The notes beneath the pieces are model-generated. The model had not been told where the DNA came from and made no database searches. It saw only the letters and a program-made list of their open reading frames with translations. The translations under genes and the position numbers were made by a program. DNA of 64,000 nt from Marinobacter fonticola (GTDB taxonomy: Bacteria > Pseudomonadota > Gammaproteobacteria > Pseudomonadales > Oleiphilaceae), in NCBI RefSeq assembly GCF_008122265.1, contig NZ_CP043042.1, positions 2,542,001-2,606,000 on the forward strand. The letters are read 5' to 3'. Below are positions 1-64,000 of this stretch, piece after piece (position 1 is the first letter of the stretch; the number at the start of each line of letters is the position of its first letter).

Positions 1-1
1 C

Positions 2-1870
2 CGCCAGCTTAGGCTGGCATTACTTTTATTATCCTGCCTGACCCTGATTCTGTTTACGGCGGGAGCCGCAGCCTTCGATCTCAAGTCGGTAACCGGCAAT
101 CAGGGCATGGGCGAGTTTTTACCCGTCGACGAAGCGCTGCCTTTCTCCTCCAGCCTTACCGATCAGGGCGTCCAGATTGTCTGGAACATTGCGCCGGAAC
201 ATTATCTGTACCGTGACCGAATCGCCGTGACCGCGACCGAACCCGGCGTCACCGTCGGCGAGCCTTCGTTTTCGTTGCCCGGACACTTAAAAGACGACCC
301 TTACTTCGGCGAAGTCACGGTATTCACCGAACCGGTACAGGCCACAGTGCCGGTCGAATTGCCGGAAGGAATGACCGAAGCGAATTTGCAAGTGCGCTAT
401 CAGGGGTGCGCGGAAGCCGGCCTGTGCTACCCGCCACAGACTCAAGACGTCTTATACGTTGCCTCTGCCGGCGCCGCGCCCGGCACCCCGTCCGGCCCGG
501 GTCCGTCGCCGGCCGCTGCGGTCAATCCGGCGCTGGACACGGCAAGCGCCTCAGGCATTGCATCCGTCCTTGCCAACCAATCAACGCTGGTTATTGTGGG
601 GCTCTTTCTTCTGTTGGGCCTGGGACTGACTTTCACGCCCTGCGTATTACCCATGATTCCCATTATCTCGGCGCTGGTCTCCAACCGCACGACATCGAGT
701 ACTCGTCAGGCGGTCATGCTCGCCTTCAGTTACGTTATGGGGATGGCGCTTACCTATGCGGCCGCGGGCGTCCTGACCGGCTTGCTTGGAGCGAGTTTCA
801 ACCTGCAGGCCCAACTCCAGGCGCCGGCGGTGCTGCTGGTTTTCGCTACCTTGTTCGCGCTGTTTGCATTGTCAATGTTTGGCCTTTTCGATATTCGCCT
901 TCCCCAGGGCATCACTCATCGTCTCAACCAGGCCAGTTCGCAACTGACCGGCGGCCGCGTTGCCAGCGTGTTCGGCATCGGCGCCCTATCGGCATTGATT
1001 GTCTCGCCGTGCGTATCTGCCCCCCTAGCCGGCAGCTTGCTATACATTAGTACCACGCAGGACGCCGTTCTCGGCGGCGTTGCGCTGTTGGCGCTAGGTA
1101 TCGGCATGGGAATGCCATTGATCCTCGTGGCCGTCGGCGGCCGTCGATTCCTGCCAACCGCGGGGCCGTGGATGAATACCGTTAAAGCTATTTACGGCGT
1201 AATGATGATGGCGGTGGCTATTTGGCTACTGGAGCGTCTTGTGCCGGGTTGGATCAGCCTGTTGCTCTGGGGCGTACTGGCCGCGGTTACCGGCGTCCAA
1301 CTAGGCGCGTTCGAAAGCGCAAGCGCCGGATGGCAGCGAACGTGGAAAGGTTTCGGGCTGGTGCTGTTCAGCTACGCGATCCTCTTGCTAGGCGGCGCGC
1401 TGGCAGGTGCGCAAGACCCGCTTCGTCCGCTGTCACCCTTCACCGCCCAAACTCGAATGACGGCGGATAGCGGGGAGGCAGCGATTGAGGAGAGCGTTTT
1501 CCGCCGGATCAGCTCGCCGGCCACGCTAAAGCAGGCACTGGCAACGGCGGCCCGCGCCAATCAACCGGTGATGCTGGATTTCTACGCCGACTGGTGTATC
1601 AGTTGCAAGGTCATGGAGCGCAATGTCTTTAGCGACAGCCGGGTGCGTTCGGCCATGGCGCCGCTGACCCTGCTACAAATCGACGTAACGGAGAACTCGC
1701 CGGACCAACAAGCCCTGCTGGACGAACTCGGCCTGTTCGGTCCGCCGGCGATTCTGTTCTTCGACGCCGATGGCGAGGAAATCGCCCGGTCCCGGGTCAT
1801 GGGGGAAATGGACCGGACTGAATTTCTGGCGCACCTCAAGCAAACCCTGTCCCGATCCAGCATCCTATGA
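2..1870 (+). CDS. dsbD: Thiol:disulfide interchange protein DsbD (5' end outside window)
   Basis: Inner-membrane protein that carries electrons from cytoplasmic thioredoxin to periplasmic disulfide isomerases and cytochrome c maturation. The frame is open to the left edge: before the first internal ATG (107) it encodes a hydrophobic signal segment ending in an AGAAA-like cleavage region, so the true start lies upstream of base 1. The N-terminal periplasmic domain has the Cys pair CAEAGLC (near base 405-425). The membrane domain has the two hallmark cysteines in FTPC (near 635) and VSPC (near 1010). The C-terminal thioredoxin-like domain has WCISC (near 1591). All six redox cysteines expected for DsbD are therefore visible. 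The stop overlaps the next start (ATGA). Confidence 0.95.
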   Translation, partial: RQLRLALLLLSCLTLILFTAGAAAFDLKSVTGNQGMGEFLPVDEALPFSSSLTDQGVQIVWNIAPEHYLYRDRIAVTATEPGVTVGEPSFSLPGHLKDDPYFGEVTVFTEPVQATVPVELPEGMTEANLQVRYQGCAEAGLCYPPQTQDVLYVASAGAAPGTPSGPGPSPAAAVNPALDTASASGIASVLANQSTLVIVGLFLLLGLGLTFTPCVLPMIPIISALVSNRTTSSTRQAVMLAFSYVMGMALTYAAAGVLTGLLGASFNLQAQLQAPAVLLVFATLFALFALSMFGLFDIRLPQGITHRLNQASSQLTGGRVASVFGIGALSALIVSPCVSAPLAGSLLYISTTQDAVLGGVALLALGIGMGMPLILVAVGGRRFLPTAGPWMNTVKAIYGVMMMAVAIWLLERLVPGWISLLLWGVLAAVTGVQLGAFESASAGWQRTWKGFGLVLFSYAILLLGGALAGAQDPLRPLSPFTAQTRMTADSGEAAIEESVFRRISSPATLKQALATAARANQPVMLDFYADWCISCKVMERNVFSDSRVRSAMAPLTLLQIDVTENSPDQQALLDELGLFGPPAILFFDADGEEIARSRVMGEMDRTEFLAHLKQTLSRSSIL

Positions 1871-2727
1871 CGCCACTCCAGCGTGGCGCCGCCTGCGTCC
1901 TGGCGGGCGAGATGCTGTTAGCCGTAATGGGCGCCATCATTAAGCATCTCGCGCCGGAGCTCCCCAACACGGTGCTCGTATTCCTACGCAATCTGATGGG
2001 ACTGGCCATCATCTGTCCGCTGGTGCTCTATCGTGACGGATTTGGCGGCTTGAAAACCCGCCATTTACGCTTCCATCTCATGCGCGCAGTCATCGGCGTT
2101 AGCGCAATGTACTGCTACTTTTTCAGTCTGGAAAAACTGGTTTTAACCGAAGCGGTATTACTAAAGCTCACGGCGCCTTTCTTTATTCCTATCATCGCCC
2201 TGCTGTGGCTGCGCGAGAGCACATCGCGGGTCATCTGGCTGACTATTGCCGCGGGTTTTGCCGGCGTGCTGGTGATCCTCGACCCCACCTCGGCCGACGT
2301 CGAAGACTATTTGTTCGTCGCCGCGGGGTTGGCGGGCGCGCTGCTCGGCGCTACAGCGAAGGTCACCATTCGACGCATGGGTGTGTCCGAGCCCAGCGGA
2401 CGTATCGTGTTCTACTTCGGCTTATTCGGCTCCCTGGTCACCGCGCCTGCCGCGCTGGCCACCTGGGTGACGCCCTCGCCTTCAACCTGGGTGTGGCTGG
2501 CGCTGCTGGCGATATGTGCCACAGTGGCTCAGATGCTGATCACGACCGCCTACCGTATCGCGCCCGCCGGGCAAATCGGTCAGTTCACTTATTCGTCGGT
2601 GATCTTTGCAGCGCTGCTGGGGTGGGTCTTCTTTATGGAGCCGGTCACTCATTCGCAAATGCTCGGCTGCATCCTGATCGTCGGCGCCGGCCTGATCAAT
2701 CTTCGCCAGCGGCGCGCACCGGCCTGA
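1867..2727 (+). CDS. DMT-superfamily (EamA) transporter
   Basis: A 286-residue, very hydrophobic protein with about ten predicted membrane segments arranged as two EamA repeats. This is the usual size and form of drug/metabolite transporters that export amino acids, metabolites or drugs. The N-terminal repeat has the typical FLRNLMGLAI and LTAPFFIPI stretches; the second repeat ends in a short basic tail (LRQRRAPA). It overlaps the dsbD stop by four bases (ATGA), so the two are probably translationally coupled. The substrate cannot be told from sequence; coupling to dsbD hints at a thiol or cysteine-related metabolite but this is only inference. Confidence 0.85.
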   Translation: MTPLQRGAACVLAGEMLLAVMGAIIKHLAPELPNTVLVFLRNLMGLAIICPLVLYRDGFGGLKTRHLRFHLMRAVIGVSAMYCYFFSLEKLVLTEAVLLKLTAPFFIPIIALLWLRESTSRVIWLTIAAGFAGVLVILDPTSADVEDYLFVAAGLAGALLGATAKVTIRRMGVSEPSGRIVFYFGLFGSLVTAPAALATWVTPSPSTWVWLALLAICATVAQMLITTAYRIAPAGQIGQFTYSSVIFAALLGWVFFMEPVTHSQMLGCILIVGAGLINLRQRRAPA

Positions 2728-2751
2728 CCGACTAGAAGCTATGCAGGAAGA

Positions 2752-2991
2752 CTATTCGCCGCGCCGGATGTAATAGACGAAATGCGTGTCGTCATGATCC
2801 TCTTGAACCAGCGTATGGTTCAAGAACTGGCAAAAGCGCGGTACATCCCGCGTAGTGGACGGGTCGGTGGCGACCACCTTGAGGATGCCGTCGACCGGCA
2901 CCTCAGCCATGCGATTATGGAGCATCATCACCGGCTCTGGACAAACCAGCCCTGTCGCGTCAAGTTCAAGGTCGTAGGTCGGATCAACCAC
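2752..2991 (-). CDS. TusA/SirA family sulfur-carrier protein
   Basis: A 79-residue protein with the TusA signature: LDATGLVCPEPVM, where Cys17 in the CPEP motif is the sulfur-accepting residue. TusA proteins relay persulfide sulfur to tRNA thiolation, molybdenum-cofactor or other targets. A longer ATG start at 3042 exists, but GTG at 2991 is preferred: GGGAGG sits six bases upstream and the resulting length matches the family. The tail FVYYIRRGE is typical of the fold. It ends against the DMT transporter gene on the other strand. Whether it is the tRNA-thiolation TusA or a paralog cannot be settled here; the separate ttcA gene at 17054 does not need TusA. Confidence 0.88.
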   Translation of the reverse strand: MVDPTYDLELDATGLVCPEPVMMLHNRMAEVPVDGILKVVATDPSTTRDVPRFCQFLNHTLVQEDHDDTHFVYYIRRGE

Positions 2992-3089
2992 AGCTCGCCT
3001 CCCGTTACGCCCGGCACTGAAGAACCCGGGCAAGATGTCCATTATGGTGCTAGATTAAATTATAAGAACAATAAGTTGTGGAGGCCATC

Positions 3090-3374
3090 ATGATCCGGGT
3101 ATTGATTGAACGCCATATAGCAGCCACCCTCGAATCCACCTACGAAGCGGCGTCCAAAACGTTACTCCAAACGGCAATCAACGCACCTGGGTTCGTTTCC
3201 GGTGAAACGTTGGTCGATGCCAAGGACATGAACCATCGCCTGACATTATGCAACTGGCGCTCCGTTGCAGACTGGGACCACTGGTTTCACTCCGAGGATC
3301 GCAACGCCCTGCTCAACGAACTCAAGCCAATGATGGACCAGGATGAAAAAATCACCATCCTGGAACAGTGCTGA
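3090..3374 (+). CDS. Antibiotic biosynthesis monooxygenase (ABM) domain protein
   Basis: A 94-residue single-domain protein with the dimeric ferredoxin-like ABM pattern: an N-terminal strand (IRVLIERHI), a helix, then a middle strand NAPGFVSGETLVD and a CNWRSVADWDHWFHSED segment. Small cytosolic ABM proteins include quinol or heme monooxygenases, but no catalytic set is diagnostic here. A GTG start at 3078 is possible; ATG 3090 is preferred because GGAGG lies five bases before it. It is divergent from the TusA-like gene and convergent with rlmM, so it is probably monocistronic. Biochemical role unknown. Confidence 0.75.
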   Translation: MIRVLIERHIAATLESTYEAASKTLLQTAINAPGFVSGETLVDAKDMNHRLTLCNWRSVADWDHWFHSEDRNALLNELKPMMDQDEKITILEQC

Positions 3375-3458
3375 TTACTCTTTAGTGTTTCCGGAGAGGC
3401 GTTCCTAGAGATGAGTGCTTATGAAAACCAGTGGTTCTGGAGATCGCTTCAGCGCAGA

Positions 3459-4526
3459 TCAGCTCAACCGCTCGATAAAGCAGGTGATCTCTTCGCGATC
3501 GTGATACAGATGGCGGGCGCGCAGCCGAACTTGTATCCCTGATGCTTCAAGCGTTTCAAGCATGCGCTCCCGACAAGTCAGCCATTCTTCGTAGCGCTTT
3601 TTCATGGGTAGCTTCAGGTTAAAAACGGCGAAGCGGCACAAGCGCCGACAGAGCCAGTCCGTCACCATGTCTGCGGTGCGACGCGGCTTGTCGACGATAT
3701 CGCAAACCATCCAGTCGACGCTGCGCTGGGGTCGCCAGAGGTAACCATCGGCGCGGACATGCTCAACATGCCCGGAGGCCATCAACTCGGGATCCATTGG
3801 GCCGTTGTCCACAGCGGTCACCAGCATGCCCTGACGAACCAGTTGCCAAGTCCACCCGCCTGGCGCTGCACCAAGATCCACCGCTTTCTTGGCGCCGCCG
3901 AGGTAATCCAGCCACTGGGATTCCGGGATAAAGACTTTCCAAGCCTCTTCCAGCTTCAGCGCCGAGCGGCTCGGAGCCGAGGCGGGCAAGCGTAAGCGGG
4001 GGATGCCACTCAGATAAGGTGAGCGGTTGCTCCGATGACTCAGACCAAGGATCATTCGGTCAAAGGCAGGTAGAAAAATGTCCAGTCGCCAGGGATTGTC
4101 GTCGTCATCGACCAAAAAGCCGGTGTCCCGAAGTGCGCGGGAGAGCGGCGAGACCCATTTTCTCGCAAAATTGGTCAGGTCGCGATCGGTGCTGTCGTCG
4201 GGAACACGGACTTCAACCCGGGCCGCCGGCGGAAACGTTTCCAGCGCTCTGAGGGCCTCCAGCACCGCTCCAACCCGATCACCCGGCGGCAGCACCAGAT
4301 CTGCGATAATCTGGAACCAATCACGGGTGAAGACCAGGTCCGACAGGGCCAGTTTATCTAGCAAATCGCTCGGGCTGGCGCCGTCTGCCAACGTAAACAA
4401 GACCCGACCCTGGCCTGTCTCAGGCAGGAAGTAGCCGTAATGGCCGACCTCGGCGGCGGCATCGGTGATTTCGCGACCGGCCTCCGTTTCGAATCCGGCT
4501 CGACAAAACAAGAAAACCTGACTCAT
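3459..4526 (-). CDS. rlmM: 23S rRNA 2'-O-ribose C2498 methyltransferase RlmM
   Basis: A 355-residue protein, the usual RlmM length. The N-terminal THUMP-like part begins QVFLFCRAGFETEAG; the C-terminal Rossmann methyltransferase domain has the SAM-binding motif VDLGAAPGGWTWQLV (about residue 218) and the CDIVDKPRRTADMV segment conserved in RlmM. It methylates the ribose of C2498 of 23S rRNA using S-adenosylmethionine. The gene stands alone on the minus strand, ending against the ABM gene and starting opposite the diguanylate cyclase gene, with which it shares a short divergent promoter region (4527-4595). Confidence 0.95.
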   Translation of the reverse strand: MSQVFLFCRAGFETEAGREITDAAAEVGHYGYFLPETGQGRVLFTLADGASPSDLLDKLALSDLVFTRDWFQIIADLVLPPGDRVGAVLEALRALETFPPAARVEVRVPDDSTDRDLTNFARKWVSPLSRALRDTGFLVDDDDNPWRLDIFLPAFDRMILGLSHRSNRSPYLSGIPRLRLPASAPSRSALKLEEAWKVFIPESQWLDYLGGAKKAVDLGAAPGGWTWQLVRQGMLVTAVDNGPMDPELMASGHVEHVRADGYLWRPQRSVDWMVCDIVDKPRRTADMVTDWLCRRLCRFAVFNLKLPMKKRYEEWLTCRERMLETLEASGIQVRLRARHLYHDREEITCFIERLS

Positions 4527-4581
4527 ATCTCAACTGTACGAATAATTTTCATGGTTTAACGCCGGAGATCAGGCAGCTTGG

Positions 4582-4587
4582 TTATAA
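4582..4587 (+). promoter_or_regulatory. Possible -10 element before the diguanylate cyclase gene
   Basis: A perfect TATAAT lies just before ATG 4596. No good -35 hexamer is present at 16-18 bases; TTTAAC is 21 bases away. If it is used, the transcript would begin at or near the ATG and the protein might start at ATG 4611 instead. A weak call. Confidence 0.3.
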
Positions 4588-4595
4588 TCCGCCGC

Positions 4596-6461
4596 ATGCT
4601 GTATCCGAACATGTTATTTTGGGCCAAATGGGCCTCAACGGCCGTGAAGGTCCTCGTCATCCTGGGCGTTTTTCTCTCCAGTTCGGACGCCTTTTCCCAG
4701 CCATTACCCGCCTGTCCTGAACTCACCATTGACGATCCGCAAGCGCGCGCCCGGATCTACCATCACCTCTGCTTCTTTACCGAGAAACGCCCTTCGGCGA
4801 GTGACGCTCTCTCACCGGCCATCCGTTCACCGGTACATATCCCCGAAACCGTCGAATGGACCGCGGGCAATGGGCGCGAGCTGTCTTTCGCGCAAACGGA
4901 CGGCAATTATTGGTTGCGCCTGCGTCTGATTAACACCTCGGCCCATGCCGGCTATTGGTTCCTGACGCTAGATTACGCACCGCTGGACAACATCGTCGTG
5001 TGGGTCGGTCAGGACGGCGACTACCGAAGCATCGAAACCGGCGACCGGCAACCGTTCGCTTCCCGGCAGGTAGACTACCGCTATTACCTGGTGCCCGTCA
5101 TTCTGGAATCCGGCGAATCGACGGAAATTTTTATGCGCATCAGCAGCAATGGCGCTATTAACCTGCCATTGAGCCTTGAAGAACCGTCGCATCTGATTGC
5201 CACTACAAATCACCTGACGCTTACCCACGGCCTGTTTTACGGCGGGCTTTTGATCTTTTCCATCTTCAACCTGCTGCTATTCGTCAGCACCGGTACCTCG
5301 TATTACTTCTATAACGCCTTTTACATGCTGGCTACCGGGCTCTTCCTGTTCTCCATGGGCGGCTTTTCCTTTCAGTACCTGTGGCCCAACAGCCCCTGGC
5401 TGGCCAATATGGCCATTCCGCTATCGGAAGGTCTCAGCACCCTGGCCTTCACCCTGTTCGGCCGCTCGTTCCTGGATATCGACGCCAATCAGCCGCGGCT
5501 GTCCGGCCTGTTAAAGGTACTGGCCGGACTCAGTGTATTGGTCATCGCCCTCTGCTTCATGCTGCCCTACGCCGCCATCATCAAGATCGCCACGATCTAT
5601 GGGCTGGCCTGCATCGCCATCCTTTTCTGGATTGGCGTGCAACGGTGGCGTCAGGGCTACTCTCCAGCCAAATGGTATGTGCTGGCCTGGTCAACCATGG
5701 CTCTCGGCACCTGTATCTATGCCTTGGCAGCCTTCGGTTATCTGGCGGACTTTCTCGCTCGGGAGACGCTAATGCAAGCCGCGGTCGGCGTCCAGATCCT
5801 CCTGCTCAATTTCGCCATGGTCCAGCGCTGGCGCATGCTTAACGAAAAATTGTTGGGCATGGAAACCGCTGCCAAGCAGGAACTGGAAGCGCGTGTGGAA
5901 GAGCGCACAAACCAGCTTAAAGAAACCATGCGCCAACTCAAGAACGCCAACGGTCGCCTGGAACAGCTCAGTATTCGCGACGGGTTGACCGACTTGCATA
6001 ATCGACGTTATCTCGACGAGACCCTTCCGGGCATCTGCGGCGAAGGGCGCCGAACCCAGTTGCCCGTCGCGCTGATCCTTCTGGACGCAGACCGCTTCAA
6101 AGCCATCAACGACACATTCGGCCACCCTTTTGGCGACCAGTGTCTAAAACGCATTGCCTTCAATCTGATCCGCCACGCTCAGCGGCCGCAGGATGTGGCC
6201 GTGCGTTACGGTGGTGAGGAGTTTGCCGTGGTTTTACCGAAGACGGACAAAGCCGGCGCCATTAACGTAGCCGAACGGATTCTTGGGGAAATGCGTAAAG
6301 ATAGCATTAAGGCGCCGGACGGCTCGACCATCACACTGACTCTCAGCGCCGGCATTGCCATCTATCACCGCAAAGAGACGCCGGATGATTTTGTACAGCG
6401 CGCAGATAAAGCGCTTTACGCCGCAAAAAAAGCGGGACGAGACAGGATCGTTTGCGCATGA
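4596..6461 (+). CDS. Membrane diguanylate cyclase with 7TM-DISM sensor and GGDEF domain
   Basis: Makes the second messenger c-di-GMP from two GTP. Order of domains: N-terminal hydrophobic signal segment, a periplasmic 7TMR-DISMED2 carbohydrate-binding-like domain (about residues 55-195), seven membrane helices (about 200-405), a helical linker (QELEARVEERTNQLKE), then GGDEF. The active-site loop is RYGGEEFAV, so the cyclase should be active. RPQD five residues before GGEEF is an RxxD inhibitory I-site, so product inhibition is expected. No EAL domain follows. The frame is open from a TTG at 4578; ATG 4596 is used here, with ATG 4611 as another choice. The ligand is unknown; DISMED2 domains are thought to bind sugars. 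Confidence 0.92.
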   Translation: MLYPNMLFWAKWASTAVKVLVILGVFLSSSDAFSQPLPACPELTIDDPQARARIYHHLCFFTEKRPSASDALSPAIRSPVHIPETVEWTAGNGRELSFAQTDGNYWLRLRLINTSAHAGYWFLTLDYAPLDNIVVWVGQDGDYRSIETGDRQPFASRQVDYRYYLVPVILESGESTEIFMRISSNGAINLPLSLEEPSHLIATTNHLTLTHGLFYGGLLIFSIFNLLLFVSTGTSYYFYNAFYMLATGLFLFSMGGFSFQYLWPNSPWLANMAIPLSEGLSTLAFTLFGRSFLDIDANQPRLSGLLKVLAGLSVLVIALCFMLPYAAIIKIATIYGLACIAILFWIGVQRWRQGYSPAKWYVLAWSTMALGTCIYALAAFGYLADFLARETLMQAAVGVQILLLNFAMVQRWRMLNEKLLGMETAAKQELEARVEERTNQLKETMRQLKNANGRLEQLSIRDGLTDLHNRRYLDETLPGICGEGRRTQLPVALILLDADRFKAINDTFGHPFGDQCLKRIAFNLIRHAQRPQDVAVRYGGEEFAVVLPKTDKAGAINVAERILGEMRKDSIKAPDGSTITLTLSAGIAIYHRKETPDDFVQRADKALYAAKKAGRDRIVCA

Positions 6462-6525
6462 GCGCTACCTTACTGCAGCTCATCTGACGCCCTCGACACA
6501 CGTGGGGCGACATCGGAGTGCGGCT

Positions 6526-7170
6526 CTACCGTTTAACGCCTTGGCCTCCGGCAATTGCGATCATCCATTTCGCTGCGTTGCGAGCGGCCTGCTCAATTAA
6601 CCCTTCCTGTGTCAGCCCGGATACCTTTCGCGGTTTGAAGTCATGCTCACCGTCTTCCAGCCAATTGATGGCGACCGGCGGCTCACCCCCGAAATGCCGG
6701 TGGACTTCGTCCTGCCGGCCGAAAGGATCCCGGGTGCCCTGCTGGATCAGCACCGGCACCGAGAAACGTTCAAAATGCTCCGTTCTCCACCGATCCAGTT
6801 TTCCGGGCGGATGAAAGGGATAACCAAAACAGACGCATCCCGATACCGGCGCCTGGTCGGCCGCGATCAAGCTGGCCATGCGGCCGCCGAGGGATTTCCC
6901 GCCGATGAACAGATTTTCCGCGCCCCCGGCGTACTGCTCGATCTTTTGCCGGAATTCCGCGATGAGCGTGTCTGCCTTAGTCGGTGGCCGTTTCTTGCCA
7001 TCCTCCCGACGTCGCCGCATATACTCGAATTCAAAGCGCACGACTTTAATTTCCTGGCCAGCCAGTGCCTCTGCAAGCTGGTCCATAAACGCTGAATCCA
7101 TAGGCGCCCCGGCACCGTGGGCTAGCAGCACAACATTATTGCCGATACCACTGCTCACAATATCAGTCAT
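6526..7170 (-). CDS. Alpha/beta-hydrolase family protein (KANL3/Tex30-like)
   Basis: A 214-residue single-domain hydrolase. The early strand-turn VVLLAHGAGAPMDS forms the oxyanion region, the nucleophile elbow is GGKSLGGRMA (Ser), the acid is in QQGTRDPFG, and the catalytic His is in EDGEHDFKP, so the Ser-Asp-His triad is complete. The set of GKSLGGR plus GEHDFKPRK is typical of the small bacterial Tex30/KANL3-like family, whose substrates are unknown. No signal peptide, so cytosolic. It is convergent with the diguanylate cyclase gene and divergent from ccoN. Confidence 0.85.
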   Translation of the reverse strand: MTDIVSSGIGNNVVLLAHGAGAPMDSAFMDQLAEALAGQEIKVVRFEFEYMRRRREDGKKRPPTKADTLIAEFRQKIEQYAGGAENLFIGGKSLGGRMASLIAADQAPVSGCVCFGYPFHPPGKLDRWRTEHFERFSVPVLIQQGTRDPFGRQDEVHRHFGGEPPVAINWLEDGEHDFKPRKVSGLTQEGLIEQAARNAAKWMIAIAGGQGVKR

Positions 7171-7498
7171 ATATTGTCACCAATTATCCGCATCACAAAT
7201 AGGCCAACTTTGATACAATTCACCAACTAACTCCGATATGTTTTTCGCGCCTGGAAAGCTACAGGCCATCCGCAATCACGGCGTTCTCCCAAGCGACTAC
7301 CAGCCACTAAGCGCGAACAAAAACCCTTGAAAGCCATACTCGAAACGCACCGTAAACGGCTGAACGAAATACCGCTAAACCCTGTCATGCCGCCGATTAC
7401 AGAGGCTTTTTTCATTGACTTGAATCGTTGCAAATAGGTATCCGTTTCTCCATACTTGCGGCCTCTAATTTTCCCACTCGTAATCCTCTGGTAAGGCT
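7171..7498. promoter_or_regulatory. Spacer carrying the ccoN promoter region
   Basis: A 328-base stretch between the divergent hydrolase and ccoN genes with no credible gene. TAAGG six bases before ATG 7499 is the ccoN ribosome site. A run of T (7409-7412) and TTGACT (7415) lie about 85 bases before ccoN. No hairpin or repeat stands out elsewhere in it. Confidence 0.5.
7415..7428 (+). promoter_or_regulatory. Weak FNR/ANR-like box before ccoN
   Basis: TTGACTTGAATCGT matches 7 of 10 defined positions of the FNR/ANR consensus TTGAT-N4-ATCAA and lies about 71 bases before the ccoN start. Oxygen-responsive control of cbb3 genes by FNR-type regulators is well known, which makes it plausible, but the right half is poor. 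Confidence 0.25.
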
Positions 7499-8929
7499 AT
7501 GAGCACAGTTAATCCAAACCTGACATACAACTACAAGGTGGTGCGTCAGTTCGCCATCATGACTGTAGTCTGGGGTATCATTGGGATGAGCATGGGCGTG
7601 CTGATCGCAGCACAGCTCCGCTTTCCTTTTATGAACTTCGACTTGCCCTGGACGCACTTTGGCCGGCTGCGTCCCCTGCACACCAACCTCGTTATCTTCG
7701 GTTTCGGTGGTAGTGCGCTCTTCGCAACCTCCTACTATGTGGTGCAGCGCACCTGTCAGGCGCGGCTATTCTCGGCCGGTTTGGCGAGCTTCACCTTCTG
7801 GGGCTGGCAAGCGGTGCTCGTAGCCGCAATCATCACCCTGCCAATGGGACTCACGTCCACTAAGGAATACGCGGAACTCGAGTGGCCCATCGACATCCTG
7901 ATTACCCTGGTGTGGGTGACTTATGGCATGGTGTTCTTCGGCACCATCGTGAAGCGCAAGACCAAGCACATCTACGTGGCTAACTGGTTCTATGGCGCCT
8001 TCATCATCACCGTCGGCGTCCTGCACATCGGCAACAATCTGGCGATTCCCGTCTCCGCTTTCAAATCCTACTCCATCTATAGCGGCGTTACCGATGCCAT
8101 GATGCAGTGGTGGTGGGGGCACAACGCGGTAGGTTTCTTCCTGACCGCCGGTTTCCTCGGCATGATGTACTATTTTGTTCCCAAGCAAGCGGGCCGTCCG
8201 GTCTATTCCTACCGCCTGTCTATTGTTCACTTCTGGGCCCTGATCGCGACCTACGTCTGGGCCGGTGGGCACCACTTGCATTACAGCGCGCTGCCGGACT
8301 GGGCCCAGACCGCAGGTATGGTCATGTCCTTGATCCTCCTGGCGCCAAGCTGGGGCGGCATGATCAACGGTATGATGACGCTGTCAGGTGCCTGGCATAA
8401 ACTCCGCACCGATCCGATTTTGCGCTTTCTGGTGGTCTCGCTATCGTTCTACGGCATGTCCACGTTCGAAGGCCCGATGATGGCCATCAAAACCGTCAAT
8501 GCCTTGTCTCACAACACCGATTGGACCATCGGTCACGTGCACTCCGGCGCACTCGGCTGGGTGGCGATGATCAGTATCGGCGCTATATACCATCTGATCC
8601 CGCGTCTCTGGGGGCTGCAGAGTATGTACAGCGTCGGCCTGATCAATCTGCATTTCTGGCTCGCCACCATCGGCACCGTGCTCTACATCGTCGCCATGTG
8701 GGTCAACGGCATCATGCAGGGATTGATGTGGCGCGCGGTCAACGCCGACGGCACGCTGACCTACAGCTTTGTCGAAGCACTGGAAGCCTCTAAACCAGGC
8801 TACCTTGTGCGCTTGATCGGTGGAGCGATCTTCCTGTCCGGTATGTTCGTCATGGCCTACAACGTGCGCATGACCATCCGCCAGAAAGACGCTGTTGCAC
8901 TGGATAACAGCATCGCCCAGGCCGCCTGA
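7499..8929 (+). CDS. ccoN: Cytochrome c oxidase cbb3-type, subunit I (CcoN)
   Basis: Catalytic subunit of the high-affinity cbb3 oxidase; it reduces O2 to water and pumps protons in the inner membrane. 476 residues with about 12 membrane helices. Heme and copper ligands are visible: His in [12 protein letters not shown] (low-spin heme), [11 protein letters not shown] and [12 protein letters not shown] (CuB histidines), and [16 protein letters not shown] (heme ligands near the C-terminal third). The length and ligand spacing are those of CcoN rather than of aa3 oxidases. It heads ccoNOQP, with ccoO 17 bases downstream. Confidence 0.98.
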
Positions 8930-8946
8930 TCGGGAGAGAGACCATA

Positions 8947-9555
8947 ATGAAGCATGAAGTAGTTGAGAAGAATATTGGCCTCATGGCCGTGCTGATCCTT
9001 GTCGTGATCAGCGGCGGCTTCCTGGTCGAGGTTGTGCCCCTGTTCTTCCTCAAGGAAGTGAACGAGCCGATCGCTGGCCTGGAGCCCCTCACACCGCTGG
9101 AGATGGAAGGCCGTGATATCTACATCCGCGAGGGTTGTCACGTCTGCCATACCCAGATGATCCGTCCGTTCCGCGCCGAAACCGAGCGTTACGGCCACTA
9201 CTCCGTCGCCGGCGAGTTCGTCTACGAGCATCCGTTCCTGTGGGGCTCCAAGCGCACCGGTCCGGACCTGGCGCGCGTCGGCGGCCGTTATTCGGACGCT
9301 TGGCAGCGGGTCCATCTGTATAACCCGCGCGATGTTGTGCCGGAATCCACCATGCCGGCCTTCCCGTGGCTGTTCGAGCGCAAAGTGGATGCTGACGGCA
9401 TCACCGGCAAGCTCGAGGCCTATCAGGCACTAGGCGTGCCGTACACCGATGAGCAGATCGCAGCAGCACCCGAGGACATCCGCGGCAAGTATGAAATCGA
9501 AGCCCTAGTGGCTTACTTGCAGCAGCTCGGCACGGTGCTTTCAACCAAACGGTGA
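8947..9555 (+). CDS. ccoO: Cytochrome c oxidase cbb3-type, subunit II (CcoO, mono-heme)
   Basis: Membrane-anchored mono-heme cytochrome c that passes electrons to CcoN. 202 residues: one N-terminal membrane anchor (about 11-35) then a periplasmic domain with the covalent heme site CHVCH at residues 64-68, followed by [10 protein letters not shown] as in other CcoO proteins. A later methionine ([12 protein letters not shown]) is the likely sixth heme ligand. The start ATG is preceded by GGGAGAGAG. The stop overlaps the start region of ccoQ. Confidence 0.97.
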
Positions 9556-9560
9556 TAGCG

Positions 9561-9746
9561 ATGGATATCAATGATGTGCGCGGGATTCATACCCTGCTCG
9601 TTTTGATCGCGTTCATAGGCATCTGCTGGTGGGCTTATAGTGCCCACCGCAAGAAGTCCAATGACGAGGCGGCCCATTTGCCCTTCGACGACGAAGAGAT
9701 CGATCAGCGCACACAGCAGAAAGATAAGACGGAGAACAAAGAATGA
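9561..9746 (+). CDS. ccoQ: Cytochrome c oxidase cbb3-type, subunit CcoQ
   Basis: A 61-residue single-helix protein (HTLLVLIAFIGICWWAYSA, then a charged cytosolic tail) in the position that CcoQ takes between ccoO and ccoP. CcoQ stabilises the oxidase complex against oxygen. A GTG at 9552 overlapping the ccoO stop is in frame, but ATG 9561 gives the usual MD.. start. It overlaps ccoP by four bases (ATGA). Confidence 0.92.
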   Translation: MDINDVRGIHTLLVLIAFIGICWWAYSAHRKKSNDEAAHLPFDDEEIDQRTQQKDKTENKE

Positions 9747-10642
9747 GTACCTTCTGGAGCATCTGGATCAGTGTGATCGTGCTCGGCACGGTATTTGGGT
9801 GCTGGTGGCTGCTGTGGGCAACCCGAAAAAGCCAGACCACCGACAAGGAAACCGACCGCACAACCGGCCACTCCTTCGATGGCATCGAAGAATACGATAA
9901 CCCGCTGCCCAAGTGGTGGTTCCACCTGTTTACCGCGACCTGCATTTTTGCGCTGGGCTACCTGGCGCTCTATCCCGGGCTGGGCAGCTATGACGGCTTG
10001 CTGGGCTGGACGCAAGAGAACCAGTGGGAAGAGGAAATGCAGCAGGCCAACGCAAAATACAGCGAGCTTTACGCTCAATACGGTAATGTCCCCATTCCCG
10101 AGCTGGCCCAAAACGAGGATGCTCGTAAGATGGGTCAGCGTTTGTTTGCGAACAACTGCGCGGTTTGTCATGGCTCTGCAGCCCGAGGCGCCATTGGCTT
10201 CCCTAACCTGACTGACGATGCCTGGATCTGGGGCGGCGAACCCGACCGCATCGTAGAAACGCTTCATCAAGGGCGCCAGAACGCAATGCCGGCCAAAGGC
10301 CTGATGCCGAACATGAGCAACAGCCAGGTCGAAGCGGTGGTGAACTATGTACTGAGCTTCAGCGGTCGCGAAAGGGACGCTGCGCTGGCCGAGCAGGGCT
10401 CGCAGATTTTCGGCCAGGCTTGCGCTGGCTGTCATGGTCAGGATGCCACGGGAAATCCCACTATCGGCGCACCGAACCTGACCGACGAGGCTTGGCTATA
10501 CGGCAGCACCTACGAGTGGATCAAGGAAACGGTGACCTTCGGTCGCCAGAACCAGATGCCGGCCCAGGAAGGTCGTCTGAGCGACGATCAGATACACGTC
10601 CTGGCCGCCTATGTCTACGGTCTCTCCCGTCGCGGGGAATGA
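9743..10642 (+). CDS. ccoP: Cytochrome c oxidase cbb3-type, subunit III (CcoP, di-heme)
   Basis: Di-heme cytochrome c that receives electrons from soluble cytochromes and passes them to CcoO. 299 residues: an N-terminal membrane helix (about 5-26), a second helix (about 58-78), then two periplasmic cytochrome c domains with heme sites CAVCH (139-143) and CAGCH (227-231). NPLPKWW before the second helix is typical of CcoP. Two membrane helices suggest the longer gammaproteobacterial form. It starts inside the ccoQ stop. Confidence 0.97.
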   Translation: MSTFWSIWISVIVLGTVFGCWWLLWATRKSQTTDKETDRTTGHSFDGIEEYDNPLPKWWFHLFTATCIFALGYLALYPGLGSYDGLLGWTQENQWEEEMQQANAKYSELYAQYGNVPIPELAQNEDARKMGQRLFANNCAVCHGSAARGAIGFPNLTDDAWIWGGEPDRIVETLHQGRQNAMPAKGLMPNMSNSQVEAVVNYVLSFSGRERDAALAEQGSQIFGQACAGCHGQDATGNPTIGAPNLTDEAWLYGSTYEWIKETVTFGRQNQMPAQEGRLSDDQIHVLAAYVYGLSRRGE

Positions 10643-10650
10643 TCGCTAGA

Positions 10651-10674
10651 GGATGGCGCCAGCCGGCGCCATCC
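10651..10674 (+). terminator. Perfect 10-bp hairpin between ccoP and ccoG
   Basis: GGATGGCGCC (10651-10660) pairs perfectly with GGCGCCATCC (10665-10674) around a four-base loop. No T-run follows directly (TTTT only at about 10687), so it is more likely an attenuator or an mRNA-end protector separating the abundant structural transcript from the assembly genes than a full terminator. Confidence 0.5.
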
Positions 10675-10749
10675 GCCAAGGCGCTGTCTTTTGAACCCTG
10701 GATAGGGCTCCTGTCCAGGCTTGAAGAGAGAGCCCAGTGAGAGGTACCG

Positions 10750-12180
10750 ATGAGCAGTCAAATACCGGTCAAACAGATTGACCCTGCGACTGACGCCTCC
10801 TCTAATAAGAAAAAACCAGAGACCGTCGAACTCTACGCCAGCCGCAAGAAAATCTACGTCAAGTCCGTCCAGGGCCTGTTCCAGCGCATCCGTTTTTTCA
10901 GCCTATGGGCGCTGATGGGCATGTATTTCTTGTTCTGCTGGATTCGGATCGGCGGCGAGCCATTAATTCTGTTCGATCTGCCGGCTCGGGAATTTCACCT
11001 GTTTGGCACCACGTTTTTCCCCAAGGACTTCATTCTGCTGTCAGGCATGCTGATCATTGCTGCCTTCGGCCTGTTTTTCGTCACGACGCTATTCGGACGG
11101 GTCTGGTGCGGTTATACCTGCCCGCAAACCGTATGGACGTTCATCTTCATGTGGGTCGAGGAAAAGGTCGAAGGAACCCGCAATAAGAGAATGAAGCTCG
11201 ACGAGACTCGCAACAACATCGAGAAAGTCGTCAAGAAATCGTTGAAACATGGCATTTGGCTGGGCATCGCCTTTGCCACCGGTCTCACCTTTGTCGGCTA
11301 CTTCTATCCGGTACGGGAACTGGCCATTGACCTATTCACACTCCAAGCCAACGGCTGGGCGTACTTCTGGGTCGGTTTCTTCACCGTTGCGACCTATTCC
11401 AATGCCGGCTGGTTGCGCGAGCAAGTCTGTCTCTACATGTGCCCTTACGCCCGCTTCCAGTCTGTGATGTACGACGACGATACACGTGTCGTGGCCTACG
11501 ACTTCAACCGGGGCGAGCCCCGTGGCGGCCGGAAAAAGACTGCCAGCAAGGAAGAACTGGGCCTTGGCGATTGCATCGACTGCGGCCAGTGCGTTCAGGT
11601 CTGCCCGACCGGCATCGATATCCGCGATGGATTGCAGTACGAATGTATCAATTGCGCACTCTGTATCGACGCCTGCGACGAAATCATGGACAAGATGGAC
11701 TATCCCCGAGGATTGATCCGCTATGCCACCGAGCACGAGCTGGAAGGCAAGCCGTCTAAGATTTTTCGGCTGCGGACCGTTGGTTACGGAATTGCGCTGC
11801 TGCTGATGATCGGGGCGCTGGTATTCACGCTCGTCAGCCGCGTGCCCATAGAACTGGATGCACTGCGTGACCGTGGCGCCCTGTATCAAATGAACGGCCG
11901 GGGAATGATTGAAAACTCCTACACCCTGAAAGTGCAAAACATGACCGAGGTGCCGCAAACCTTCAGCCTGAGCGTGTCGGGTCTCGAGTCCGCACATATC
12001 CTGACCGACACCCAATTCCGGCTGGGCGCCGGCGAGAACCTGTCGCTACCGACCGTTATCGAGGTAAGTCCGGAGTCTGTCACAGACACCAACAACGATA
12101 TAATGTTCACAGTCATTGCTGCAGGCAACGCGGATCTCAGGGCAGGGACCGAAAGCCGGTTCCTTGGCCCACGTCGTTAA
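10750..12180 (+). CDS. ccoG: cbb3 oxidase assembly ferredoxin-like protein CcoG (FixG/RdxA)
   Basis: Membrane iron-sulfur protein needed for assembly of cbb3 oxidase, acting in copper reduction in the species studied. 476 residues: cytosolic N-terminus, several membrane helices (about 55-260), a dicluster ferredoxin domain with CIDCGQCVQVCP and CINCALCIDACD (about 277-310), one more helix (about 340-360) and a periplasmic Ig-like FixG C-terminal domain. A further CGYTCPQ motif (about residue 120) is also conserved in the family. GAGAGG precedes the start. It begins the ccoGHIS assembly block. Confidence 0.96.
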   Translation: MSSQIPVKQIDPATDASSNKKKPETVELYASRKKIYVKSVQGLFQRIRFFSLWALMGMYFLFCWIRIGGEPLILFDLPAREFHLFGTTFFPKDFILLSGMLIIAAFGLFFVTTLFGRVWCGYTCPQTVWTFIFMWVEEKVEGTRNKRMKLDETRNNIEKVVKKSLKHGIWLGIAFATGLTFVGYFYPVRELAIDLFTLQANGWAYFWVGFFTVATYSNAGWLREQVCLYMCPYARFQSVMYDDDTRVVAYDFNRGEPRGGRKKTASKEELGLGDCIDCGQCVQVCPTGIDIRDGLQYECINCALCIDACDEIMDKMDYPRGLIRYATEHELEGKPSKIFRLRTVGYGIALLLMIGALVFTLVSRVPIELDALRDRGALYQMNGRGMIENSYTLKVQNMTEVPQTFSLSVSGLESAHILTDTQFRLGAGENLSLPTVIEVSPESVTDTNNDIMFTVIAAGNADLRAGTESRFLGPRR

Positions 12181-12208
12181 ATCTGAATCCTAGCGAGGCT
12201 TTGCAATC

Positions 12209-12724
12209 ATGTCCGATGATGCCATTAATCCCCCAGGCCCATGGTACAAACAATTTTGGCTCTGGTTCATACTGGCCATACCCGGGATTACTATCGTCTG
12301 GTGCATCTTTATGATCACCGTCGCCGTGAGCACCCAGGGTGCCATGGTCAATGACGACTATTACAAGGAAGGCCTGGGGATCAACATGGAGCTGGCCCGG
12401 GACCGACTGGCGGCGGATTTGGGCCTCGCCGGTACCGTCCGCTTCGATAATCAATCGATTCGCATGGACCTGGAAGAAGCCGGCCAGCCGGCGAACTTCG
12501 AGTTCCTGGTCCTCAACATGGCGCACCCCACTCTGGCCGAGCAGGACCGCCGCATCCAGCTTCAGCGTGTGGACGAAGGTGTGTACGAAGCGCGCCTGCC
12601 CACCGCCCTGGAAGGCCGCTGGTATTTGGAACTACGGGGACCAAGTAACGACTGGCGCCTGAAAGGCCAGGCCGCCCTGCCCGCGTCCATGCAGCTGCAG
12701 CTGCTACCCGCCCAGCAGGGGTAA
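12209..12724 (+). CDS. ccoH: cbb3 oxidase assembly protein FixH/CcoH
   Basis: A 171-residue protein with one N-terminal membrane helix (about 14-38, WLWFILAIPGITIVWCIFM) and a periplasmic beta-rich domain. VSTQGAMVNDDYYKEGLGIN is the family hallmark segment just after the helix. FixH/CcoH contacts the assembling oxidase and is needed for its stability. It sits 28 bases after ccoG and 3 bases before ccoI, the standard order. Confidence 0.93.
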   Translation: MSDDAINPPGPWYKQFWLWFILAIPGITIVWCIFMITVAVSTQGAMVNDDYYKEGLGINMELARDRLAADLGLAGTVRFDNQSIRMDLEEAGQPANFEFLVLNMAHPTLAEQDRRIQLQRVDEGVYEARLPTALEGRWYLELRGPSNDWRLKGQAALPASMQLQLLPAQQG

Positions 12725-12727
12725 CGT

Positions 12728-15217
12728 TTGTCTGCCGAGGTTTGCTTCCACTGCGGCGAGCCAGTCATTGGCGAACGCCGTGCGTCCCTCGAAGTCGACG
12801 GCGTCGAACAGGCGTTCTGCTGCCAGGGCTGCCGTGCTGTCTGTCAGTTGATTCTCGACGAGAACCTCGACGGCTTCTATCGGCACCGAACGGCCAGGCC
12901 GGCAACGCCCAGGCCCGTGGACGAGCGCGATAGAGAGCAGCTTCGTTTGTACGACCATCCGTTGGTACAGGACACGTTCGTTACCGATCTGGAAGCGACC
13001 GACGCCACACCCGACCTCAAGGAAGCTCAGCTTTTAGTAGACGGCATTACGTGCGCGGCTTGCATCTGGCTTCTTGAACACCACCTCGCACAGCAGGCCG
13101 GTGTCGAGCAATTTACCGTCAATCACTCCACGCGACGGGCGAGGCTGATTTGGAATCCGGCACAAACTCAGTTGAGCGAGTTGCTGATTGCAATTTTGGC
13201 CCTAGGCTACGCAGCGCGTCCGTTCGAACCGGATCAAGCCGAAGCGGCGTTACACCGGGAGCGGCGTTCTGCGCTAATACGCCTGTGTCTTGCCGGTGTC
13301 GGCACGATGCAGAGCATGATGCTGGCGGTGCCGCTTTACTTCGGCCTGATCAGCGGCGTCACCGACGAATTTATTCAGTTTTTCCGTTGGGTCAGCCTGA
13401 TCGTCGCCACCCCCGTCATTCTCTACAGCGCCCGACCGTTCTTCGCCAACGCACTGCGTGACCTGCGCAGCCGGCACTTCACCATGGATGTACCCGTCGC
13501 CCTCGCAATCGGCCTTGCCTACGCTGCCAGTGCCTGGGTCACCGTTACCGGTGGCGAAGACGTCTATTTCGAGTCGGTCTGCATGTTCACCTTCTTTCTC
13601 TCCCTGGGACGCTACATCGAAATGCAGGCCCGCTATCGGGCAGGGTTGACCGGCGCGGCGATGAACAGCCTGACGCCGGCCATTGCCACCCGGCGCCGCG
13701 ACGAGGATGAGTTTGAAGTCGTACCGGTACACCAACTGCAATTGAACGATATTATCGAAGTAAAGCCAGGCGAAGTGATTCCGGTGGATGGGGTGATCCA
13801 TAGTGGTCAATCCACCTTGAACGAAGCCGCCCTTACCGGCGAGTACCTGCCGGAACAGCGCGGCCCCGGTGCTGTCGCTCACGCCGGTTCCATCAACGGT
13901 GAGAGTCCTCTGTCCATTCGTGTGGAGCGCACCGGCAGCCGTACCCGGCTGTCCAGCATCCTGCGCATCCTCGACCGGGTCCAGGCCGAGAAACCACCGG
14001 TGGGACGTATGGCGGACCGGGTTGCCGGTCTGTTCGTTAGCCGGATCCTGTTGATCGCCCCGCTGGTTTGGACCGGCTGGTGGCTCGCCGGATCCGACCG
14101 GGCCTTCGACATTGCCCTATCGGTGCTCGTGGTCACCTGCCCCTGTGCGCTATCGCTGGCGACGCCCACGGCGATCACCAGTGCCACGATGACATTGCGT
14201 CGAATGGGTTTGCTCCCGACTCGCGGTCACACCCTGGAGTCCCTTAACACCATCGATACCGTAGTATTCGACAAAACCGGTACGCTGACGGAAGGCCGTC
14301 TAAGCCTGACTCGATGCGATGTCTACGGCAGCCACACGGAACACGAATGTCTCGCTCTCGCTGGGGGGTTGGAGCGGTATTCCGAACACCCTATCAGCCA
14401 CGTTTTCCGGGACAAGGCCCACCCCACCTTCCCTGTCAACGACGTGGTGAATCACCTGGCCGGTGGGCTGACCGGCGACTATCGCGGGAAAAAGCTGGTT
14501 ATTGGCCACGCGGAGTTCGTGTGTCAGCAAACAACGATCGGTAATCTGCCAGACCCCGAAACGGGCCTCGCTATTTTTCTCGCCACCGAGTCGCAATTGC
14601 TTGCACGCTTCCTACTCGACGATGAACCTCGTGCCGACGCATTGGAGACAATAAAAGGCTTACAGGCGTTAGGATTGAACACGGTTCTGCTCAGTGGCGA
14701 TCGTTCAGGTCACGTGCAGCGGATCGGCAAGCTACTGGGCATCGACGATGTGCACGGCCAAGCATCGCCCGAGGACAAACTTGCCTATCTTCGACAGCTG
14801 GAAAGCCGGGGTTGTCACGTCATGATGGTTGGCGACGGTTTAAACGATCTGCCCGTCATGGCCGGCGCAGAGGTATCCGTAGCCCTGGGCAGCGCCGCGG
14901 ACCTGACCCAGCTTCGGGCCGATGCTATCCTGCTCAACGGCCAATTGAGCCGTCTACTGGACGCCCTGGACATAAGTCGGAAGACGCGCCGGATCATTAA
15001 GCAAAACATGGGCTGGGCGCTACTGTACAACCTGTGCGCTTTGCCATTGGCCGCTGCTGGCCTGATTCCACCCTGGGCTGCAGCATTGGGCATGTCCCTG
15101 AGCTCGCTGATCGTCGTACTCAACGCATTGCGGCTCGGCAAGACTGCCGAGACCGAACACCCACCGGCTCATCCCCCCGGGTTGGAGGTGGTGCCTCGCC
15201 CTGATACGGTAAGCTGA
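12728..15217 (+). CDS. ccoI: Copper-exporting P1B-type ATPase for cbb3 oxidase assembly (CcoI)
   Basis: Pumps copper across the inner membrane for insertion into the CcoN active site. 829 residues. The N-terminus carries an extra Cys-rich element (CFHCGEP and CCQGC), then a heavy-metal-associated domain with GITCAACIW (about 108). The membrane copper site is CPCALS (about 469), the phosphorylation motif DKTGT (about 513) and the hinge GDGLND (about 701). The start is TTG, with a purine-rich AGGGG shortly before it, and it follows ccoH by three bases. The CcoI identity rests on its place in ccoGHIS; by sequence alone it could be any P1B copper pump. Confidence 0.95.
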   Translation: MSAEVCFHCGEPVIGERRASLEVDGVEQAFCCQGCRAVCQLILDENLDGFYRHRTARPATPRPVDERDREQLRLYDHPLVQDTFVTDLEATDATPDLKEAQLLVDGITCAACIWLLEHHLAQQAGVEQFTVNHSTRRARLIWNPAQTQLSELLIAILALGYAARPFEPDQAEAALHRERRSALIRLCLAGVGTMQSMMLAVPLYFGLISGVTDEFIQFFRWVSLIVATPVILYSARPFFANALRDLRSRHFTMDVPVALAIGLAYAASAWVTVTGGEDVYFESVCMFTFFLSLGRYIEMQARYRAGLTGAAMNSLTPAIATRRRDEDEFEVVPVHQLQLNDIIEVKPGEVIPVDGVIHSGQSTLNEAALTGEYLPEQRGPGAVAHAGSINGESPLSIRVERTGSRTRLSSILRILDRVQAEKPPVGRMADRVAGLFVSRILLIAPLVWTGWWLAGSDRAFDIALSVLVVTCPCALSLATPTAITSATMTLRRMGLLPTRGHTLESLNTIDTVVFDKTGTLTEGRLSLTRCDVYGSHTEHECLALAGGLERYSEHPISHVFRDKAHPTFPVNDVVNHLAGGLTGDYRGKKLVIGHAEFVCQQTTIGNLPDPETGLAIFLATESQLLARFLLDDEPRADALETIKGLQALGLNTVLLSGDRSGHVQRIGKLLGIDDVHGQASPEDKLAYLRQLESRGCHVMMVGDGLNDLPVMAGAEVSVALGSAADLTQLRADAILLNGQLSRLLDALDISRKTRRIIKQNMGWALLYNLCALPLAAAGLIPPWAAALGMSLSSLIVVLNALRLGKTAETEHPPAHPPGLEVVPRPDTVS

Positions 15218-15267
15218 ACGGTCCCTTCAAGTTGAACGACCCCTTCAAGTTGAACGGCCCCTTATCA
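15214..15267. repeat. Three 18-bp tandem repeats at the ccoI stop codon
   Basis: Copies at 15214-15231, 15232-15249 and 15250-15267 with the core TGAACGRYCCCTTCAAG; copies 1 and 2 differ at three positions and copy 3 diverges at its end. The ccoI stop TGA lies inside the first copy, so the array starts exactly where coding ends. No T-run or strong hairpin. Confidence 0.85.
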
Positions 15268-15317
15268 GTATCAGTTGAATTGTCATTAATGAAAACACAG
15301 TCGATTGAGGCTCCGGT

Positions 15318-15596
15318 TTGGAAATCGTTTACCTGCTCGTTCCTGTCACGCTTATTCTGGTCGCTCTTGGCATCGCTATTTTTTCCTGGGCGGTAAAGAA
15401 CGGTCAGTATGACGATCTGGAGGGGCCTGCACACCGCATCCTCTACGACGACGACCAGGATATGATTCCGGACGACGCCAAAACCGAACAGCAAGTGGAA
15501 CAGAGCCCCAAGCGCCAGCGCGAACAACAGCATCAGCACGAGCACCCCCTGTCACGCGGCAAAACGGCGGTATCCACCGACGACGATGGACGGTGA
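15318..15596 (+). CDS. ccoS: cbb3 oxidase maturation protein CcoS
   Basis: Small assembly factor for insertion of heme and copper into cbb3 oxidase. 92 residues: a single N-terminal helix (LLVPVTLILVALGIAIFSWAV), then the family motif NGQYDDLEGPAHRILYDDD. The last 30 or so residues (KRQREQQHQHEH...) are a charged, His/Gln-rich extension longer than typical CcoS and might bind metal, which is inference. The start is TTG with GAGG seven bases upstream. It overlaps the next gene by eleven bases. Confidence 0.92.
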   Translation: MEIVYLLVPVTLILVALGIAIFSWAVKNGQYDDLEGPAHRILYDDDQDMIPDDAKTEQQVEQSPKRQREQQHQHEHPLSRGKTAVSTDDDGR

Positions 15597-16281
15597 GCTG
15601 TTACTGAGCTATCCCAGTGCCTTCATGATCGGACTACTGGGAAGCGCGCATTGCCTCGGCATGTGTGGCGGCATCAGTGCGTCACTCTCTCTCGCCGTGC
15701 CTGTGGGGCGTGGATTTCGTTTTCGCCAGACAGTGCTGCTTCTCGGCTTCAACTTCGGCCGTATCGCCAGCTACGTATTGCTTGCCACGCTGCTGGCACT
15801 GATCAGCACGCAGGCCGTCGATTCATGGGCCCAGTTGGGGCCGGTGCTACGAACCCTGGCGGGGGTGCTGCTGATTTTCATGGGCCTCTCCATGGGCCAG
15901 TGGTGGCAAGGCATTCACTATGTCGAACGGATCGGCGCGCCAGTCTGGCGACGACTATCACCCTTAACCCGGCGTTTCACCCCCGTCCGCCACCCTGCTC
16001 AAGCGCTCGGCCTGGGGCTTTTATGGGGCTGGCTACCCTGCGGGCTGATCTATAGCACCTTGGGCTGGGCCGCACTCCAGCCCACAGTGGGTTCGGCGGC
16101 CTTGACCATGTTCTGCTTTGGCCTTGGCACGTTGCCATCCATGCTAACCACCGGCTTTGCAGCCTCCGGCTTGCAAAAACTCCGCACCCACCGCCTGTTC
16201 CGGCAAATCACGGGAGGCGTATTGGTGCTGTTTGGCCTATGGACGCTGCCTGCGACCAGCCACCTGCTGCACTACCTCTGA
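15586..16281 (+). CDS. TauE/SafE-like (DsbD transmembrane fold) protein next to ccoS
   Basis: A 231-residue membrane protein with about six helices. It begins FMIGLLGSAHCLGMCGG, and a second cysteine motif WGWLPCGLIYS occurs near residue 150. These LGMCGG and LPCG elements mark the DsbD_2 family often labelled sulfite exporter TauE/SafE, which regularly follows ccoS in gammaproteobacteria. A role in copper or thiol handling for oxidase assembly is suggested by position and by the paired membrane cysteines; sulfite export is unlikely. It overlaps ccoS and ends the locus. Confidence 0.85.
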   Translation: MDGELLLSYPSAFMIGLLGSAHCLGMCGGISASLSLAVPVGRGFRFRQTVLLLGFNFGRIASYVLLATLLALISTQAVDSWAQLGPVLRTLAGVLLIFMGLSMGQWWQGIHYVERIGAPVWRRLSPLTRRFTPVRHPAQALGLGLLWGWLPCGLIYSTLGWAALQPTVGSAALTMFCFGLGTLPSMLTTGFAASGLQKLRTHRLFRQITGGVLVLFGLWTLPATSHLLHYL

Positions 16282-16475
16282 ACTTCGCGTGGGCAAGATT
16301 TGACAAGATTTAATGTGCAAATATTGACCACTCGGTTTTGACTGCGCTAAGTTGATCATGTACTTAGCTTTACTTGCTCAAGTGAATTTCACAGAGCGAA
16401 GCATAAGTGCACGTTCTATATGCAGGCTTCGTTGTAACAATGGAAGGTTTGCAGGTTCCATAGAGGGCCAAGCTT

Positions 16476-16967
16476 ATGTCGCAGGCATCCGCACTGCTAA
16501 ATCAGGTCATTCGTCCGGTTTCCCAAGCCTTGGGCGAGGACCATCCCGTCATCGAAGAAATTTTGCTAGGCGCGGCAACGCTGAGAAGTTTCGATCCTTT
16601 CGCGGAGGGGCAGGAAGAAGGCTTAGGCGTATTCGGCATATCGCCAGAGTTACACCGTCAAGTCTGGGATGAGTTTCTGGCCTTTCGCCCCGAACTGGCA
16701 AGCCAAGTGCGTGGTTTTGCCAGTCAGCACCAGTTTCTGCTAAATCCGGATGCGGAATTGGTGACCAACACCCGTTACGCCGCAGCGATTGCGATCAGCG
16801 CGTTAGAGTGGGTTAAGCCATCGTGGCCATTACCGGACGATGCGTACGCGCTAACGCGGCTCTGGTCGGGATTGACCCACGTTCATGAGGAAAACTACCT
16901 TAGCCGGCTGCAGCGGACTCTGGAAAAGCTCTGCGATACCGCAACGCAGCCGCAATACGCGGTTTAG
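16476..16967 (+). CDS. Protein of unknown function (163 residues)
   Basis: Not recognised. ATG 16476 has GAGGG eight bases upstream. The protein is soluble, without signal peptide or membrane segment, acidic in the middle (DPFAEGQEEGLG) and largely helical by composition. A central segment LLNPDAELVTNTRYAAAIA is the most distinctive part. It has four Trp and only one Cys. It lies between the cbb3 locus and ttcA (opposite strand), 194 bases after the TauE-like gene, so it probably has its own promoter. Codon use looks like its neighbours, so there is no sign of recent transfer. Confidence 0.75.
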   Translation: MSQASALLNQVIRPVSQALGEDHPVIEEILLGAATLRSFDPFAEGQEEGLGVFGISPELHRQVWDEFLAFRPELASQVRGFASQHQFLLNPDAELVTNTRYAAAIAISALEWVKPSWPLPDDAYALTRLWSGLTHVHEENYLSRLQRTLEKLCDTATQPQYAV

Positions 16968-17053
16968 GCGAAGGGTTAGCAAAGTCCGGGGCAAGCCAGG
17001 ACGCGGCGTCAGCTCCGTGTCCTGGTGGTTCTGGAGCTCGGTTAATGAGCTAC

Positions 17054-17950
17054 CTAGATATTAAGCACATCCAATCTTTCGAACGCGGGTACTTCCTCGG
17101 AAAGGGCTCCATCCTGTTTGGCAACGGCCCCACCCTGCTGCCGCCAGTCCACCTCCAGGTTTTTGAAATCGTAAATCGCCGGATCGGCCAAGTGGGACGG
17201 CGTCACATTGCAAATTGCCCGAAACATCGACTCGATACGACCCGGGTGCTGACGATCCCAGGTGTTCAGCATGTCCTTGACCACCTGACGCTGAAGATTC
17301 TCTTGGGATCCACACAGGTTGCACGGAATGATCGGGAACGCACGCATGGCCGCATAGCGTTCGATATCTTTCTCCCGCGCATAAACCAAGGGACGGATGA
17401 CCACGTTGCGCCCGTCGTCGCTCTTGAGTTTGGGGGGCATGGTTTTGAGGCGGCCACCATAGAACATGTTCAGGAACAGCGTTTCCAGCAAATCGTCCCT
17501 GTGATGGCCAAGCGCAATCTTGGTCACCCCATGTTCTTCCGCAAAGTTATAGAGAATGCCCCGGCGCAGGCGAGAACATAAGCCGCAAGTCGTCTTCCCT
17601 TCCGGCACTTTGTCCTTGACGATGCTATACGTATCCTTCTCAATGATGTGGTATTCAACGCCCAGTGCTGAAAGATATTCCGGCAGGATGTGTTCAGGAA
17701 AGCCTGGCTGTTTCTGATCAAGGTTGACGGCAATCAGCTCGAAATCCACCGGAGCGCTACGCTGGAGGTTGAGCAGGATATCCAGCATGGCATACGAGTC
17801 TTTACCACCGCTGAGGCAGCACATTACCTTGTCGCCAGCTTCTATCATGCTGAAGTCGGCAATCGCCTGACCCACCTCTCGCCGCAGGCGTTTCTGCAGT
17901 TTGTTGTGTTCCAGGCTCGTCTTGCGGTTGTCTGTAAGCTGTTCTGCCAT
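17054..17950 (-). CDS. ttcA: tRNA 2-thiocytidine biosynthesis protein TtcA
   Basis: Makes 2-thiocytidine at position 32 of several tRNAs. 298 residues. The ATP pyrophosphatase PP-loop is [13 protein letters not shown] (about residue 45). The cysteines that hold the [4Fe-4S] cluster are in [11 protein letters not shown] (about 120) and PCNLCGSQ (about 210). These motifs and the length identify TtcA. In many gammaproteobacteria ttcA lies close to fnr or cco genes, matching its place here. Confidence 0.97.
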
Positions 17951-17962
17951 AATCCTGCCGGA

Positions 17963-18029
17963 CGTTGAAAAATGTGGAATCAGTTAGAAAAAGAGGTCAG
18001 CGTTGAAAAATGCGATCAGTAAAAAATGG
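17963..18029. repeat. Imperfect direct repeat upstream of ttcA
   Basis: CGTTGAAAAATG begins at 17963 and again at 18001. Both copies continue with a G-rich base or two, then ATCAGT, then an A-rich run. The period is 38 bases and the repeat falls where the ttcA promoter (minus strand) would lie. It may be an operator pair or a simple duplication. Confidence 0.6.
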
Positions 18030-18177
18030 GGTGAAAGTATACCGGAAGGACCCGCCATTCGTCAGTATCCCGGCTTTCACGTATACCTGTAATCGACCTT
18101 ATCGGTGACTCTAGCTAGCCAAGGATGACAAATAGTTCATAATAAACCTTACTGACCCAAGGATAGGGGGAATCATT

Positions 18178-18849
18178 ATGCGAGGCGCCACACCAGGCCC
18201 AGCAGCTAGAAAGGTCGTTAAACAAGGGAAACGCGAACTCAACCGCATCAACAACCGTCGCGCTATCCTGCATGCGGCCCGGGAGTGTTTTCGCGAACGC
18301 GGCTACGAACAGACCACCATCCGCGACATCATCCGCCGTACCGATCTGGCTGCCGGCACGTTCTACAACTACTTCTCCGACAAACGCGATATCTTCATTG
18401 CGTTGCTACAGAGCTTCTTGGGCAATTTACGCACGTTGATCAAGGCCGGCCACCGAAACGCCCGGGACGAGCTCGACTTAATACGCTCCACCTATTTGGC
18501 TCTGTTCCGTGCAACGGCCGAAGACCCCATCATCTATGAGCTGGCCTATCGCAACGATCAGGCTATCCGTGAACTGTTGGGGGCGGACCTGCTGGGGCTG
18601 GCGATGGCGTCGCTGGAAGAGGATCTCCGCCGCGCAGTGGCCAACGGGCTGATCGACATCGACGATCAGGACTACCTATCCGCAACGTGCCGGGGGATTG
18701 CCTACGAGATGAGTCTCCAGCTCGCCCACCGGGTAGCGGACGCCCCTGAACGCGCCGAGGAAGAAGCCGAAAGGGCCGCCGACTTCGCTGTCAATATGCT
18801 CCGGTACAGCTTTTCGGCCGACTCACGGCAATGGCGTAGTCAGGTCTGA
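18178..18849 (+). CDS. TetR/AcrR family transcriptional regulator
   Basis: A 223-residue regulator. The N-terminal helix-turn-helix reads ILHAARECFRERGYEQTTI then AGTFYNYFSDKRDIF (about 30-75), the standard TetR DNA-binding pattern. The C-terminal ligand domain is diverse, and its ligand cannot be told. GGGGGA lies six bases before the ATG. No transporter or enzyme gene is adjacent and divergent, so its target is not evident; upstream ttcA is divergent but an unlikely target. Confidence 0.9.
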   Translation: MRGATPGPAARKVVKQGKRELNRINNRRAILHAARECFRERGYEQTTIRDIIRRTDLAAGTFYNYFSDKRDIFIALLQSFLGNLRTLIKAGHRNARDELDLIRSTYLALFRATAEDPIIYELAYRNDQAIRELLGADLLGLAMASLEEDLRRAVANGLIDIDDQDYLSATCRGIAYEMSLQLAHRVADAPERAEEEAERAADFAVNMLRYSFSADSRQWRSQV

Positions 18850-18921
18850 ATAGGGCTTGGAAAAATACGGCCGAAGGTTGCCCCGCTTTCACTTTGGTAA
18901 CGACTCGCTTAGGCTTTAGAC

Positions 18922-19593
18922 ATGAATAAAGAGTCGCCTACTTATCTACCTGACAGCAGCGAACGCCAGAACGCCGCAAGCGCGGCGGCGTTGCGACAGA
19001 AAATCGCGGCCATGATGGCGGCGACAGAGGCCATTCTCCGCGAAGCGTCCGAAGGTATTACCGAGCTTTCGTTGATCAGGCGTCTGCAGCAACCACCGTG
19101 GCAGCTGCTTGAGGCCATTGATTTTTCCGATCCCGCAGGCCTCTATCCGGCGCATTTTCTGGTGTTCCATTGCCTATACCGATTGCGCGACGACCTCGCC
19201 GCCGAGGGCGAAACTATCGATATTTCGCCACTGAGAATCCGGTTGCGCGGCGATCCCGTTGTAAGCAGCAAGGGTCTGCCTGGCGGGCAGGATAAGCTAC
19301 GGCTTTTTTACCTCGACCTCTCCCAGTATGATCTGTCGGAAATGGCTGTGCGTCGAATGCTGGATGATTTCTGGGCAGGGCGCGCGCCATCCCGCCTGAC
19401 GCCGCAGGAGCTGGATGCCGCCGCACAGGTGCTTGGCTTTGGTGAGCTGCCCGAGAACTTCGATACCGTACGGCAGGCTTACCGGCGGCAAGCGATGCGC
19501 GCGCATCCTGATCGTGGTGGCACCAAAGAAGAGGTTCAGGCCCTTAACGAAGCTTTCAACGTGCTACGCACTTATTTCCTGTCTGCTGTATAG
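18922..19593 (+). CDS. DNA-J related protein with C-terminal J domain
   Basis: A 223-residue protein. The J domain is at the C-terminus (about 170-220) with the HPD motif in RRQAMRAHPDRGGT, which stimulates Hsp70 ATPase. The N-terminal part (LSLIRRLQQPPW... HFLVFHCLYRLRDDL) matches the DNAJ_related arrangement seen in gammaproteobacteria, where the J domain is terminal instead of initial. No zinc-finger or glycine-rich region. It is a co-chaperone for DnaK with an unknown client. No good ribosome site precedes ATG 18922. Confidence 0.88.
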   Translation: MNKESPTYLPDSSERQNAASAAALRQKIAAMMAATEAILREASEGITELSLIRRLQQPPWQLLEAIDFSDPAGLYPAHFLVFHCLYRLRDDLAAEGETIDISPLRIRLRGDPVVSSKGLPGGQDKLRLFYLDLSQYDLSEMAVRRMLDDFWAGRAPSRLTPQELDAAAQVLGFGELPENFDTVRQAYRRQAMRAHPDRGGTKEEVQALNEAFNVLRTYFLSAV

Positions 19594-19613
19594 AACGAGG
19601 GGATTTATTAATC

Positions 19614-20663
19614 GTGACCGGAAAACGACTTTTTTCTGTTGCTGCACTGGCCGCCTCAACACTATTGGCCTCCAGTATGCCGGCCCGCGCTGATCTGGCT
19701 GTTCTGCAATACCATCACATCAGCAACGAAACACCCTCTGCTACCAGCACGACACCCTCCCTGTTCCGGGGCCAGATCGACATGATCCAGAACCTTGAGC
19801 TACCGGTTCGCCCGTTGGAGGACGCGACGAAGTCCGCGCTCGCGGGGGAACTGGGCAAGGAGCCGGTGATCGCCATCACCTTCGACGACGCCTACAGCTC
19901 AGTCTACGAAACCGCGGCCCCCCTTCTGCTCCAACGGGACATGCCGTTCACGATATTCGTCAATACGCAGGCTATAACCGAGGGCCGCCGGGGTTACATG
20001 ACCTGGGAGCAACTGAACGAGCTGGCCGCCAACCCGGAAGTGACTATCGGCAATCACAGCGCCGACCACGGCCACCTGGTACGCAAACCGGACGAGACGG
20101 AAGATGCCTGGCGCGAACGGGTCACCACCAGCCTGGACGAAGCCCAAGCGACGCTGGAGAAAAAACTGGGCCAGACGAAGCCTCTATTCGCCTATCCCTA
20201 TGGCGAGTTCAGTGCGGCATTGGAGGCGCTGGTCGCCGAGCGTAACTGGTACGGTTATGGCCAGCATTCCGGGGCTGTCGGGGAAACTTCGGGCGTGACC
20301 CGGCTGCCGCGTTTCCCTATGGCAACCAGCTATGGCCAGCTTTCATCCCTGGAAAACAAGCTTATGAGCCGTGCCCTGCCCGTGGCGGCCGATAGCCTGC
20401 CCGACGGCATCGTCGACATCAATCCGCCAACGATGACGCTGGAGCTGCCGGAGGATATGAAACCCGGCCCGCTGACCTGCTATGGCTCGGGTGCGGGTCG
20501 GCTCAACGTCACAGAAACAGGACAAGGACATACCGTCAAGGTGAGCGCCGACACAACATTCTCCAGCCGGCGTTTTCGCTACAACTGTACCTACCCGGCA
20601 GGCAATGGCAGATTCTACTGGCAGTCCGTCCAGTGGGTGGATCTGTCGAAACCGGAGGACTAG
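19614..20663 (+). CDS. Exported polysaccharide deacetylase family protein
   Basis: A 349-residue protein with a clear signal peptide (RLFSVAALAASTLLAS then ARA). The NodB-type deacetylase domain has the metal and catalytic motif ITFDDAYSSVYE (about 85) and the metal His motif GNHSADHGHL (about 145), followed by FAYPYGEFS. Such enzymes remove acetyl groups from surface or matrix polysaccharides. A C-terminal beta-rich domain of about 100 residues (MTLELPEDMKPGPLTC...) follows and may bind sugar. The start is GTG with GAGGGG about eleven bases upstream. It starts 20 bases after the J-domain gene, so the two may be co-transcribed. Confidence 0.88.
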   Translation: MTGKRLFSVAALAASTLLASSMPARADLAVLQYHHISNETPSATSTTPSLFRGQIDMIQNLELPVRPLEDATKSALAGELGKEPVIAITFDDAYSSVYETAAPLLLQRDMPFTIFVNTQAITEGRRGYMTWEQLNELAANPEVTIGNHSADHGHLVRKPDETEDAWRERVTTSLDEAQATLEKKLGQTKPLFAYPYGEFSAALEALVAERNWYGYGQHSGAVGETSGVTRLPRFPMATSYGQLSSLENKLMSRALPVAADSLPDGIVDINPPTMTLELPEDMKPGPLTCYGSGAGRLNVTETGQGHTVKVSADTTFSSRRFRYNCTYPAGNGRFYWQSVQWVDLSKPED

Positions 20664-20725
20664 TCACTCAACGCAATCACGCCGTTACGGGTCAATTGCT
20701 CGTTGCTTGAACAGCCCACAAGCAA

Positions 20726-21949
20726 TCAACCCTCTATCTGCGCCAGCCCTAGCACTCCCTGCCCGGTATGCCGGATAACGGTCGTGCCTTCTTCGGTTTC
20801 AAATACCGTCTGGCCGGCCTGATCTTGCTCACGGCTCATGATCAGCAACCACCGATCCCCCTGGACGGGAAAGACCGGCACACGCGCTTCCAAGTAGCCC
20901 AAGCTGTGCCAGTTTTCGGGCTGATAGTCGAACGCCAGCTCAGTCACCAAACGTTGGGTTTTCATCTCCTGATCGAGAAACACGAGAGTGGGCAGAAACA
21001 CGCCCTGCTTCACGTAAGAGCGCACCTGCATCACAAATGCCCGACTGTCCGCCGCGCTCGGTAGCGGCACCAGCCGGTAGACGCTGGTGCCGGTGGAGAA
21101 GTCGAACTTCGGCGCCAAAGCATCCAGGTCCAATTGGAACTCCCGTGAGTCGTCCCAGTCTCCCACATCCTTTTTGGGCAACTCACCGCAACACTGCCTG
21201 GCCCAGTCCTCCAGCAGGGTCTCCGCCCTGTCGAGACCTAAAACCGTCAGCGCCTCGGCGTTGGCTCGTTCGACAACGGCCTGCCGGGATCCATCGATAA
21301 CCAGCCCCGGGGTTAGCGACGGCGCTGAACGATCCCCCGAGGGTTCCTCGAAGCCGCCCTCTGGCCGGTAGTAATCAACCCGGACATTGCCCTGGGCATC
21401 ACGCCAGGTGAAGTAAGGCAGTGGATCCCCTTCGCGGACGAATCCCTTTTTCGCCAGTTCGTTGCCGTCAGGATAGTTTTCCAGGGTGTACTCTGGGTCG
21501 ATCAATTCCGAGTCGATCGATTCCGAATCGGTGGATTCTGAATCGGCGTCCTTTGCCGGTTTTTTTTGCGTATAAGTGTCCTTGACCGCAGGTTTGCTCT
21601 CTTTGACGATAACCGGCACTGGCGCGACATTGTCCGCGGACGCCGCCGGGACTGGTCCGATGACGGGCTTATCCTTGGCGTTCACGGCCGACTTGGAGCC
21701 GGGTTGTCTCGACTGATTGTTCTTGGGCTGGACTGCCTGCTCTGCCTGCACCTGATCGATCCGTTTTTCGACGGGGCTTTCCCGCTCGGTGATCGGCGAC
21801 TGTCTGACCCGACCGAATTCATCGACCCAAGTAAAGTACCGTTGCTGCCCGTCTGAGGACGGCGCAGTCGAGCATCCGGTGGATAACACAACGCCCGGGA
21901 GAACCAGCAGCCAGATCAGTCGCCATAAGATCACAGAGTTACGCTTCAT
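20726..21949 (-). CDS. Lipoprotein with DUF4124-like repeats and a MalM-like C-terminal domain
   Basis: A 407-residue lipoprotein with lipobox LSTGC (Cys26). Two DUF4124-like segments follow: YFTWVDEFGRVRQSP near the N-terminus and YFTWRDAQGNVRVDYY near residue 185. Between them is a Lys/Ser/Asp-rich linker with SESTDSESIDSE repeats. The last 190 or so residues resemble MalM of E. coli: VFLPTLVFLDQEM matches the MalM pattern VF.PN.L.LDQ.M, and HTGQGVLGL matches HTTDGLLKL. A GTG at 21961 is in frame, but ATG 21949 has GAGAG five bases upstream. It is the last gene of the minus-strand envelope cluster, 46-58 bases after the FadL-type gene. Function unknown; a periplasmic or outer-membrane accessory role is likely. 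Confidence 0.75.
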   Translation of the reverse strand: MKRNSVILWRLIWLLVLPGVVLSTGCSTAPSSDGQQRYFTWVDEFGRVRQSPITERESPVEKRIDQVQAEQAVQPKNNQSRQPGSKSAVNAKDKPVIGPVPAASADNVAPVPVIVKESKPAVKDTYTQKKPAKDADSESTDSESIDSELIDPEYTLENYPDGNELAKKGFVREGDPLPYFTWRDAQGNVRVDYYRPEGGFEEPSGDRSAPSLTPGLVIDGSRQAVVERANAEALTVLGLDRAETLLEDWARQCCGELPKKDVGDWDDSREFQLDLDALAPKFDFSTGTSVYRLVPLPSAADSRAFVMQVRSYVKQGVFLPTLVFLDQEMKTQRLVTELAFDYQPENWHSLGYLEARVPVFPVQGDRWLLIMSREQDQAGQTVFETEEGTTVIRHTGQGVLGLAQIEG

Positions 21950-22007
21950 ATGGGCTCTCACGAATATCTGTCGCTTTCTACGATGAAACGCCGTTCTCGT
22001 CTCTTGC

Positions 22008-23633
22008 TCAGAATTTGGTTCGGAAACTCAGGCCGGCCATAACCACGCGCAACGATGTCTTCACGTCCAATCCGGCATAAGGGTTATAGATAATGTTGGT
22101 AATGCCGTCGCAGTTGATATTACAGCTGGTATCGGCTGGAATTTCCTCGATAGAGTGAAGGTAACTGAGGTTCATGTCGATCTGCGTATCCCGGTCCCAG
22201 CGGTACCCCATGCCGACGCTGTAGAGATTGGCGCCACCAAAAGGCGCCATAATCGATCGCTGATCGTCGGGAATAACCGAGTCCCGGATCTCAACCCCGG
22301 CCCGCAGATCAAGGCGGGACGAGGCGTGAAATTCGGCGCCGAAGGCCCAGTTCCATTGATCCTTGAAGCCCAGCGGCAAGCGCAGGGAATTCGGTGTGGC
22401 GTTGTCCGGCGACAGTATTCGCGCCGCATTGAGGAATTCCAGATTGCGATCAAAACGGAATTCCAGGGCATCCCACTCCGAATAATCCGTCCAGCCCACG
22501 TCGACATTCAGGGTAAGCCTGGGGTGGACCTTGACGCTAACACCGGTCTGGAAATGCTGGGGATACGTCAGATCCAGGCTGACGTTGCCCGACTCGCGAG
22601 GCGCACCTGACGGCAGGCTCAGAATAGCCGACCCGATGGCGCCCAGGATGGAACTGTTGACGCTTTGCCAAAAGCCGGACCAGTCCTCGGTATACTCGAT
22701 CGCAAACTGGCCTTTCATGTTCATGTCGGCTTCGGAGGTATAGCTGGCCCCCCAGCTGAACCAGTCGGTCGGCTCCCACATGACCCCCAGCGCGTAGGTG
22801 GGCGACATGGTTTGCTGCACGTCGATACTCAGGGCACCGATGTCGTCCCAGGGGCCCACGTTACCCCCACACAACGCCAGCCATGGCGCCAGCGGTTCGT
22901 CGCCCGACTCGCAGTTGAACGCGTCCTGCAGCACTTCCGCCACACCCAGCAACATATTCGGCGCCCGCATATACTGATCGGCCGCGATACCCATATGCGA
23001 CAGGTGGATACCCGCACCTACCGCCCACTCGTCATTGACCTCATATCCCACGGTGGGCGACAGATAGGTGGTCCGCTGCAAGGCGGTTGCCTTTGGCTGA
23101 TAGCTACCCGGATCTTCCTTCTCGCGGTAAAAACCAGCCGCCATGGGCATGTAGAAGGCGTTACCAAAGGTCAGTTTCGATCCCGGCTTTTTGATACTGA
23201 TACCCGCCGAGGGTGCCATTGCGGGACCGGGTGGCAACTTCTGCAGACCATATCCGGGGATGTAAAGCGCCACAGTATTGGTATGGCTGTGGCTATTGGC
23301 CACCCTGTCTCGCTGTTCGCCGGTAACGGGATCGGTCTCCAGGCCATCGATGCCGAAAATGTTGTAGCCTTCCGGTGCCGTAAAATCCGCATCGTTGTCC
23401 AGATAGATACCCAGGAGGTTCACCTCGACCTGGCGGCCGTCAAGCTTGGTGAGCCCGGCAGGGTTGTAGTGGATCGCCATGATACCCGGCGGATCGGCGG
23501 TAACGGCATTTCCCAACGCCAGTGCCTTAGGGTGAATAGTCAGATTCTGCGCCAATTGCGCATGGGCACTGCACGACACAGCCCCGGCCGCCAGGGCCCC
23601 GATAATTCGTGTTCTGCAGCGATTAGGTCGCAT
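22008..23633 (-). CDS. FadL/OmpP1-family outer-membrane transporter
   Basis: A 541-residue outer-membrane beta-barrel protein. After a signal peptide (ALAAGAVSCSAHA) comes LAQNLTIHPKALALGNAVTA and then DPPGIMAIHYNPAGL, the N-terminal hatch signature of FadL proteins, which take up long-chain fatty acids and other hydrophobic compounds. It ends with VVMAGLSFRTKF, whose last residue Phe fits barrel insertion by the Bam machine. It is longer than E. coli FadL (about 420-450), with extended loops including CESGDEPLAPWLALC. It lies 42 bases after the FapF-like gene, in an operon with secretion-like genes rather than fatty-acid genes. Confidence 0.9.
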   Translation of the reverse strand: MRPNRCRTRIIGALAAGAVSCSAHAQLAQNLTIHPKALALGNAVTADPPGIMAIHYNPAGLTKLDGRQVEVNLLGIYLDNDADFTAPEGYNIFGIDGLETDPVTGEQRDRVANSHSHTNTVALYIPGYGLQKLPPGPAMAPSAGISIKKPGSKLTFGNAFYMPMAAGFYREKEDPGSYQPKATALQRTTYLSPTVGYEVNDEWAVGAGIHLSHMGIAADQYMRAPNMLLGVAEVLQDAFNCESGDEPLAPWLALCGGNVGPWDDIGALSIDVQQTMSPTYALGVMWEPTDWFSWGASYTSEADMNMKGQFAIEYTEDWSGFWQSVNSSILGAIGSAILSLPSGAPRESGNVSLDLTYPQHFQTGVSVKVHPRLTLNVDVGWTDYSEWDALEFRFDRNLEFLNAARILSPDNATPNSLRLPLGFKDQWNWAFGAEFHASSRLDLRAGVEIRDSVIPDDQRSIMAPFGGANLYSVGMGYRWDRDTQIDMNLSYLHSIEEIPADTSCNINCDGITNIIYNPYAGLDVKTSLRVVMAGLSFRTKF

Positions 23634-23675
23634 TTCATTGATCCCTTGCCGATAAAACGTCTGTCGTCTTCTCGA

Positions 23676-24701
23676 TTACTCCCGGAGTCCCGAGAAGTTG
23701 ATCGGCAGGGAAACACCCAATGAAAAATCGGGTGCGTCTTCGGTCAGGCCGATGCCTACACTGGTGTTAATGATGGTGGTGTCGCTGACCCGCGTGCCCA
23801 GCGACAAGCTTAGGAAGCCGGTCATCTGGTCCTGGGCGACCGCTGCTTCGCCGTTGCTGAAAGTCAGCGTCGTTTCGTCGCTGTAGCTGATCTGGCTGGA
23901 AACACTGAGAGAGATGTCGTATGACAGCGAATAGGCGAAGCCCATGGAGGCAGACAAACCAAAGCCGGGTTCGACCGTGGTCAACAACCGCGCGCCGCGC
24001 ACCTGTTCAAGATCCTCAACCTCCACGTTGTAGCTGGCGCTGGCCGAACCGAAAAGCACCACCGGGTCGAGCACCTTCGACATACTGACGCCGCCGGCCA
24101 CCGTGTAATAACCGCTGCCGGTGGACAATTGGCGATTGACGTCGATCTCGTAAGGGCTGACGCCGGTTTTGGTGGTGATGGAGGTGAACAGGGTGGTCGA
24201 CATCTTGCCCGGTATATACGCCGCCGGTTGCCAGCGGGCCGTAAAGGAGACATCGCCGATATCGTAGATTTCCAACTCATCCTGCGTGTCGTACTTCACC
24301 ACCAGCGGAATACGGGTGCCGATGGTCAGGTTGTCGAATAGCCCGTAATCGTAGGAAAAGGCGTTGGTAAAATTGTGCGTGGCCGACGGCACAATATCCA
24401 GATTTCGCACCGAACCATCGCTGATGTTGACATCAAGCCGCTGATCGCCCGTGTAGGAGTAGTCAAAAGAATAGGTCAGCGCATGCGTGCCATTCTTTTG
24501 TAACGAGTAGTTCTTTTCCGCGGACTGGAAAACCTCTTCCAGCTGCTTGGTGGAATCCTCGTCTTCTTGCTGTTTCGCCAGCGCCTCCCGCGCCTTATCG
24601 ACGTTTTCTTCCTGAGCCCCGTTATTATCCTGCGCCCAGAGTAGGGTCGGCTGACCCGCAACGGAACAGATGATTAAACCTCGCACAACCCAACGATTCA
24701 T
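23676..24701 (-). CDS. FapF-like outer-membrane protein: coiled-coil plug plus beta-barrel
   Basis: A 341-residue protein. Signal peptide to about residue 24 (PTLLWA), then a charged heptad-rich helix at about 31-63 (VDKAREALAKQQEDEDSTKQ), then a beta-barrel with alternating hydrophobic strands from about 70 to the end. This plan, periplasmic coiled-coil plus a small barrel, is that of FapF, the outer-membrane exporter of Pseudomonas functional amyloid. The adjoining C39 peptidase gene (63 bases upstream) matches FapD in type. FapF is usually longer and linked to fapABC, which are absent. It could also be a generic transporter-family barrel. Homology is inferred from architecture and context, not from alignment. 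Confidence 0.65.
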   Translation of the reverse strand: MNRWVVRGLIICSVAGQPTLLWAQDNNGAQEENVDKAREALAKQQEDEDSTKQLEEVFQSAEKNYSLQKNGTHALTYSFDYSYTGDQRLDVNISDGSVRNLDIVPSATHNFTNAFSYDYGLFDNLTIGTRIPLVVKYDTQDELEIYDIGDVSFTARWQPAAYIPGKMSTTLFTSITTKTGVSPYEIDVNRQLSTGSGYYTVAGGVSMSKVLDPVVLFGSASASYNVEVEDLEQVRGARLLTTVEPGFGLSASMGFAYSLSYDISLSVSSQISYSDETTLTFSNGEAAVAQDQMTGFLSLSLGTRVSDTTIINTSVGIGLTEDAPDFSLGVSLPINFSGLRE

Positions 24702-24764
24702 CCCAGCTCCCTTATTATTCGCATTTCGTTTCCCCGACGTGCGGCATACAACCGGTACCGGCCA

Positions 24765-25565
24765 TCAGTTGCGCCGGTAATACAATTGTTTGCGCGTGTT
24801 CTCGACGGTGCCGTCAGAATTATTCTTCTGTCGTTCAAGCAGGTTATTGATGCGGCGACTGGTCGCCTCGTGGAACTCCGGAATGGTGTCCAACGCAAAC
24901 AGCGTCATGGTTTGGTCATCCACAAAACGCATGTCCTCTTCCTTGAGTTCAAGCGCGTCCAGGGGTTTGTCGCTCCCGGGAAACACGATAAAGAGGACGT
25001 TGTCGTCCCACTTTTCCTCGAACTGCGCCAGGGTGAAGGAAATGTTGCCCACGGACGGGTCGGCAATGAACGCGCGGTTATCGCGAATCGCGCGCAGTAC
25101 CACAAAGTGTTTGAATCCGGCATGTTTAATAGGAACGATGGCTGGATGGTCCAGCTCTTTGAGATCCGCAATGCTGGCGCGAAAGCCTCCCGAGGGATAA
25201 CCCAGCGCAGTGACCAGCCGCTTCATGTCCAGCATAGAGAACGCCCTGCGCTCGACAATCCGGTCGCTTTCGCCGTAGTGCAGCAGCCCTTCCATGACCT
25301 GACGTTCGTTCAGGTTGCGGCCCAGGTAATACTTCAGCACCGTAGTCAGCGCCGCCGAGCCGCAGCTGTAGTCATAGGCCTGCCGCACAATGTTGCGGTA
25401 TCGCTGCTCCACAAGAGGTGCGACGCCGACGTCCCAGCGCAACTCCTGCGGGCTGTCATCGAAATTCTGTTCGATGACGATGACGCCGGGGTCACGAGGC
25501 TCAACGACCGTGGCCTCCTGAACCATCGCAAACGTCATGAGGGATCCCGCCAGCACGAGAATCAT
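24765..25565 (-). CDS. Exported C39-family cysteine peptidase (FapD-like)
   Basis: A 266-residue protein with an N-terminal hydrophobic segment (ILVLAGSLMTFAM) and a C39 peptidase domain. The catalytic Cys68 is in YDYSCGSAALTTVL, His153 in GFKHFVVL and Asp169 in FIADPSVG, so the catalytic set is complete. Unlike bacteriocin-processing C39 domains it is not fused to an ABC transporter. Stand-alone exported C39 peptidases of this type include FapD of the functional-amyloid operon. The C-terminal 80 residues are charged and probably helical. The ATG is the only start after an in-frame TAA. First gene of the four-gene cluster. Confidence 0.8.
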   Translation of the reverse strand: MILVLAGSLMTFAMVQEATVVEPRDPGVIVIEQNFDDSPQELRWDVGVAPLVEQRYRNIVRQAYDYSCGSAALTTVLKYYLGRNLNERQVMEGLLHYGESDRIVERRAFSMLDMKRLVTALGYPSGGFRASIADLKELDHPAIVPIKHAGFKHFVVLRAIRDNRAFIADPSVGNISFTLAQFEEKWDDNVLFIVFPGSDKPLDALELKEEDMRFVDDQTMTLFALDTIPEFHEATSRRINNLLERQKNNSDGTVENTRKQLYYRRN

Positions 25566-25966
25566 GGCAAAAACGCGTCCTTTTTATTTTGAGTTCGGCT
25601 TCAGTTGGAGTCCGGCATTTGGGATTATTTGGGTCTGCTGAACAGTCGTTATTGTTAGTGGACGCCCGCTTTATCGTTGTTGTCAGGCGGTCGCCGTTAC
25701 ATCCTGTTACGCTAAGATACCGGATTGATAGATCGCTGAAAGATAACTGTGCCTCAAATCCACTGGCGGCCAGAAGGCCGTCCGAGGCGGTTTTGCGAGC
25801 CAGTTCACGTCATCGGAAAAGAGCAGGCCATGGGGATTGATTCAAAGAAAAGAAATGTTCCGGAAGGAAGAGTGAGGTGTCGAGATACCACAGAAGGGGA
25901 AACGGACCGGGGGTCGAAAAGGGAGCGGCCGCCACGTGACAGGTCGACCGCTCCAACAGTGGCAAC
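25566..25966. promoter_or_regulatory. Spacer between aceF and the Fap-like cluster
   Basis: About 400 bases with no credible gene on either strand; the short open frames in it have no family pattern, no signal peptide and no Gly/Ala/Gln/Asn-rich amyloid-like composition. It must hold the promoter of the minus-strand envelope cluster; AAAAAGGA lies about 12 bases before ATG 25565. The aceF terminator is at its right end. A GGATGTAACGG stretch and several weak AT patches are present, but I cannot point to a sure promoter. Confidence 0.45.
25915..25954 (-). terminator. Terminator after aceF
   Basis: Read on the minus strand, GGAGCGG (25954-25948) pairs with CCGCTCC (25928-25922) and is followed directly by CTTTT. 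The loop of 19 bases is long, so strength is uncertain. It lies 13 bases past the aceF stop. Confidence 0.5.
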
Positions 25967-27637
25967 TTAGAGTAGGAGTTGGCGCAAGTCCTCGAGACCT
26001 TCGCGCAATGTGTTGGTGAAGCGTGCCGCATCGGCCCCATTGACGGCACGATGATCGTAGGACAACGACAGCGGCAACATCAGCCGTGGCTGGAATGCCG
26101 AACCATCCCAAACCGGTGCCATGCTGGACTTGGAGACACCCAGAATAGCCACCTCGGGCGTGTTGACGATCGGCGTGAACGCCGTGCCGCCAATACCGCC
26201 AAGACTGGTGATCGTGAAGCAAGCGCCTTGCATTTCTTTGGGGCCAAGCTTCTTATCGCGCGCCTTTTGGGCCAATGCCTGGGCCTCTTCCGCGAGCTCC
26301 CATAGACCCTTCCGGTCAACGTCGCGAACGACCGGCACCACGAGGCCATTCGGCGTATCCACGGCAATGCCGATATGGATGTAACGCTTGCGGATGACCT
26401 CTTTGCGGTCCATGTCCAGCGACACGTTGAAGTTGGGATGCGCCTTGAGTGCGTTAGCGCAGATTTTCAGTAGGAAGGCCATCGGGGTCAGCTTTACGCC
26501 GCGTTTCTCGCCCTCCGCCTTCTTCGACTTGCGGAAGGATTCCATCTCCGTGATGTCCGCCTGTTCGAACTGCGTCACGTGGGGCACATTGAGCCAGCTG
26601 CGCTGCATGCTATCCGCGGTCAGCGTCATCAAGCGGTTCATGGATTCCCGCTCGATCTCGCCGAACTGGCTGAAGTCGGGCAGCTTCACGCCGGGTAGGC
26701 CGGCACCCGCAACCGCTCCCTGGTCCTGGGATTTGGCGAGGGCCTGTTTGATATAAGCCTGGACGTCTTCCTTGAGGATACGATGCTTCGGCCCGGAGCC
26801 CTGAACCCGGCCCAAATCGGCACCCAGTTCACGAGCCAAGCGGCGTACCGCTGGGCCGGCATGGACACGCTTGCCGGAGTTCGGCGCGGGTTCCGGGTCA
26901 GGCTGGGGTTTTGATTCCGGCTTGGCTGCTGCCGACGACGACTTGGACGCAGCCGACTGGCCGGTTTTTGCCGGCGCCGATGCGCTTTCAGCACTGGAGT
27001 CGGACACCTCGGCCTTGGGTCCGGATGTGCCTTTGGAGACTTCCATCTGGCCAACCACATCGCCTTCGCCAATGCGATCGCCCACCTTCACGGAGATCGA
27101 CTTGATCGTGCCGGCCGCCGGTGCCGGCAGTTCCACCGATGCCTTGTCGGATTCCACCACCAGAATCGCGGCTTCCTGATCAACCGAATCGCCAGCCTCG
27201 ACACTGATTTCAATCACTTCGACGGATTCGGCACCCCCGAGATCGGGGACCTGAATATCCTGAACGCCGCCGGAAACCTGAGCCTCCTCGGACGACTGCG
27301 GGGCGTCCTCTGCTGGCGCATCCTGTTCGGACTCCTCGTGTCCAGGCTCCTCTTGCTCACGCTCTTCAGCCGTCGATGGTGCCGCTTCGCCGCTGCTTTC
27401 ATCGCCCGCTTCCAGCTGGCCGACCACATCGCCTTCGCCGATGCGGTCGCCCACGCTGACATTCAGGGCGGTTATTTTGCCAGCTTTGGGTGCCGGCAGC
27501 TCAACCGACGCTTTGTCGGATTCCAGGACCAGAATCGGATCTTCTTCCGCAACGTTGTCGCCGACGCTTACGCTAATCTCGATGACCTCGACCGACTCCG
27601 AACCGCCAAGGTCAGGCACACGAATATCTTCTGCCAT
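25967..27637 (-). CDS. aceF: Pyruvate dehydrogenase E2, dihydrolipoamide acetyltransferase
   Basis: Core enzyme of pyruvate dehydrogenase; transfers acetyl from lipoyl arms to CoA. 556 residues. Two lipoyl domains, each with ESDKASVELPAP (first lipoyl Lys at 42, second near 165), joined by acidic and Pro/Ala-rich linkers; then the E1/E3-binding domain (HAGPAVRRLARELGADL, about 280) and the catalytic acyltransferase domain with SYDHRAVNGADAARF near the end. The Asn in DHRAVNG where E. coli has Asp is common in pseudomonad-type E2. Two lipoyl domains instead of three also fits that type. It lies 21 bases after aceE. Confidence 0.97.
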   Translation of the reverse strand: MAEDIRVPDLGGSESVEVIEISVSVGDNVAEEDPILVLESDKASVELPAPKAGKITALNVSVGDRIGEGDVVGQLEAGDESSGEAAPSTAEEREQEEPGHEESEQDAPAEDAPQSSEEAQVSGGVQDIQVPDLGGAESVEVIEISVEAGDSVDQEAAILVVESDKASVELPAPAAGTIKSISVKVGDRIGEGDVVGQMEVSKGTSGPKAEVSDSSAESASAPAKTGQSAASKSSSAAAKPESKPQPDPEPAPNSGKRVHAGPAVRRLARELGADLGRVQGSGPKHRILKEDVQAYIKQALAKSQDQGAVAGAGLPGVKLPDFSQFGEIERESMNRLMTLTADSMQRSWLNVPHVTQFEQADITEMESFRKSKKAEGEKRGVKLTPMAFLLKICANALKAHPNFNVSLDMDRKEVIRKRYIHIGIAVDTPNGLVVPVVRDVDRKGLWELAEEAQALAQKARDKKLGPKEMQGACFTITSLGGIGGTAFTPIVNTPEVAILGVSKSSMAPVWDGSAFQPRLMLPLSLSYDHRAVNGADAARFTNTLREGLEDLRQLLL

Positions 27638-27658
27638 AGCTGTGTCTCCTTATCGGGT

Positions 27659-30325
27659 TCAGTTGATCGCCGGCGCGGGCTTGTCGGCGTCGATACCGAA
27701 TTCACGGATGGCGTCTTCAACCACGTCCGCCTTGATTTTGTCCTGTCGCGCCAAAGCACTCAGCGCAGCCACGACCACGTGACCACGATCGACCTCGAAA
27801 TGGCGGCGCAGTTTTTCACGCGTATCGGAGCGGCCGAAGCCATCGGTGCCCAGTACGGTATAGTCCGCCGGCACCCACGCCCTCACCTGCTCGGCATACA
27901 GACGCATGTAGTCAGTCGACGCAATGACCGGGGCTTCGGAGCCGGCCAGGGTGTCCTGCATATAGGCGGTGCGCGGGCGCGATGCCGGGTGCAGCCGGTT
28001 CCAGCGCTCCACGTGCGCGCCGTCGCGGGCCAGTTCAGTGAAGCTGGTGACGCTGTAGACGTCGGAGGCCACGCTATAGGTTTCCGCCAGGATCTTGGCC
28101 GCTTCACGCACTTCGTTAAGAATGGTGCCGCTACCCAGCAAACGCACGGCGTGCTTGGTCTTCTTCGATCCTTTCTTTGCGCCCTGGCTTTCCAGTTTGT
28201 AGATGCCGCGGACGATGCCTTCTTCGGCACCTTCGGGCATCGCCGGATGGGCGTAGTTCTCGTTCATCAGCGTCAGGTAGAAGTAGACGCTCTCGTTGTC
28301 GCCATACATGCGTTGCAGGCCGTGACGCACGATGACCGCCACTTCATAGGCAAAGGTCGGATCGTAGGACACGCAGTTGGGCACGGTGGCGGACAGCACA
28401 TGGCTATGGCCGTCCTGGTGCTGCAGACCTTCGCCGTTCAGGGTGGTACGACCGGCGGTACCGCCCAGCAGGAAGCCCCGGGCACGCATGTCACCCGCTG
28501 CCCAACAGAGATCGCCCACACGCTGAAAGCCGAACATTGAGTAGAAAATGTAGAACGGAATCAGAGGATAATCGTTGGTGCTGTAGGACGTCGCCGCGGC
28601 GATCCAGGCGGACATGGCACCGGCTTCGTTGATACCTTCCTGCAGGATCTGGCCCTTGCGGTCCTCGCGGTAGTACATAATCTGGTTGCGGTCGTTGGGC
28701 GTGTACTTTTGCCCTTCTGCGGTGTACATGCCCACCTGACGGAACATACCGTCCATACCGAACGTCCGGGCTTCGTCCGGAACAATCGGCACCACGCGGG
28801 AGCCAATCTGCTTGTCCTTGATCAGGGTGCCCAGCATGCGCACGAAGGCCATGGTGGTGGACAGCTCGCGATCACCGCTATCCTGCAGCTGCTGCTTGAA
28901 AGTCTCCAGGGGTGGGATGGTCAGCGGCTGGCTGTCATGGCGCCGCCGCGGCAGAGAGCCGCCGAGCTTGCTGCGCATCTTCTGCAGGTACTGCATTTCC
29001 GGAGAGTCCGGCGCCGGCTTGTAGTACGGCATACTCTCGATATCGTCATCGGAAATCGGTACGCCAAAGCGGTCACGGAAACCCTTGATAGTGTCCATGC
29101 TCAGCTTCTTCTGCTGGTGCGCCGTGTTCTGCGCCTGCCCCTGCTCACCGAAGCCGTAGCCCTTGATGGTATGAGCCAGAATGACAGTCGGGCCGCCCTT
29201 GTGATTGACGGCCTCGTGATAGGCCGCATAGACCTTGTAGGGATCGTGGCCTCCACGGTTCAGAGCATAGATGTCGTCATCGGACATGTGTTCGACACGC
29301 TTGAGCAGCTCCGGATCGCGTCCGAAGAAGTTCTGGCGCACGTAGCCGCCACCATTGGACTTGAAGTTCTGCATCTCGCCATCGACCGCTTCGTCCATGA
29401 CCTTCTGCATACGGCCATCGTCGTCCTGCTCGAACAGCGGGTCCCACAGACGTCCCCAGACCACCTTGATCACGTTCCAGTTGGCGCCGCGGAAGATGCC
29501 TTCGAGCTCCTGAATGATTTTGCCGTTACCCCGCACCGGCCCGTCCAGGCGCTGCAGATTGCAGTTGACGACAAAGATCAGGTTGTCGAGCTTTTCGCGG
29601 CCGGCCAGGCCGATAGCGCCCAGGGTCTCAGGCTCGTCGCACTCGCCGTCACCGATGAAACACCAGACTTTGCGATTTTCGGTCTGGGTCATTTCCCGGT
29701 TATGCAGGTACTTCATGACATGAGCCTGGTAAATGGCCTGTATCGGCCCCAGACCCATGGAAACGGTCGGGAACTGCCAGTACTCCGGCATCAGCCAGGG
29801 ATGGGGGTAGGACGACAACCCATCGCCATCCACCTCATTACGAAACTTGTCCAAGTGCTCTTCGGTCAGACGCCCTTCCAGGAAAGAACGGGCGTAAAGG
29901 CCCGGCGAGGAATGGCCTTGAAAATAGATCAGATCGCCTTCGCGGGTTTCATCGCCGGCGTGGAAGAAATAGTTGAAGCCCACATCCAGCAGCGTCGCCA
30001 TGGACGAGAAGGAATGGATATGGCCGCCCAGCTCACCGGGACGTTTATTGGCCCGGATAACCATCGCCAGCGCGTTCCAGCGGATCAAGGAGCGAATGCG
30101 GCGCTCCATGAATAGATCGCCCGGCATACGCGCTTCGCGCCGGGTGGGGATGGTATTGCGGTACGGCGTATTGACGCTGTACGGCAAAGAGGCACCTTCC
30201 CGGCTAGCGCGCTCACCCAAACGTTCGAGCAGAAATGCGGCCCGATCTAGTCCTTCCTCACTGAGCACGGACTCCAGCGCTTCAACCCATTCCCCGGTTT
30301 CCGTCGGATCCTCATCATGCAACAT
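27659..30325 (-). CDS. aceE: Pyruvate dehydrogenase E1 component (homodimeric type)
   Basis: Decarboxylates pyruvate with thiamine diphosphate and acetylates the lipoyl group of AceF. 888 residues, the length of the homodimeric gammaproteobacterial E1. The thiamine diphosphate motif is GDGECDEPETLGAI with the closing NCNLQRLDGPV (about 240-275). GGHIHSFSSMATLLDVGFN near residue 95 is the conserved pyruvate-binding region. GAGGAG lies seven bases before the ATG. The lpd gene for E3 is not in this window. Confidence 0.98.
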   Translation of the reverse strand: MLHDEDPTETGEWVEALESVLSEEGLDRAAFLLERLGERASREGASLPYSVNTPYRNTIPTRREARMPGDLFMERRIRSLIRWNALAMVIRANKRPGELGGHIHSFSSMATLLDVGFNYFFHAGDETREGDLIYFQGHSSPGLYARSFLEGRLTEEHLDKFRNEVDGDGLSSYPHPWLMPEYWQFPTVSMGLGPIQAIYQAHVMKYLHNREMTQTENRKVWCFIGDGECDEPETLGAIGLAGREKLDNLIFVVNCNLQRLDGPVRGNGKIIQELEGIFRGANWNVIKVVWGRLWDPLFEQDDDGRMQKVMDEAVDGEMQNFKSNGGGYVRQNFFGRDPELLKRVEHMSDDDIYALNRGGHDPYKVYAAYHEAVNHKGGPTVILAHTIKGYGFGEQGQAQNTAHQQKKLSMDTIKGFRDRFGVPISDDDIESMPYYKPAPDSPEMQYLQKMRSKLGGSLPRRRHDSQPLTIPPLETFKQQLQDSGDRELSTTMAFVRMLGTLIKDKQIGSRVVPIVPDEARTFGMDGMFRQVGMYTAEGQKYTPNDRNQIMYYREDRKGQILQEGINEAGAMSAWIAAATSYSTNDYPLIPFYIFYSMFGFQRVGDLCWAAGDMRARGFLLGGTAGRTTLNGEGLQHQDGHSHVLSATVPNCVSYDPTFAYEVAVIVRHGLQRMYGDNESVYFYLTLMNENYAHPAMPEGAEEGIVRGIYKLESQGAKKGSKKTKHAVRLLGSGTILNEVREAAKILAETYSVASDVYSVTSFTELARDGAHVERWNRLHPASRPRTAYMQDTLAGSEAPVIASTDYMRLYAEQVRAWVPADYTVLGTDGFGRSDTREKLRRHFEVDRGHVVVAALSALARQDKIKADVVEDAIREFGIDADKPAPAIN

Positions 30326-30596
30326 CTACTATTCTCCTCGTGCGGAAGCTGGGCTCGACCGGCTTGGGTTTCGACTGGCTCTATAGGGGCGGACCTGTTC
30401 ATAATGGCGGGAACCACTGCGATCAGGGGGCACTAACCAGGCGATCTGAGACCAGAACGCAGCCCTGTTAAATGCTACGTCGTTACGTTGTACGACTTTG
30501 GTAGCGATAGACTTTTGTAGTAATAAATAAATCAATGTATCTTTTTAGCGCTCTATAATAGAGTTTTTTTACTATTATTTACAACAAATAGACGTG
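30326..30596. promoter_or_regulatory. Divergent aceE / malT control region
   Basis: About 270 bases with no gene. The right half is unusually AT-rich for this genome. TATAAT at 30554-30559 lies inside the palindrome CTCTATAATAGAG (30551-30563), about 40 bases before malT, and is the best -10 candidate for malT; the matching -35 region is poor, as expected for an activated promoter. No MalT-box decamer is seen here. No good ribosome site precedes the malT start, so translation may be weak. Confidence 0.45.
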
Positions 30597-33365
30597 ATGG
30601 CGACAATGATGAAAACAACAATCGAGCCGGGTCAGCGCACCTACATCAGCGCGAAGACCCTGCCGCCGCAGGCACCCACGGCGCTAATCGCAAGAGAAAA
30701 ATTCAATGATTTATTACACGAGACCGACCCCGTTGGCCTGCTACTGATCCAGGCCCCCGCGGGCTACGGCAAGACAACGACCCTAGCGGAACGCATGGCC
30801 GCCCTGGACGCGGACGTCGCCTGGTACCGTATTGATAGCCAGGACAATACGCCGGGCCAATTCGCCGCGTATCTTGCTCGCACGCTTGAGGTCAACCGGC
30901 CAGGCACCTGCCCGGCAACACTGCGCCAGCTCGCGGAAACCGGATTCGATAACCTGCAGGCCTTCCTGACCGATCTGCTTGCCGAAATGCCGCTGGAAGC
31001 CGATCCCTTATATGTGGTGCTGGACGACTTTCATTTGGTCACCGATCCGGAAATCCACGACGCGGTGCGCTTTTTGCTGCGCCACCAGCCGGGCTACCTG
31101 ACCCTCGCGATCCTGACACGGACGATACCGCCGATTGGCGTTGCCCAGCTGCGGATGCAAGGTCATATGCTTGAAATCGGTTCGAAGGAGCTCGCCTTCG
31201 ACGCCGACGAGGCGCAGACCTATTTCGAGACAAGACTGACCTACGAAGTGTCACGGGAAAGCATCGAACGTGCGGTCCGCCGTGTGGAAGGCTGGGTCTC
31301 GGCGCTGCAGCTGCTGGCCGCCAGCGCATCGACCAGCGTCGCTTTCAACGAAATGGTGGCGCAGTTCGAGGAGGGCAATCAGCACGTCTTCGACTACTTC
31401 GACGAATTAATTGGCCGTAGCTTGGATGATAACGCTCTAGGGTTTTTACTACGGACCTGCGTCCTGGATCGTTTCAACGCGTTTATGGCGATGCGCGTCG
31501 CCGGGCATCAGGATGGCCAGGCGCTGCTGAACCAATTGATCAACCAGGGTTTTTTCGTGATTCCGCTGGACAGCAGCGGTCTCTGGTTCCGTTACCACCC
31601 CCTGTTCAGTGCCTATCTGCGCCACCTGCTAGCCTGTTCCGCCCAGGAAAACGTGACGGCGCTGCATCAGAAAGCCTGCGATGCCTGGCGTGAACTGGAT
31701 CAGCCCGAAGAAGCCGCACGCCACGCGGTCAAAGCGCAAGACCCGCAGCGCATCGTGCACATTCTGATGGACAACGGGCGTGCCTTTTTCACCGAAGGAC
31801 AGTTCTCGCTACTGCAGCAGTGTCTGGATGCGCTGGATCCGTCGACGATTGCCGATGAGCCGATGCTGACCCTACTGCGCGCCTGGGTCGCCCAGGGCCA
31901 GTACAAGTTCGATGAGGTGGAGCAGTGGCTCGCCGCCGCCGAAGCCAAGCTCAAAGAACACTTGGACGACGACAATCTACGCTCGGTACGTTGCGAGTTC
32001 AGCGCGGTGCGCGCCCAGGTCGCGATGAATTTCGGTGACGCCCATAGCGCCCTGGGCCTGGCCACCGACGCCATGGAGCAGGAAGCCCGTTTACTGCCCA
32101 CCTCAAAGGTTGCCGCCGCGTCGGTCATGGGCGAAGCCCTGTTTGTCGAGGGCCACCTGAAGGAAGCCCTCGCCCGCATGCAGGACACGGAAACCCTGGC
32201 CCGTGCCCACGGTGCCCACCAGAACGTGCTCTGGGCCCTGTGCCAGCAGTCGGAAATCAGCGTCGCCATGGGGCTTCTGCAAAAGGCCTACAATGTGCAG
32301 GAACGGGCCTTCCAGTATGCCGAGGAATACCATCTCGACCACCTGCCGATCCTGGAATTCCTCTACCGTATCCGCAGTCAGATCATGTGGGAGTGGCACC
32401 ACCTCGAGAATGCCGAACGCTGCGCATTACAAGGCATCGAAATTCTCGAAGCCCAGGGCGAGCGCTGGTATCTGCAAAGCTACACGTCGCTGGCGAAAGT
32501 CGCTCAAGCCCGCGGCCGGCAGACACTGTGTGCGGACTACATTCAGAAGATCCAGAAAATGCTGGCGTCCGGCGAATACCACATCGACTGGGTCGCTAAC
32601 TCTCACGCCACCATGCTGTCCTTCTGGGATGCGGTCCGCGACCGCGAGGCGATCCAGCGCTGGCTCACGGCGGCGCCGGAATACACGATCGACGACGCCA
32701 CCAACCACTTCCTGCAATGCAATGCCCGCAACTGGGCTCGTGCCTATCTAAGCCTAGACCAGCCGGAAAAGGCCCGGCCGATCCTCGAAGGTCTGCAAAC
32801 GGTGGCAGAGCGCGTCGGTCTGCAGACGGACCTCAACCGCAATCACATTGCGCTGGCCCACCTGCACTGGCAGCAGGAAAATCGGGAGAGCGCCCTTTAC
32901 TACATGCGTGAGGCCTTGCAGCTGGCCAGCACCACCGGTGCGGTTGGCAGCTTCCTGCGCCTGGGCAAGGTGCTGATTGTTTTGCTCAAGGCCCTGATCA
33001 ACGACAACCTGATAGAGGGCATGGAATTGCAGCGCGCCGAGCGGCTCATCCAACTGTCCCAGCAACAACGGGATTTCAGCCGTGCCATCCGCATTTCCCT
33101 GGACGAAGCGATTATCCAGGACATCATCGACCGGCCAGACGTACCCGAGCTGATCCGCACCTCACCGCTGACCCGGCGGGAGTGGCAAATTCTCAGCCTG
33201 ATCCATGCCGGTCTCTCCAACGACCAGATTGCCGAGCACTTGAAAGTCGCGGCCACCACCGTGAAAACACACATTCGCAGCCTCTACCAGAAGCAGAACA
33301 TCGCCCATCGTTCCGAAGCCATCGAGCTGGCCCGGGATCTGCTCAGCAAGATCCAGGGGGAGTAG
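30597..33365 (+). CDS. malT: Maltose regulon transcriptional activator MalT
   Basis: ATP- and maltotriose-dependent activator of the maltose genes. 922 residues (E. coli 901). N-terminal STAND NTPase with Walker A APAGYGKTTTLAE (about 55) and YVVLDDFHLVTDPEIHDAVR as Walker B region; winged helix and TPR-like central domains; C-terminal LuxR-type helix-turn-helix with VPELIRTSPLTRREWQ and VAATTVKTHIRSLYQK, almost the same as E. coli MalT. A GTG at 30594 and further ATGs at 30606 and 30609 are also possible starts. It faces the same way as the alpha-glucosidase-malK pair, and MalT-box-like sites follow at 33384-33452. Confidence 0.96.
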   Translation: MATMMKTTIEPGQRTYISAKTLPPQAPTALIAREKFNDLLHETDPVGLLLIQAPAGYGKTTTLAERMAALDADVAWYRIDSQDNTPGQFAAYLARTLEVNRPGTCPATLRQLAETGFDNLQAFLTDLLAEMPLEADPLYVVLDDFHLVTDPEIHDAVRFLLRHQPGYLTLAILTRTIPPIGVAQLRMQGHMLEIGSKELAFDADEAQTYFETRLTYEVSRESIERAVRRVEGWVSALQLLAASASTSVAFNEMVAQFEEGNQHVFDYFDELIGRSLDDNALGFLLRTCVLDRFNAFMAMRVAGHQDGQALLNQLINQGFFVIPLDSSGLWFRYHPLFSAYLRHLLACSAQENVTALHQKACDAWRELDQPEEAARHAVKAQDPQRIVHILMDNGRAFFTEGQFSLLQQCLDALDPSTIADEPMLTLLRAWVAQGQYKFDEVEQWLAAAEAKLKEHLDDDNLRSVRCEFSAVRAQVAMNFGDAHSALGLATDAMEQEARLLPTSKVAAASVMGEALFVEGHLKEALARMQDTETLARAHGAHQNVLWALCQQSEISVAMGLLQKAYNVQERAFQYAEEYHLDHLPILEFLYRIRSQIMWEWHHLENAERCALQGIEILEAQGERWYLQSYTSLAKVAQARGRQTLCADYIQKIQKMLASGEYHIDWVANSHATMLSFWDAVRDREAIQRWLTAAPEYTIDDATNHFLQCNARNWARAYLSLDQPEKARPILEGLQTVAERVGLQTDLNRNHIALAHLHWQQENRESALYYMREALQLASTTGAVGSFLRLGKVLIVLLKALINDNLIEGMELQRAERLIQLSQQQRDFSRAIRISLDEAIIQDIIDRPDVPELIRTSPLTRREWQILSLIHAGLSNDQIAEHLKVAATTVKTHIRSLYQKQNIAHRSEAIELARDLLSKIQGE

Positions 33366-33383
33366 AAAAGCAAGCCGTCCTCC

Positions 33384-33452
33384 GGGGAGTGGGAGCCGTC
33401 TCCGCCCCCTCCTCCCCCTCCCTACGCCAGCAAAAACACGAGCGGGAGGATG
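33384..33452. promoter_or_regulatory. Three MalT-box-like decamers before the alpha-glucosidase gene
   Basis: E. coli MalT boxes fit GGGGA(T/G)GAGG. On the minus strand 33417-33408 reads GGGGAGGAGG, an exact match. On the plus strand 33384-33393 (GGGGAGTGGG) and 33443-33452 (CGGGAGGATG) each match 8 of 10. They lie 160-230 bases before the alpha-glucosidase start, inside the malT-aglA spacer, as expected for a MalT-activated promoter of that gene and malK. Confidence 0.55.
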
Positions 33453-33610
33453 CTTAGAGCTGCACGGCGAAGCACCATGTGGGAACCACAAAAACAAGAG
33501 GCCGAAGGACGGCTCGGGCGTGCGATCCACCCCGCCACGACTCCGGAAGCTTCCCAAAACCGACCTTGGTCCTGGTCTCTACAATTGACCACGACAGTTC
33601 TGAGTGAGGC

Positions 33611-35227
33611 ATGATGCAAAAGAATCCAGATTGGTGGCGCGGCGCAGTCATCTACCAGGTTTACCCACGCAGCTTTTTCGATTCCAACGGCGATGGCATC
33701 GGCGACCTTCCCGGCGTCACCGCCAAGCTGGACTACATCGCCGGCCTGAATGTCGATGCGATCTGGCTCTCGCCGTTCTTCACCTCACCCATGAAGGATT
33801 TCGGTTACGACGTCTCCGACTACCGTGGCGTCGACCCCATTTTCGGCACCCTCGACGATTTCGACACGCTGACTGCCGAGGCCCACAAGCGCGGTTTGAA
33901 GATTATGATCGACCAGGTGCTGAGCCACTCCTCCGATCAGCACGCATGGTTCAAAGAAAGCCGAGCCAGCCGCGATAATCCCAAAGCCGACTGGTATGTC
34001 TGGGCCGAAGCCCGGGAAGACGGGACACCACCCAACAATTGGCTGTCGGTCTTCGGCGGTTCCGCCTGGGCCTGGGATAGCCGCCGCCGGCAGTATTACC
34101 TGCACAACTTCCTGGCCAGCCAGCCGGACCTGAACTTCCATAACCCGGCGCTGCAGGATCAAATGCTGTCCGAAGTCCGCTTCTGGCTGGATCGCGGGGT
34201 CGATGGCTTCCGCCTCGACGCCATCAACTTCTGTTTCCACGATCCGCAACTGCGCAACAACCCGCCCAACGACGCAGTACAGGAAGCTTCGATCGGTGTG
34301 CGTAAAGAAAACCCCTACGCCTACCAGCACCACAAATACGACAAGACTCAGCCGGAGAACCTGGCGTTTCTCAAACGCCTGCGCGCCCTGCTGGACGACT
34401 ATCCCGGCACGACCACCGTGGGCGAAATTGGTGACGATAATTCACTGCAGACCATGGCCGACTACACCAGCGACGGCGATAAGCTACACATGGCCTATTC
34501 CTTCGACCTGCTGACCGAGCAGAACAGCGCGGCGTTTATCAAGCGCACGGTCGAAACCATCGAAGACAAGCTCGAAGACGGCTGGCCCTGCTGGGCGATC
34601 GGCAACCATGACGTCGCCCGCGTTGCCTCGCGGTGGAAAGCCGACTCGCCGGAACAGATGAAGCTGTTCATGATCATGATGCTAAGTCTGCGCGGCAGTG
34701 CCTGCATCTACCAAGGCGAGGAACTGGGCCTGTCCGAGGCGGAACTCGAATTCGAGGATCTGGTCGATCCTTACGGCATCAGCTTCTGGCCGGAATACAA
34801 GGGGCGCGACGGCTGCCGCACACCGATGGCGTGGGTGGCCCAGGCGACTAACGCAGGCTTTTCCAATGCGAAGCCCTGGCTTCCGGTCTATACGGAGCAT
34901 CTAAGCGCTGCCGTGGACGTACAGGATCAGCAGGAAACGTCGGTTCTACAGGCTTACCGCGAGTTTCTGGGCTGGCGTCGCCAGCAGCCGGTGTTGTTCA
35001 CCGGCGATATCCGTTTCCACGAGAGCCCCGCCGACACGCTTCTGTTCAGCCGTAAAAATGCGCAAGGCGAATACCTCGTTGCCCTGAACTTCACCGGCGA
35101 CACGGTTAGCCTTGAGCTTCCGGCTGGCGCGTCGGCCATCGATAACGCACCGTCCTGCCTGAGCGGACAGTGGCAGGGTTCCAGCGTCACCCTGCCCGCC
35201 TACGGGGCCGGTATCGCAGCCGTTTAA
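33611..35227 (+). CDS. Cytoplasmic alpha-glucosidase, GH13 family
   Basis: Hydrolyses maltose and short maltodextrins (or isomaltose-type sugars) to glucose. 538 residues with the GH13 regions in order: DQVLSHSSDQHAWF, GVDGFRLDAINF (nucleophile Asp near 203), TTVGEIGDDN (acid Glu near 271) and AIGNHDVAR (transition-state Asp near 335). No signal peptide, so cytosolic. It starts PDWWRGAVIYQVYPRSF, typical of oligo-1,6-/alpha-glucosidases; the exact linkage preference cannot be told. ATG 33614 is an equally good start because GAGG lies four bases before it. malK follows after about 30 bases, and MalT-box-like sites precede it, so it replaces malPQ functionally in this locus (inference). Confidence 0.92.
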   Translation: MMQKNPDWWRGAVIYQVYPRSFFDSNGDGIGDLPGVTAKLDYIAGLNVDAIWLSPFFTSPMKDFGYDVSDYRGVDPIFGTLDDFDTLTAEAHKRGLKIMIDQVLSHSSDQHAWFKESRASRDNPKADWYVWAEAREDGTPPNNWLSVFGGSAWAWDSRRRQYYLHNFLASQPDLNFHNPALQDQMLSEVRFWLDRGVDGFRLDAINFCFHDPQLRNNPPNDAVQEASIGVRKENPYAYQHHKYDKTQPENLAFLKRLRALLDDYPGTTTVGEIGDDNSLQTMADYTSDGDKLHMAYSFDLLTEQNSAAFIKRTVETIEDKLEDGWPCWAIGNHDVARVASRWKADSPEQMKLFMIMMLSLRGSACIYQGEELGLSEAELEFEDLVDPYGISFWPEYKGRDGCRTPMAWVAQATNAGFSNAKPWLPVYTEHLSAAVDVQDQQETSVLQAYREFLGWRRQQPVLFTGDIRFHESPADTLLFSRKNAQGEYLVALNFTGDTVSLELPAGASAIDNAPSCLSGQWQGSSVTLPAYGAGIAAV

Positions 35228-35256
35228 TCACGCACCAACAATAAAGATTGAAGACT

Positions 35257-36372
35257 ATGGCAAGCGTCACTCTACGAAACGTCTACAAACGCTTCGGCGA
35301 AGCCGAAGTCACCCGGAACGTCAATCTGGACATCCAGAACGGTGAATTCGTTGTCTTCGTCGGCCCATCCGGATGCGGCAAATCGACGCTGCTGCGTATG
35401 GTTGCCGGTTTGGAAGACATCACTGAAGGCGAGCTTTATATCGGCAACGACAAGGTAAACGACCTGCCGCCGAAAGACCGTCAAGTGGGTATGGTGTTCC
35501 AGTCCTATGCCCTCTACCCGCACATGAATGTCGCCGAAAACATGGCCTTCGGGCTCAAGCTGGCGCACGTCAAGAAGGACGAGATCGATCGCCGGGTACA
35601 GGAAGCCGCGCGGCTGCTGCAGCTCGACAGTTTGCTCCAGCGCAAACCCAAGGACCTGTCCGGCGGCCAGCGCCAGCGTGTAGCCATTGGCCGCACCATC
35701 GTCCGCGAGCCGGCGGTGTTCCTGTTCGACGAGCCGCTATCCAACTTGGATGCATCGCTGCGGGTACAGATGCGGATCGAGATCTCCAGCCTGCACAAGC
35801 GCCTGGGTGCCACCATGATCTACGTCACTCACGATCAGGTGGAAGCGATGACCATGGCGGACAAGATCGTCGCGCTGGACAACGGCGCCATCGCACAGGT
35901 GGGCAAGCCTCTGGAGCTCTACCACTACCCGGCCACCCGGTTCGTGGCTGGCTTTATCGGCTCGCCCAAGATGAATTTCATCGATTGCCAGGTGGTCAAG
36001 GCCGACAGCCAGGAAGTCACTGTCGGTATGCCGGGTGCGACCGAGATCACGCTACCGATCAACGGCGCCGAACTCGAAGCCGGTGAAACCGTCACGCTAG
36101 GGATTCGCCCTGAGCATTTCTGCAGCGAAGATGACTGCGACCTCGCCATGCAGGGCGAGGTTAGGGTGGTCGAGCGCCTCGGCTATCAGACGCTGGTTCA
36201 CCTCAATGTCGAAGGTGTCGATGGCATCATGACGATGCGTACCGAGGGCACTAACCCCATTCAGGAAGGCGACGCTATGGTGCTGGGTATCAAGCCCGAG
36301 ATGTGCCATCTGTTCCGCCAGGACGGGGCCGCTTGTCCGAGACTGTTCAAGGAACCCTGCGTCGATCTCTAA
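35257..36372 (+). CDS. malK: Maltose/maltodextrin ABC transporter ATPase MalK
   Basis: ATPase of the MalEFGK2 importer. With ATG 35257 the protein is 371 residues and begins [11 protein letters not shown], exactly as E. coli MalK in length and start; an in-frame TTG lies at 35248. Walker [15 protein letters not shown], signature [13 protein letters not shown], Walker [13 protein letters not shown] and switch [11 protein letters not shown] are all intact. The C-terminal regulatory domain ends [18 protein letters not shown], close to E. coli, where this domain binds MalT and inducer-exclusion protein. It follows the alpha-glucosidase gene and is separated from malEFG, which lies on the other strand. 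Confidence 0.96.
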
Positions 36373-36412
36373 ATCGCTGGACGCTGCATTGCAAACCGTT
36401 TGTCACGTTATT

Positions 36413-36435
36413 GCCCGCCCCGCGCGGGCCTTTTT
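36413..36435 (+). terminator. Rho-independent terminator after malK
   Basis: GCCCGC (36413-36418) pairs with GCGGGC (36424-36429) around a five-base loop, followed by CTTTTT. It lies 41 bases past the malK stop. Confidence 0.85.
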
Positions 36436-36476
36436 GTATCTTGGGTTCGCGTAAAGTAGGTTGGTAGCGGCCCGTC

Positions 36477-37640
36477 TTAATCGCGCAACACCCGCGAGCT
36501 CAAACCCGCGCCCACCAGCATCACCGCCAGCACGAAAAACGAGGTAGAAAGGCTGGTCGCTTCAGCCAGAAAACCGATACCCGCCGGCCCGACCAACACG
36601 CCCATATAACCCATGGTTGCCATCGCCGGCACCGCCGTATGTTCAGGCATAACAGTCTGCCGCCCCACACTGGTGAACATCACCGGAACGATGTTGGCAC
36701 AGCCGGCGCCGATCAGCGCACAGCCAATCAGCGCTACCGTCCAAACGGGCGCGAAGACGGTCAGCAACATACCGGCCGCCGCCAGGAAACCACCGACCAT
36801 GACCACACGCGGACCGCCCAGACGCGCGACCACCCGGTCGCCCAGGAGTCGGCCCAGGGTCATGGTGACCGAAAAGGCAGCGAAGCCGAGACCGGCATGG
36901 GCGGCGGCGACATCCAGGTTTGAAATCAGGAAAACCGCGGTCCAGTCCAGCATCGCGCCCTCGCTGAGGAAGGACACAAAACAGACCAGCCCCATGATGA
37001 TGACGATACCGCGGGGGAGCGCGAAGGCCGGACCGTCACTGGTGGAGTCATCCCGGCCTTCAGCGGTCAGGAGGTTGGGCATCGCCAATAGCAGGCCGAG
37101 CACGATCAACGCAACGACACAGAATGTCGCCTCAAGGGGCGAGACCGCCAGACTGAGCATTAAGGTCATCCCGGCGGCGCCGACGATAGCACCGAGACTG
37201 AACAGCCCGTGAAATCCGGACATCATCGAACGGCCGCTCGCCCGCTCCACGACGATAGCCTGCATGTTCATGGCAACATCCACCGAACCGATACCGATGC
37301 CGAACAGAAACAGCGCCGCCACCAAGCCGGGTATATTCGAAAGCCCAGCCATTAACGGCAACGCAAGACAGAATAGACCGGTGCAAGCAACAATAACCCG
37401 ACGGCAGCCCAGCCGTGTCACCAGCGGACCCGTTACCGGCATAGCAAGGATGGAGCCGGCACCGAGACACAGCAAAAGCAGCCCCAGAACGCCCTCGCCA
37501 ATACCCAGCCTATCCTTGGCAAACGGCACCAGCGGCGCCCAGGCCGCCAGGCCCAATCCGGAAATGAAAAAGACGAGCCGCGTTGCCGTTTGTTGGCGGC
37601 GCCCCTCGATGCCCTCGGTACAGGTCGACGCTGAAGTCAT
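36477..37640 (-). CDS. MFS transporter (YbjJ-like)
   Basis: A 387-residue major-facilitator protein with 12 predicted helices. The first-half signature VTRLGCRRVIV after helix 2 and the PLVPFAKDRLGIGEG start are like the YbjJ/MosC-type MFS group, which lacks a firm substrate. AAGGAA is seven bases before the ATG. It is flanked by terminators on both sides (36413-36435 on the plus strand and 37662-37702 on the minus strand), so it is probably its own transcription unit. Its position between malK and malG suggests a sugar-related substrate, but that is only inference. Confidence 0.85.
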   Translation of the reverse strand: MTSASTCTEGIEGRRQQTATRLVFFISGLGLAAWAPLVPFAKDRLGIGEGVLGLLLLCLGAGSILAMPVTGPLVTRLGCRRVIVACTGLFCLALPLMAGLSNIPGLVAALFLFGIGIGSVDVAMNMQAIVVERASGRSMMSGFHGLFSLGAIVGAAGMTLMLSLAVSPLEATFCVVALIVLGLLLAMPNLLTAEGRDDSTSDGPAFALPRGIVIIMGLVCFVSFLSEGAMLDWTAVFLISNLDVAAAHAGLGFAAFSVTMTLGRLLGDRVVARLGGPRVVMVGGFLAAAGMLLTVFAPVWTVALIGCALIGAGCANIVPVMFTSVGRQTVMPEHTAVPAMATMGYMGVLVGPAGIGFLAEATSLSTSFFVLAVMLVGAGLSSRVLRD

Positions 37641-37661
37641 TCACAGATTCCTTATGGCAAC

Positions 37662-37702
37662 AAAAAAGCCCCGGAACAGCGCGGGAATGCACTGTTTCGG
37701 GG
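37662..37702 (-). terminator. Terminator of the malEFG operon
   Basis: On the minus strand CCCCGAAACAG (37702-37692) pairs with CTGTTCCGGGG (37679-37669), eleven pairs with one G-U, followed by CTTTTTT. It lies about 105 bases past the malG stop and only 22 bases before the MFS start. Confidence 0.85.
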
Positions 37703-37806
37703 TCGCGTAAGGGCTCGTTAAGGAAGACGCAACAGGTTTCGCGAAATCGGGTGGTCGGGAGCTGATGCCATGGACCACCCAAAAGGCTTACAGTCGTTTC
37801 GCTAAT

Positions 37807-38697
37807 CTACCCCTTCACACCGCCAGCCGTCAGACCACCAACAATCCACTTCTGGCAGTACAGGAACACGAGCGTAATAGGCAGGCCGGAGAGCACAGCC
37901 GCCGCCGCGAAATCACCCCACAGGTAATTCTGCTCGTAGAGGTATTGCTGAGCACCTACCGCCAGCGTCAGCTTATCCGTATCGACCAGGAGGATCGATG
38001 CCATGGGGTATTCCATGATCGTCATGATAAATGCCAGGATAAACACCACCATCAGGATCGGCACCGACAGCGGCAGCAGGATATAGCGGAAAGCCTGCCA
38101 GGTGGTGGCGCCATCGACGATGGCTGCCTCCTCCAGGGATCTGTCAATGGAATCGAAATAGCCCTTAATGGTCCAGATGTGCAGTGCCATCCCGCCTAGC
38201 GAAGCGACGATGACCGCGCCGTGGGTATTCAAACCCAGCCAACTGACGTGGTCGCCGATTTCGTTAAATAGCGCATAGAGCGCCACCAGCGATAACACTG
38301 GCGGGAACATCTGGAAGATCAGCATCGATTTGAGCACAAAACCCTTGCCGCCGAAGCGCATGCGGGCGAAGGCGTATGCGCTGGTGGTTGACAGCGCGAG
38401 GATCAGAATCGAAGACACCACCGCGATCTTGACGGAATTCCACAGCCACAACAGCACCGGGAAAGGTGGCTGGGTAACGTTGCCGGCCGCGTCGGTGTAC
38501 GGGATACCTAACGCCAGGAACCAGTGCTCCAGCGATGGCGACTCCGGCAGCAGACTGCCGGTGGCAAAGTTACCGCTGCGGAACGAGATCGAGATCACCA
38601 TCAGCAGCGGAAACAGGATCAGCGCGATAAAGCACAGCATCCCCAGATGGGAGGCCAGCACCCGGTATTTGGTAGAGCGGGGTTCAACCATTGCCAT
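37807..38697 (-). CDS. malG: Maltose/maltodextrin ABC transporter permease MalG
   Basis: Inner-membrane permease half of MalEFGK2. 296 residues, exactly the E. coli MalG length, starting [13 protein letters not shown] and ending [10 protein letters not shown]. Six membrane segments; the EAA loop that docks with MalK reads [24 protein letters not shown] lies five bases before the ATG, and the start follows the malF stop by nine bases, so translation is closely linked. Last gene of malEFG. Confidence 0.97.
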
Positions 38698-38706
38698 AGC
38701 AGCCTC

Positions 38707-40251
38707 CTACACCTTGACCTTGGACAGTTTGAGGTTGATCAGCGACAGCGCGCCCACCACCACGAAGATGACGGTGGCAATCGCGGCTGCCAGCCCGAAG
38801 TTCTGGCCCGAATCCTGGAATGCGATCCGGTAGGTATAGCTCACCAGCAGATCCGTCGTGCCCGCCGGAGTGCTGGCGCCAATGATATCGGGCGCACCGC
38901 CGGTCAATAGGGCGATCAATACGAAGTTGTTGAAATTAAAAGCGAAGCTGGCAATCAACAAGGGCGCCAGAGGCTTTATCATCAACGGAAACGTGATGTT
39001 CATCAGGTTGTTGATTGGCCCTGCCCCGTCCATTGCCGATGCTTCGTAGAGGTCGCGCGGGATCGCCTGCAGCAGCCCCATGCACAGCAGCATCATGTAG
39101 GGATAGCCAAGCCAGGTGTTGACGATCAGAAGCATGGACCGCGCCATGGTCGGATCGCTGAACCAGTCGGGCCGAACCCCGAACAGATTTTCCAACACCA
39201 GGTTGATCTCACCGAAGTTTTGGTTGAACAGTCCCTTGAACACCAGAATCGAGATAAATGCAGGAACCGCATACGGCAGGATGAACATGGTGCGGTAAAA
39301 GCCCTTGCCCCGGATCTGGTCCCATTGCAGCAGATTAGCCAGCAGCAGGCCGAGGATCAGGGTGAAAATCACCGTGCCTACGGAGAATACCAGCGTCCAG
39401 GCGAAAATCTGCAGGAACGGTCCACTGATGGTCGGATCGGTGATGACCTTCTCGTAGTTATCCCAGCCCGTATTCACGGTCCAGCCAGGCGTTAGCCGCT
39501 CGCCCTCGGCATTTTGATAGAACCCGGTATCGTGATTGGGAAAATAAGTGACGCCGGTACGCTGGTTGGTCAGCGCACCATTCTCGCTCATCTCGTACAA
39601 CGGCTGGATGGCGCCAAAGTCACGCAACCCGACCATGGTCAACTGGCGACCGTCCTCGGTTTCCAGCTTCAGCACACCCAACGACTTACGATTTTTAATG
39701 ATCTCCCGCATCCCCAGCGGCTCACCTTGCGGGGCGCTACTGACCGGCAGAACGGGCACGGACTCAGCATCGCCGCTATCGAGGCTAACCGGCGGCGACT
39801 GGAGATTCTGGTGCTGACCTTCCAGATAGATCACATAGCCCGTGTCGGTCTGGTAAAGCTCGTAGCCGTAGCGCACCGATTCGGACTGGTAGGTGCGCCC
39901 GAGCAGATTTTCCTGCACCCGGTCGAAACTCAGTAGATTGCTTGCGCTGTAGTTCGTGAAGCCAATACCGACGGTATACATCAGCGGAAAGATGACGAAC
40001 AGCGTCATCCCGGCGACCGCGGGATAGATGTAGCGATGGGCATACATTCGCCGGTCCACGAACACGAAGACAGCCGATGCGGTCAACACCAGGAATAGCA
40101 TCGCGAACACGAATTCGCGCTGAGCATACAGCGCCAGGATCAGGTACAGCGCCAGGCCGACCACGATGGCCAAAAGGCCCCACTTCAGAATATTTCGGGT
40201 CATGAAAGGTTTGCTTGTTGCGCGAGGATAGGTCAGCGTCTCGGTTACCAT
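38707..40251 (-). CDS. malF: Maltose/maltodextrin ABC transporter permease MalF
   Basis: Inner-membrane permease half of MalEFGK2. With ATG 40251 it is 514 residues, the same as E. coli MalF; a GTG at 40284 is also in frame, but lies inside the hairpin region. It has an N-terminal helical hairpin (about 25-60), a further helix, the large periplasmic P2 loop (about 95-275) that contacts MalE, and the transporter core with EAA loop LYEASAMDGAGPINNL. Codons and order are ordinary. Twin stem-loops separate it from malE. Confidence 0.96.
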   Translation of the reverse strand: MVTETLTYPRATSKPFMTRNILKWGLLAIVVGLALYLILALYAQREFVFAMLFLVLTASAVFVFVDRRMYAHRYIYPAVAGMTLFVIFPLMYTVGIGFTNYSASNLLSFDRVQENLLGRTYQSESVRYGYELYQTDTGYVIYLEGQHQNLQSPPVSLDSGDAESVPVLPVSSAPQGEPLGMREIIKNRKSLGVLKLETEDGRQLTMVGLRDFGAIQPLYEMSENGALTNQRTGVTYFPNHDTGFYQNAEGERLTPGWTVNTGWDNYEKVITDPTISGPFLQIFAWTLVFSVGTVIFTLILGLLLANLLQWDQIRGKGFYRTMFILPYAVPAFISILVFKGLFNQNFGEINLVLENLFGVRPDWFSDPTMARSMLLIVNTWLGYPYMMLLCMGLLQAIPRDLYEASAMDGAGPINNLMNITFPLMIKPLAPLLIASFAFNFNNFVLIALLTGGAPDIIGASTPAGTTDLLVSYTYRIAFQDSGQNFGLAAAIATVIFVVVGALSLINLKLSKVKV

Positions 40252-40281
40252 TGTAGTCAGCCCCGTCAGTTGGTGCCTGAA

Positions 40282-40336
40282 CACCGGTTACACACGCGTA
40301 ACCGGCGTCCGGCAGCAGTACACGCTGCCGCCGGAC
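40282..40336 (-). promoter_or_regulatory. Twin stem-loops between malE and malF
   Basis: Two back-to-back hairpins. One pairs GTCCGGCGGCAG with CTGCTGCCGGAC (40336-40307, twelve pairs with one G-U). The other pairs CGCCGGTTAC with GTAACCGGTG (40307-40282, ten pairs with one G-U). Neither has a T-run. In E. coli the malE-malF spacer holds REP hairpins that protect malE mRNA and lower malF expression; the same job is inferred here. Confidence 0.75.
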
Positions 40337-40344
40337 TGAGGCCG

Positions 40345-41541
40345 TTATCGGGTGATGCGGCTTGCAGCCGTATCCAGAGCTTCCTCGACGGTCTGACGGC
40401 CAGAGGTAATGTTTTGCAGGGCCGGGCCCATGGACGACCAGAAGGCGCCCATGGCGGGCACGCTCGGCATCGGCTCGCCGATCTGGGCGTTCTTGAACGT
40501 GGCCTCGATGTGCGGGTTGTCCGCGGACAGCTCGTCCATCAATTCCTTGTTCGCCACGGCACCGAGCGGTACATCGTCATCGACCATCTTCAGACCCTTG
40601 ACCGACAGCGCGTAATTCTCGAGGAATTCCACCGCCAGAGCGCGGTTGGGGCTCGCCGTGTTAAGCGTCGCGGCCATCACACCGACCATGGGCTCAGGGG
40701 TGCCGCCATCAATGGTTGGCAGCGTGGCAACGCCGAAGTCGATACCACTCTTTTCGAGGTTGGCCCACGCCCAGGGACCGCTGATCATCATCGCCACTTC
40801 ACCCTTGTTGAAGCGGGAATCCATGGCGCCGTAATCGGCTCCCCGTGGCATGACGCCCTGCTCGATCAGAGTGGCCAGCATCTGCGCACCCTTAACGGCG
40901 CTTTCGCTGTTGACGCCGGTATCGCTCACGTCGTAGCCATCATCGGTCTTCTTGAAGATATAACCGTCATTGGCGGCCAGCAGCGGCCAAGTGAAGTAGG
41001 TGTTGTTGTAGTCCCAAAGAATAGCCTTCTTGCCCTGCTCGGCCAGCTTCTTGTCCAGAGCAGGAATTTCTTCGAAGGTCTTGGGCGGCTCGGACACCAG
41101 ATCCTTGTTATAGATCAGGCCGATGGACTCGACCGCCATGGGATAGCCGTAGACCTTGCCGTCAACGGTCACCGCGTCCCAGGTGAAGTCATAGTTGGCG
41201 TCGCGCGCGGACTGAGAGGGGTTCAGTTCGGCGATCAGGCCACTTTGAGCCCACTCGCCCAGGCGATCATGCGCCCAGATGAAAATATCGGGGCCGTTCC
41301 CGGTGGCAGCGGCTTGCTGAAATTTGTCCGTGGCGCTGTCCGGGTGAGCCACTTCGACAGGGATGCCGGTTTCCTCGGTGAACCAGTCACCGACTTCCTG
41401 AAGCCCGTTGTAGCCCTTGTCACCGTTGATCCAGACAACCAACTTGCCTTCCTCGATCTCGGCGTGAGCGGGACCCGCCGCGCCCAGGGTCGCAAGAATG
41501 GAGACGGCGAGCGTGCTGCGGATGAAATTGCGGCGATTCAT
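40345..41541 (-). CDS. malE: Periplasmic maltose/maltodextrin-binding protein MalE
   Basis: Binds maltodextrins and delivers them to MalFGK2. 398 residues (E. coli 396). N-terminal signal peptide with twin Arg ([19 protein letters not shown]) ending AHA; the mature part begins [20 protein letters not shown], almost as E. coli Mal[21 protein letters not shown] is the conserved sugar-binding region. The twin-Arg could mean Tat export, but the Sec h-region is strong and RRNFI lacks the full Tat motif. AGAGG lies eight bases before the ATG. First and probably most expressed gene of malEFG. Confidence 0.97.
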
Positions 41542-41862
41542 TGTCAGTACCTCTCTGTTCTCTGCCTTATTGTTCTTGTCCGGTGTCTTTCTGAGGATAG
41601 TCGCACCGGGATGGTCGCACGTGTCGTTATTGCGATGATCAACATCGTCAGTGAAAACCGCAATGCGGGCATCAGCCCTGTTTTTAATCCCCGAGGCGTA
41701 GCGCGGGGGAGTAGGGGGTGTAGTTATTTCGGTCTACCCAAATCCTCGGGCCTCTGTTCTCATCAGCCTACTCCCAAACAAGAAATAGCGCTCTAACGGG
41801 GTACTCAACAACAGGCGCTCAATAACAGCGCGCTCAACAAGAAACATCGCCAGGAGAATGCT
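41542..41862. promoter_or_regulatory. Divergent malE / amylase control region with MalT-box-like sites
   Basis: A 321-base spacer without a gene. Plus strand 41706-41715 reads GGGGAGTAGG (9 of 10 to the MalT-box consensus) and minus strand 41776-41767 reads TGGGAGTAGG (8 of 10). The shared 9-mer GGGAGTAGG faces inward from both sides, 51 bases apart, suiting divergent activation of malE and the amylase gene. AGGAG six bases before ATG 41863 is the amylase ribosome site. Confidence 0.5.
41804..41845. repeat. Three 13-15-bp tandem repeats in the amylase leader
   Basis: CTCAACAACAGGCG (41804), CTCAATAACAGCGCG (41818) and CTCAACAAGAAAC (41833) stand head to tail just before the amylase ribosome site. 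Unit length varies by one base. No hairpin potential. Confidence 0.7.
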
Positions 41863-43677
41863 ATGCGCCACCCCCTACGCTTCGCCCTGACCGGCCTGTG
41901 TGTTCTGCTCACAGGCTGCGCCGGCCCGGGCACCCAGCAAACTTCGACCGCTGCGCCGGTGGGTGCCAACAGTGTTAGCGACCGGGTCTGCGCTGTCTCC
42001 GGCGAACCGGTGCGTATTCCCGTGGGCGATGTTTTCGCCGACGGCGAGTGGGTGCGTGACTTCTATTCAGGCCGCAAGGCACGCGTCGAAAACGGGCGGG
42101 TCACGCTCGCGGCCGCCCCGGGCGCAGAAGGCCTGATTCTGCTGGAGTCCGTCGAAGCCGAGCAAGGCCAGTTCCAATGGGCGGGCGCCACGGTCTATTT
42201 CGTCATCACCGATCGTTTCGCCAATGGCAACGCCGGCAATGATAACGCCTACGGCAGGAAGCGCGACGGCGAAAAGGACATTGGCACCTTTCATGGCGGC
42301 GATTTCGCCGGACTCACCGAAAGGCTCGATTACCTGAAAGAGCTGGGCGTCAACGCCATTTGGATTTCGCCGCCGGTGGAACAGATCCATGGCTGGGTTG
42401 GCGGCGGCGATCAGGGGGACTTCCGCCATTACGGCTACCACGGGTATTACGCGCTGGACTTCACCCGTCCCGATGCCGCCTTTGGCAGCGAGGAGGAATT
42501 CCAGCAACTGGTGGACGAAGCCCACGAACGCGGTATTCGAGTGGTCATGGATATCGTCATGAACCATCCCGGCTACAGCACCCTGCAAGACATGCAAACC
42601 TTCGACTTCGGCGGCCTGTTCGACGGTTTCGAACAGTACTTACCCAATCGCTGGGGCGATTGGCAGCCCGAGTCATGGGAAAACCTTCACGCCTACCACG
42701 CCCTGATCGACTACGACCATCCGGATTGGTCCCACTGGTGGGGTGGCGACTGGGTCCGAGCCGGTATCGCCGATTATCCCGAAGCTCCCAGCGCCACGCT
42801 GGATCCTATCAAGGGCTCGCTCTCCTTTTTGCCGGATTTCCGCACCGCATCAGATCAGGCGGTCGATCTGCCCGCGTTTCTCGCAGCGAAAGACGACACC
42901 CGGGCGGTACAACTGGAAAACGCGACCGTCCGCGATTATCTGATCCAGTGGCACACGGACTGGGTTCGCCGCTACGGCGTCGACGGCTTCCGCGTGGACA
43001 CCGTAAAGCACGTGGAGCCGGAAGCGTGGGCAGCGCTGAAAACAGCCGCTCAGCAGGCCCTGGACGAGTACCGGGCGGAGTATCCGGAGACCGCACTGCC
43101 GGCCGAAGACTTCTGGATGGTGGGTGAGGTCTTCCCCCATTCGGTGACCCGTAGCCAATACTACGACGCCGGTTTCGATGCGGTTATCAACTTTGACCTG
43201 CAGGACGAGGCCCTTGCCGGCGCCGCATGCCTGCCACACATGGAACCGATCTACGCCGGCTACAGCGAGTCCATGCACGGCGACCAGCCGTTCAACGCGA
43301 TGAGCTATATTTCTTCCCACGACACCCGCCTATTCAGCAGCGAAGCCGATAGCGACACGGCCCTGCAGAAACGGGCGGCTGCCGCCCTGCTTTTCACACC
43401 GGGTACGGTACAGGTGTTCTATGGTGACGAGAGTGGCCGCAAAAAGGGGCCAAATGGCTCCGATCCGTATCAGGGCACCCGGTCGGATATGAACTGGGCC
43501 GAGCTGGACGATACGGCGACTGCTGAGACATTGCGCTACTGGCAAACCTTGGGGCAATTCAGGGAGAATCATCCGGCCATTGGCGCCGGACAACACACAC
43601 AGCTTTCACAGGCGCCCTATACCTTCGCCCGGCAAACGCGTACGGACCGGGTCGTCATCGCATTCGCCCGCAAATAG
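41863..43677 (+). CDS. Lipoprotein alpha-amylase (GH13, MalS-like role)
   Basis: A 604-residue exported glycoside hydrolase. Signal peptide with lipobox LLTGC (Cys19), so it is anchored in the periplasm or on the outer membrane; the residue after Cys is Ala, which favours outer-membrane sorting. GH13 regions: YFVITDRFANGN, DIVMNHPGYS, DGFRVDTVKHVEPE (nucleophile Asp near 377), WMVGEVFPHS (acid Glu near 423) and YISSHDTRLF. An N-terminal beta domain of about 100 residues precedes the barrel. It would cut long maltodextrins or starch into sizes MalE accepts. It is divergent from malE and 13 bases before an aldo/keto reductase gene. Confidence 0.92.
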   Translation: MRHPLRFALTGLCVLLTGCAGPGTQQTSTAAPVGANSVSDRVCAVSGEPVRIPVGDVFADGEWVRDFYSGRKARVENGRVTLAAAPGAEGLILLESVEAEQGQFQWAGATVYFVITDRFANGNAGNDNAYGRKRDGEKDIGTFHGGDFAGLTERLDYLKELGVNAIWISPPVEQIHGWVGGGDQGDFRHYGYHGYYALDFTRPDAAFGSEEEFQQLVDEAHERGIRVVMDIVMNHPGYSTLQDMQTFDFGGLFDGFEQYLPNRWGDWQPESWENLHAYHALIDYDHPDWSHWWGGDWVRAGIADYPEAPSATLDPIKGSLSFLPDFRTASDQAVDLPAFLAAKDDTRAVQLENATVRDYLIQWHTDWVRRYGVDGFRVDTVKHVEPEAWAALKTAAQQALDEYRAEYPETALPAEDFWMVGEVFPHSVTRSQYYDAGFDAVINFDLQDEALAGAACLPHMEPIYAGYSESMHGDQPFNAMSYISSHDTRLFSSEADSDTALQKRAAAALLFTPGTVQVFYGDESGRKKGPNGSDPYQGTRSDMNWAELDDTATAETLRYWQTLGQFRENHPAIGAGQHTQLSQAPYTFARQTRTDRVVIAFARK

Positions 43678-43690
43678 AAAGGACCCGACT

Positions 43691-44545
43691 ATGCCAACCC
43701 CCTACCCCGAGCTCATCCTCGGCTTCATGCGCCTGCAAGATTATCCGGAGCTGGGCCGGCCTGCGGAACTCGCACGCTGGATCGAAACCTACGTGGAGCA
43801 AGGATTCGATACCTTCGATCACGCCGACATCTACGGCGATACCGTCTGCGAAAGCGCCTTCGGAGAGGCCCTGAAGGCGACGCCTTCCCTGCGCAACAAA
43901 GTGCGCGTCATCACTAAGACCGACATCGTTCACGCCAGCGGCAATACGGTAAAACACTATCGAGCCGAGGCGGACTATATTTCCGCCGCAATCGACAGCG
44001 CCCTACACCGGTTGAACATCGAACGGATCGACACCTTCCTGATTCACCGCCCTGACCCGCTCATGCACGCACCCTCCGTTGCCCGCGCTTTGGAGACAGC
44101 GGTAGAAGCAGGCAAAGTGGCGCACATCGGCGTGTCGAATTTTCTGCCGGAGCAGTGGCGTTGGCTGCAGGCCAATACCCGTCTGCCACTGGTGTGTAAC
44201 CAGAGCGAACTCTCTCTACGTGCGAATGCGGCCTTGTCCGATGGCAGGCTGGAAGCACACTTGCGCGACGATCTTCACTGGCTGGCATGGTCGCCCTTGG
44301 GCGGCGGAAACCTACAATCTGGAAAACTGTCCGAAGAGCTGGCACGGATCTCCAACGAGACCGGTCTCACATCGACCGCGCTGGCGATAGCCTGGCTGCG
44401 CATGATTCCTGGGACACCCACACCGGTGCTGGGCTCCATGCGTGCCGAGCGCATTGCCGAAGCACAGGCGGGGTTGCAGGCAAAGTTGCCGCGGACGGAT
44501 TGGTTTGCATTGCTGGAAGCGGTTCGTGGGGAGGAAGTGCCCTAG
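43691..44545 (+). CDS. Aldo/keto reductase family protein
   Basis: A 284-residue NAD(P)H-dependent oxidoreductase. Catalytic tetrad is visible: Asp and Tyr in FDTFDHADIYGD, Lys in VITKTDIVHA and His in FLIHRPDPLMH. It is closest in pattern to the YdhF group. The frame is open from 43580 inside the amylase gene, but ATG 43691 with AAAGGA seven bases upstream is the true start. It is 13 bases after the amylase stop, so they are probably co-transcribed; the natural substrate may be a sugar-derived aldehyde, which is inference. Confidence 0.92.
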   Translation: MPTPYPELILGFMRLQDYPELGRPAELARWIETYVEQGFDTFDHADIYGDTVCESAFGEALKATPSLRNKVRVITKTDIVHASGNTVKHYRAEADYISAAIDSALHRLNIERIDTFLIHRPDPLMHAPSVARALETAVEAGKVAHIGVSNFLPEQWRWLQANTRLPLVCNQSELSLRANAALSDGRLEAHLRDDLHWLAWSPLGGGNLQSGKLSEELARISNETGLTSTALAIAWLRMIPGTPTPVLGSMRAERIAEAQAGLQAKLPRTDWFALLEAVRGEEVP

Positions 44546-44615
44546 CGAGGCCAACTATATGGCCGTCGCGTCTCGCATGTAGCCGCTAGTAAGCCCAGTT
44601 CCTGCCCTCTTCATG

Positions 44616-44649
44616 AAAAAAGCCACCGGAGAACGCATCGTCCGGTGGC
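44616..44649 (-). terminator. Terminator after glpV (works on both strands)
   Basis: GCCACCGGA (44622-44630) pairs with TCCGGTGGC (44641-44649), nine perfect pairs with a ten-base loop. On the minus strand it is followed by TTTTTT (44621-44616); on the plus strand by TTCTGCTTT, weaker. It serves glpV and probably also the aldo/keto reductase transcript. Confidence 0.88.
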
Positions 44650-44672
44650 TTCTGCTTTAACCCATCAACAAC

Positions 44673-46418
<1,746 letters not shown>

Positions 46419-46736
46419 ATCCAACCTCGTCTCTGTATTGTTAGTTTTGTCGACCTTCGGGCCGTCGCCAGCCCCATTTCCATCCATAGGCCCGTGCTTG
46501 AGGCAACCGCCGGGACACAGATCGAAAACCCTTCGCTCTCGTTTGCGATTACTTTCCAAACAATAGTTCGTTTTTTAAACACTAGTTCGTTTGCGAAAAA
46601 CATACAATTTCGAACGTACGCTCCAGCGTCTTTCAGTACCCCTCTTTATCGTGGCTTTTTATCATTCCTTTTCATCGCCCCTATTCATCATTCCTTTTCA
46701 TCATTCCCTGTCATCACCCCCTTTTCATCATTCCTT
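46419..46736. promoter_or_regulatory. Spacer between the DUF2160 gene and glpV
   Basis: About 318 bases without a gene on either strand. From the right it holds the pyrimidine-rich repeats (46663-46740), then GlpR-type operator sequence (46586-46597 and half-sites), then a leader of roughly 150 bases to ATG 46418 with GAGG six bases before it. Confidence 0.55.
46586..46597. promoter_or_regulatory. GlpR-type operator before glpV
   Basis: TTCG-TTTG-CGAA, a perfect TTCG-N4-CGAA palindrome core as in E. coli GlpR operators. More half-sites flank it: TTCG at 46567-46570 and TTTCGAACG at 46608-46616. It lies about 170 bases before ATG 46418. Confidence 0.65.
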
Positions 46737-46740
46737 TCAG
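46663..46740. repeat. Repeats of CATTCCTTTTCATC at the DUF2160 stop codon
   Basis: CATTCCTTTTCATC occurs at 46663-46676 and 46689-46702, and in shortened form at 46729-46740, with related CATTCCCTGTCATC between. On the transcribed minus strand each unit reads GATGAAAAGGAATG, that is, a Shine-Dalgarno-like AAGGA followed by ATG, repeated several times just after the DUF2160 stop. Confidence 0.75.
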
Positions 46741-47012
46741 CCCCAGCGAAGAAGGACGCCCAGCCAAATCACCGAGAGGGCCAAGGCTATCCACAGGGAC
46801 AGTTCCGTTAATCCCAGAAAAGCCAGATGGATATAGGCGCTGCTGACCAGGCCGATGAACAACCGGTCGCCCCGCGTGGTCGCAATGGGCAGGAAGCCCT
46901 TGCGCTCAACACATGGCGAAACCACTTCGAAAACAGTCATCGCCAGTAAAATGGCGCCGATAACGGCAAAGAAGATTGCGGTCGGTAGGGTCCACTGCAT
47001 CCAGGCAATCAT
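46737..47012 (-). CDS. DUF2160 small membrane protein of the glycerol ABC transporter
   Basis: A 91-residue membrane protein with about three hydrophobic segments (PTAIFFAVIGAILLAMTVFE, RLFIGLVSSAYIHLAFLGL, LWIALALSVIWLGVLL) and a conserved loop GFLPIATTRGDRLFIGL. DUF2160 proteins accompany GlpSTPQV glycerol importers; their role in the complex is not known. GGAGG lies six bases before the ATG, and it follows the permease gene by eleven bases, so it is part of the operon. Confidence 0.85.
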   Translation of the reverse strand: MIAWMQWTLPTAIFFAVIGAILLAMTVFEVVSPCVERKGFLPIATTRGDRLFIGLVSSAYIHLAFLGLTELSLWIALALSVIWLGVLLRWG

Positions 47013-47023
47013 TGCGAGCCTCC

Positions 47024-47830
47024 TTAAACCCGACCCAGGGCAAAGCCTGTGGCCACATGGTTACGTACAAACCAGACCACCAGCAGGCCAGGAATAATGG
47101 TTAGCACGCCGGCCGCAGCCAGCACGCCCCAGTCGATCCCGCTGGCGCCAACCGTACGCGTCATGATGGCGCCGATCGGCTGGGCATCCACCGACGTCAG
47201 CGTTCGCGCCAATAGCAACTCCACCCAGGAAAACATGAAGGCAAAGAAGGCCGACACGCCGATACCCGAACGGATCATCGGGATAAAAATCTTGATGAAG
47301 AAGCGGGGAAAGCTATAGCCATCGATATAGGCCATCTCGTCATATTCCCGCGGCACCCCCGAGATGAAGCCTTCCAGAATCCACACCGCCAGCGGCACAT
47401 TGAACAGGCAGTGGGCCAGCGCTACGGCAATGTGGGTATCGAACAAACCGATCGAGGAATACAGCTGAAAAAAGGGCAGCAGGAACACCGCCGGTGGTGC
47501 CATACGGTTGCTTAACAGCCAGAAGAACAGATGTTTGTCGCCTACGAACTTGTACCGGCTGAAGGCGTAAGCCGCCGGTAGCGCAACGATCAGGGTAATG
47601 ACGACGTTGATGGACACGTAGATCATCGAATTGATGTAGCCGGAATACCAACTCGGGTCCGTGAAGATCACGGCATAATTGTCGAGGGTGAAAGTCTTCG
47701 GCCACAGCGTCAGCGAACTCAGAATTTCCTGATTGGTCTTGAACGACATGTTCAGCAGCCAGTAAATCGGCAGCATCAGGAACAAAATGTAGAAGGCGAT
47801 GCCGAAACCTTTGCGTTGATTCATCTTCAT
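47024..47830 (-). CDS. glpQ: Glycerol ABC transporter permease GlpQ-type
   Basis: A 268-residue inner-membrane permease of the carbohydrate ABC class (MalG-like), six membrane segments. The EAA-type loop is PREYDEMAYIDGYSFPRFF. It pairs with the permease encoded just upstream (nine bases apart). The rhizobial name glpQ is used for the importer; it is not the glycerophosphodiesterase GlpQ of E. coli. GGGG precedes the ATG. Confidence 0.9.
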   Translation of the reverse strand: MKMNQRKGFGIAFYILFLMLPIYWLLNMSFKTNQEILSSLTLWPKTFTLDNYAVIFTDPSWYSGYINSMIYVSINVVITLIVALPAAYAFSRYKFVGDKHLFFWLLSNRMAPPAVFLLPFFQLYSSIGLFDTHIAVALAHCLFNVPLAVWILEGFISGVPREYDEMAYIDGYSFPRFFIKIFIPMIRSGIGVSAFFAFMFSWVELLLARTLTSVDAQPIGAIMTRTVGASGIDWGVLAAAGVLTIIPGLLVVWFVRNHVATGFALGRV

Positions 47831-47838
47831 GATGGCCC

Positions 47839-48701
<863 letters not shown>

Positions 48702-48705
<4 letters not shown>

Positions 48706-49817
48706 TCCGCCTGCTCCTCCGTCACGCGGCCGTCGACCAGAAATTCATCGACGTAGAGCTTCATCCACTGTCGGGGAAAGCCGACGTGAAGCGTTTTGCC
48801 TGCGATGTCCTGATCTTCGTCCACCCTCGCCTTCAGGGTCTGCTCGCCCAGCGCCAGGGTTACGATTTTGTAGGTGCCCAAATCCTCGACGTCGTGCACT
48901 TCACAGGGGTAGGCATCGTCCGCGGGCGATGTCGACAGCTGCACGAATTCCGGGCGAATACCCAGCTTGATATTGCCGCTCCGATTTGCGCGAACGCTGT
49001 TCATCAAGGTGTCGTTCAGCGGCACGGTAATCCCGCTAAACTGCACACCCTCCTCCACAGGCTGGGCTTCGATGAGATTCATCCCCGGACTGCCGATAAA
49101 GAAGCCCACAAAGGTATGGTTCGGGTTTTCGAACAGTTCACGCGGCGTGCCGAACTGAACAATCTGGCCGTCGTACATCACGGCAATCTTGTCGGCGAAT
49201 GTGGAGGCCTCGAGCTGATCATGGGTGACGTAAACCATGGTGATGCTGAACTGCTCGTGGATCTGCTTGAGCTTACGCCGCAGTTTCCATTTCAGCTGCG
49301 GATCGATCACGGTCAGTGGTTCGTCGAACAGGATGGCCGAGACATCGTCCCGCACTAGACCACGCCCCATGGAAACCTTTTGTTTCTCATCCGCGGTAAG
49401 CCCTTTCGCCTTTTTATGCAGCACCGGTTCGAGCTCAAGAATGGCGGCGATCTCTTCGACCTTGGCCTTGATCCTGGCTTTAGGCATGTCTGCATTCTTG
49501 AGCGGGAACGCCAGGTTGTCGTAGACGGTCATGGAGTCGTAAACCACCGGGAACTGGAATACCTGAGCGATATTGCGGTCCTTCGGCGACAGCTCGTTCA
49601 CCTTGACGTTATCGAACAGCACCTCGCCTTCGGAAGGCTGCAATAACCCAGAGATAATATTGAGCATCGTGCTCTTGCCGCAGCCGGACGGGCCGAGCAG
49701 CGCATAGGCACCGCCCTTGTGCCAGGTATGGCTCATTCGCCGGATCGCGTAATCCTCCGCACCGGACGGCTCGCGACTGTAGCTGTGGGCAAGCGAATTC
49801 AACTGGATCTCGGCCAT
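48702..49817 (-). CDS. glpT: Glycerol ABC transporter ATPase GlpT-type, degenerate signature motif
   Basis: One of two ATPases of the glycerol importer (not the E. coli glycerol-phosphate permease GlpT). 371 residues. Walker [11 protein letters not shown] (41-50), Walker B ILFDEP (162-167) and switch His199 in VTHDQ are intact. The ABC signature, normally LSGGQ, is LTADEKQ (140-146), and the D-loop reads TVID. It thus supplies a complete nucleotide site but a poor signature to its partner. C-terminal TOBE-type domain. Six bases after the glpS-type gene. Confidence 0.9.
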
Positions 49818-49823
49818 CGTCGC

Positions 49824-50927
49824 TTACTCCTCGTTGGCTGGGACGGAACGAACGTGGGCCGGCGCATGGACGAGCTCTCCGGCCTTGTCGAAAACGAACA
49901 GCTTGCCGATGGGCAGGTAGATCTTGATCGGCGTTTCGGTGTGGTATTCGTGCACGCCCATCAATTGCAGCACCAACTCGAAATGCTCGTTCTTCACGTG
50001 CATAAAAGTCTCGGAGCCGCTGATTTCCGCTAATTCCACCGTCATCGCCAGCTCCAGGTCGTCGTCATGCTGGGGCACCAGGCTGATATGGCTGGGGCGA
50101 ATGCCGAAAGTGTAATCGTCGGGCTTGAGCTGACTCAGCTCGCGAGTCAGCGGATGGTGGGCGTACTCGTCGAAGCTGACGTCGGTTTCGGTCACTCGCC
50201 CGGGCATGAAATTGATCGGCGGCTCGCTGAACAGCCCCGCAGCCACGCGGTTGGTGGGCTTGCGGTAGACCTCCATCACCGGACCGCTTTGGATTATCCG
50301 CCCTTCGTGCAATAACGTGGTGACACCGCCCAGGGCCAGCGCCTCGTTGGGTTCGGTGGTGGCGTATACGCCAACGCAGTTGCGCGCCTTGAACAGTTCG
50401 CGCAGCTCGGCCCGCAACTCTTCACGCAGCTTGTAGTCCAGGTTCACCAGCGGTTCGTCAAACAGGATCAACGTGGCGTCTTTAACCAGCGCCCTTGCCA
50501 TGGCCGTGCGTTGCTGCTGGCCACCGGAGAGTTCCAATGGGTAACGCTTGAGTAAGGGCTCGATCCGCAACATTTCGGCCGTTTCCCGTACCCTGCGGTC
50601 GATCTCGGCAGGCGGCATCTTGGCCAGCTTCAGGGGCGAAGCAATGTTGTCCCAAACCGTGAGATTGGGATAGTTGATGAATTGCTGGTAAATCATCGAG
50701 ATGTTGCGCTTCTGCACGGACTCGTGCGTCACGTCCCGGCCCTCCACCAGCACACGGCCCTGATCCGGCTTGTCCAAACCGGCCATCAAACGCATCAATG
50801 ACGTTTTGCCCGCGAGCGTACGCCCAAGCAGCACGTTGAAGGATCCCGCCTCAAACGTAATATTGGCATCAGCCACATGGGGTACGCCGTCCACAATGCG
50901 GGAGACGTTATCCAGAGTGAGCGACAT
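49824..50927 (-). CDS. glpS: Glycerol ABC transporter ATPase GlpS-type, lacks switch histidine
   Basis: Second ATPase of the glycerol importer. 367 residues. Walker A is the unusual GRTLAGKT (35-42), the signature LSGGQ (133-137) is canonical and Walker B is ILFDEP (154-159). The switch region that normally reads THD reads ATTEP, with Thr191 in place of the histidine. Together with the GlpT-type partner it should form one good and one degenerate ATP site. First gene of the operon; AAGGAC lies eight bases before the ATG, and a -24/-12 promoter sits about 86 bases upstream. Confidence 0.9.
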   Translation of the reverse strand: MSLTLDNVSRIVDGVPHVADANITFEAGSFNVLLGRTLAGKTSLMRLMAGLDKPDQGRVLVEGRDVTHESVQKRNISMIYQQFINYPNLTVWDNIASPLKLAKMPPAEIDRRVRETAEMLRIEPLLKRYPLELSGGQQQRTAMARALVKDATLILFDEPLVNLDYKLREELRAELRELFKARNCVGVYATTEPNEALALGGVTTLLHEGRIIQSGPVMEVYRKPTNRVAAGLFSEPPINFMPGRVTETDVSFDEYAHHPLTRELSQLKPDDYTFGIRPSHISLVPQHDDDLELAMTVELAEISGSETFMHVKNEHFELVLQLMGVHEYHTETPIKIYLPIGKLFVFDKAGELVHAPAHVRSVPANEE

Positions 50928-51012
50928 TGAAAGTTGTCCTTGTTCTTATTCTGGATGAGAACCACCGGCACCCTTCACTTCACCGGCCACGTTCGCTTTC
51001 GAATACAACAAG

Positions 51013-51027
51013 GCAATGAACATACCA
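51013..51027 (-). promoter_or_regulatory. Sigma-54 (-24/-12) promoter of the glpS operon
   Basis: Minus strand 51027-51013 reads TGGTATGTTCATTGC. The essential GG and GC are ten bases apart, as in TGGCAC-N5-TTGC; two other positions deviate. It lies about 86 bases before the glpS start, and the sigma-54 activator gene is divergent from it. Confidence 0.55.
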
Positions 51028-51118
51028 AAGCGCGGCCAGCTTTCTGCTGGATTACTTAACAGACTGTTTTCATGAATGTATTAAGCGACCGCTCAGTTTT
51101 CCTATTTGGTTTCACTTT

Positions 51119-51130
51119 TTCGTTTACGAA
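51119..51130. promoter_or_regulatory. GlpR-type operator in the glpS / activator spacer
   Basis: TTCG-TTTA-CGAA core. The 21 bases around it (51118-51138) match the sequence before glpD (55847-55867) at 19 positions, far more than chance would give, which supports a shared regulator. Confidence 0.65.
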
Positions 51131-51164
51131 TACGCCTGTTCAGATTGAACATTGACAAGCGAAC

Positions 51165-51178
51165 AGTGTGAACACACT
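51165..51178. promoter_or_regulatory. Candidate upstream activator site (inverted repeat)
   Basis: AGTGTG-AA-CACACT is a perfect inverted repeat with a two-base spacer, within a run of four GAACA half-motifs (51146-51185). It is about 140 bases upstream of the -24/-12 promoter, normal for a sigma-54 enhancer, and about 55 bases before the activator gene. TTGACA at 51152 could be the -35 of the activator promoter, in which case the activator would cover its own -10. Confidence 0.5.
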
Positions 51179-51230
51179 ATTGAACAAAAGTTAACATTCC
51201 GATAAGCATAAAAAGACAGGATGGTCGACG

Positions 51231-53111
51231 GTGAAACCAGCGAGCACGAATGAGGAATTTGCGGAAGTGATCGCCGCGTCATGGGCGCGCTGCCAAGCCT
51301 TCGGCCTGACCCATGCCACGGAGCCGGAATGCGGCCCCCTCGATCGTCCTCAGCGCGCCCTTTTGCGAGAACAGCATCAAGCGTTGCTGGAAACCACAGA
51401 GTGCGAGGTCTTGCCCTACTACGAAAACATCCTGGCGAACAGCCGCTCGCTCATCATGCTATCCGATGCCCAGGGCCGCCTGCTGAGCCACTGGGGCGAT
51501 CGCCGTTTTGTCGAACCCGGACGGGAAGCGTTGTTTCAGGAAGGCACCAGCTGGCAGGAGCAGATCAACGGCACCAATGCCATTGGTACCGCCATTGCCT
51601 GCGGTCAGGCGGTTCAGGTTCGGCGCAACGAACATTTCCTGACCGCCAACCGCTTCATGGTCGGCTGCGCAGCCCCTATTCTAGACGTGAAACAGCAGTT
51701 GGTCGGCGTGCTCAATGTCTCCAGCGACGCCTACTTGCCTCAAGCACATACACTGGGCATGGTGAAGCTGATGTCGATATCGGTGGAGAATCGGTTGATG
51801 GCCCGGACCTACGGCGCCGACTGTTACCTGCTGACGCTCAACACTAATCCGGACAATCTGGACAGCCAATGGTCGGGACTCATCGCTTTCGATGCCGCAG
51901 GCGAGGCCGTAGCGGTAAATCGCCGGGCGAGCCAGCTGCTGGGTACTCACAAGCTGCATCAGCCCGTCACCGCGCTGTTCGATACCGAGCTCGACACACT
52001 ACTCGATCACGCTGAAACAGGGGCTTTCCAACTGAGTACGAACGCTCGACGCCGGCTCTATGGCTCATTGAAGAAGCCCGTCTTTGCCGACGCCAGCGTA
52101 GCCGCAAAGCAGGAGCGCCCCCTTAAACCGGGGGAGACGCGTATCCTCCATTTTAACCAAATCGAATTTGGCGATCTGAAAGTGCAACGCTGTATCCGTC
52201 AGGCGTTGCGGGTCGCTGACAAGAACATACCCCTCTTAATCCACGGCGAAACCGGGGTGGGTAAAGAAGTATTCGTGAAGGCACTGCACGCATCGAGCGA
52301 ACGCCGCGATCACCCGCTGGTGGCTGTCAATTGTGCAGCCATACCTTCGGAGCTGGTGGAATCGGAGCTGTTTGGCTATGAGAAAGGCGCTTTTACCGGC
52401 GCGAGCAGCCAGGGCGCGAAAGGCTTGATCCGAAAGGCGCACTGCGGGGTGCTCTTCCTGGATGAGATTGGCGAAATGCCGCCCCGCGCACAAGCACGAT
52501 TGCTACGTGTATTGCAGGAACGGGAAGTCACGCCGTTAGGTTCGACCGAAGCCTACCCGGTGGATATCCGGCTGGTGTCGGCCACCAACCAACCGCTGCG
52601 CGAACAGGTCGAAGCCGGCCACTTCCGGCAAGACCTCTACTACCGCATCAACGGCCTCAGTATCGAGCTGCCGCCGTTAAGAGCACGAGTCGACAAGCGC
52701 GCGCTGTTTCGTCAGGTACACACGCTTTACCGTGAACCGAACCAGCCCGGCGAATTGCAGGATGCCATCCTCGATATCTTCGAACAGCATCCCTGGCCCG
52801 GCAACATTCGGCAACTGATCAACGTAATGCAAGTCGCGTTAGCCTTAGCTGACCGGGAACCGGTGGAAACCTGGCATCTACCGGACGACTTCCTGCGTGA
52901 TATACAGTCGACGAACGCCGCTCGTCTAGAACGTCCCATGCCACAGACCGAGTCAACATCGACGGATCGCCCCACCAGAAGGACCAATCCACTGGAAACG
53001 TTGCTCGATGTCTATAACCAGCACCAGGGCAACGTTTCCCGCACCGCACGGCACTTTGGCTTTAGCCGGAATACTGTCTACAAGCGACTACGGGAATTGG
53101 GGGTGCGATAG
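51231..53111 (+). CDS. Sigma-54-dependent activator, AcoR/DhaR type
   Basis: A 626-residue enhancer-binding protein. The N-terminal part (SWARCQAFGLTHA) and a GAF-like sensor domain (about 60-200) are of the AcoR/DhaR type that sense small metabolites such as acetoin or dihydroxyacetone. The central AAA+ domain has Walker A GETGVGKE (about 340) and the sigma-54 contact loop GAFTGA (about 386). The C-terminal Fis helix-turn-helix is NVSRTARHFGFSRNTVYKRL. The start is GTG with AGG ten bases upstream. It is divergent from the glycerol importer with a -24/-12 site between, so that operon is the likely target; the inducer is unknown. Confidence 0.92.
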   Translation: MKPASTNEEFAEVIAASWARCQAFGLTHATEPECGPLDRPQRALLREQHQALLETTECEVLPYYENILANSRSLIMLSDAQGRLLSHWGDRRFVEPGREALFQEGTSWQEQINGTNAIGTAIACGQAVQVRRNEHFLTANRFMVGCAAPILDVKQQLVGVLNVSSDAYLPQAHTLGMVKLMSISVENRLMARTYGADCYLLTLNTNPDNLDSQWSGLIAFDAAGEAVAVNRRASQLLGTHKLHQPVTALFDTELDTLLDHAETGAFQLSTNARRRLYGSLKKPVFADASVAAKQERPLKPGETRILHFNQIEFGDLKVQRCIRQALRVADKNIPLLIHGETGVGKEVFVKALHASSERRDHPLVAVNCAAIPSELVESELFGYEKGAFTGASSQGAKGLIRKAHCGVLFLDEIGEMPPRAQARLLRVLQEREVTPLGSTEAYPVDIRLVSATNQPLREQVEAGHFRQDLYYRINGLSIELPPLRARVDKRALFRQVHTLYREPNQPGELQDAILDIFEQHPWPGNIRQLINVMQVALALADREPVETWHLPDDFLRDIQSTNAARLERPMPQTESTSTDRPTRRTNPLETLLDVYNQHQGNVSRTARHFGFSRNTVYKRLRELGVR

Positions 53112-53154
53112 TGTTCGCCCTATAGCGCCACCAGCATGCTAGCCTCGCCGACGC

Positions 53155-54636
53155 TTAATGAGTCTGCAGGCGATCCACCGCTTCAACCCAACCCTCGTAC
53201 AGCCCATCGCGCTGCGCCTTGGTCATCTCCGGCTGGAAACTGTGTTCGCATTGCCATAGCTCTTCCAGAGCGTCCAGAGACTCGAAAATACCCGCCTTGA
53301 GGCCGGCCAGATAGGCCGCGCCCAACGCCGTGGTCTCAATCAGTTTGGGGCGATCGACCGTCGCGCCCAGAATGTTGGCCAGGAACTGCAACAGCCAGCT
53401 ATTCTCAACCATGCCACCGTCGACCCGCAGCGCCGTTGGGCGCAATCCATCCTTTTCCATCGCCTTTTGCAGATCCTTTGTCTGGTAACAGACGGATTGC
53501 AGACCCGCCGTGACGATTTCCTTAATCCCGGTGTCTCGGGTGAGGCCGAAGATGGCGCCTCGCGCCTTCGGGTCCCAGTGCGGCGCCCCCAGTCCGGTAA
53601 AGGCCGGAACCAGGTAGACGCCGTGATTCGCTGGCGTCTGCGCGGCCAGGGACTCGGTTTCCTGGGCCATGCGGATGAGCTTGAGTCCGTCGCGCAGCCA
53701 TTGGATGGCGGCTCCAGCAATGAAAATACTGCCTTCCTGAGCGTAGGTGGGTTTGCCGTTAATCCGGTAGGCAACGGTCGTCAGCAGCCGGTAGTTGGAA
53801 CGCAAGGGTTTGTCGCCGGTATTAAGCATCAAGAAGCAACCGGTGCCATAGGTACTTTTGGCCATCCCCTCACGAAAACAGGTCTGTCCGAACAGGGCTG
53901 CCTGCTGATCGCCTGCCATGCCGTAAACCGGGACCGACGTACCCAGCCATTCAGCGTCGATATCGCCGAATGCGTCAGACGAATCGAGCACGTCCGGCAG
54001 CAGCTCGGCCGGTATATTGAACAGCTTCAGTAATTCCGGGTCCCAGGCTTGGTCGTGGATATTGAACAACAGCGTGCGCGAAGCGTTGGTGGCATCGGTG
54101 TAATGGGATTTGCCGCCTGTCAGGCGCCATAACAGAAACGTGTCAATCGTGCCGAATGCCAGCTCGCCATTTTCTGCGCGCGCCTGAGCGCCGGGAACCT
54201 GATCGAGAATCCAGCGGATCTTGGTGGCAGAGAAGTAAGGATCAACCAAAAGGCCCGTTTTGTCCTGGATCTTTGGCTCATGCCCATCGGCTTTCAGCTG
54301 TTCGCAGAATTTGGCGGAACGCCGGTCCTGCCAGACGATAGCCTTATATATTGGCTCGCCCGTAGCCCGGTTCCAGATGACGGTCGTTTCCCGCTGGTTG
54401 GTAATCCCGATACCGGCGATATCGCTGGCGCTCAGACTGGCTTCTTTGAGCGCGTTACGGCAGGTGTCCAGCACCGAGGTCCAGATATCTTCAGGATCGT
54501 GCTCGACCCAGCCGCTTTCGGGAAAGTGCTGCGGGAATTCCTGCTGGCTGGTGGCGCGACATTCGCCTGTATCATCGAAGATCATGGCCCGGGAACTGGT
54601 GGTTCCCTGGTCGATCGCCAAGAGGTATCTCGTCAT
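53155..54636 (-). CDS. glpK: Glycerol kinase
   Basis: Phosphorylates glycerol to sn-glycerol 3-phosphate with ATP. 493 residues, near the usual 500. N-terminal FGGY motif [18 protein letters not shown], glycerol-binding [10 protein letters not shown] and [10 protein letters not shown], then the ATP-domain stretches [11 protein letters not shown] and [12 protein letters not shown]. It converges with the sigma-54 activator gene and is divergent from glpR, with two GlpR-type operators in the spacer. No glpF gene is adjacent; uptake is apparently by the ABC importer. Confidence 0.97.
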
Positions 54637-54934
54637 GATCGCACCTTTCCTTGTCGTATTATCGATTTTTGTTTGACCGCATTCTTAACCTTTTCGAAAA
54701 CGAATCCAACCGCTTTTTTTCGTTTTCGATGACCGGTTTTCGCTGGGTGGTGGTGACAGTATGGGCAGAGAATGTACCGCAGCCGCAACCCGGCTGCCTT
54801 ATTAGTCCGTCGATTCCCTGCTATCCTGCACAGGTAATCTCATGATTTGCGTCCATTAATTCCCGTCGCGGATCACCGTAGCGCCGTTTTCGCAACACCG
54901 CAGACGGCGAACCAGAACCCACTGAGCAGCAGGT
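54637..54934. promoter_or_regulatory. Divergent glpK / glpR control region with GlpR-type operators
   Basis: A spacer of 298 bases without a gene. TTCG-AAAA-CGAA at 54693-54704 is a perfect operator core about 57 bases before the glpK start; TTCG-TTTT-CGAT at 54719-54730 matches at seven of eight positions. The tandem pair suggests strong repression of glpK. The half nearer glpR shows no clear operator. Confidence 0.65.
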
Positions 54935-55693
54935 ATGGCACAAAAACATCGACACGACCTGATCATGGAGCTTATCCAGAAGAACGGTTTCGTTACCACC
55001 GAGCAGCTCGTCGATCATTTCCAGGTGACCCCGCAAACCATACGCCGGGACCTGAACCAGCTCGCCAAGCAAAGCCGCGTACGGCGCCATCACGGTGGCG
55101 CCGGTATCGATTCGAGCACGGTTAATACCGCCTACCAGACCCGCAAAATCATGGAGCTGGAAGCCAAGGAGCGCATCGCCGAAAGTCTGGCGTCGATGAT
55201 TCCCGACGGAGCCTCGCTGTTCATCAATATCGGCACCACCACCGAAACCATCGCCCGCGCGCTGCTCAACCACAACAATCTCCGTGTCGTCACCAATAAC
55301 CTGCACGTGGCGTCAATCCTGGCCACTCGGGAGGACTTCAATATCATCATTGCCGGCGGCGAAGTGCGTAACCGCGATGGCGGTATTGTCGGCGAGGCCA
55401 CCCGGGACTTCATCAATCAGTTCAAGATGGATTTCGGTGTCATCGGTATCAGCGGCATCCACACAGATGGCTCCCTACTCGATTTCGACTACCGCGAAGT
55501 CCGCGTGGCGCAGACCATCATTGCCAACTCCCAGCAAGTCCTGCTAGCAGCCGACCACACCAAATTCGGCCGCAACGCCATGGTACGGTTGGGCAGTATT
55601 ACTCAGGCGGATCACTTCTTTACCGACCAAAAACCGCCCCATGAGATTCAGCGCCTGCTGACTGACAACGACGTCGAAGTTCATGTTGTTTGA
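54935..55693 (+). CDS. glpR: Glycerol-3-phosphate regulon repressor GlpR
   Basis: DeoR-family repressor, 252 residues (E. coli GlpR 252). Helix-turn-helix at the N-terminus: GFVTTEQLVDHFQVTPQTIR then RDLNQL and RRHHGGA. The C-terminal phosphosugar-binding domain has FINIGTTTETIARALL and GEVRNRDGGIVGEAT, close to GlpR. Released from DNA by glycerol 3-phosphate in known systems. Divergent from glpK and 283 bases before glpD. Confidence 0.95.
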   Translation: MAQKHRHDLIMELIQKNGFVTTEQLVDHFQVTPQTIRRDLNQLAKQSRVRRHHGGAGIDSSTVNTAYQTRKIMELEAKERIAESLASMIPDGASLFINIGTTTETIARALLNHNNLRVVTNNLHVASILATREDFNIIIAGGEVRNRDGGIVGEATRDFINQFKMDFGVIGISGIHTDGSLLDFDYREVRVAQTIIANSQQVLLAADHTKFGRNAMVRLGSITQADHFFTDQKPPHEIQRLLTDNDVEVHVV

Positions 55694-55847
55694 ACCCTAT
55701 TCCGGGGCAAAGGATAGCGCGGCATTGACCCTGCAATCGCTTCGGTACGCATTCAGATCGTCATTATTTTCGAGCTAACCAGACAGTGCACCGGCGAAGA
55801 AAAGCCGGATTCGTGCCACATCACAGTGTTCGTTTTTATTCTTTGTT

Positions 55848-55859
55848 TTCCTTTACGAA
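55848..55859. promoter_or_regulatory. GlpR-type operator before glpD
   Basis: TTCC-TTTA-CGAA differs at one base from the TTCG-N4-CGAA core. It lies about 118 bases before the glpD start and shares 19 of 21 bases with the operator region at 51118-51138. A further TTCG half-site is at 55829-55832. Confidence 0.6.
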
Positions 55860-55976
55860 TACCCCTCTTTTTCGCATACTGCATGGACTGGCCATTTAAT
55901 CATCAGAATTAAACGCCGCCGAGCCCCAAACATCACGACTTCGCCCTAACGACGCCAAGGCAGGAGATCCTCCAGC

Positions 55977-57500
55977 ATGAGTTCTGAGACCCCAGAATAC
56001 GATCTCGTCGTCGTCGGCGGTGGTGTCAACGGTACCGGCATCGCCATGGATGCGGCCGGTCGGGGGCTCAAGGTCATGCTTTGCGAGATGCATGACCTCG
56101 CATCGGCAACATCCTCCAGTAGCAGTAAATTGATCCATGGCGGCCTGCGCTACCTGGAGCATTACGAATTCAAGCTGGTACGCCAGGCGTTGGCCGAGCG
56201 CGAGTCACTGCTGCGCAACGCCCCCCACATCATGTGGCCCATGCGGTTCAGGCTGCCCTATCAATCGCACTTGCGTCCGGCCTGGATGATACGCACCGGT
56301 CTGTTTCTCTATGACCACCTGGCGAAACGGGAGCTGCTCAAGGGCTCCAACAGCATTCAGTTCAATGGCGGCAGTCCCCTGGTCAGCGAGATCAGTAAAG
56401 GCTTCGAATATTCAGACGGTTGGGTAGACGATGCGCGCCTGGTGGTGCTGACGGCCAAGGCCGCTCAGGAGCAAGGGGCGGACGTACGGACGCGCACCCG
56501 GTGCACCCGCGCAGAACGGGACGGAAAATACTGGAGCGTCACCCTGACCGATCAGATAACGGGGGATCAAAGCCACCTCCGCTGCAAGGCGATGGTTAAC
56601 GCTACCGGCCCCTGGGTCAGCGCCCTCTTCAAGGACACCCTGAACATCCCCGCGCCCAAGCAAATCCGCATGGTCAAAGGCAGCCATATCGTGGTGCCTA
56701 AAATTCACGATGAGCCGGAAGCCTACATTCTACAAAATGCGGACGAGCGTATTATTTTTGTCATTCCCTACGAGGATGATTTTTCGCTGATTGGCACGAC
56801 GGATGTGGATTACGAAGGCGACCCTAAGAAGGCGGTCATCTCCCAAGAGGAAACCGAGTACCTGATCGGTATCGTCAATGACTACTTCAAGAACAAACTC
56901 TCGCCCAGCGACGTCGTCTGGTCCTATTCCGGTGTACGCCCGTTAATGGACGATGAAGGCGGCTCAGCCCACACGGCCTCACGGGATTACACGTTCGAGG
57001 TCGATGAAGAAAAGGGCAAAGCACCTCTGATTTCGGTCTTTGGCGGTAAGATTACGACCTATCGAAAGCTGGCCGAAGCAGCGACGGACAGAATTTGCGG
57101 CTTTTTCCCGAAGGCCGGCGAGAGCTGGACACGACATGCGCCTCTGCCGGGTGGCGATTTCACTAGCCAAGAGGACTTGCTTAACGCGTTCAAGATTGAG
57201 TATCCCTGGCTGCCCTCGGGCCTTGCCCACCGTTACGTTAGGACCTACGGCACACGAACACGGGTCATGCTCGAGGGCTGTGAGTCCATGGGCGATATGG
57301 GCAGGCATTGCGGGGGCAATCTCTACGCTCGCGAAATCGATTACTTGCTCAACCACGAATGGGCGCGGGATGCCGAGGATATCGTGTGGCGTCGCACAAA
57401 GCTTGGCCTACGGCTCACCGCGCCTGAGCTTAGCGGCATTCAGGACTACCTGGACCACCATTCGCAGCAATTTTCGAGGAAGGTTGTCCATTCCGCCTGA
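55977..57500 (+). CDS. glpD: Aerobic glycerol-3-phosphate dehydrogenase
   Basis: Membrane-associated flavoenzyme that oxidises glycerol 3-phosphate to dihydroxyacetone phosphate and passes electrons to quinone. 507 residues (E. coli 501). FAD-binding VVVGGGVNGTGIAMDAAGRGL at the N-terminus (shown only in part by the GGGVNGTG motif), SSSSKLIHGGLRYLEHYEF, and the C-terminal GGKITTYRKLAE are family hallmarks. AGGAG lies about ten bases before ATG. With glpK it completes glycerol conversion into lower glycolysis. Confidence 0.97.
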   Translation: MSSETPEYDLVVVGGGVNGTGIAMDAAGRGLKVMLCEMHDLASATSSSSSKLIHGGLRYLEHYEFKLVRQALAERESLLRNAPHIMWPMRFRLPYQSHLRPAWMIRTGLFLYDHLAKRELLKGSNSIQFNGGSPLVSEISKGFEYSDGWVDDARLVVLTAKAAQEQGADVRTRTRCTRAERDGKYWSVTLTDQITGDQSHLRCKAMVNATGPWVSALFKDTLNIPAPKQIRMVKGSHIVVPKIHDEPEAYILQNADERIIFVIPYEDDFSLIGTTDVDYEGDPKKAVISQEETEYLIGIVNDYFKNKLSPSDVVWSYSGVRPLMDDEGGSAHTASRDYTFEVDEEKGKAPLISVFGGKITTYRKLAEAATDRICGFFPKAGESWTRHAPLPGGDFTSQEDLLNAFKIEYPWLPSGLAHRYVRTYGTRTRVMLEGCESMGDMGRHCGGNLYAREIDYLLNHEWARDAEDIVWRRTKLGLRLTAPELSGIQDYLDHHSQQFSRKVVHSA

Positions 57501-57515
57501 CTCTCGTCAATTCAT

Positions 57516-57539
57516 CGTCAATCATTATTGACGTCCTTT
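57516..57539 (+). terminator. Weak terminator after glpD
   Basis: CGTCAAT (57516-57522) pairs with ATTGACG (57527-57533) around CATT, followed by TCCTTTA. Seven perfect pairs but low GC and a poor T-run. Confidence 0.4.
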
Positions 57540-57559
57540 AGCGAGTCTCTGAACAATGC

Positions 57560-58756
57560 CTAGTGTGCTTGCGACGCCAGTTGCCAGTGGTTACGCGTCA
57601 AGGGCTGCCCACCCTCGGCGCCAACGCATACAGTCTCGCTAAAAGCCATGCCCCACTTCCCCGGAATCCGGAAACACAAAGGCAAGTGAAACACCATATT
57701 CTCCTCGAACCGATCCTGCTGTCCCGCGGCGATGAAGCCTGAGCCTTCGACCCACGACGGCGGGAACTGGGCGCCGACCGTATAACCGTATACGCCCGAA
57801 AAGAAAGCTTCGTCCGTGTACCTCTGCCAAGCGTCGGCTGCGCGGCGGGCCGCATCGTCAAAGGTATTGCCGGGCACCATAGCTTCGACCAGGGTTTCAT
57901 AAACCCGGCGGCAAATGTCAGCCCATCGCTGCATATTCGAATCAATGGGGTTATCCCCGGCAACCACCGTGTGCATCATCGGAGCCGTGTAGCGCTGATA
58001 GGTAGAACCCAGCTCCAGGAAGACGGAGTCGCCAGCCTGAATCGGGAATCGACGATGGTTGGTATGGATCACGCCACTTCGCCTGCCGGCCACGACAATC
58101 GGCTGCATACTCATAAACTCGCTGCCCGCCGCCAACATGGCGTTTGCCGCCGCAGCCGCTACCTCACTGTCGGTCACTCCCGGCGAGACAGCCTCGCGGG
58201 CGCTGCGTATGCCGGCTTCGGTCATCCGGGCCGATTGCTCCAGGCAAGCGATCTCTTCATTAGACTTGATGCGCCGGATGCGCCCCAGCAACCCTGAGCC
58301 ATCCACCCATTCGTGGTCGGGCAAGCGTTGCTGCAAACCCAAAACAATACCGCTGCGCAAACCGCCGCCCCAGTAATCCAGCCCGATCCGCTGCCCCATG
58401 CCCGCCAGGGCATCCGCCAGAGGATCGAGCACCTCGCGCGGATCTTCCCAGCGGTAACCGAGGATAGAGTCACAACGAGACGTCGCGACCGCGGGCCCCG
58501 TTTCGATAGAGGGTACTTGCAGTACGGCACGGCCGGGCGCGTAAGCCAGTGCCGTATGGACGGATACTTCGAAGGTGTTGTAACCCGTGAGGTAGTAGAT
58601 ATCGGCCGGCTGGGTAATGAGTAGCGCGTCCAGGCCGGCCTCGGCCAGCCGCCGATCCAATGCCTGGCAGCGACGATCGTATTCGGCATCGGTGAATGCA
58701 GTCTCACGCGCAGTTAGCGTCTCCCGGAGCCGTTTCTCGTAGGTCGTGAAATCCAT
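57560..58756 (-). CDS. M24-family protein (creatinase / ectoine-hydrolase-like), metal ligands altered
   Basis: A 398-residue protein with the two-domain creatinase/aminopeptidase P plan: N-terminal domain with LLITQPADIYYLTGYNTFE and C-terminal pita-bread domain from about residue 170. In true metallopeptidases the metal ligands are Asp, Asp, His, Glu, Glu. Here the first reads FLELGS (Glu) and the second region YTAPMMHT has no Asp, while the late SETV Glu is kept. This pattern points to a metal-independent hydrolase such as creatinase or the DoeA type rather than a proline peptidase. Cytosolic. It stands alone, convergent with glpD. Substrate unknown. Confidence 0.78.
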   Translation of the reverse strand: MDFTTYEKRLRETLTARETAFTDAEYDRRCQALDRRLAEAGLDALLITQPADIYYLTGYNTFEVSVHTALAYAPGRAVLQVPSIETGPAVATSRCDSILGYRWEDPREVLDPLADALAGMGQRIGLDYWGGGLRSGIVLGLQQRLPDHEWVDGSGLLGRIRRIKSNEEIACLEQSARMTEAGIRSAREAVSPGVTDSEVAAAAANAMLAAGSEFMSMQPIVVAGRRSGVIHTNHRRFPIQAGDSVFLELGSTYQRYTAPMMHTVVAGDNPIDSNMQRWADICRRVYETLVEAMVPGNTFDDAARRAADAWQRYTDEAFFSGVYGYTVGAQFPPSWVEGSGFIAAGQQDRFEENMVFHLPLCFRIPGKWGMAFSETVCVGAEGGQPLTRNHWQLASQAH

Positions 58757-59060
58757 TCGCTACCTCCTGCGCTGCTTTCCTGCAGTTTAGGGATAAGCGG
58801 CGTACGGACACAACCCCATAGCCGAGCGACGGGACACAAACCCCGTCACCAAACCAGATCGAAAAACGCTTACAACCCGTTACCCACCACAACCTTTCTA
58901 CTGAATACTTTGACCTAAGTATCGTTGTATCGGGCTACGGCCCGGAACAGACTCAGTTGTGTAGAAGTACTACCCATTCTAAAAAACACTATTCATTCGA
59001 AAAACAATAGGGCTCGCCGCCGGAGCAGGACCGGCTTCCGTGCCACGGAGAAAACACAAC
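58757..59060. promoter_or_regulatory. Control region before the orphan binding-protein gene, with direct repeats
   Basis: A spacer of 304 bases without a gene. An imperfect direct repeat CATTCTAAAAAACACTA (58975-58991) and CATTCGAAAAACAATA (58994-59009), 19 bases apart, resembles a tandem binding site for a response regulator. A small hairpin CGGGC-TACG-GCCCG is at 58931-58944. GGAG lies about ten bases before ATG 59061. Confidence 0.5.
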
Positions 59061-60311
59061 ATGTCACTCGCGCGATTGGTATTGGCCAGCCTGATGCTTA
59101 CCTTCGTCTGCGCCATGCAGGCAGCCGCCGCCGTAAATATCGGCTTCAATTATCCTCAGACCGGCCGCTACAAAGACCAGGGCCTGCAGGAACGGCTCGG
59201 GGCTTTTATGGCGGTGGAGGAGATCAACCAGGCCGGCGGCATCATGGGCCAGCCCATAGAACTGGTGATTCGCAACAACAGCAGTGACCCCGAGCAAGGC
59301 GCGGCCAACACCGCCGAGATGATCGATAAGCACGACGCCAAGATGGTCTTTGGCGGCGTATCCAGCGCAGTGGCCATCTCCTCCGGAGAAGCCGCCCGCC
59401 AGCGTGATCGACTCTATTTCGGCACCCTGACCTATTCCAACGCCACCACAGGCAGCGCCGGTCACACGCACATGTTCCGCGAGCCCTACAACGCCTGGAT
59501 GGCTGCCAAAGCCATCAGTAAGTATCTGGCCGCCAAACACGCCGGTCAGAACTACTACTATATTACCGCCGACTACACTTGGGGTTGGTCCACCGAAGAC
59601 TCCATGCGCCGCTTCACCGACACCTTGGACAAACAGGCGCACCCCGGGGTAAAGACGCCTTTTCCGCGAGCCCATCTCAGCGATTTTCGCGATGCCTTGG
59701 AATCGGCTGCCGCCAGCGATGCCGATGTGCTGGTGATGGTGCTGTTTGGCGACGACATGGTCCGCGCTCTGAACATGGCTTACGAAATGGGCCTTAAAGA
59801 CAAGATGCAGGTTGTGGTCCCGAACGTCACCCTGGGTATGGCCCAGGACGTCGGCCCAACTATCATGGAAGGCGTCATCGGCGGTGCGCCCTGGGTTTGG
59901 GAAGTGCCCTACCAGTACAACTACCCGCGAGGTCAGAAATTCGTCGAGGAGTTCGTGCAACGCTATGAGATGCGCCCGTCCTCCGCCGCCGCTTCCGCCT
60001 ATAGCATCCTGTATCAATATAAGGACGCGGTCGAACGCGCCGGTACCTTTCAGACCGCCGCGGTTATCCGGGCGCTGGAAGGCTATCGCTACAGTTTGCT
60101 GAAGGACGAACAGGAATGGCGCGCGTTCGACCACCAGAACGTACAAACCGTGTACGTGGTCAAAAGCAAACCGCGTGAAGAGGTTATGAAAGACCCGCTG
60201 GGCGCGGACTACTTCGAAATCGTAGACACCCTGGACGGCAACTCAGCCGCGAAAACCCTGGAAGAATGGCAGGAAGAACGCCGTGCCGCGGGTAAGCCCA
60301 CGAATCTGTAG
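59061..60311 (+). CDS. Orphan periplasmic ligand-binding protein (branched-chain amino acid type)
   Basis: A 416-residue Peripla_BP_6 protein with signal peptide (RLVLASLMLTFVCAMQAAAA). The mature part begins VNIGFNYPQTGRYKDQGL and has FMAVEEINQAGGIMGQPIEL, the type I LivJ-like pattern; MVFGGVSSAVAISSGEAA forms the hinge-side ligand pocket. The frame opens at GTG 59040, but ATG 59061 places the signal peptide at the N-terminus. No permease or ATPase gene is near, so it may feed a distant transporter or act as the ligand sensor of a signalling system. Ligand unknown. It ends in a tandem-repeat array and a strong terminator. Confidence 0.88.
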   Translation: MSLARLVLASLMLTFVCAMQAAAAVNIGFNYPQTGRYKDQGLQERLGAFMAVEEINQAGGIMGQPIELVIRNNSSDPEQGAANTAEMIDKHDAKMVFGGVSSAVAISSGEAARQRDRLYFGTLTYSNATTGSAGHTHMFREPYNAWMAAKAISKYLAAKHAGQNYYYITADYTWGWSTEDSMRRFTDTLDKQAHPGVKTPFPRAHLSDFRDALESAAASDADVLVMVLFGDDMVRALNMAYEMGLKDKMQVVVPNVTLGMAQDVGPTIMEGVIGGAPWVWEVPYQYNYPRGQKFVEEFVQRYEMRPSSAAASAYSILYQYKDAVERAGTFQTAAVIRALEGYRYSLLKDEQEWRAFDHQNVQTVYVVKSKPREEVMKDPLGADYFEIVDTLDGNSAAKTLEEWQEERRAAGKPTNL

Positions 60312-60399
60312 TACCAAATAAAGCGAGTACCAAAAAAGCTAGTACCAAAAAAGCTAGTACCAAAAAAGCTAGTACTAAGAAATTAGTATCAAAAACTCC
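60310..60399. repeat. 15-bp tandem repeats at the stop codon of the binding-protein gene
   Basis: Three perfect copies of AGTACCAAAAAAGCT at 60326-60340, 60341-60355 and 60356-60370, flanked by degenerate copies at 60310-60325, 60371-60384 and 60385-60399. The TAG stop (60309-60311) falls at the start of the first copy and the terminator stem begins in the last. Confidence 0.92.
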
Positions 60400-60427
60400 G
60401 GCGGTTCATTTTAGCCGCCGGAGTTTT
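60392..60427 (+). terminator. Strong bidirectional terminator
   Basis: AAAACTCCGGCGG (60392-60404) pairs perfectly with CCGCCGGAGTTTT (60415-60427) around a ten-base loop. The A and T tails make it work from both sides, serving the binding-protein gene and the minus-strand LOG-family gene. Confidence 0.9.
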
Positions 60428-60467
60428 GCCTGCCGGATTTGTCAGCGCAACCTCACAGATTGCCAGC

Positions 60468-61028
60468 TCAACCCCACTTGGTCTGAGGTGAACGATAGCC
60501 TTCGAAGCTAGCCAATATTCTGCCTGGGTCGTCTTGAACGATGAGCATGTCACGATACAGAGGTTTCAGAAAACCGTTGTCGCGCATGGTATCGAAGAAA
60601 CCAAACAGCTGATCGTAATAGCCGGCCACATTGAAAAAGGCGCAGGGTTTGTCGTGGTAGCCCAATTGCGCCCAGGTCCAGACTTCGAAGATTTCCTCAA
60701 GCGTGCCAGGTCCGCCGGGCATCGCGATAAACGCGTTGGCCAGGGCGTTCATGCGCGCCTTTCGCTGGTGCATGTCGTCCACCACCAGCAGCTCGGTTAC
60801 GCCAGCGTGAGCCACCTCCCGTTCCTTGAGCATATGCGGAATCACGCCGATCACTTCACCGCCATGTTCAAGCACTGAATCCGCCAGTATCCCCATCAGG
60901 CCGACTTTACCGCCGCCAAAAACCAAGCCGTGGCCGGCCTCGGCGATGGTTTTGCCCATAAGCCGGGCACCTTCGGCGAAAACCGGATCTTCGCCGGGGC
61001 TGGAACCACAAAAAACTGCAATCCTCAT
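60468..61028 (-). CDS. LOG-family nucleoside monophosphate phosphoribohydrolase (TIGR00730)
   Basis: A 186-residue Rossmann-fold protein. It starts IAVFCGSSPGEDPVF and has LVFGGGKVGLMG and the hallmark MPGGPGTLEEIFEVWTWAQLG (about 110-130). Family members cleave nucleoside 5'-monophosphates such as AMP, releasing the base, and are known in plants as cytokinin-activating LOG enzymes; in bacteria the role is usually housekeeping or unknown. 107 bases after glk, so it may share its transcript. Confidence 0.92.
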   Translation of the reverse strand: MRIAVFCGSSPGEDPVFAEGARLMGKTIAEAGHGLVFGGGKVGLMGILADSVLEHGGEVIGVIPHMLKEREVAHAGVTELLVVDDMHQRKARMNALANAFIAMPGGPGTLEEIFEVWTWAQLGYHDKPCAFFNVAGYYDQLFGFFDTMRDNGFLKPLYRDMLIVQDDPGRILASFEGYRSPQTKWG

Positions 61029-61099
61029 CGTCTATCCGTTCCTTCAACACTGCGAACGTTAATGAAAGCAGATCGACGGCCGGGACACAAACAAGGATG

Positions 61100-61115
61100 C
61101 CCGGCGAAAGCCGGG
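61100..61115. other. GAAA-loop hairpin between glk and the LOG gene
   Basis: CCCGGC-GAAA-GCCGGG, six perfect GC pairs with a stable GNRA tetraloop on the plus strand. No T-run on either side. It lies 20 bases past the glk stop and may protect the edd-glk mRNA end. Confidence 0.5.
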
Positions 61116-61134
61116 TTCTCAGGGGCCACGAAGG

Positions 61135-62157
61135 TCACGACACTTCGCGGTTACGTAACGCTTCGGCAGCACCCAAAAGGCCGGTGTACGGCTCCATAAC
61201 CATATACACCGGGGTCGATTCCATCAGCGGACGCATCCGGCCCTTGTCTTCAAACGCTTCGCGAAATGGGCTTTCGACGAAGAAGTCCAGGAAACGGGGC
61301 AGTATGCCGCCACACAGATAAACACCGCCAACGCTGCCAACGGTTAGCGCGGCATTCCCAGCCGTGCGTCCCAGGATTTCGCAAAAATGCCGCAGGGTAT
61401 GCCTGGCCAGCGGGTCATTCTCTTTTATCGCGGCTGTCGTTATCTTCTCGGGCGCATCCAGTGGCGCCGAAACACCCTGAATCTCCGCGTGAGCCTGGTA
61501 CAGGTTAAGCAACCCCTGGCCACAGAGAATGCGCTCTACCGATACGCGACCGAAACGGGCTTTGAGAATCTGCAGTATGGTGATCTCCGTTTCATCGGTG
61601 GGCGCAAAATCAACATGCCCGCCTTCGGTCATCAAGGGCACCCAGCCGTCCTGGATGGGCACTAGCCCGGAAACACCCAATCCGGTGCCCGGTCCAATCA
61701 CCAACTTTGCCCGCGACTCGTCGCCGGGGCCGCCGCACACATGGACAAGCTGGTCTTGCCCCACATTCGGTACACCTAACGCCATCGCGGTAAAGTCGTT
61801 GATCAACTTGAACGACCGTAGCCCAAATTGTTCGCGTATGGCTTGCAGTCCGAAACGCCAGTGATTGTTGGTCATACGGAACTGCGCATGAGGATCTTTC
61901 GAGGAAGGCACCGGCCCCGCCACGGCGAGACAAACATCCTTGACCCGTTCGATGCCGACTTTTTGCATATAGGCCTTGATGGCGCTATCCAAATTATCGT
62001 ATTCGCCACAGGGCAGAACCTCGATGGCATGCAGATGCACGTCACCTTCCCGGGTCAGCGCGAAGCGGGCGTTGGTCCCACCGATATCGCCGACCAGTTC
62101 TAGCACGGTTTGATCGGTAATGGGGGGTTGATCAGTCATGGAGGCTTGGTCAGTCAT
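61135..62157 (-). CDS. glk: Glucokinase
   Basis: Phosphorylates glucose with ATP. 340 residues, of the bacterial Glk type (E. coli 321). [15 protein letters not shown] is the phosphate-binding motif, [11 protein letters not shown] the catalytic Asp region, and [14 protein letters not shown] plus [10 protein letters not shown] the sugar-binding loops. The N-terminus holds three near-copies of MTDQ ([16 protein letters not shown]) before the domain starts, which accounts for the extra length; a start at the second Met is possible. ATG 62157 overlaps the edd stop (ATGA), so translation is coupled. Confidence 0.95.
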
Positions 62158-63974
62158 GCGTCATGATTCCAGAAAAAACTTGCGCCCTCCTCCGGCGTCC
62201 CGGCGGAACGACGGAGCCACCCGAACAATTCTCGACCCAATCCGGTATGCGCCCGGGAGAGGTCAACCTGCGCCGGCTCCCGCGTGACCAATTCCTCGTC
62301 AGGGACCTCGAGGTCCAGACGCCCTTTAACCGCGTCCACGCAGATCGTGTCACCCGCCTTCACTTTAGCCAGCGGGCCCCCATCCAACGCCTCGGGATAA
62401 ACATGAATCGCTGCCGGCACTTTACCGGATGCGCCCGACATGCGGCCGTCTGTGACTAACGCGACCTTGAAGCCACGATCCTGGAGGACGCCGAGGTACG
62501 GTGTCAGTTTGTGCAGCTCCGGCATGCCGTTGGCTTTCGGCCCCTGGAAACGCACCACCACAATGCAATCCTTATCCAAGTCGCCAGCATCGAACGCCTT
62601 TGCCAGATCGTTCTGGTCATCGAAAATGACCGCGGGCGCGCGCACCACATGGTGCTCCTTCTTCACGGCGGAGACCTTGATCACACCGCGCCCCAGGTTG
62701 CCATCGAGCACCCGGAGGCCGCCCTCCGGTGCGAAGGGATCGCTGGCAGAACTCAGCACGTCCGGATTTCCGGTTTCCTTGGCTGCGGGCGTCCAGACTA
62801 GTTTTTCGCTCTCCAGCGACGGCATACGGGTGTAGCGATCCAGCCCACGGCCCACAACGGTTTCCACGTCCTCATGCAGATAGCCATGCTCCAGCAGCTC
62901 CCGAATCAGGAACGGCGTGCCGCCTGCGTCGTGGAACGCATTCACGTCCTCCTGGCCATTGGGGTAGATCCGTGTCATCGACGGTACCGCTGAAGACAGC
63001 TCGGAATAGTCGTTCCAATCGATCGTGATCCCTGCCGCTTTGGCAATCGCGATCCAGTGCATGGTGTGATTGGTTGAACCGCCGGTCACCAGCAACGCAA
63101 CCAAGGCGTTGACGATACTCTTCTCGTCCACCATGTTACCCAGGCCAAGCTTGCCACCGTTGGGCCGGGACAGCCGGATCACCTGTTCGGTAGCCTCGCG
63201 GGTCAATGTATCGCGTAGATCGGTATTGGGATGAATAAAAGCCGAGCCCGGTACATGCAGCCCCATGACTTCCACCAGCAGCTGGTTGCTGTTGGCGGTG
63301 CCGTAGAACGTACAGGTGCCGGGACTATGATAGGACTGGCTCTCGGCTTCAAGCAGCTCGTCCTTACCGACCTTGCCCTCGGCATAAAGCTGGCGCACGC
63401 GCTGCTTCTCTTTATTGGGCAATCCGGATGGCATGGGGCCTGCAGGCACCAGGATCGTCGGCAGGTAGCCGTAGCTCAGTGCGCCAATCATCAGGCCCGG
63501 CACAATTTTGTCGCAAATCCCCAGCAGTAATGTGGCGTCGAACATATTGTGACTCAGCGCCACCGCCGTACTCATAGCGATCACATCGCGCGAGAACAGG
63601 CTCAGCTCCATGCCTGGCTGACCCTGTGTCACACCGTCGCACATGGCGGGCGTACCGCCGGCAAACTGGGCTACCGAACCCATGCCATGAGCCGCTTCGC
63701 GGATAATATCGGGGAAACTCTGGTAAGGCTGATGGGCGGACAACATGTCGTTGTAGGCCGAAACGATAGCGACGTTGGCCTGGTTCATAAGCTTAAGCGT
63801 GTCTTTGTCGGACTTTCCGCATGCGGCGAAGCCGTGGGCGAGGTTGCCACATGACAGTGTGCCCCGTTGCGGCGACTGCTCACCGAGTTGTGCCATGCGC
63901 TGCAAATAGTCCTCACGCTCCGCCCGGCTGCGATCGATTATCCGCTGGGTTACTTTTTCCACGATCGGATGCAT
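62154..63974 (-). CDS. edd: 6-phosphogluconate dehydratase
   Basis: First enzyme specific to the Entner-Doudoroff pathway; converts 6-phosphogluconate to 2-keto-3-deoxy-6-phosphogluconate. 606 residues (E. coli 603), complete within the window. IlvD/Edd family motifs: [50 protein letters not shown] and [10 protein letters not shown], with Cys residues for the iron-sulfur cluster in the second and third. AGGAGAG lies four bases before the ATG. glk follows in overlap; eda, zwf and pgl are not in this window. Confidence 0.97.
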
Positions 63975-64000
63975 GTATCTCTCCTAAATGTCTACCGCTG

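Follow-up and report, generated by a model that had tools for sequence, protein, structure and literature searches.

The four minus-strand genes at positions 20726 to 25565 of the window, by which we mean the whole 64-kb stretch analysed out of one 4.54-Mb contig, are probably filBCDE, the processing and export machinery of a Fil-type filament system with DUF6160 subunits encoded elsewhere; FilB would cut these subunits and FilC would export them. We infer an order of events in which FilB serves as the cutter and FilC as the channel. Subunits would enter the periplasm by Sec, and signal peptidase would leave a pro-leader of 15 or 16 residues with a hydrophobic pattern of the double-glycine type and a Gly-Gln end. 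FilB, a putative membrane-anchored periplasmic C39 peptidase, would recognise this leader and cut after G-Q, the processed and unfolded subunit would pass through FilC, a FapF-type barrel, and assembly outside the cell would yield a pilus-like filament.

Gene content and family assignment

The features of the cluster are as follows.

filB, 24765..25565, minus strand: C39-family cysteine peptidase of 266 aa, predicted periplasmic leader peptidase
filB Gln62 codon, 25380-25382, minus strand: same residue in 57/57 aligned FilB proteins
filB catalytic Cys68 codon, 25362..25364, minus strand: same residue in 57/57 aligned FilB proteins
filB His153 codon, 25107-25109, minus strand: same residue in 57/57 aligned FilB proteins
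filB Asp169 codon, 25059-25061, minus strand: same residue in 57/57 aligned FilB proteins
filC, 23676..24701, minus strand: outer-membrane protein of 341 aa, N-terminal helical region followed by a FapF-type beta-barrel, predicted export channel
filC residues 31-65, 24507..24611, minus strand: helices predicted to lie in the periplasm, as a coiled-coil or plug region
filD, 22008..23633, minus strand: FadL/OmpP1-type barrel of 541 aa
filE-like, 20726..21961, minus strand: envelope protein of 411 aa, possible lipoprotein, DUF4124-like N-terminus and MalM-like C-terminus

An earlier note on this DNA had described four minus-strand genes spaced 42-63 bases apart, the first for a C39 peptidase with intact Cys/His/Asp. 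The ORF listing bears this out, with four real, exactly placed genes separated by gaps of 63, 42 and 46 bases, and so does the identity of the FilB residues across the alignment. FilB matches the C39 family PF03412 (74.9 bits) and begins with a hydrophobic segment that looks like an anchor by eye. Its score with the NCBIfam FilB model is 270.3 bits vs 118.9 with FapD, and that of FilC is 339.3 bits with the FilC model vs 71 with FapF. The FilD protein matches NCBIfam FilD over nearly its whole length (553.4 bits) as well as the FadL-type family PF03349 (242.9 bits), while the filE-like protein matches MalM (46.8 bits) and, below the cut-off, DUF4124 (18.2 bits). For all three genes filB-filC-filD, which follow each other in this order on one strand, the best NCBIfam models are thus Fil models; FilF had no NCBIfam match among the four genes.

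The Fil scores fall short of the curated cut-offs (FilB 270/475, FilC 339/630, FilD 553/970 bits), which belong to models of type 'exception', and the FilC cut-off is passed by only 2/391 genomes of the order. We therefore call the cluster Fil-type and not Acinetobacter Fil. The assignment itself follows from the Fil scores exceeding the Fap scores, and from the order filA-B-C-D-E-F. Judged by gene position and family scores, this order is present in L055, which is among the two genomes passing the FilC cut-off, and it recurs in an A. baumannii record, where filB reads as two ORFs. The earlier note's reading of an export system akin to FapD-FapF is upheld. The matches to FapD and FapF are far below the Fil scores and below their own cut-offs (118.9 of 330 and 71 of 700 bits), and the cluster is closer to FilB/FilC. 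The same note had taken the FadL barrel and MalM-like protein for new replacements of the Fap subunits; they actually occupy the slots of filD and filE in a named fil operon, although the Acinetobacter-type FilE in that slot has a C-terminal family of its own (PF22881). A family scan of the four genes and three on the far side (ORFs of 17.5-29 kb listed) gave no FapA/B/C/E subunit-like family. The same genome has a separate Fap-type locus at ~4.037-4.042 Mb, with a FapD-like gene (163 bits) and a FapF-like gene (161 bits), both below the cut-offs.

Conservation and neighbourhood

A search with the FilC protein found it in 36/58 genomes (own included) with a best E of at most 2.7e-32 in each, and several of these 36 gave a second, weak FapF-like match. 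The FilC of one relative (G004) is 96% identical. Across 56 fetched loci from nine families, filB adjoins filC in 56/56 and filD comes next in 55/56, so the neighbourhood is kept in other genomes, a point that the earlier note had put up for checking. The FilE protein of the window has a match in 37/56 of these loci. Among the best 80 of 358 named loci, 69 are titled Marinobacter and the other 11 include Hahella, Halospina, Halovibrio, Vreelandella, Tamilnaduibacter and Mangrovitalea; filC and filD are each present in 80/80 of these, filB and filE each in 79/80.

The five most distant loci (four of other orders plus G052) all keep filB beside filC, with a 162-aa ORF lying between the two in G430. 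In these five, filD was found only in G608, and the sequence fetched for G642 and for G430 stops at filC. As filB and filC are adjacent in all five and filD was found in one only, the first two look like the core of the system. FilD and FilE would be accessory components that some loci lack; they may help in channel function or anchoring.

A polysaccharide deacetylase gene adjoins the cluster on the opposite strand and is in place in most of the best 80 of 358 named loci. Pyruvate dehydrogenase genes were recognised by eye beyond filB, and no tRNA was found in the 64-kb window.

Structure comparisons

A profile of 20 FilC proteins had a single significant PDB match, FapF (5O65; E 7.6e-30), and FapF is also the solved structure nearest to the predicted FilC model. 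The barrel thus has a predicted FapF fold. In a VIA comparison residues 54-340 of this model aligned with FapF 88-406, while model residues 11-62, the part that bears on a helical plug inside the barrel, have pLDDT <50. AlphaFold2 places helices at 31-42 and 48-65, mostly with pLDDT <50, in a helical region that carries the conserved LEEVFQAAEKxYSLLKKG. The nearest solved sequence to FilB is the double-glycine protease LahT150 (6MPZ; E 1.1e-6).

Candidate cargo and its leader

The FilA model gave five matches in the own genome, all below the cut-off and none near the window, each with an apparent signal peptide followed by a short conserved segment, for example LDDSEMGAVTGQ. They belong to Pfam DUF6160, the four best with 93.6-117.6 bits. 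DUF6160 itself had 13 matches at E<=1 in this genome, one of them internal, which leaves 12 proteins; nine matches are over the Pfam cut-off, and several have only the signal and leader in common. A thirteenth protein, at ~2.375 Mb, is without a signal peptide and consists of a cytoplasmic part, a membrane segment and SPLSENEMSGVAGQ, with a C-terminus (MTIYAH) similar to the VYGH of other members; it reached no better than E 0.05 with the first leader profile and was accepted on reading. The 13 leader-bearing proteins, 12 with a signal peptide and one with a membrane anchor, are scattered over the genome. None is encoded in the window, where the best of 139 ORFs scored E 7.9 with the rebuilt leader profile described below. 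The substrate is thus probably encoded elsewhere, as the earlier note had considered, but its suggestion of a lipid or polysaccharide cargo gives way to a different one: the cargo is most likely the set of DUF6160 (FilA-like) filament proteins and not a FapB/C-type amyloid, a lipid or a polysaccharide.

All 13 leaders of the own genome have L/I/M/V/F at -15, -12, -7 and -4 and Asp or Glu at -10. Position -2 is Gly in 12/13, so that the hydrophobic -12, -7 and -4 and the Gly at -2 of double-glycine C39 substrates are present in 13/13, 13/13, 13/13 and 12/13. Position -1 departs from the Gly/Ala/Ser of C39 substrates, being Gln in 12/13 and Ala in 1/13. The first leader profile included the own leaders and was therefore rebuilt without sequences of this genome. 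With E values scaled to 4,000 sequences, the rebuilt profile found 9/13 at E<0.01, a tenth at 0.045 and two at 0.14 and 0.61, and missed the anchored one. Nine, not 12, of the 13 are thus found clearly by a profile free of own sequences. The proteins thus carry two signals in tandem, one for Sec and one of the C39 leader type, and reading the second would need a periplasmic C39 peptidase.

Further evidence comes from PDB 9XFV ('Pilus-like-alpha'), a filament whose subunit is a DUF6160 protein with a chain numbered 38-210. The two printed chain pieces occur without mismatch in the precursor P0241 (210 aa), which reads ...STVSGQ and then D38, so that the first resolved residue directly follows G-Q37, at the predicted cut. 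The filament resembles the system of the window in subunit family, leader pattern and style of C-terminus (WAH vs YGH), whereas its nearest precursors are from Burkholderiales, unlike the Marinobacter cargo. We found no description of its export machine in the open-access literature.

It could be argued that FilC exports the DUF6160 proteins while the pro-leader acts as a targeting or plug-binding sequence that another protease cuts, or that stays on the subunit and is disordered in the filament. A Gln at P1 is unusual for C39, and 9XFV tells only where the resolved chain begins. However, the leaders share their -12/-7/-4/-2 register with C39 substrates, the catalytic residues of FilB are kept throughout (57/57), and the first resolved residue of the filament lies exactly behind the predicted cut, so we regard this role of the leader as improbable compared with removal by FilB.

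Co-occurrence of FilC and DUF6160

Strong FilC matches (at least 184.3 bits, the next value being 90.9) occur in 58 of the 391 genomes of the order and DUF6160 in 59: both are present in 58 genomes, FilC alone in none, a weak DUF6160 match alone in one, and neither in 332. The single DUF6160-only genome (G090) has a match below the cut-off and none to FilB. The 58 genomes with both span 23 genera and nine families. Nineteen further genomes of the 391 have weak matches to the FilC model, which we took as FapF-like, and DUF6160 is found in 0/19. Likewise, among 370 genomes of the class (strong FilC at least 198.1 bits, next 87.8), strong FilC occurs in six and DUF6160 in the same six, two of which are also in the order set, and 38 genomes with weak FilC-model matches have no DUF6160 (0/38).

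Linkage explains part of this co-occurrence, since 33/38 loci outside the family of the window carry a leader-bearing gene in the fetched stretch (<=15 kb). Within that family a leader ORF lies within 15 kb of the locus in 0/18 fetched loci, and the co-occurrence holds there too, although the cargo is unlinked. Two members of the family (G017 and G165, genus group g13) are without strong FilC, DUF6160 and leaders (best leader E 0.9 and 0.6), while retaining two genes, for a polysaccharide deacetylase and for TtcA, that border the cluster in other genomes. G017 has a FapD-like peptidase match only (80.8 bits) and G165 none.

These distributions bear on two other readings. FilBCDE might export or insert a lipid, a polysaccharide or a small peptide, with DUF6160 merely part of the same biofilm programme, an idea to which the FadL-type barrel, the MalM-like protein and the conserved deacetylase neighbour lend some weight. 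We consider it unlikely, given that the five most distant loci keep filB-filC whereas filD was found in one (two are ended by the contig end), that the presence of a C39 peptidase accounts for the leader, and that DUF6160 follows FilC nearly without exception. Least credible, by a little, is a diverged Fap system in which FilB and FilC process and export a FapB/FapC-type amyloid, perhaps from the separate Fap-type locus of this genome: FilC does match FapF in profile and structure and FilB matches FapD, but at that locus the candidate cargo already has a FapD-like and a FapF-like gene next to it, and the genomes with FapF-like matches only (19/391 and 38/370) lack DUF6160, which every strong-FilC genome has.

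Comparison with known systems

The Fil-type machine with dispersed DUF6160 subunits shares features with known systems. The Acinetobacter fil operon (filABCDEF, a 'putative pilus system') agrees with the cluster in the order and common strand of filB, filC, filD and a filE-like gene, and FilA-like DUF6160 proteins are encoded in both. In contrast, filA here lies outside the cluster, FilF is absent from the four genes, the FilA-like genes are dispersed and numerous, and the filE-like protein ends in a MalM-like part and not in FilE_C. Pseudomonas Fap (FapA-F) likewise combines a periplasmic C39 peptidase with a FapF-type barrel for the export of fibre subunits, but the cluster is without FapA/B/C/E, has an extra FadL-type barrel and another cargo family, and scores far more weakly with FapD/FapF. 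Bacteriocin double-glycine leaders and the C39 domains of peptidase-containing ABC transporters (LahT150, PCAT1, ComA) show the same -12, -7, -4, -2 register, C39 fold and Cys/His/Asp; here, however, the leader stands behind a Sec signal, the peptidase is separate and without an ABC transporter, and P1 is Gln.

Passages of published reports on A. baumannii describe FilF as raised in pellicle and FilC and FilF as raised in biofilm (PMC3203104, PMC8792954), which fits a surface filament, and others mention FilF as a trial vaccine antigen (PMC4751259, PMC11834437). In the open-access literature we found no description of the fil subunit, its assembly mechanism or its structure. Three claims can now be tested: that the subunits are DUF6160 proteins, that their recognition is through a C39-type leader following a Sec signal, and that the product is a filament already in the PDB. 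The 15-residue leader moreover allows the cargo of such systems to be sought anywhere in a genome.

On balance we favour a wider pilus-type route, in which Sec, a periplasmic C39-type second leader with a dedicated peptidase and a FapF-type channel would serve many unlinked filament genes, and in which Fap would follow the same principle, with FapD cutting a canonical GG leader of FapE-like proteins. For the Fap operon, a passage of a 2017 study names FapE as the sole protein with complete N-terminal processing and leaves the target of FapD open (PMC5557850); the leaders found here suggest what FapD may cut, and Fil and Fap may share one leader-cutting principle. The Fap-type locus of the own genome has a FapE-like ORF with LDEPALDQQRGGF, for which no family model matched, and that of G026 has one with a signal and EPLSDPELSEYRGGF, a canonical double-glycine leader; by position, we read both ORFs as FapE.

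Fap-type and leader-bearing proteins outside the fil cluster

The M. fonticola genome holds a Fap-type locus separate from its fil cluster, together with two clusters of proteins bearing the C39-type leader.

L004:6826-12055 (M. fonticola, about 4.037-4.042 Mb), Fap-type locus
L238:988-6370 (another genome of the same family), four Fap-type genes duplicated in tandem
L111 (M. fonticola, 0.778-0.783 Mb), four leader-bearing genes
L112 (M. fonticola, 3.534-3.537 Mb), three leader-bearing genes
L231:1613-2350, 245-aa leader protein

The Fap-type locus encodes a FapF-like barrel and a FapD-like C39 peptidase, and its FapE-like ORF carries a GG leader. Two further products are a 134-aa protein containing LTSGQLEESNGRQG and a 334-aa protein made up of DNS repeats; a sigma-54-type regulator gene was recognized by eye. 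The duplicated set comprises a repeat protein, a small protein, and FapD-like and FapE-like proteins. The products of the two leader-bearing clusters, one of which (in L111) reaches about 800 aa, are perhaps minor or tip subunits. In the 245-aa protein, a cytoplasmic domain and a membrane segment precede the leader, with an anchor replacing the signal peptide.

Further fil loci

L102:4523-7384, gene for a 953-aa protein between filD and filE
L250:4889-5728, filB as two ORFs (one A. baumannii record)

The 953-aa protein resembles, at its post-signal start, the cargo sequence following the proposed G-Q cut. The split filB may reflect either a sequencing error or a broken gene. At a further locus (L244), filB-filC lacks both filD and filE and is flanked by apparent pilM-Q and pilT/pilU genes; that genome has 13 DUF6160 matches.
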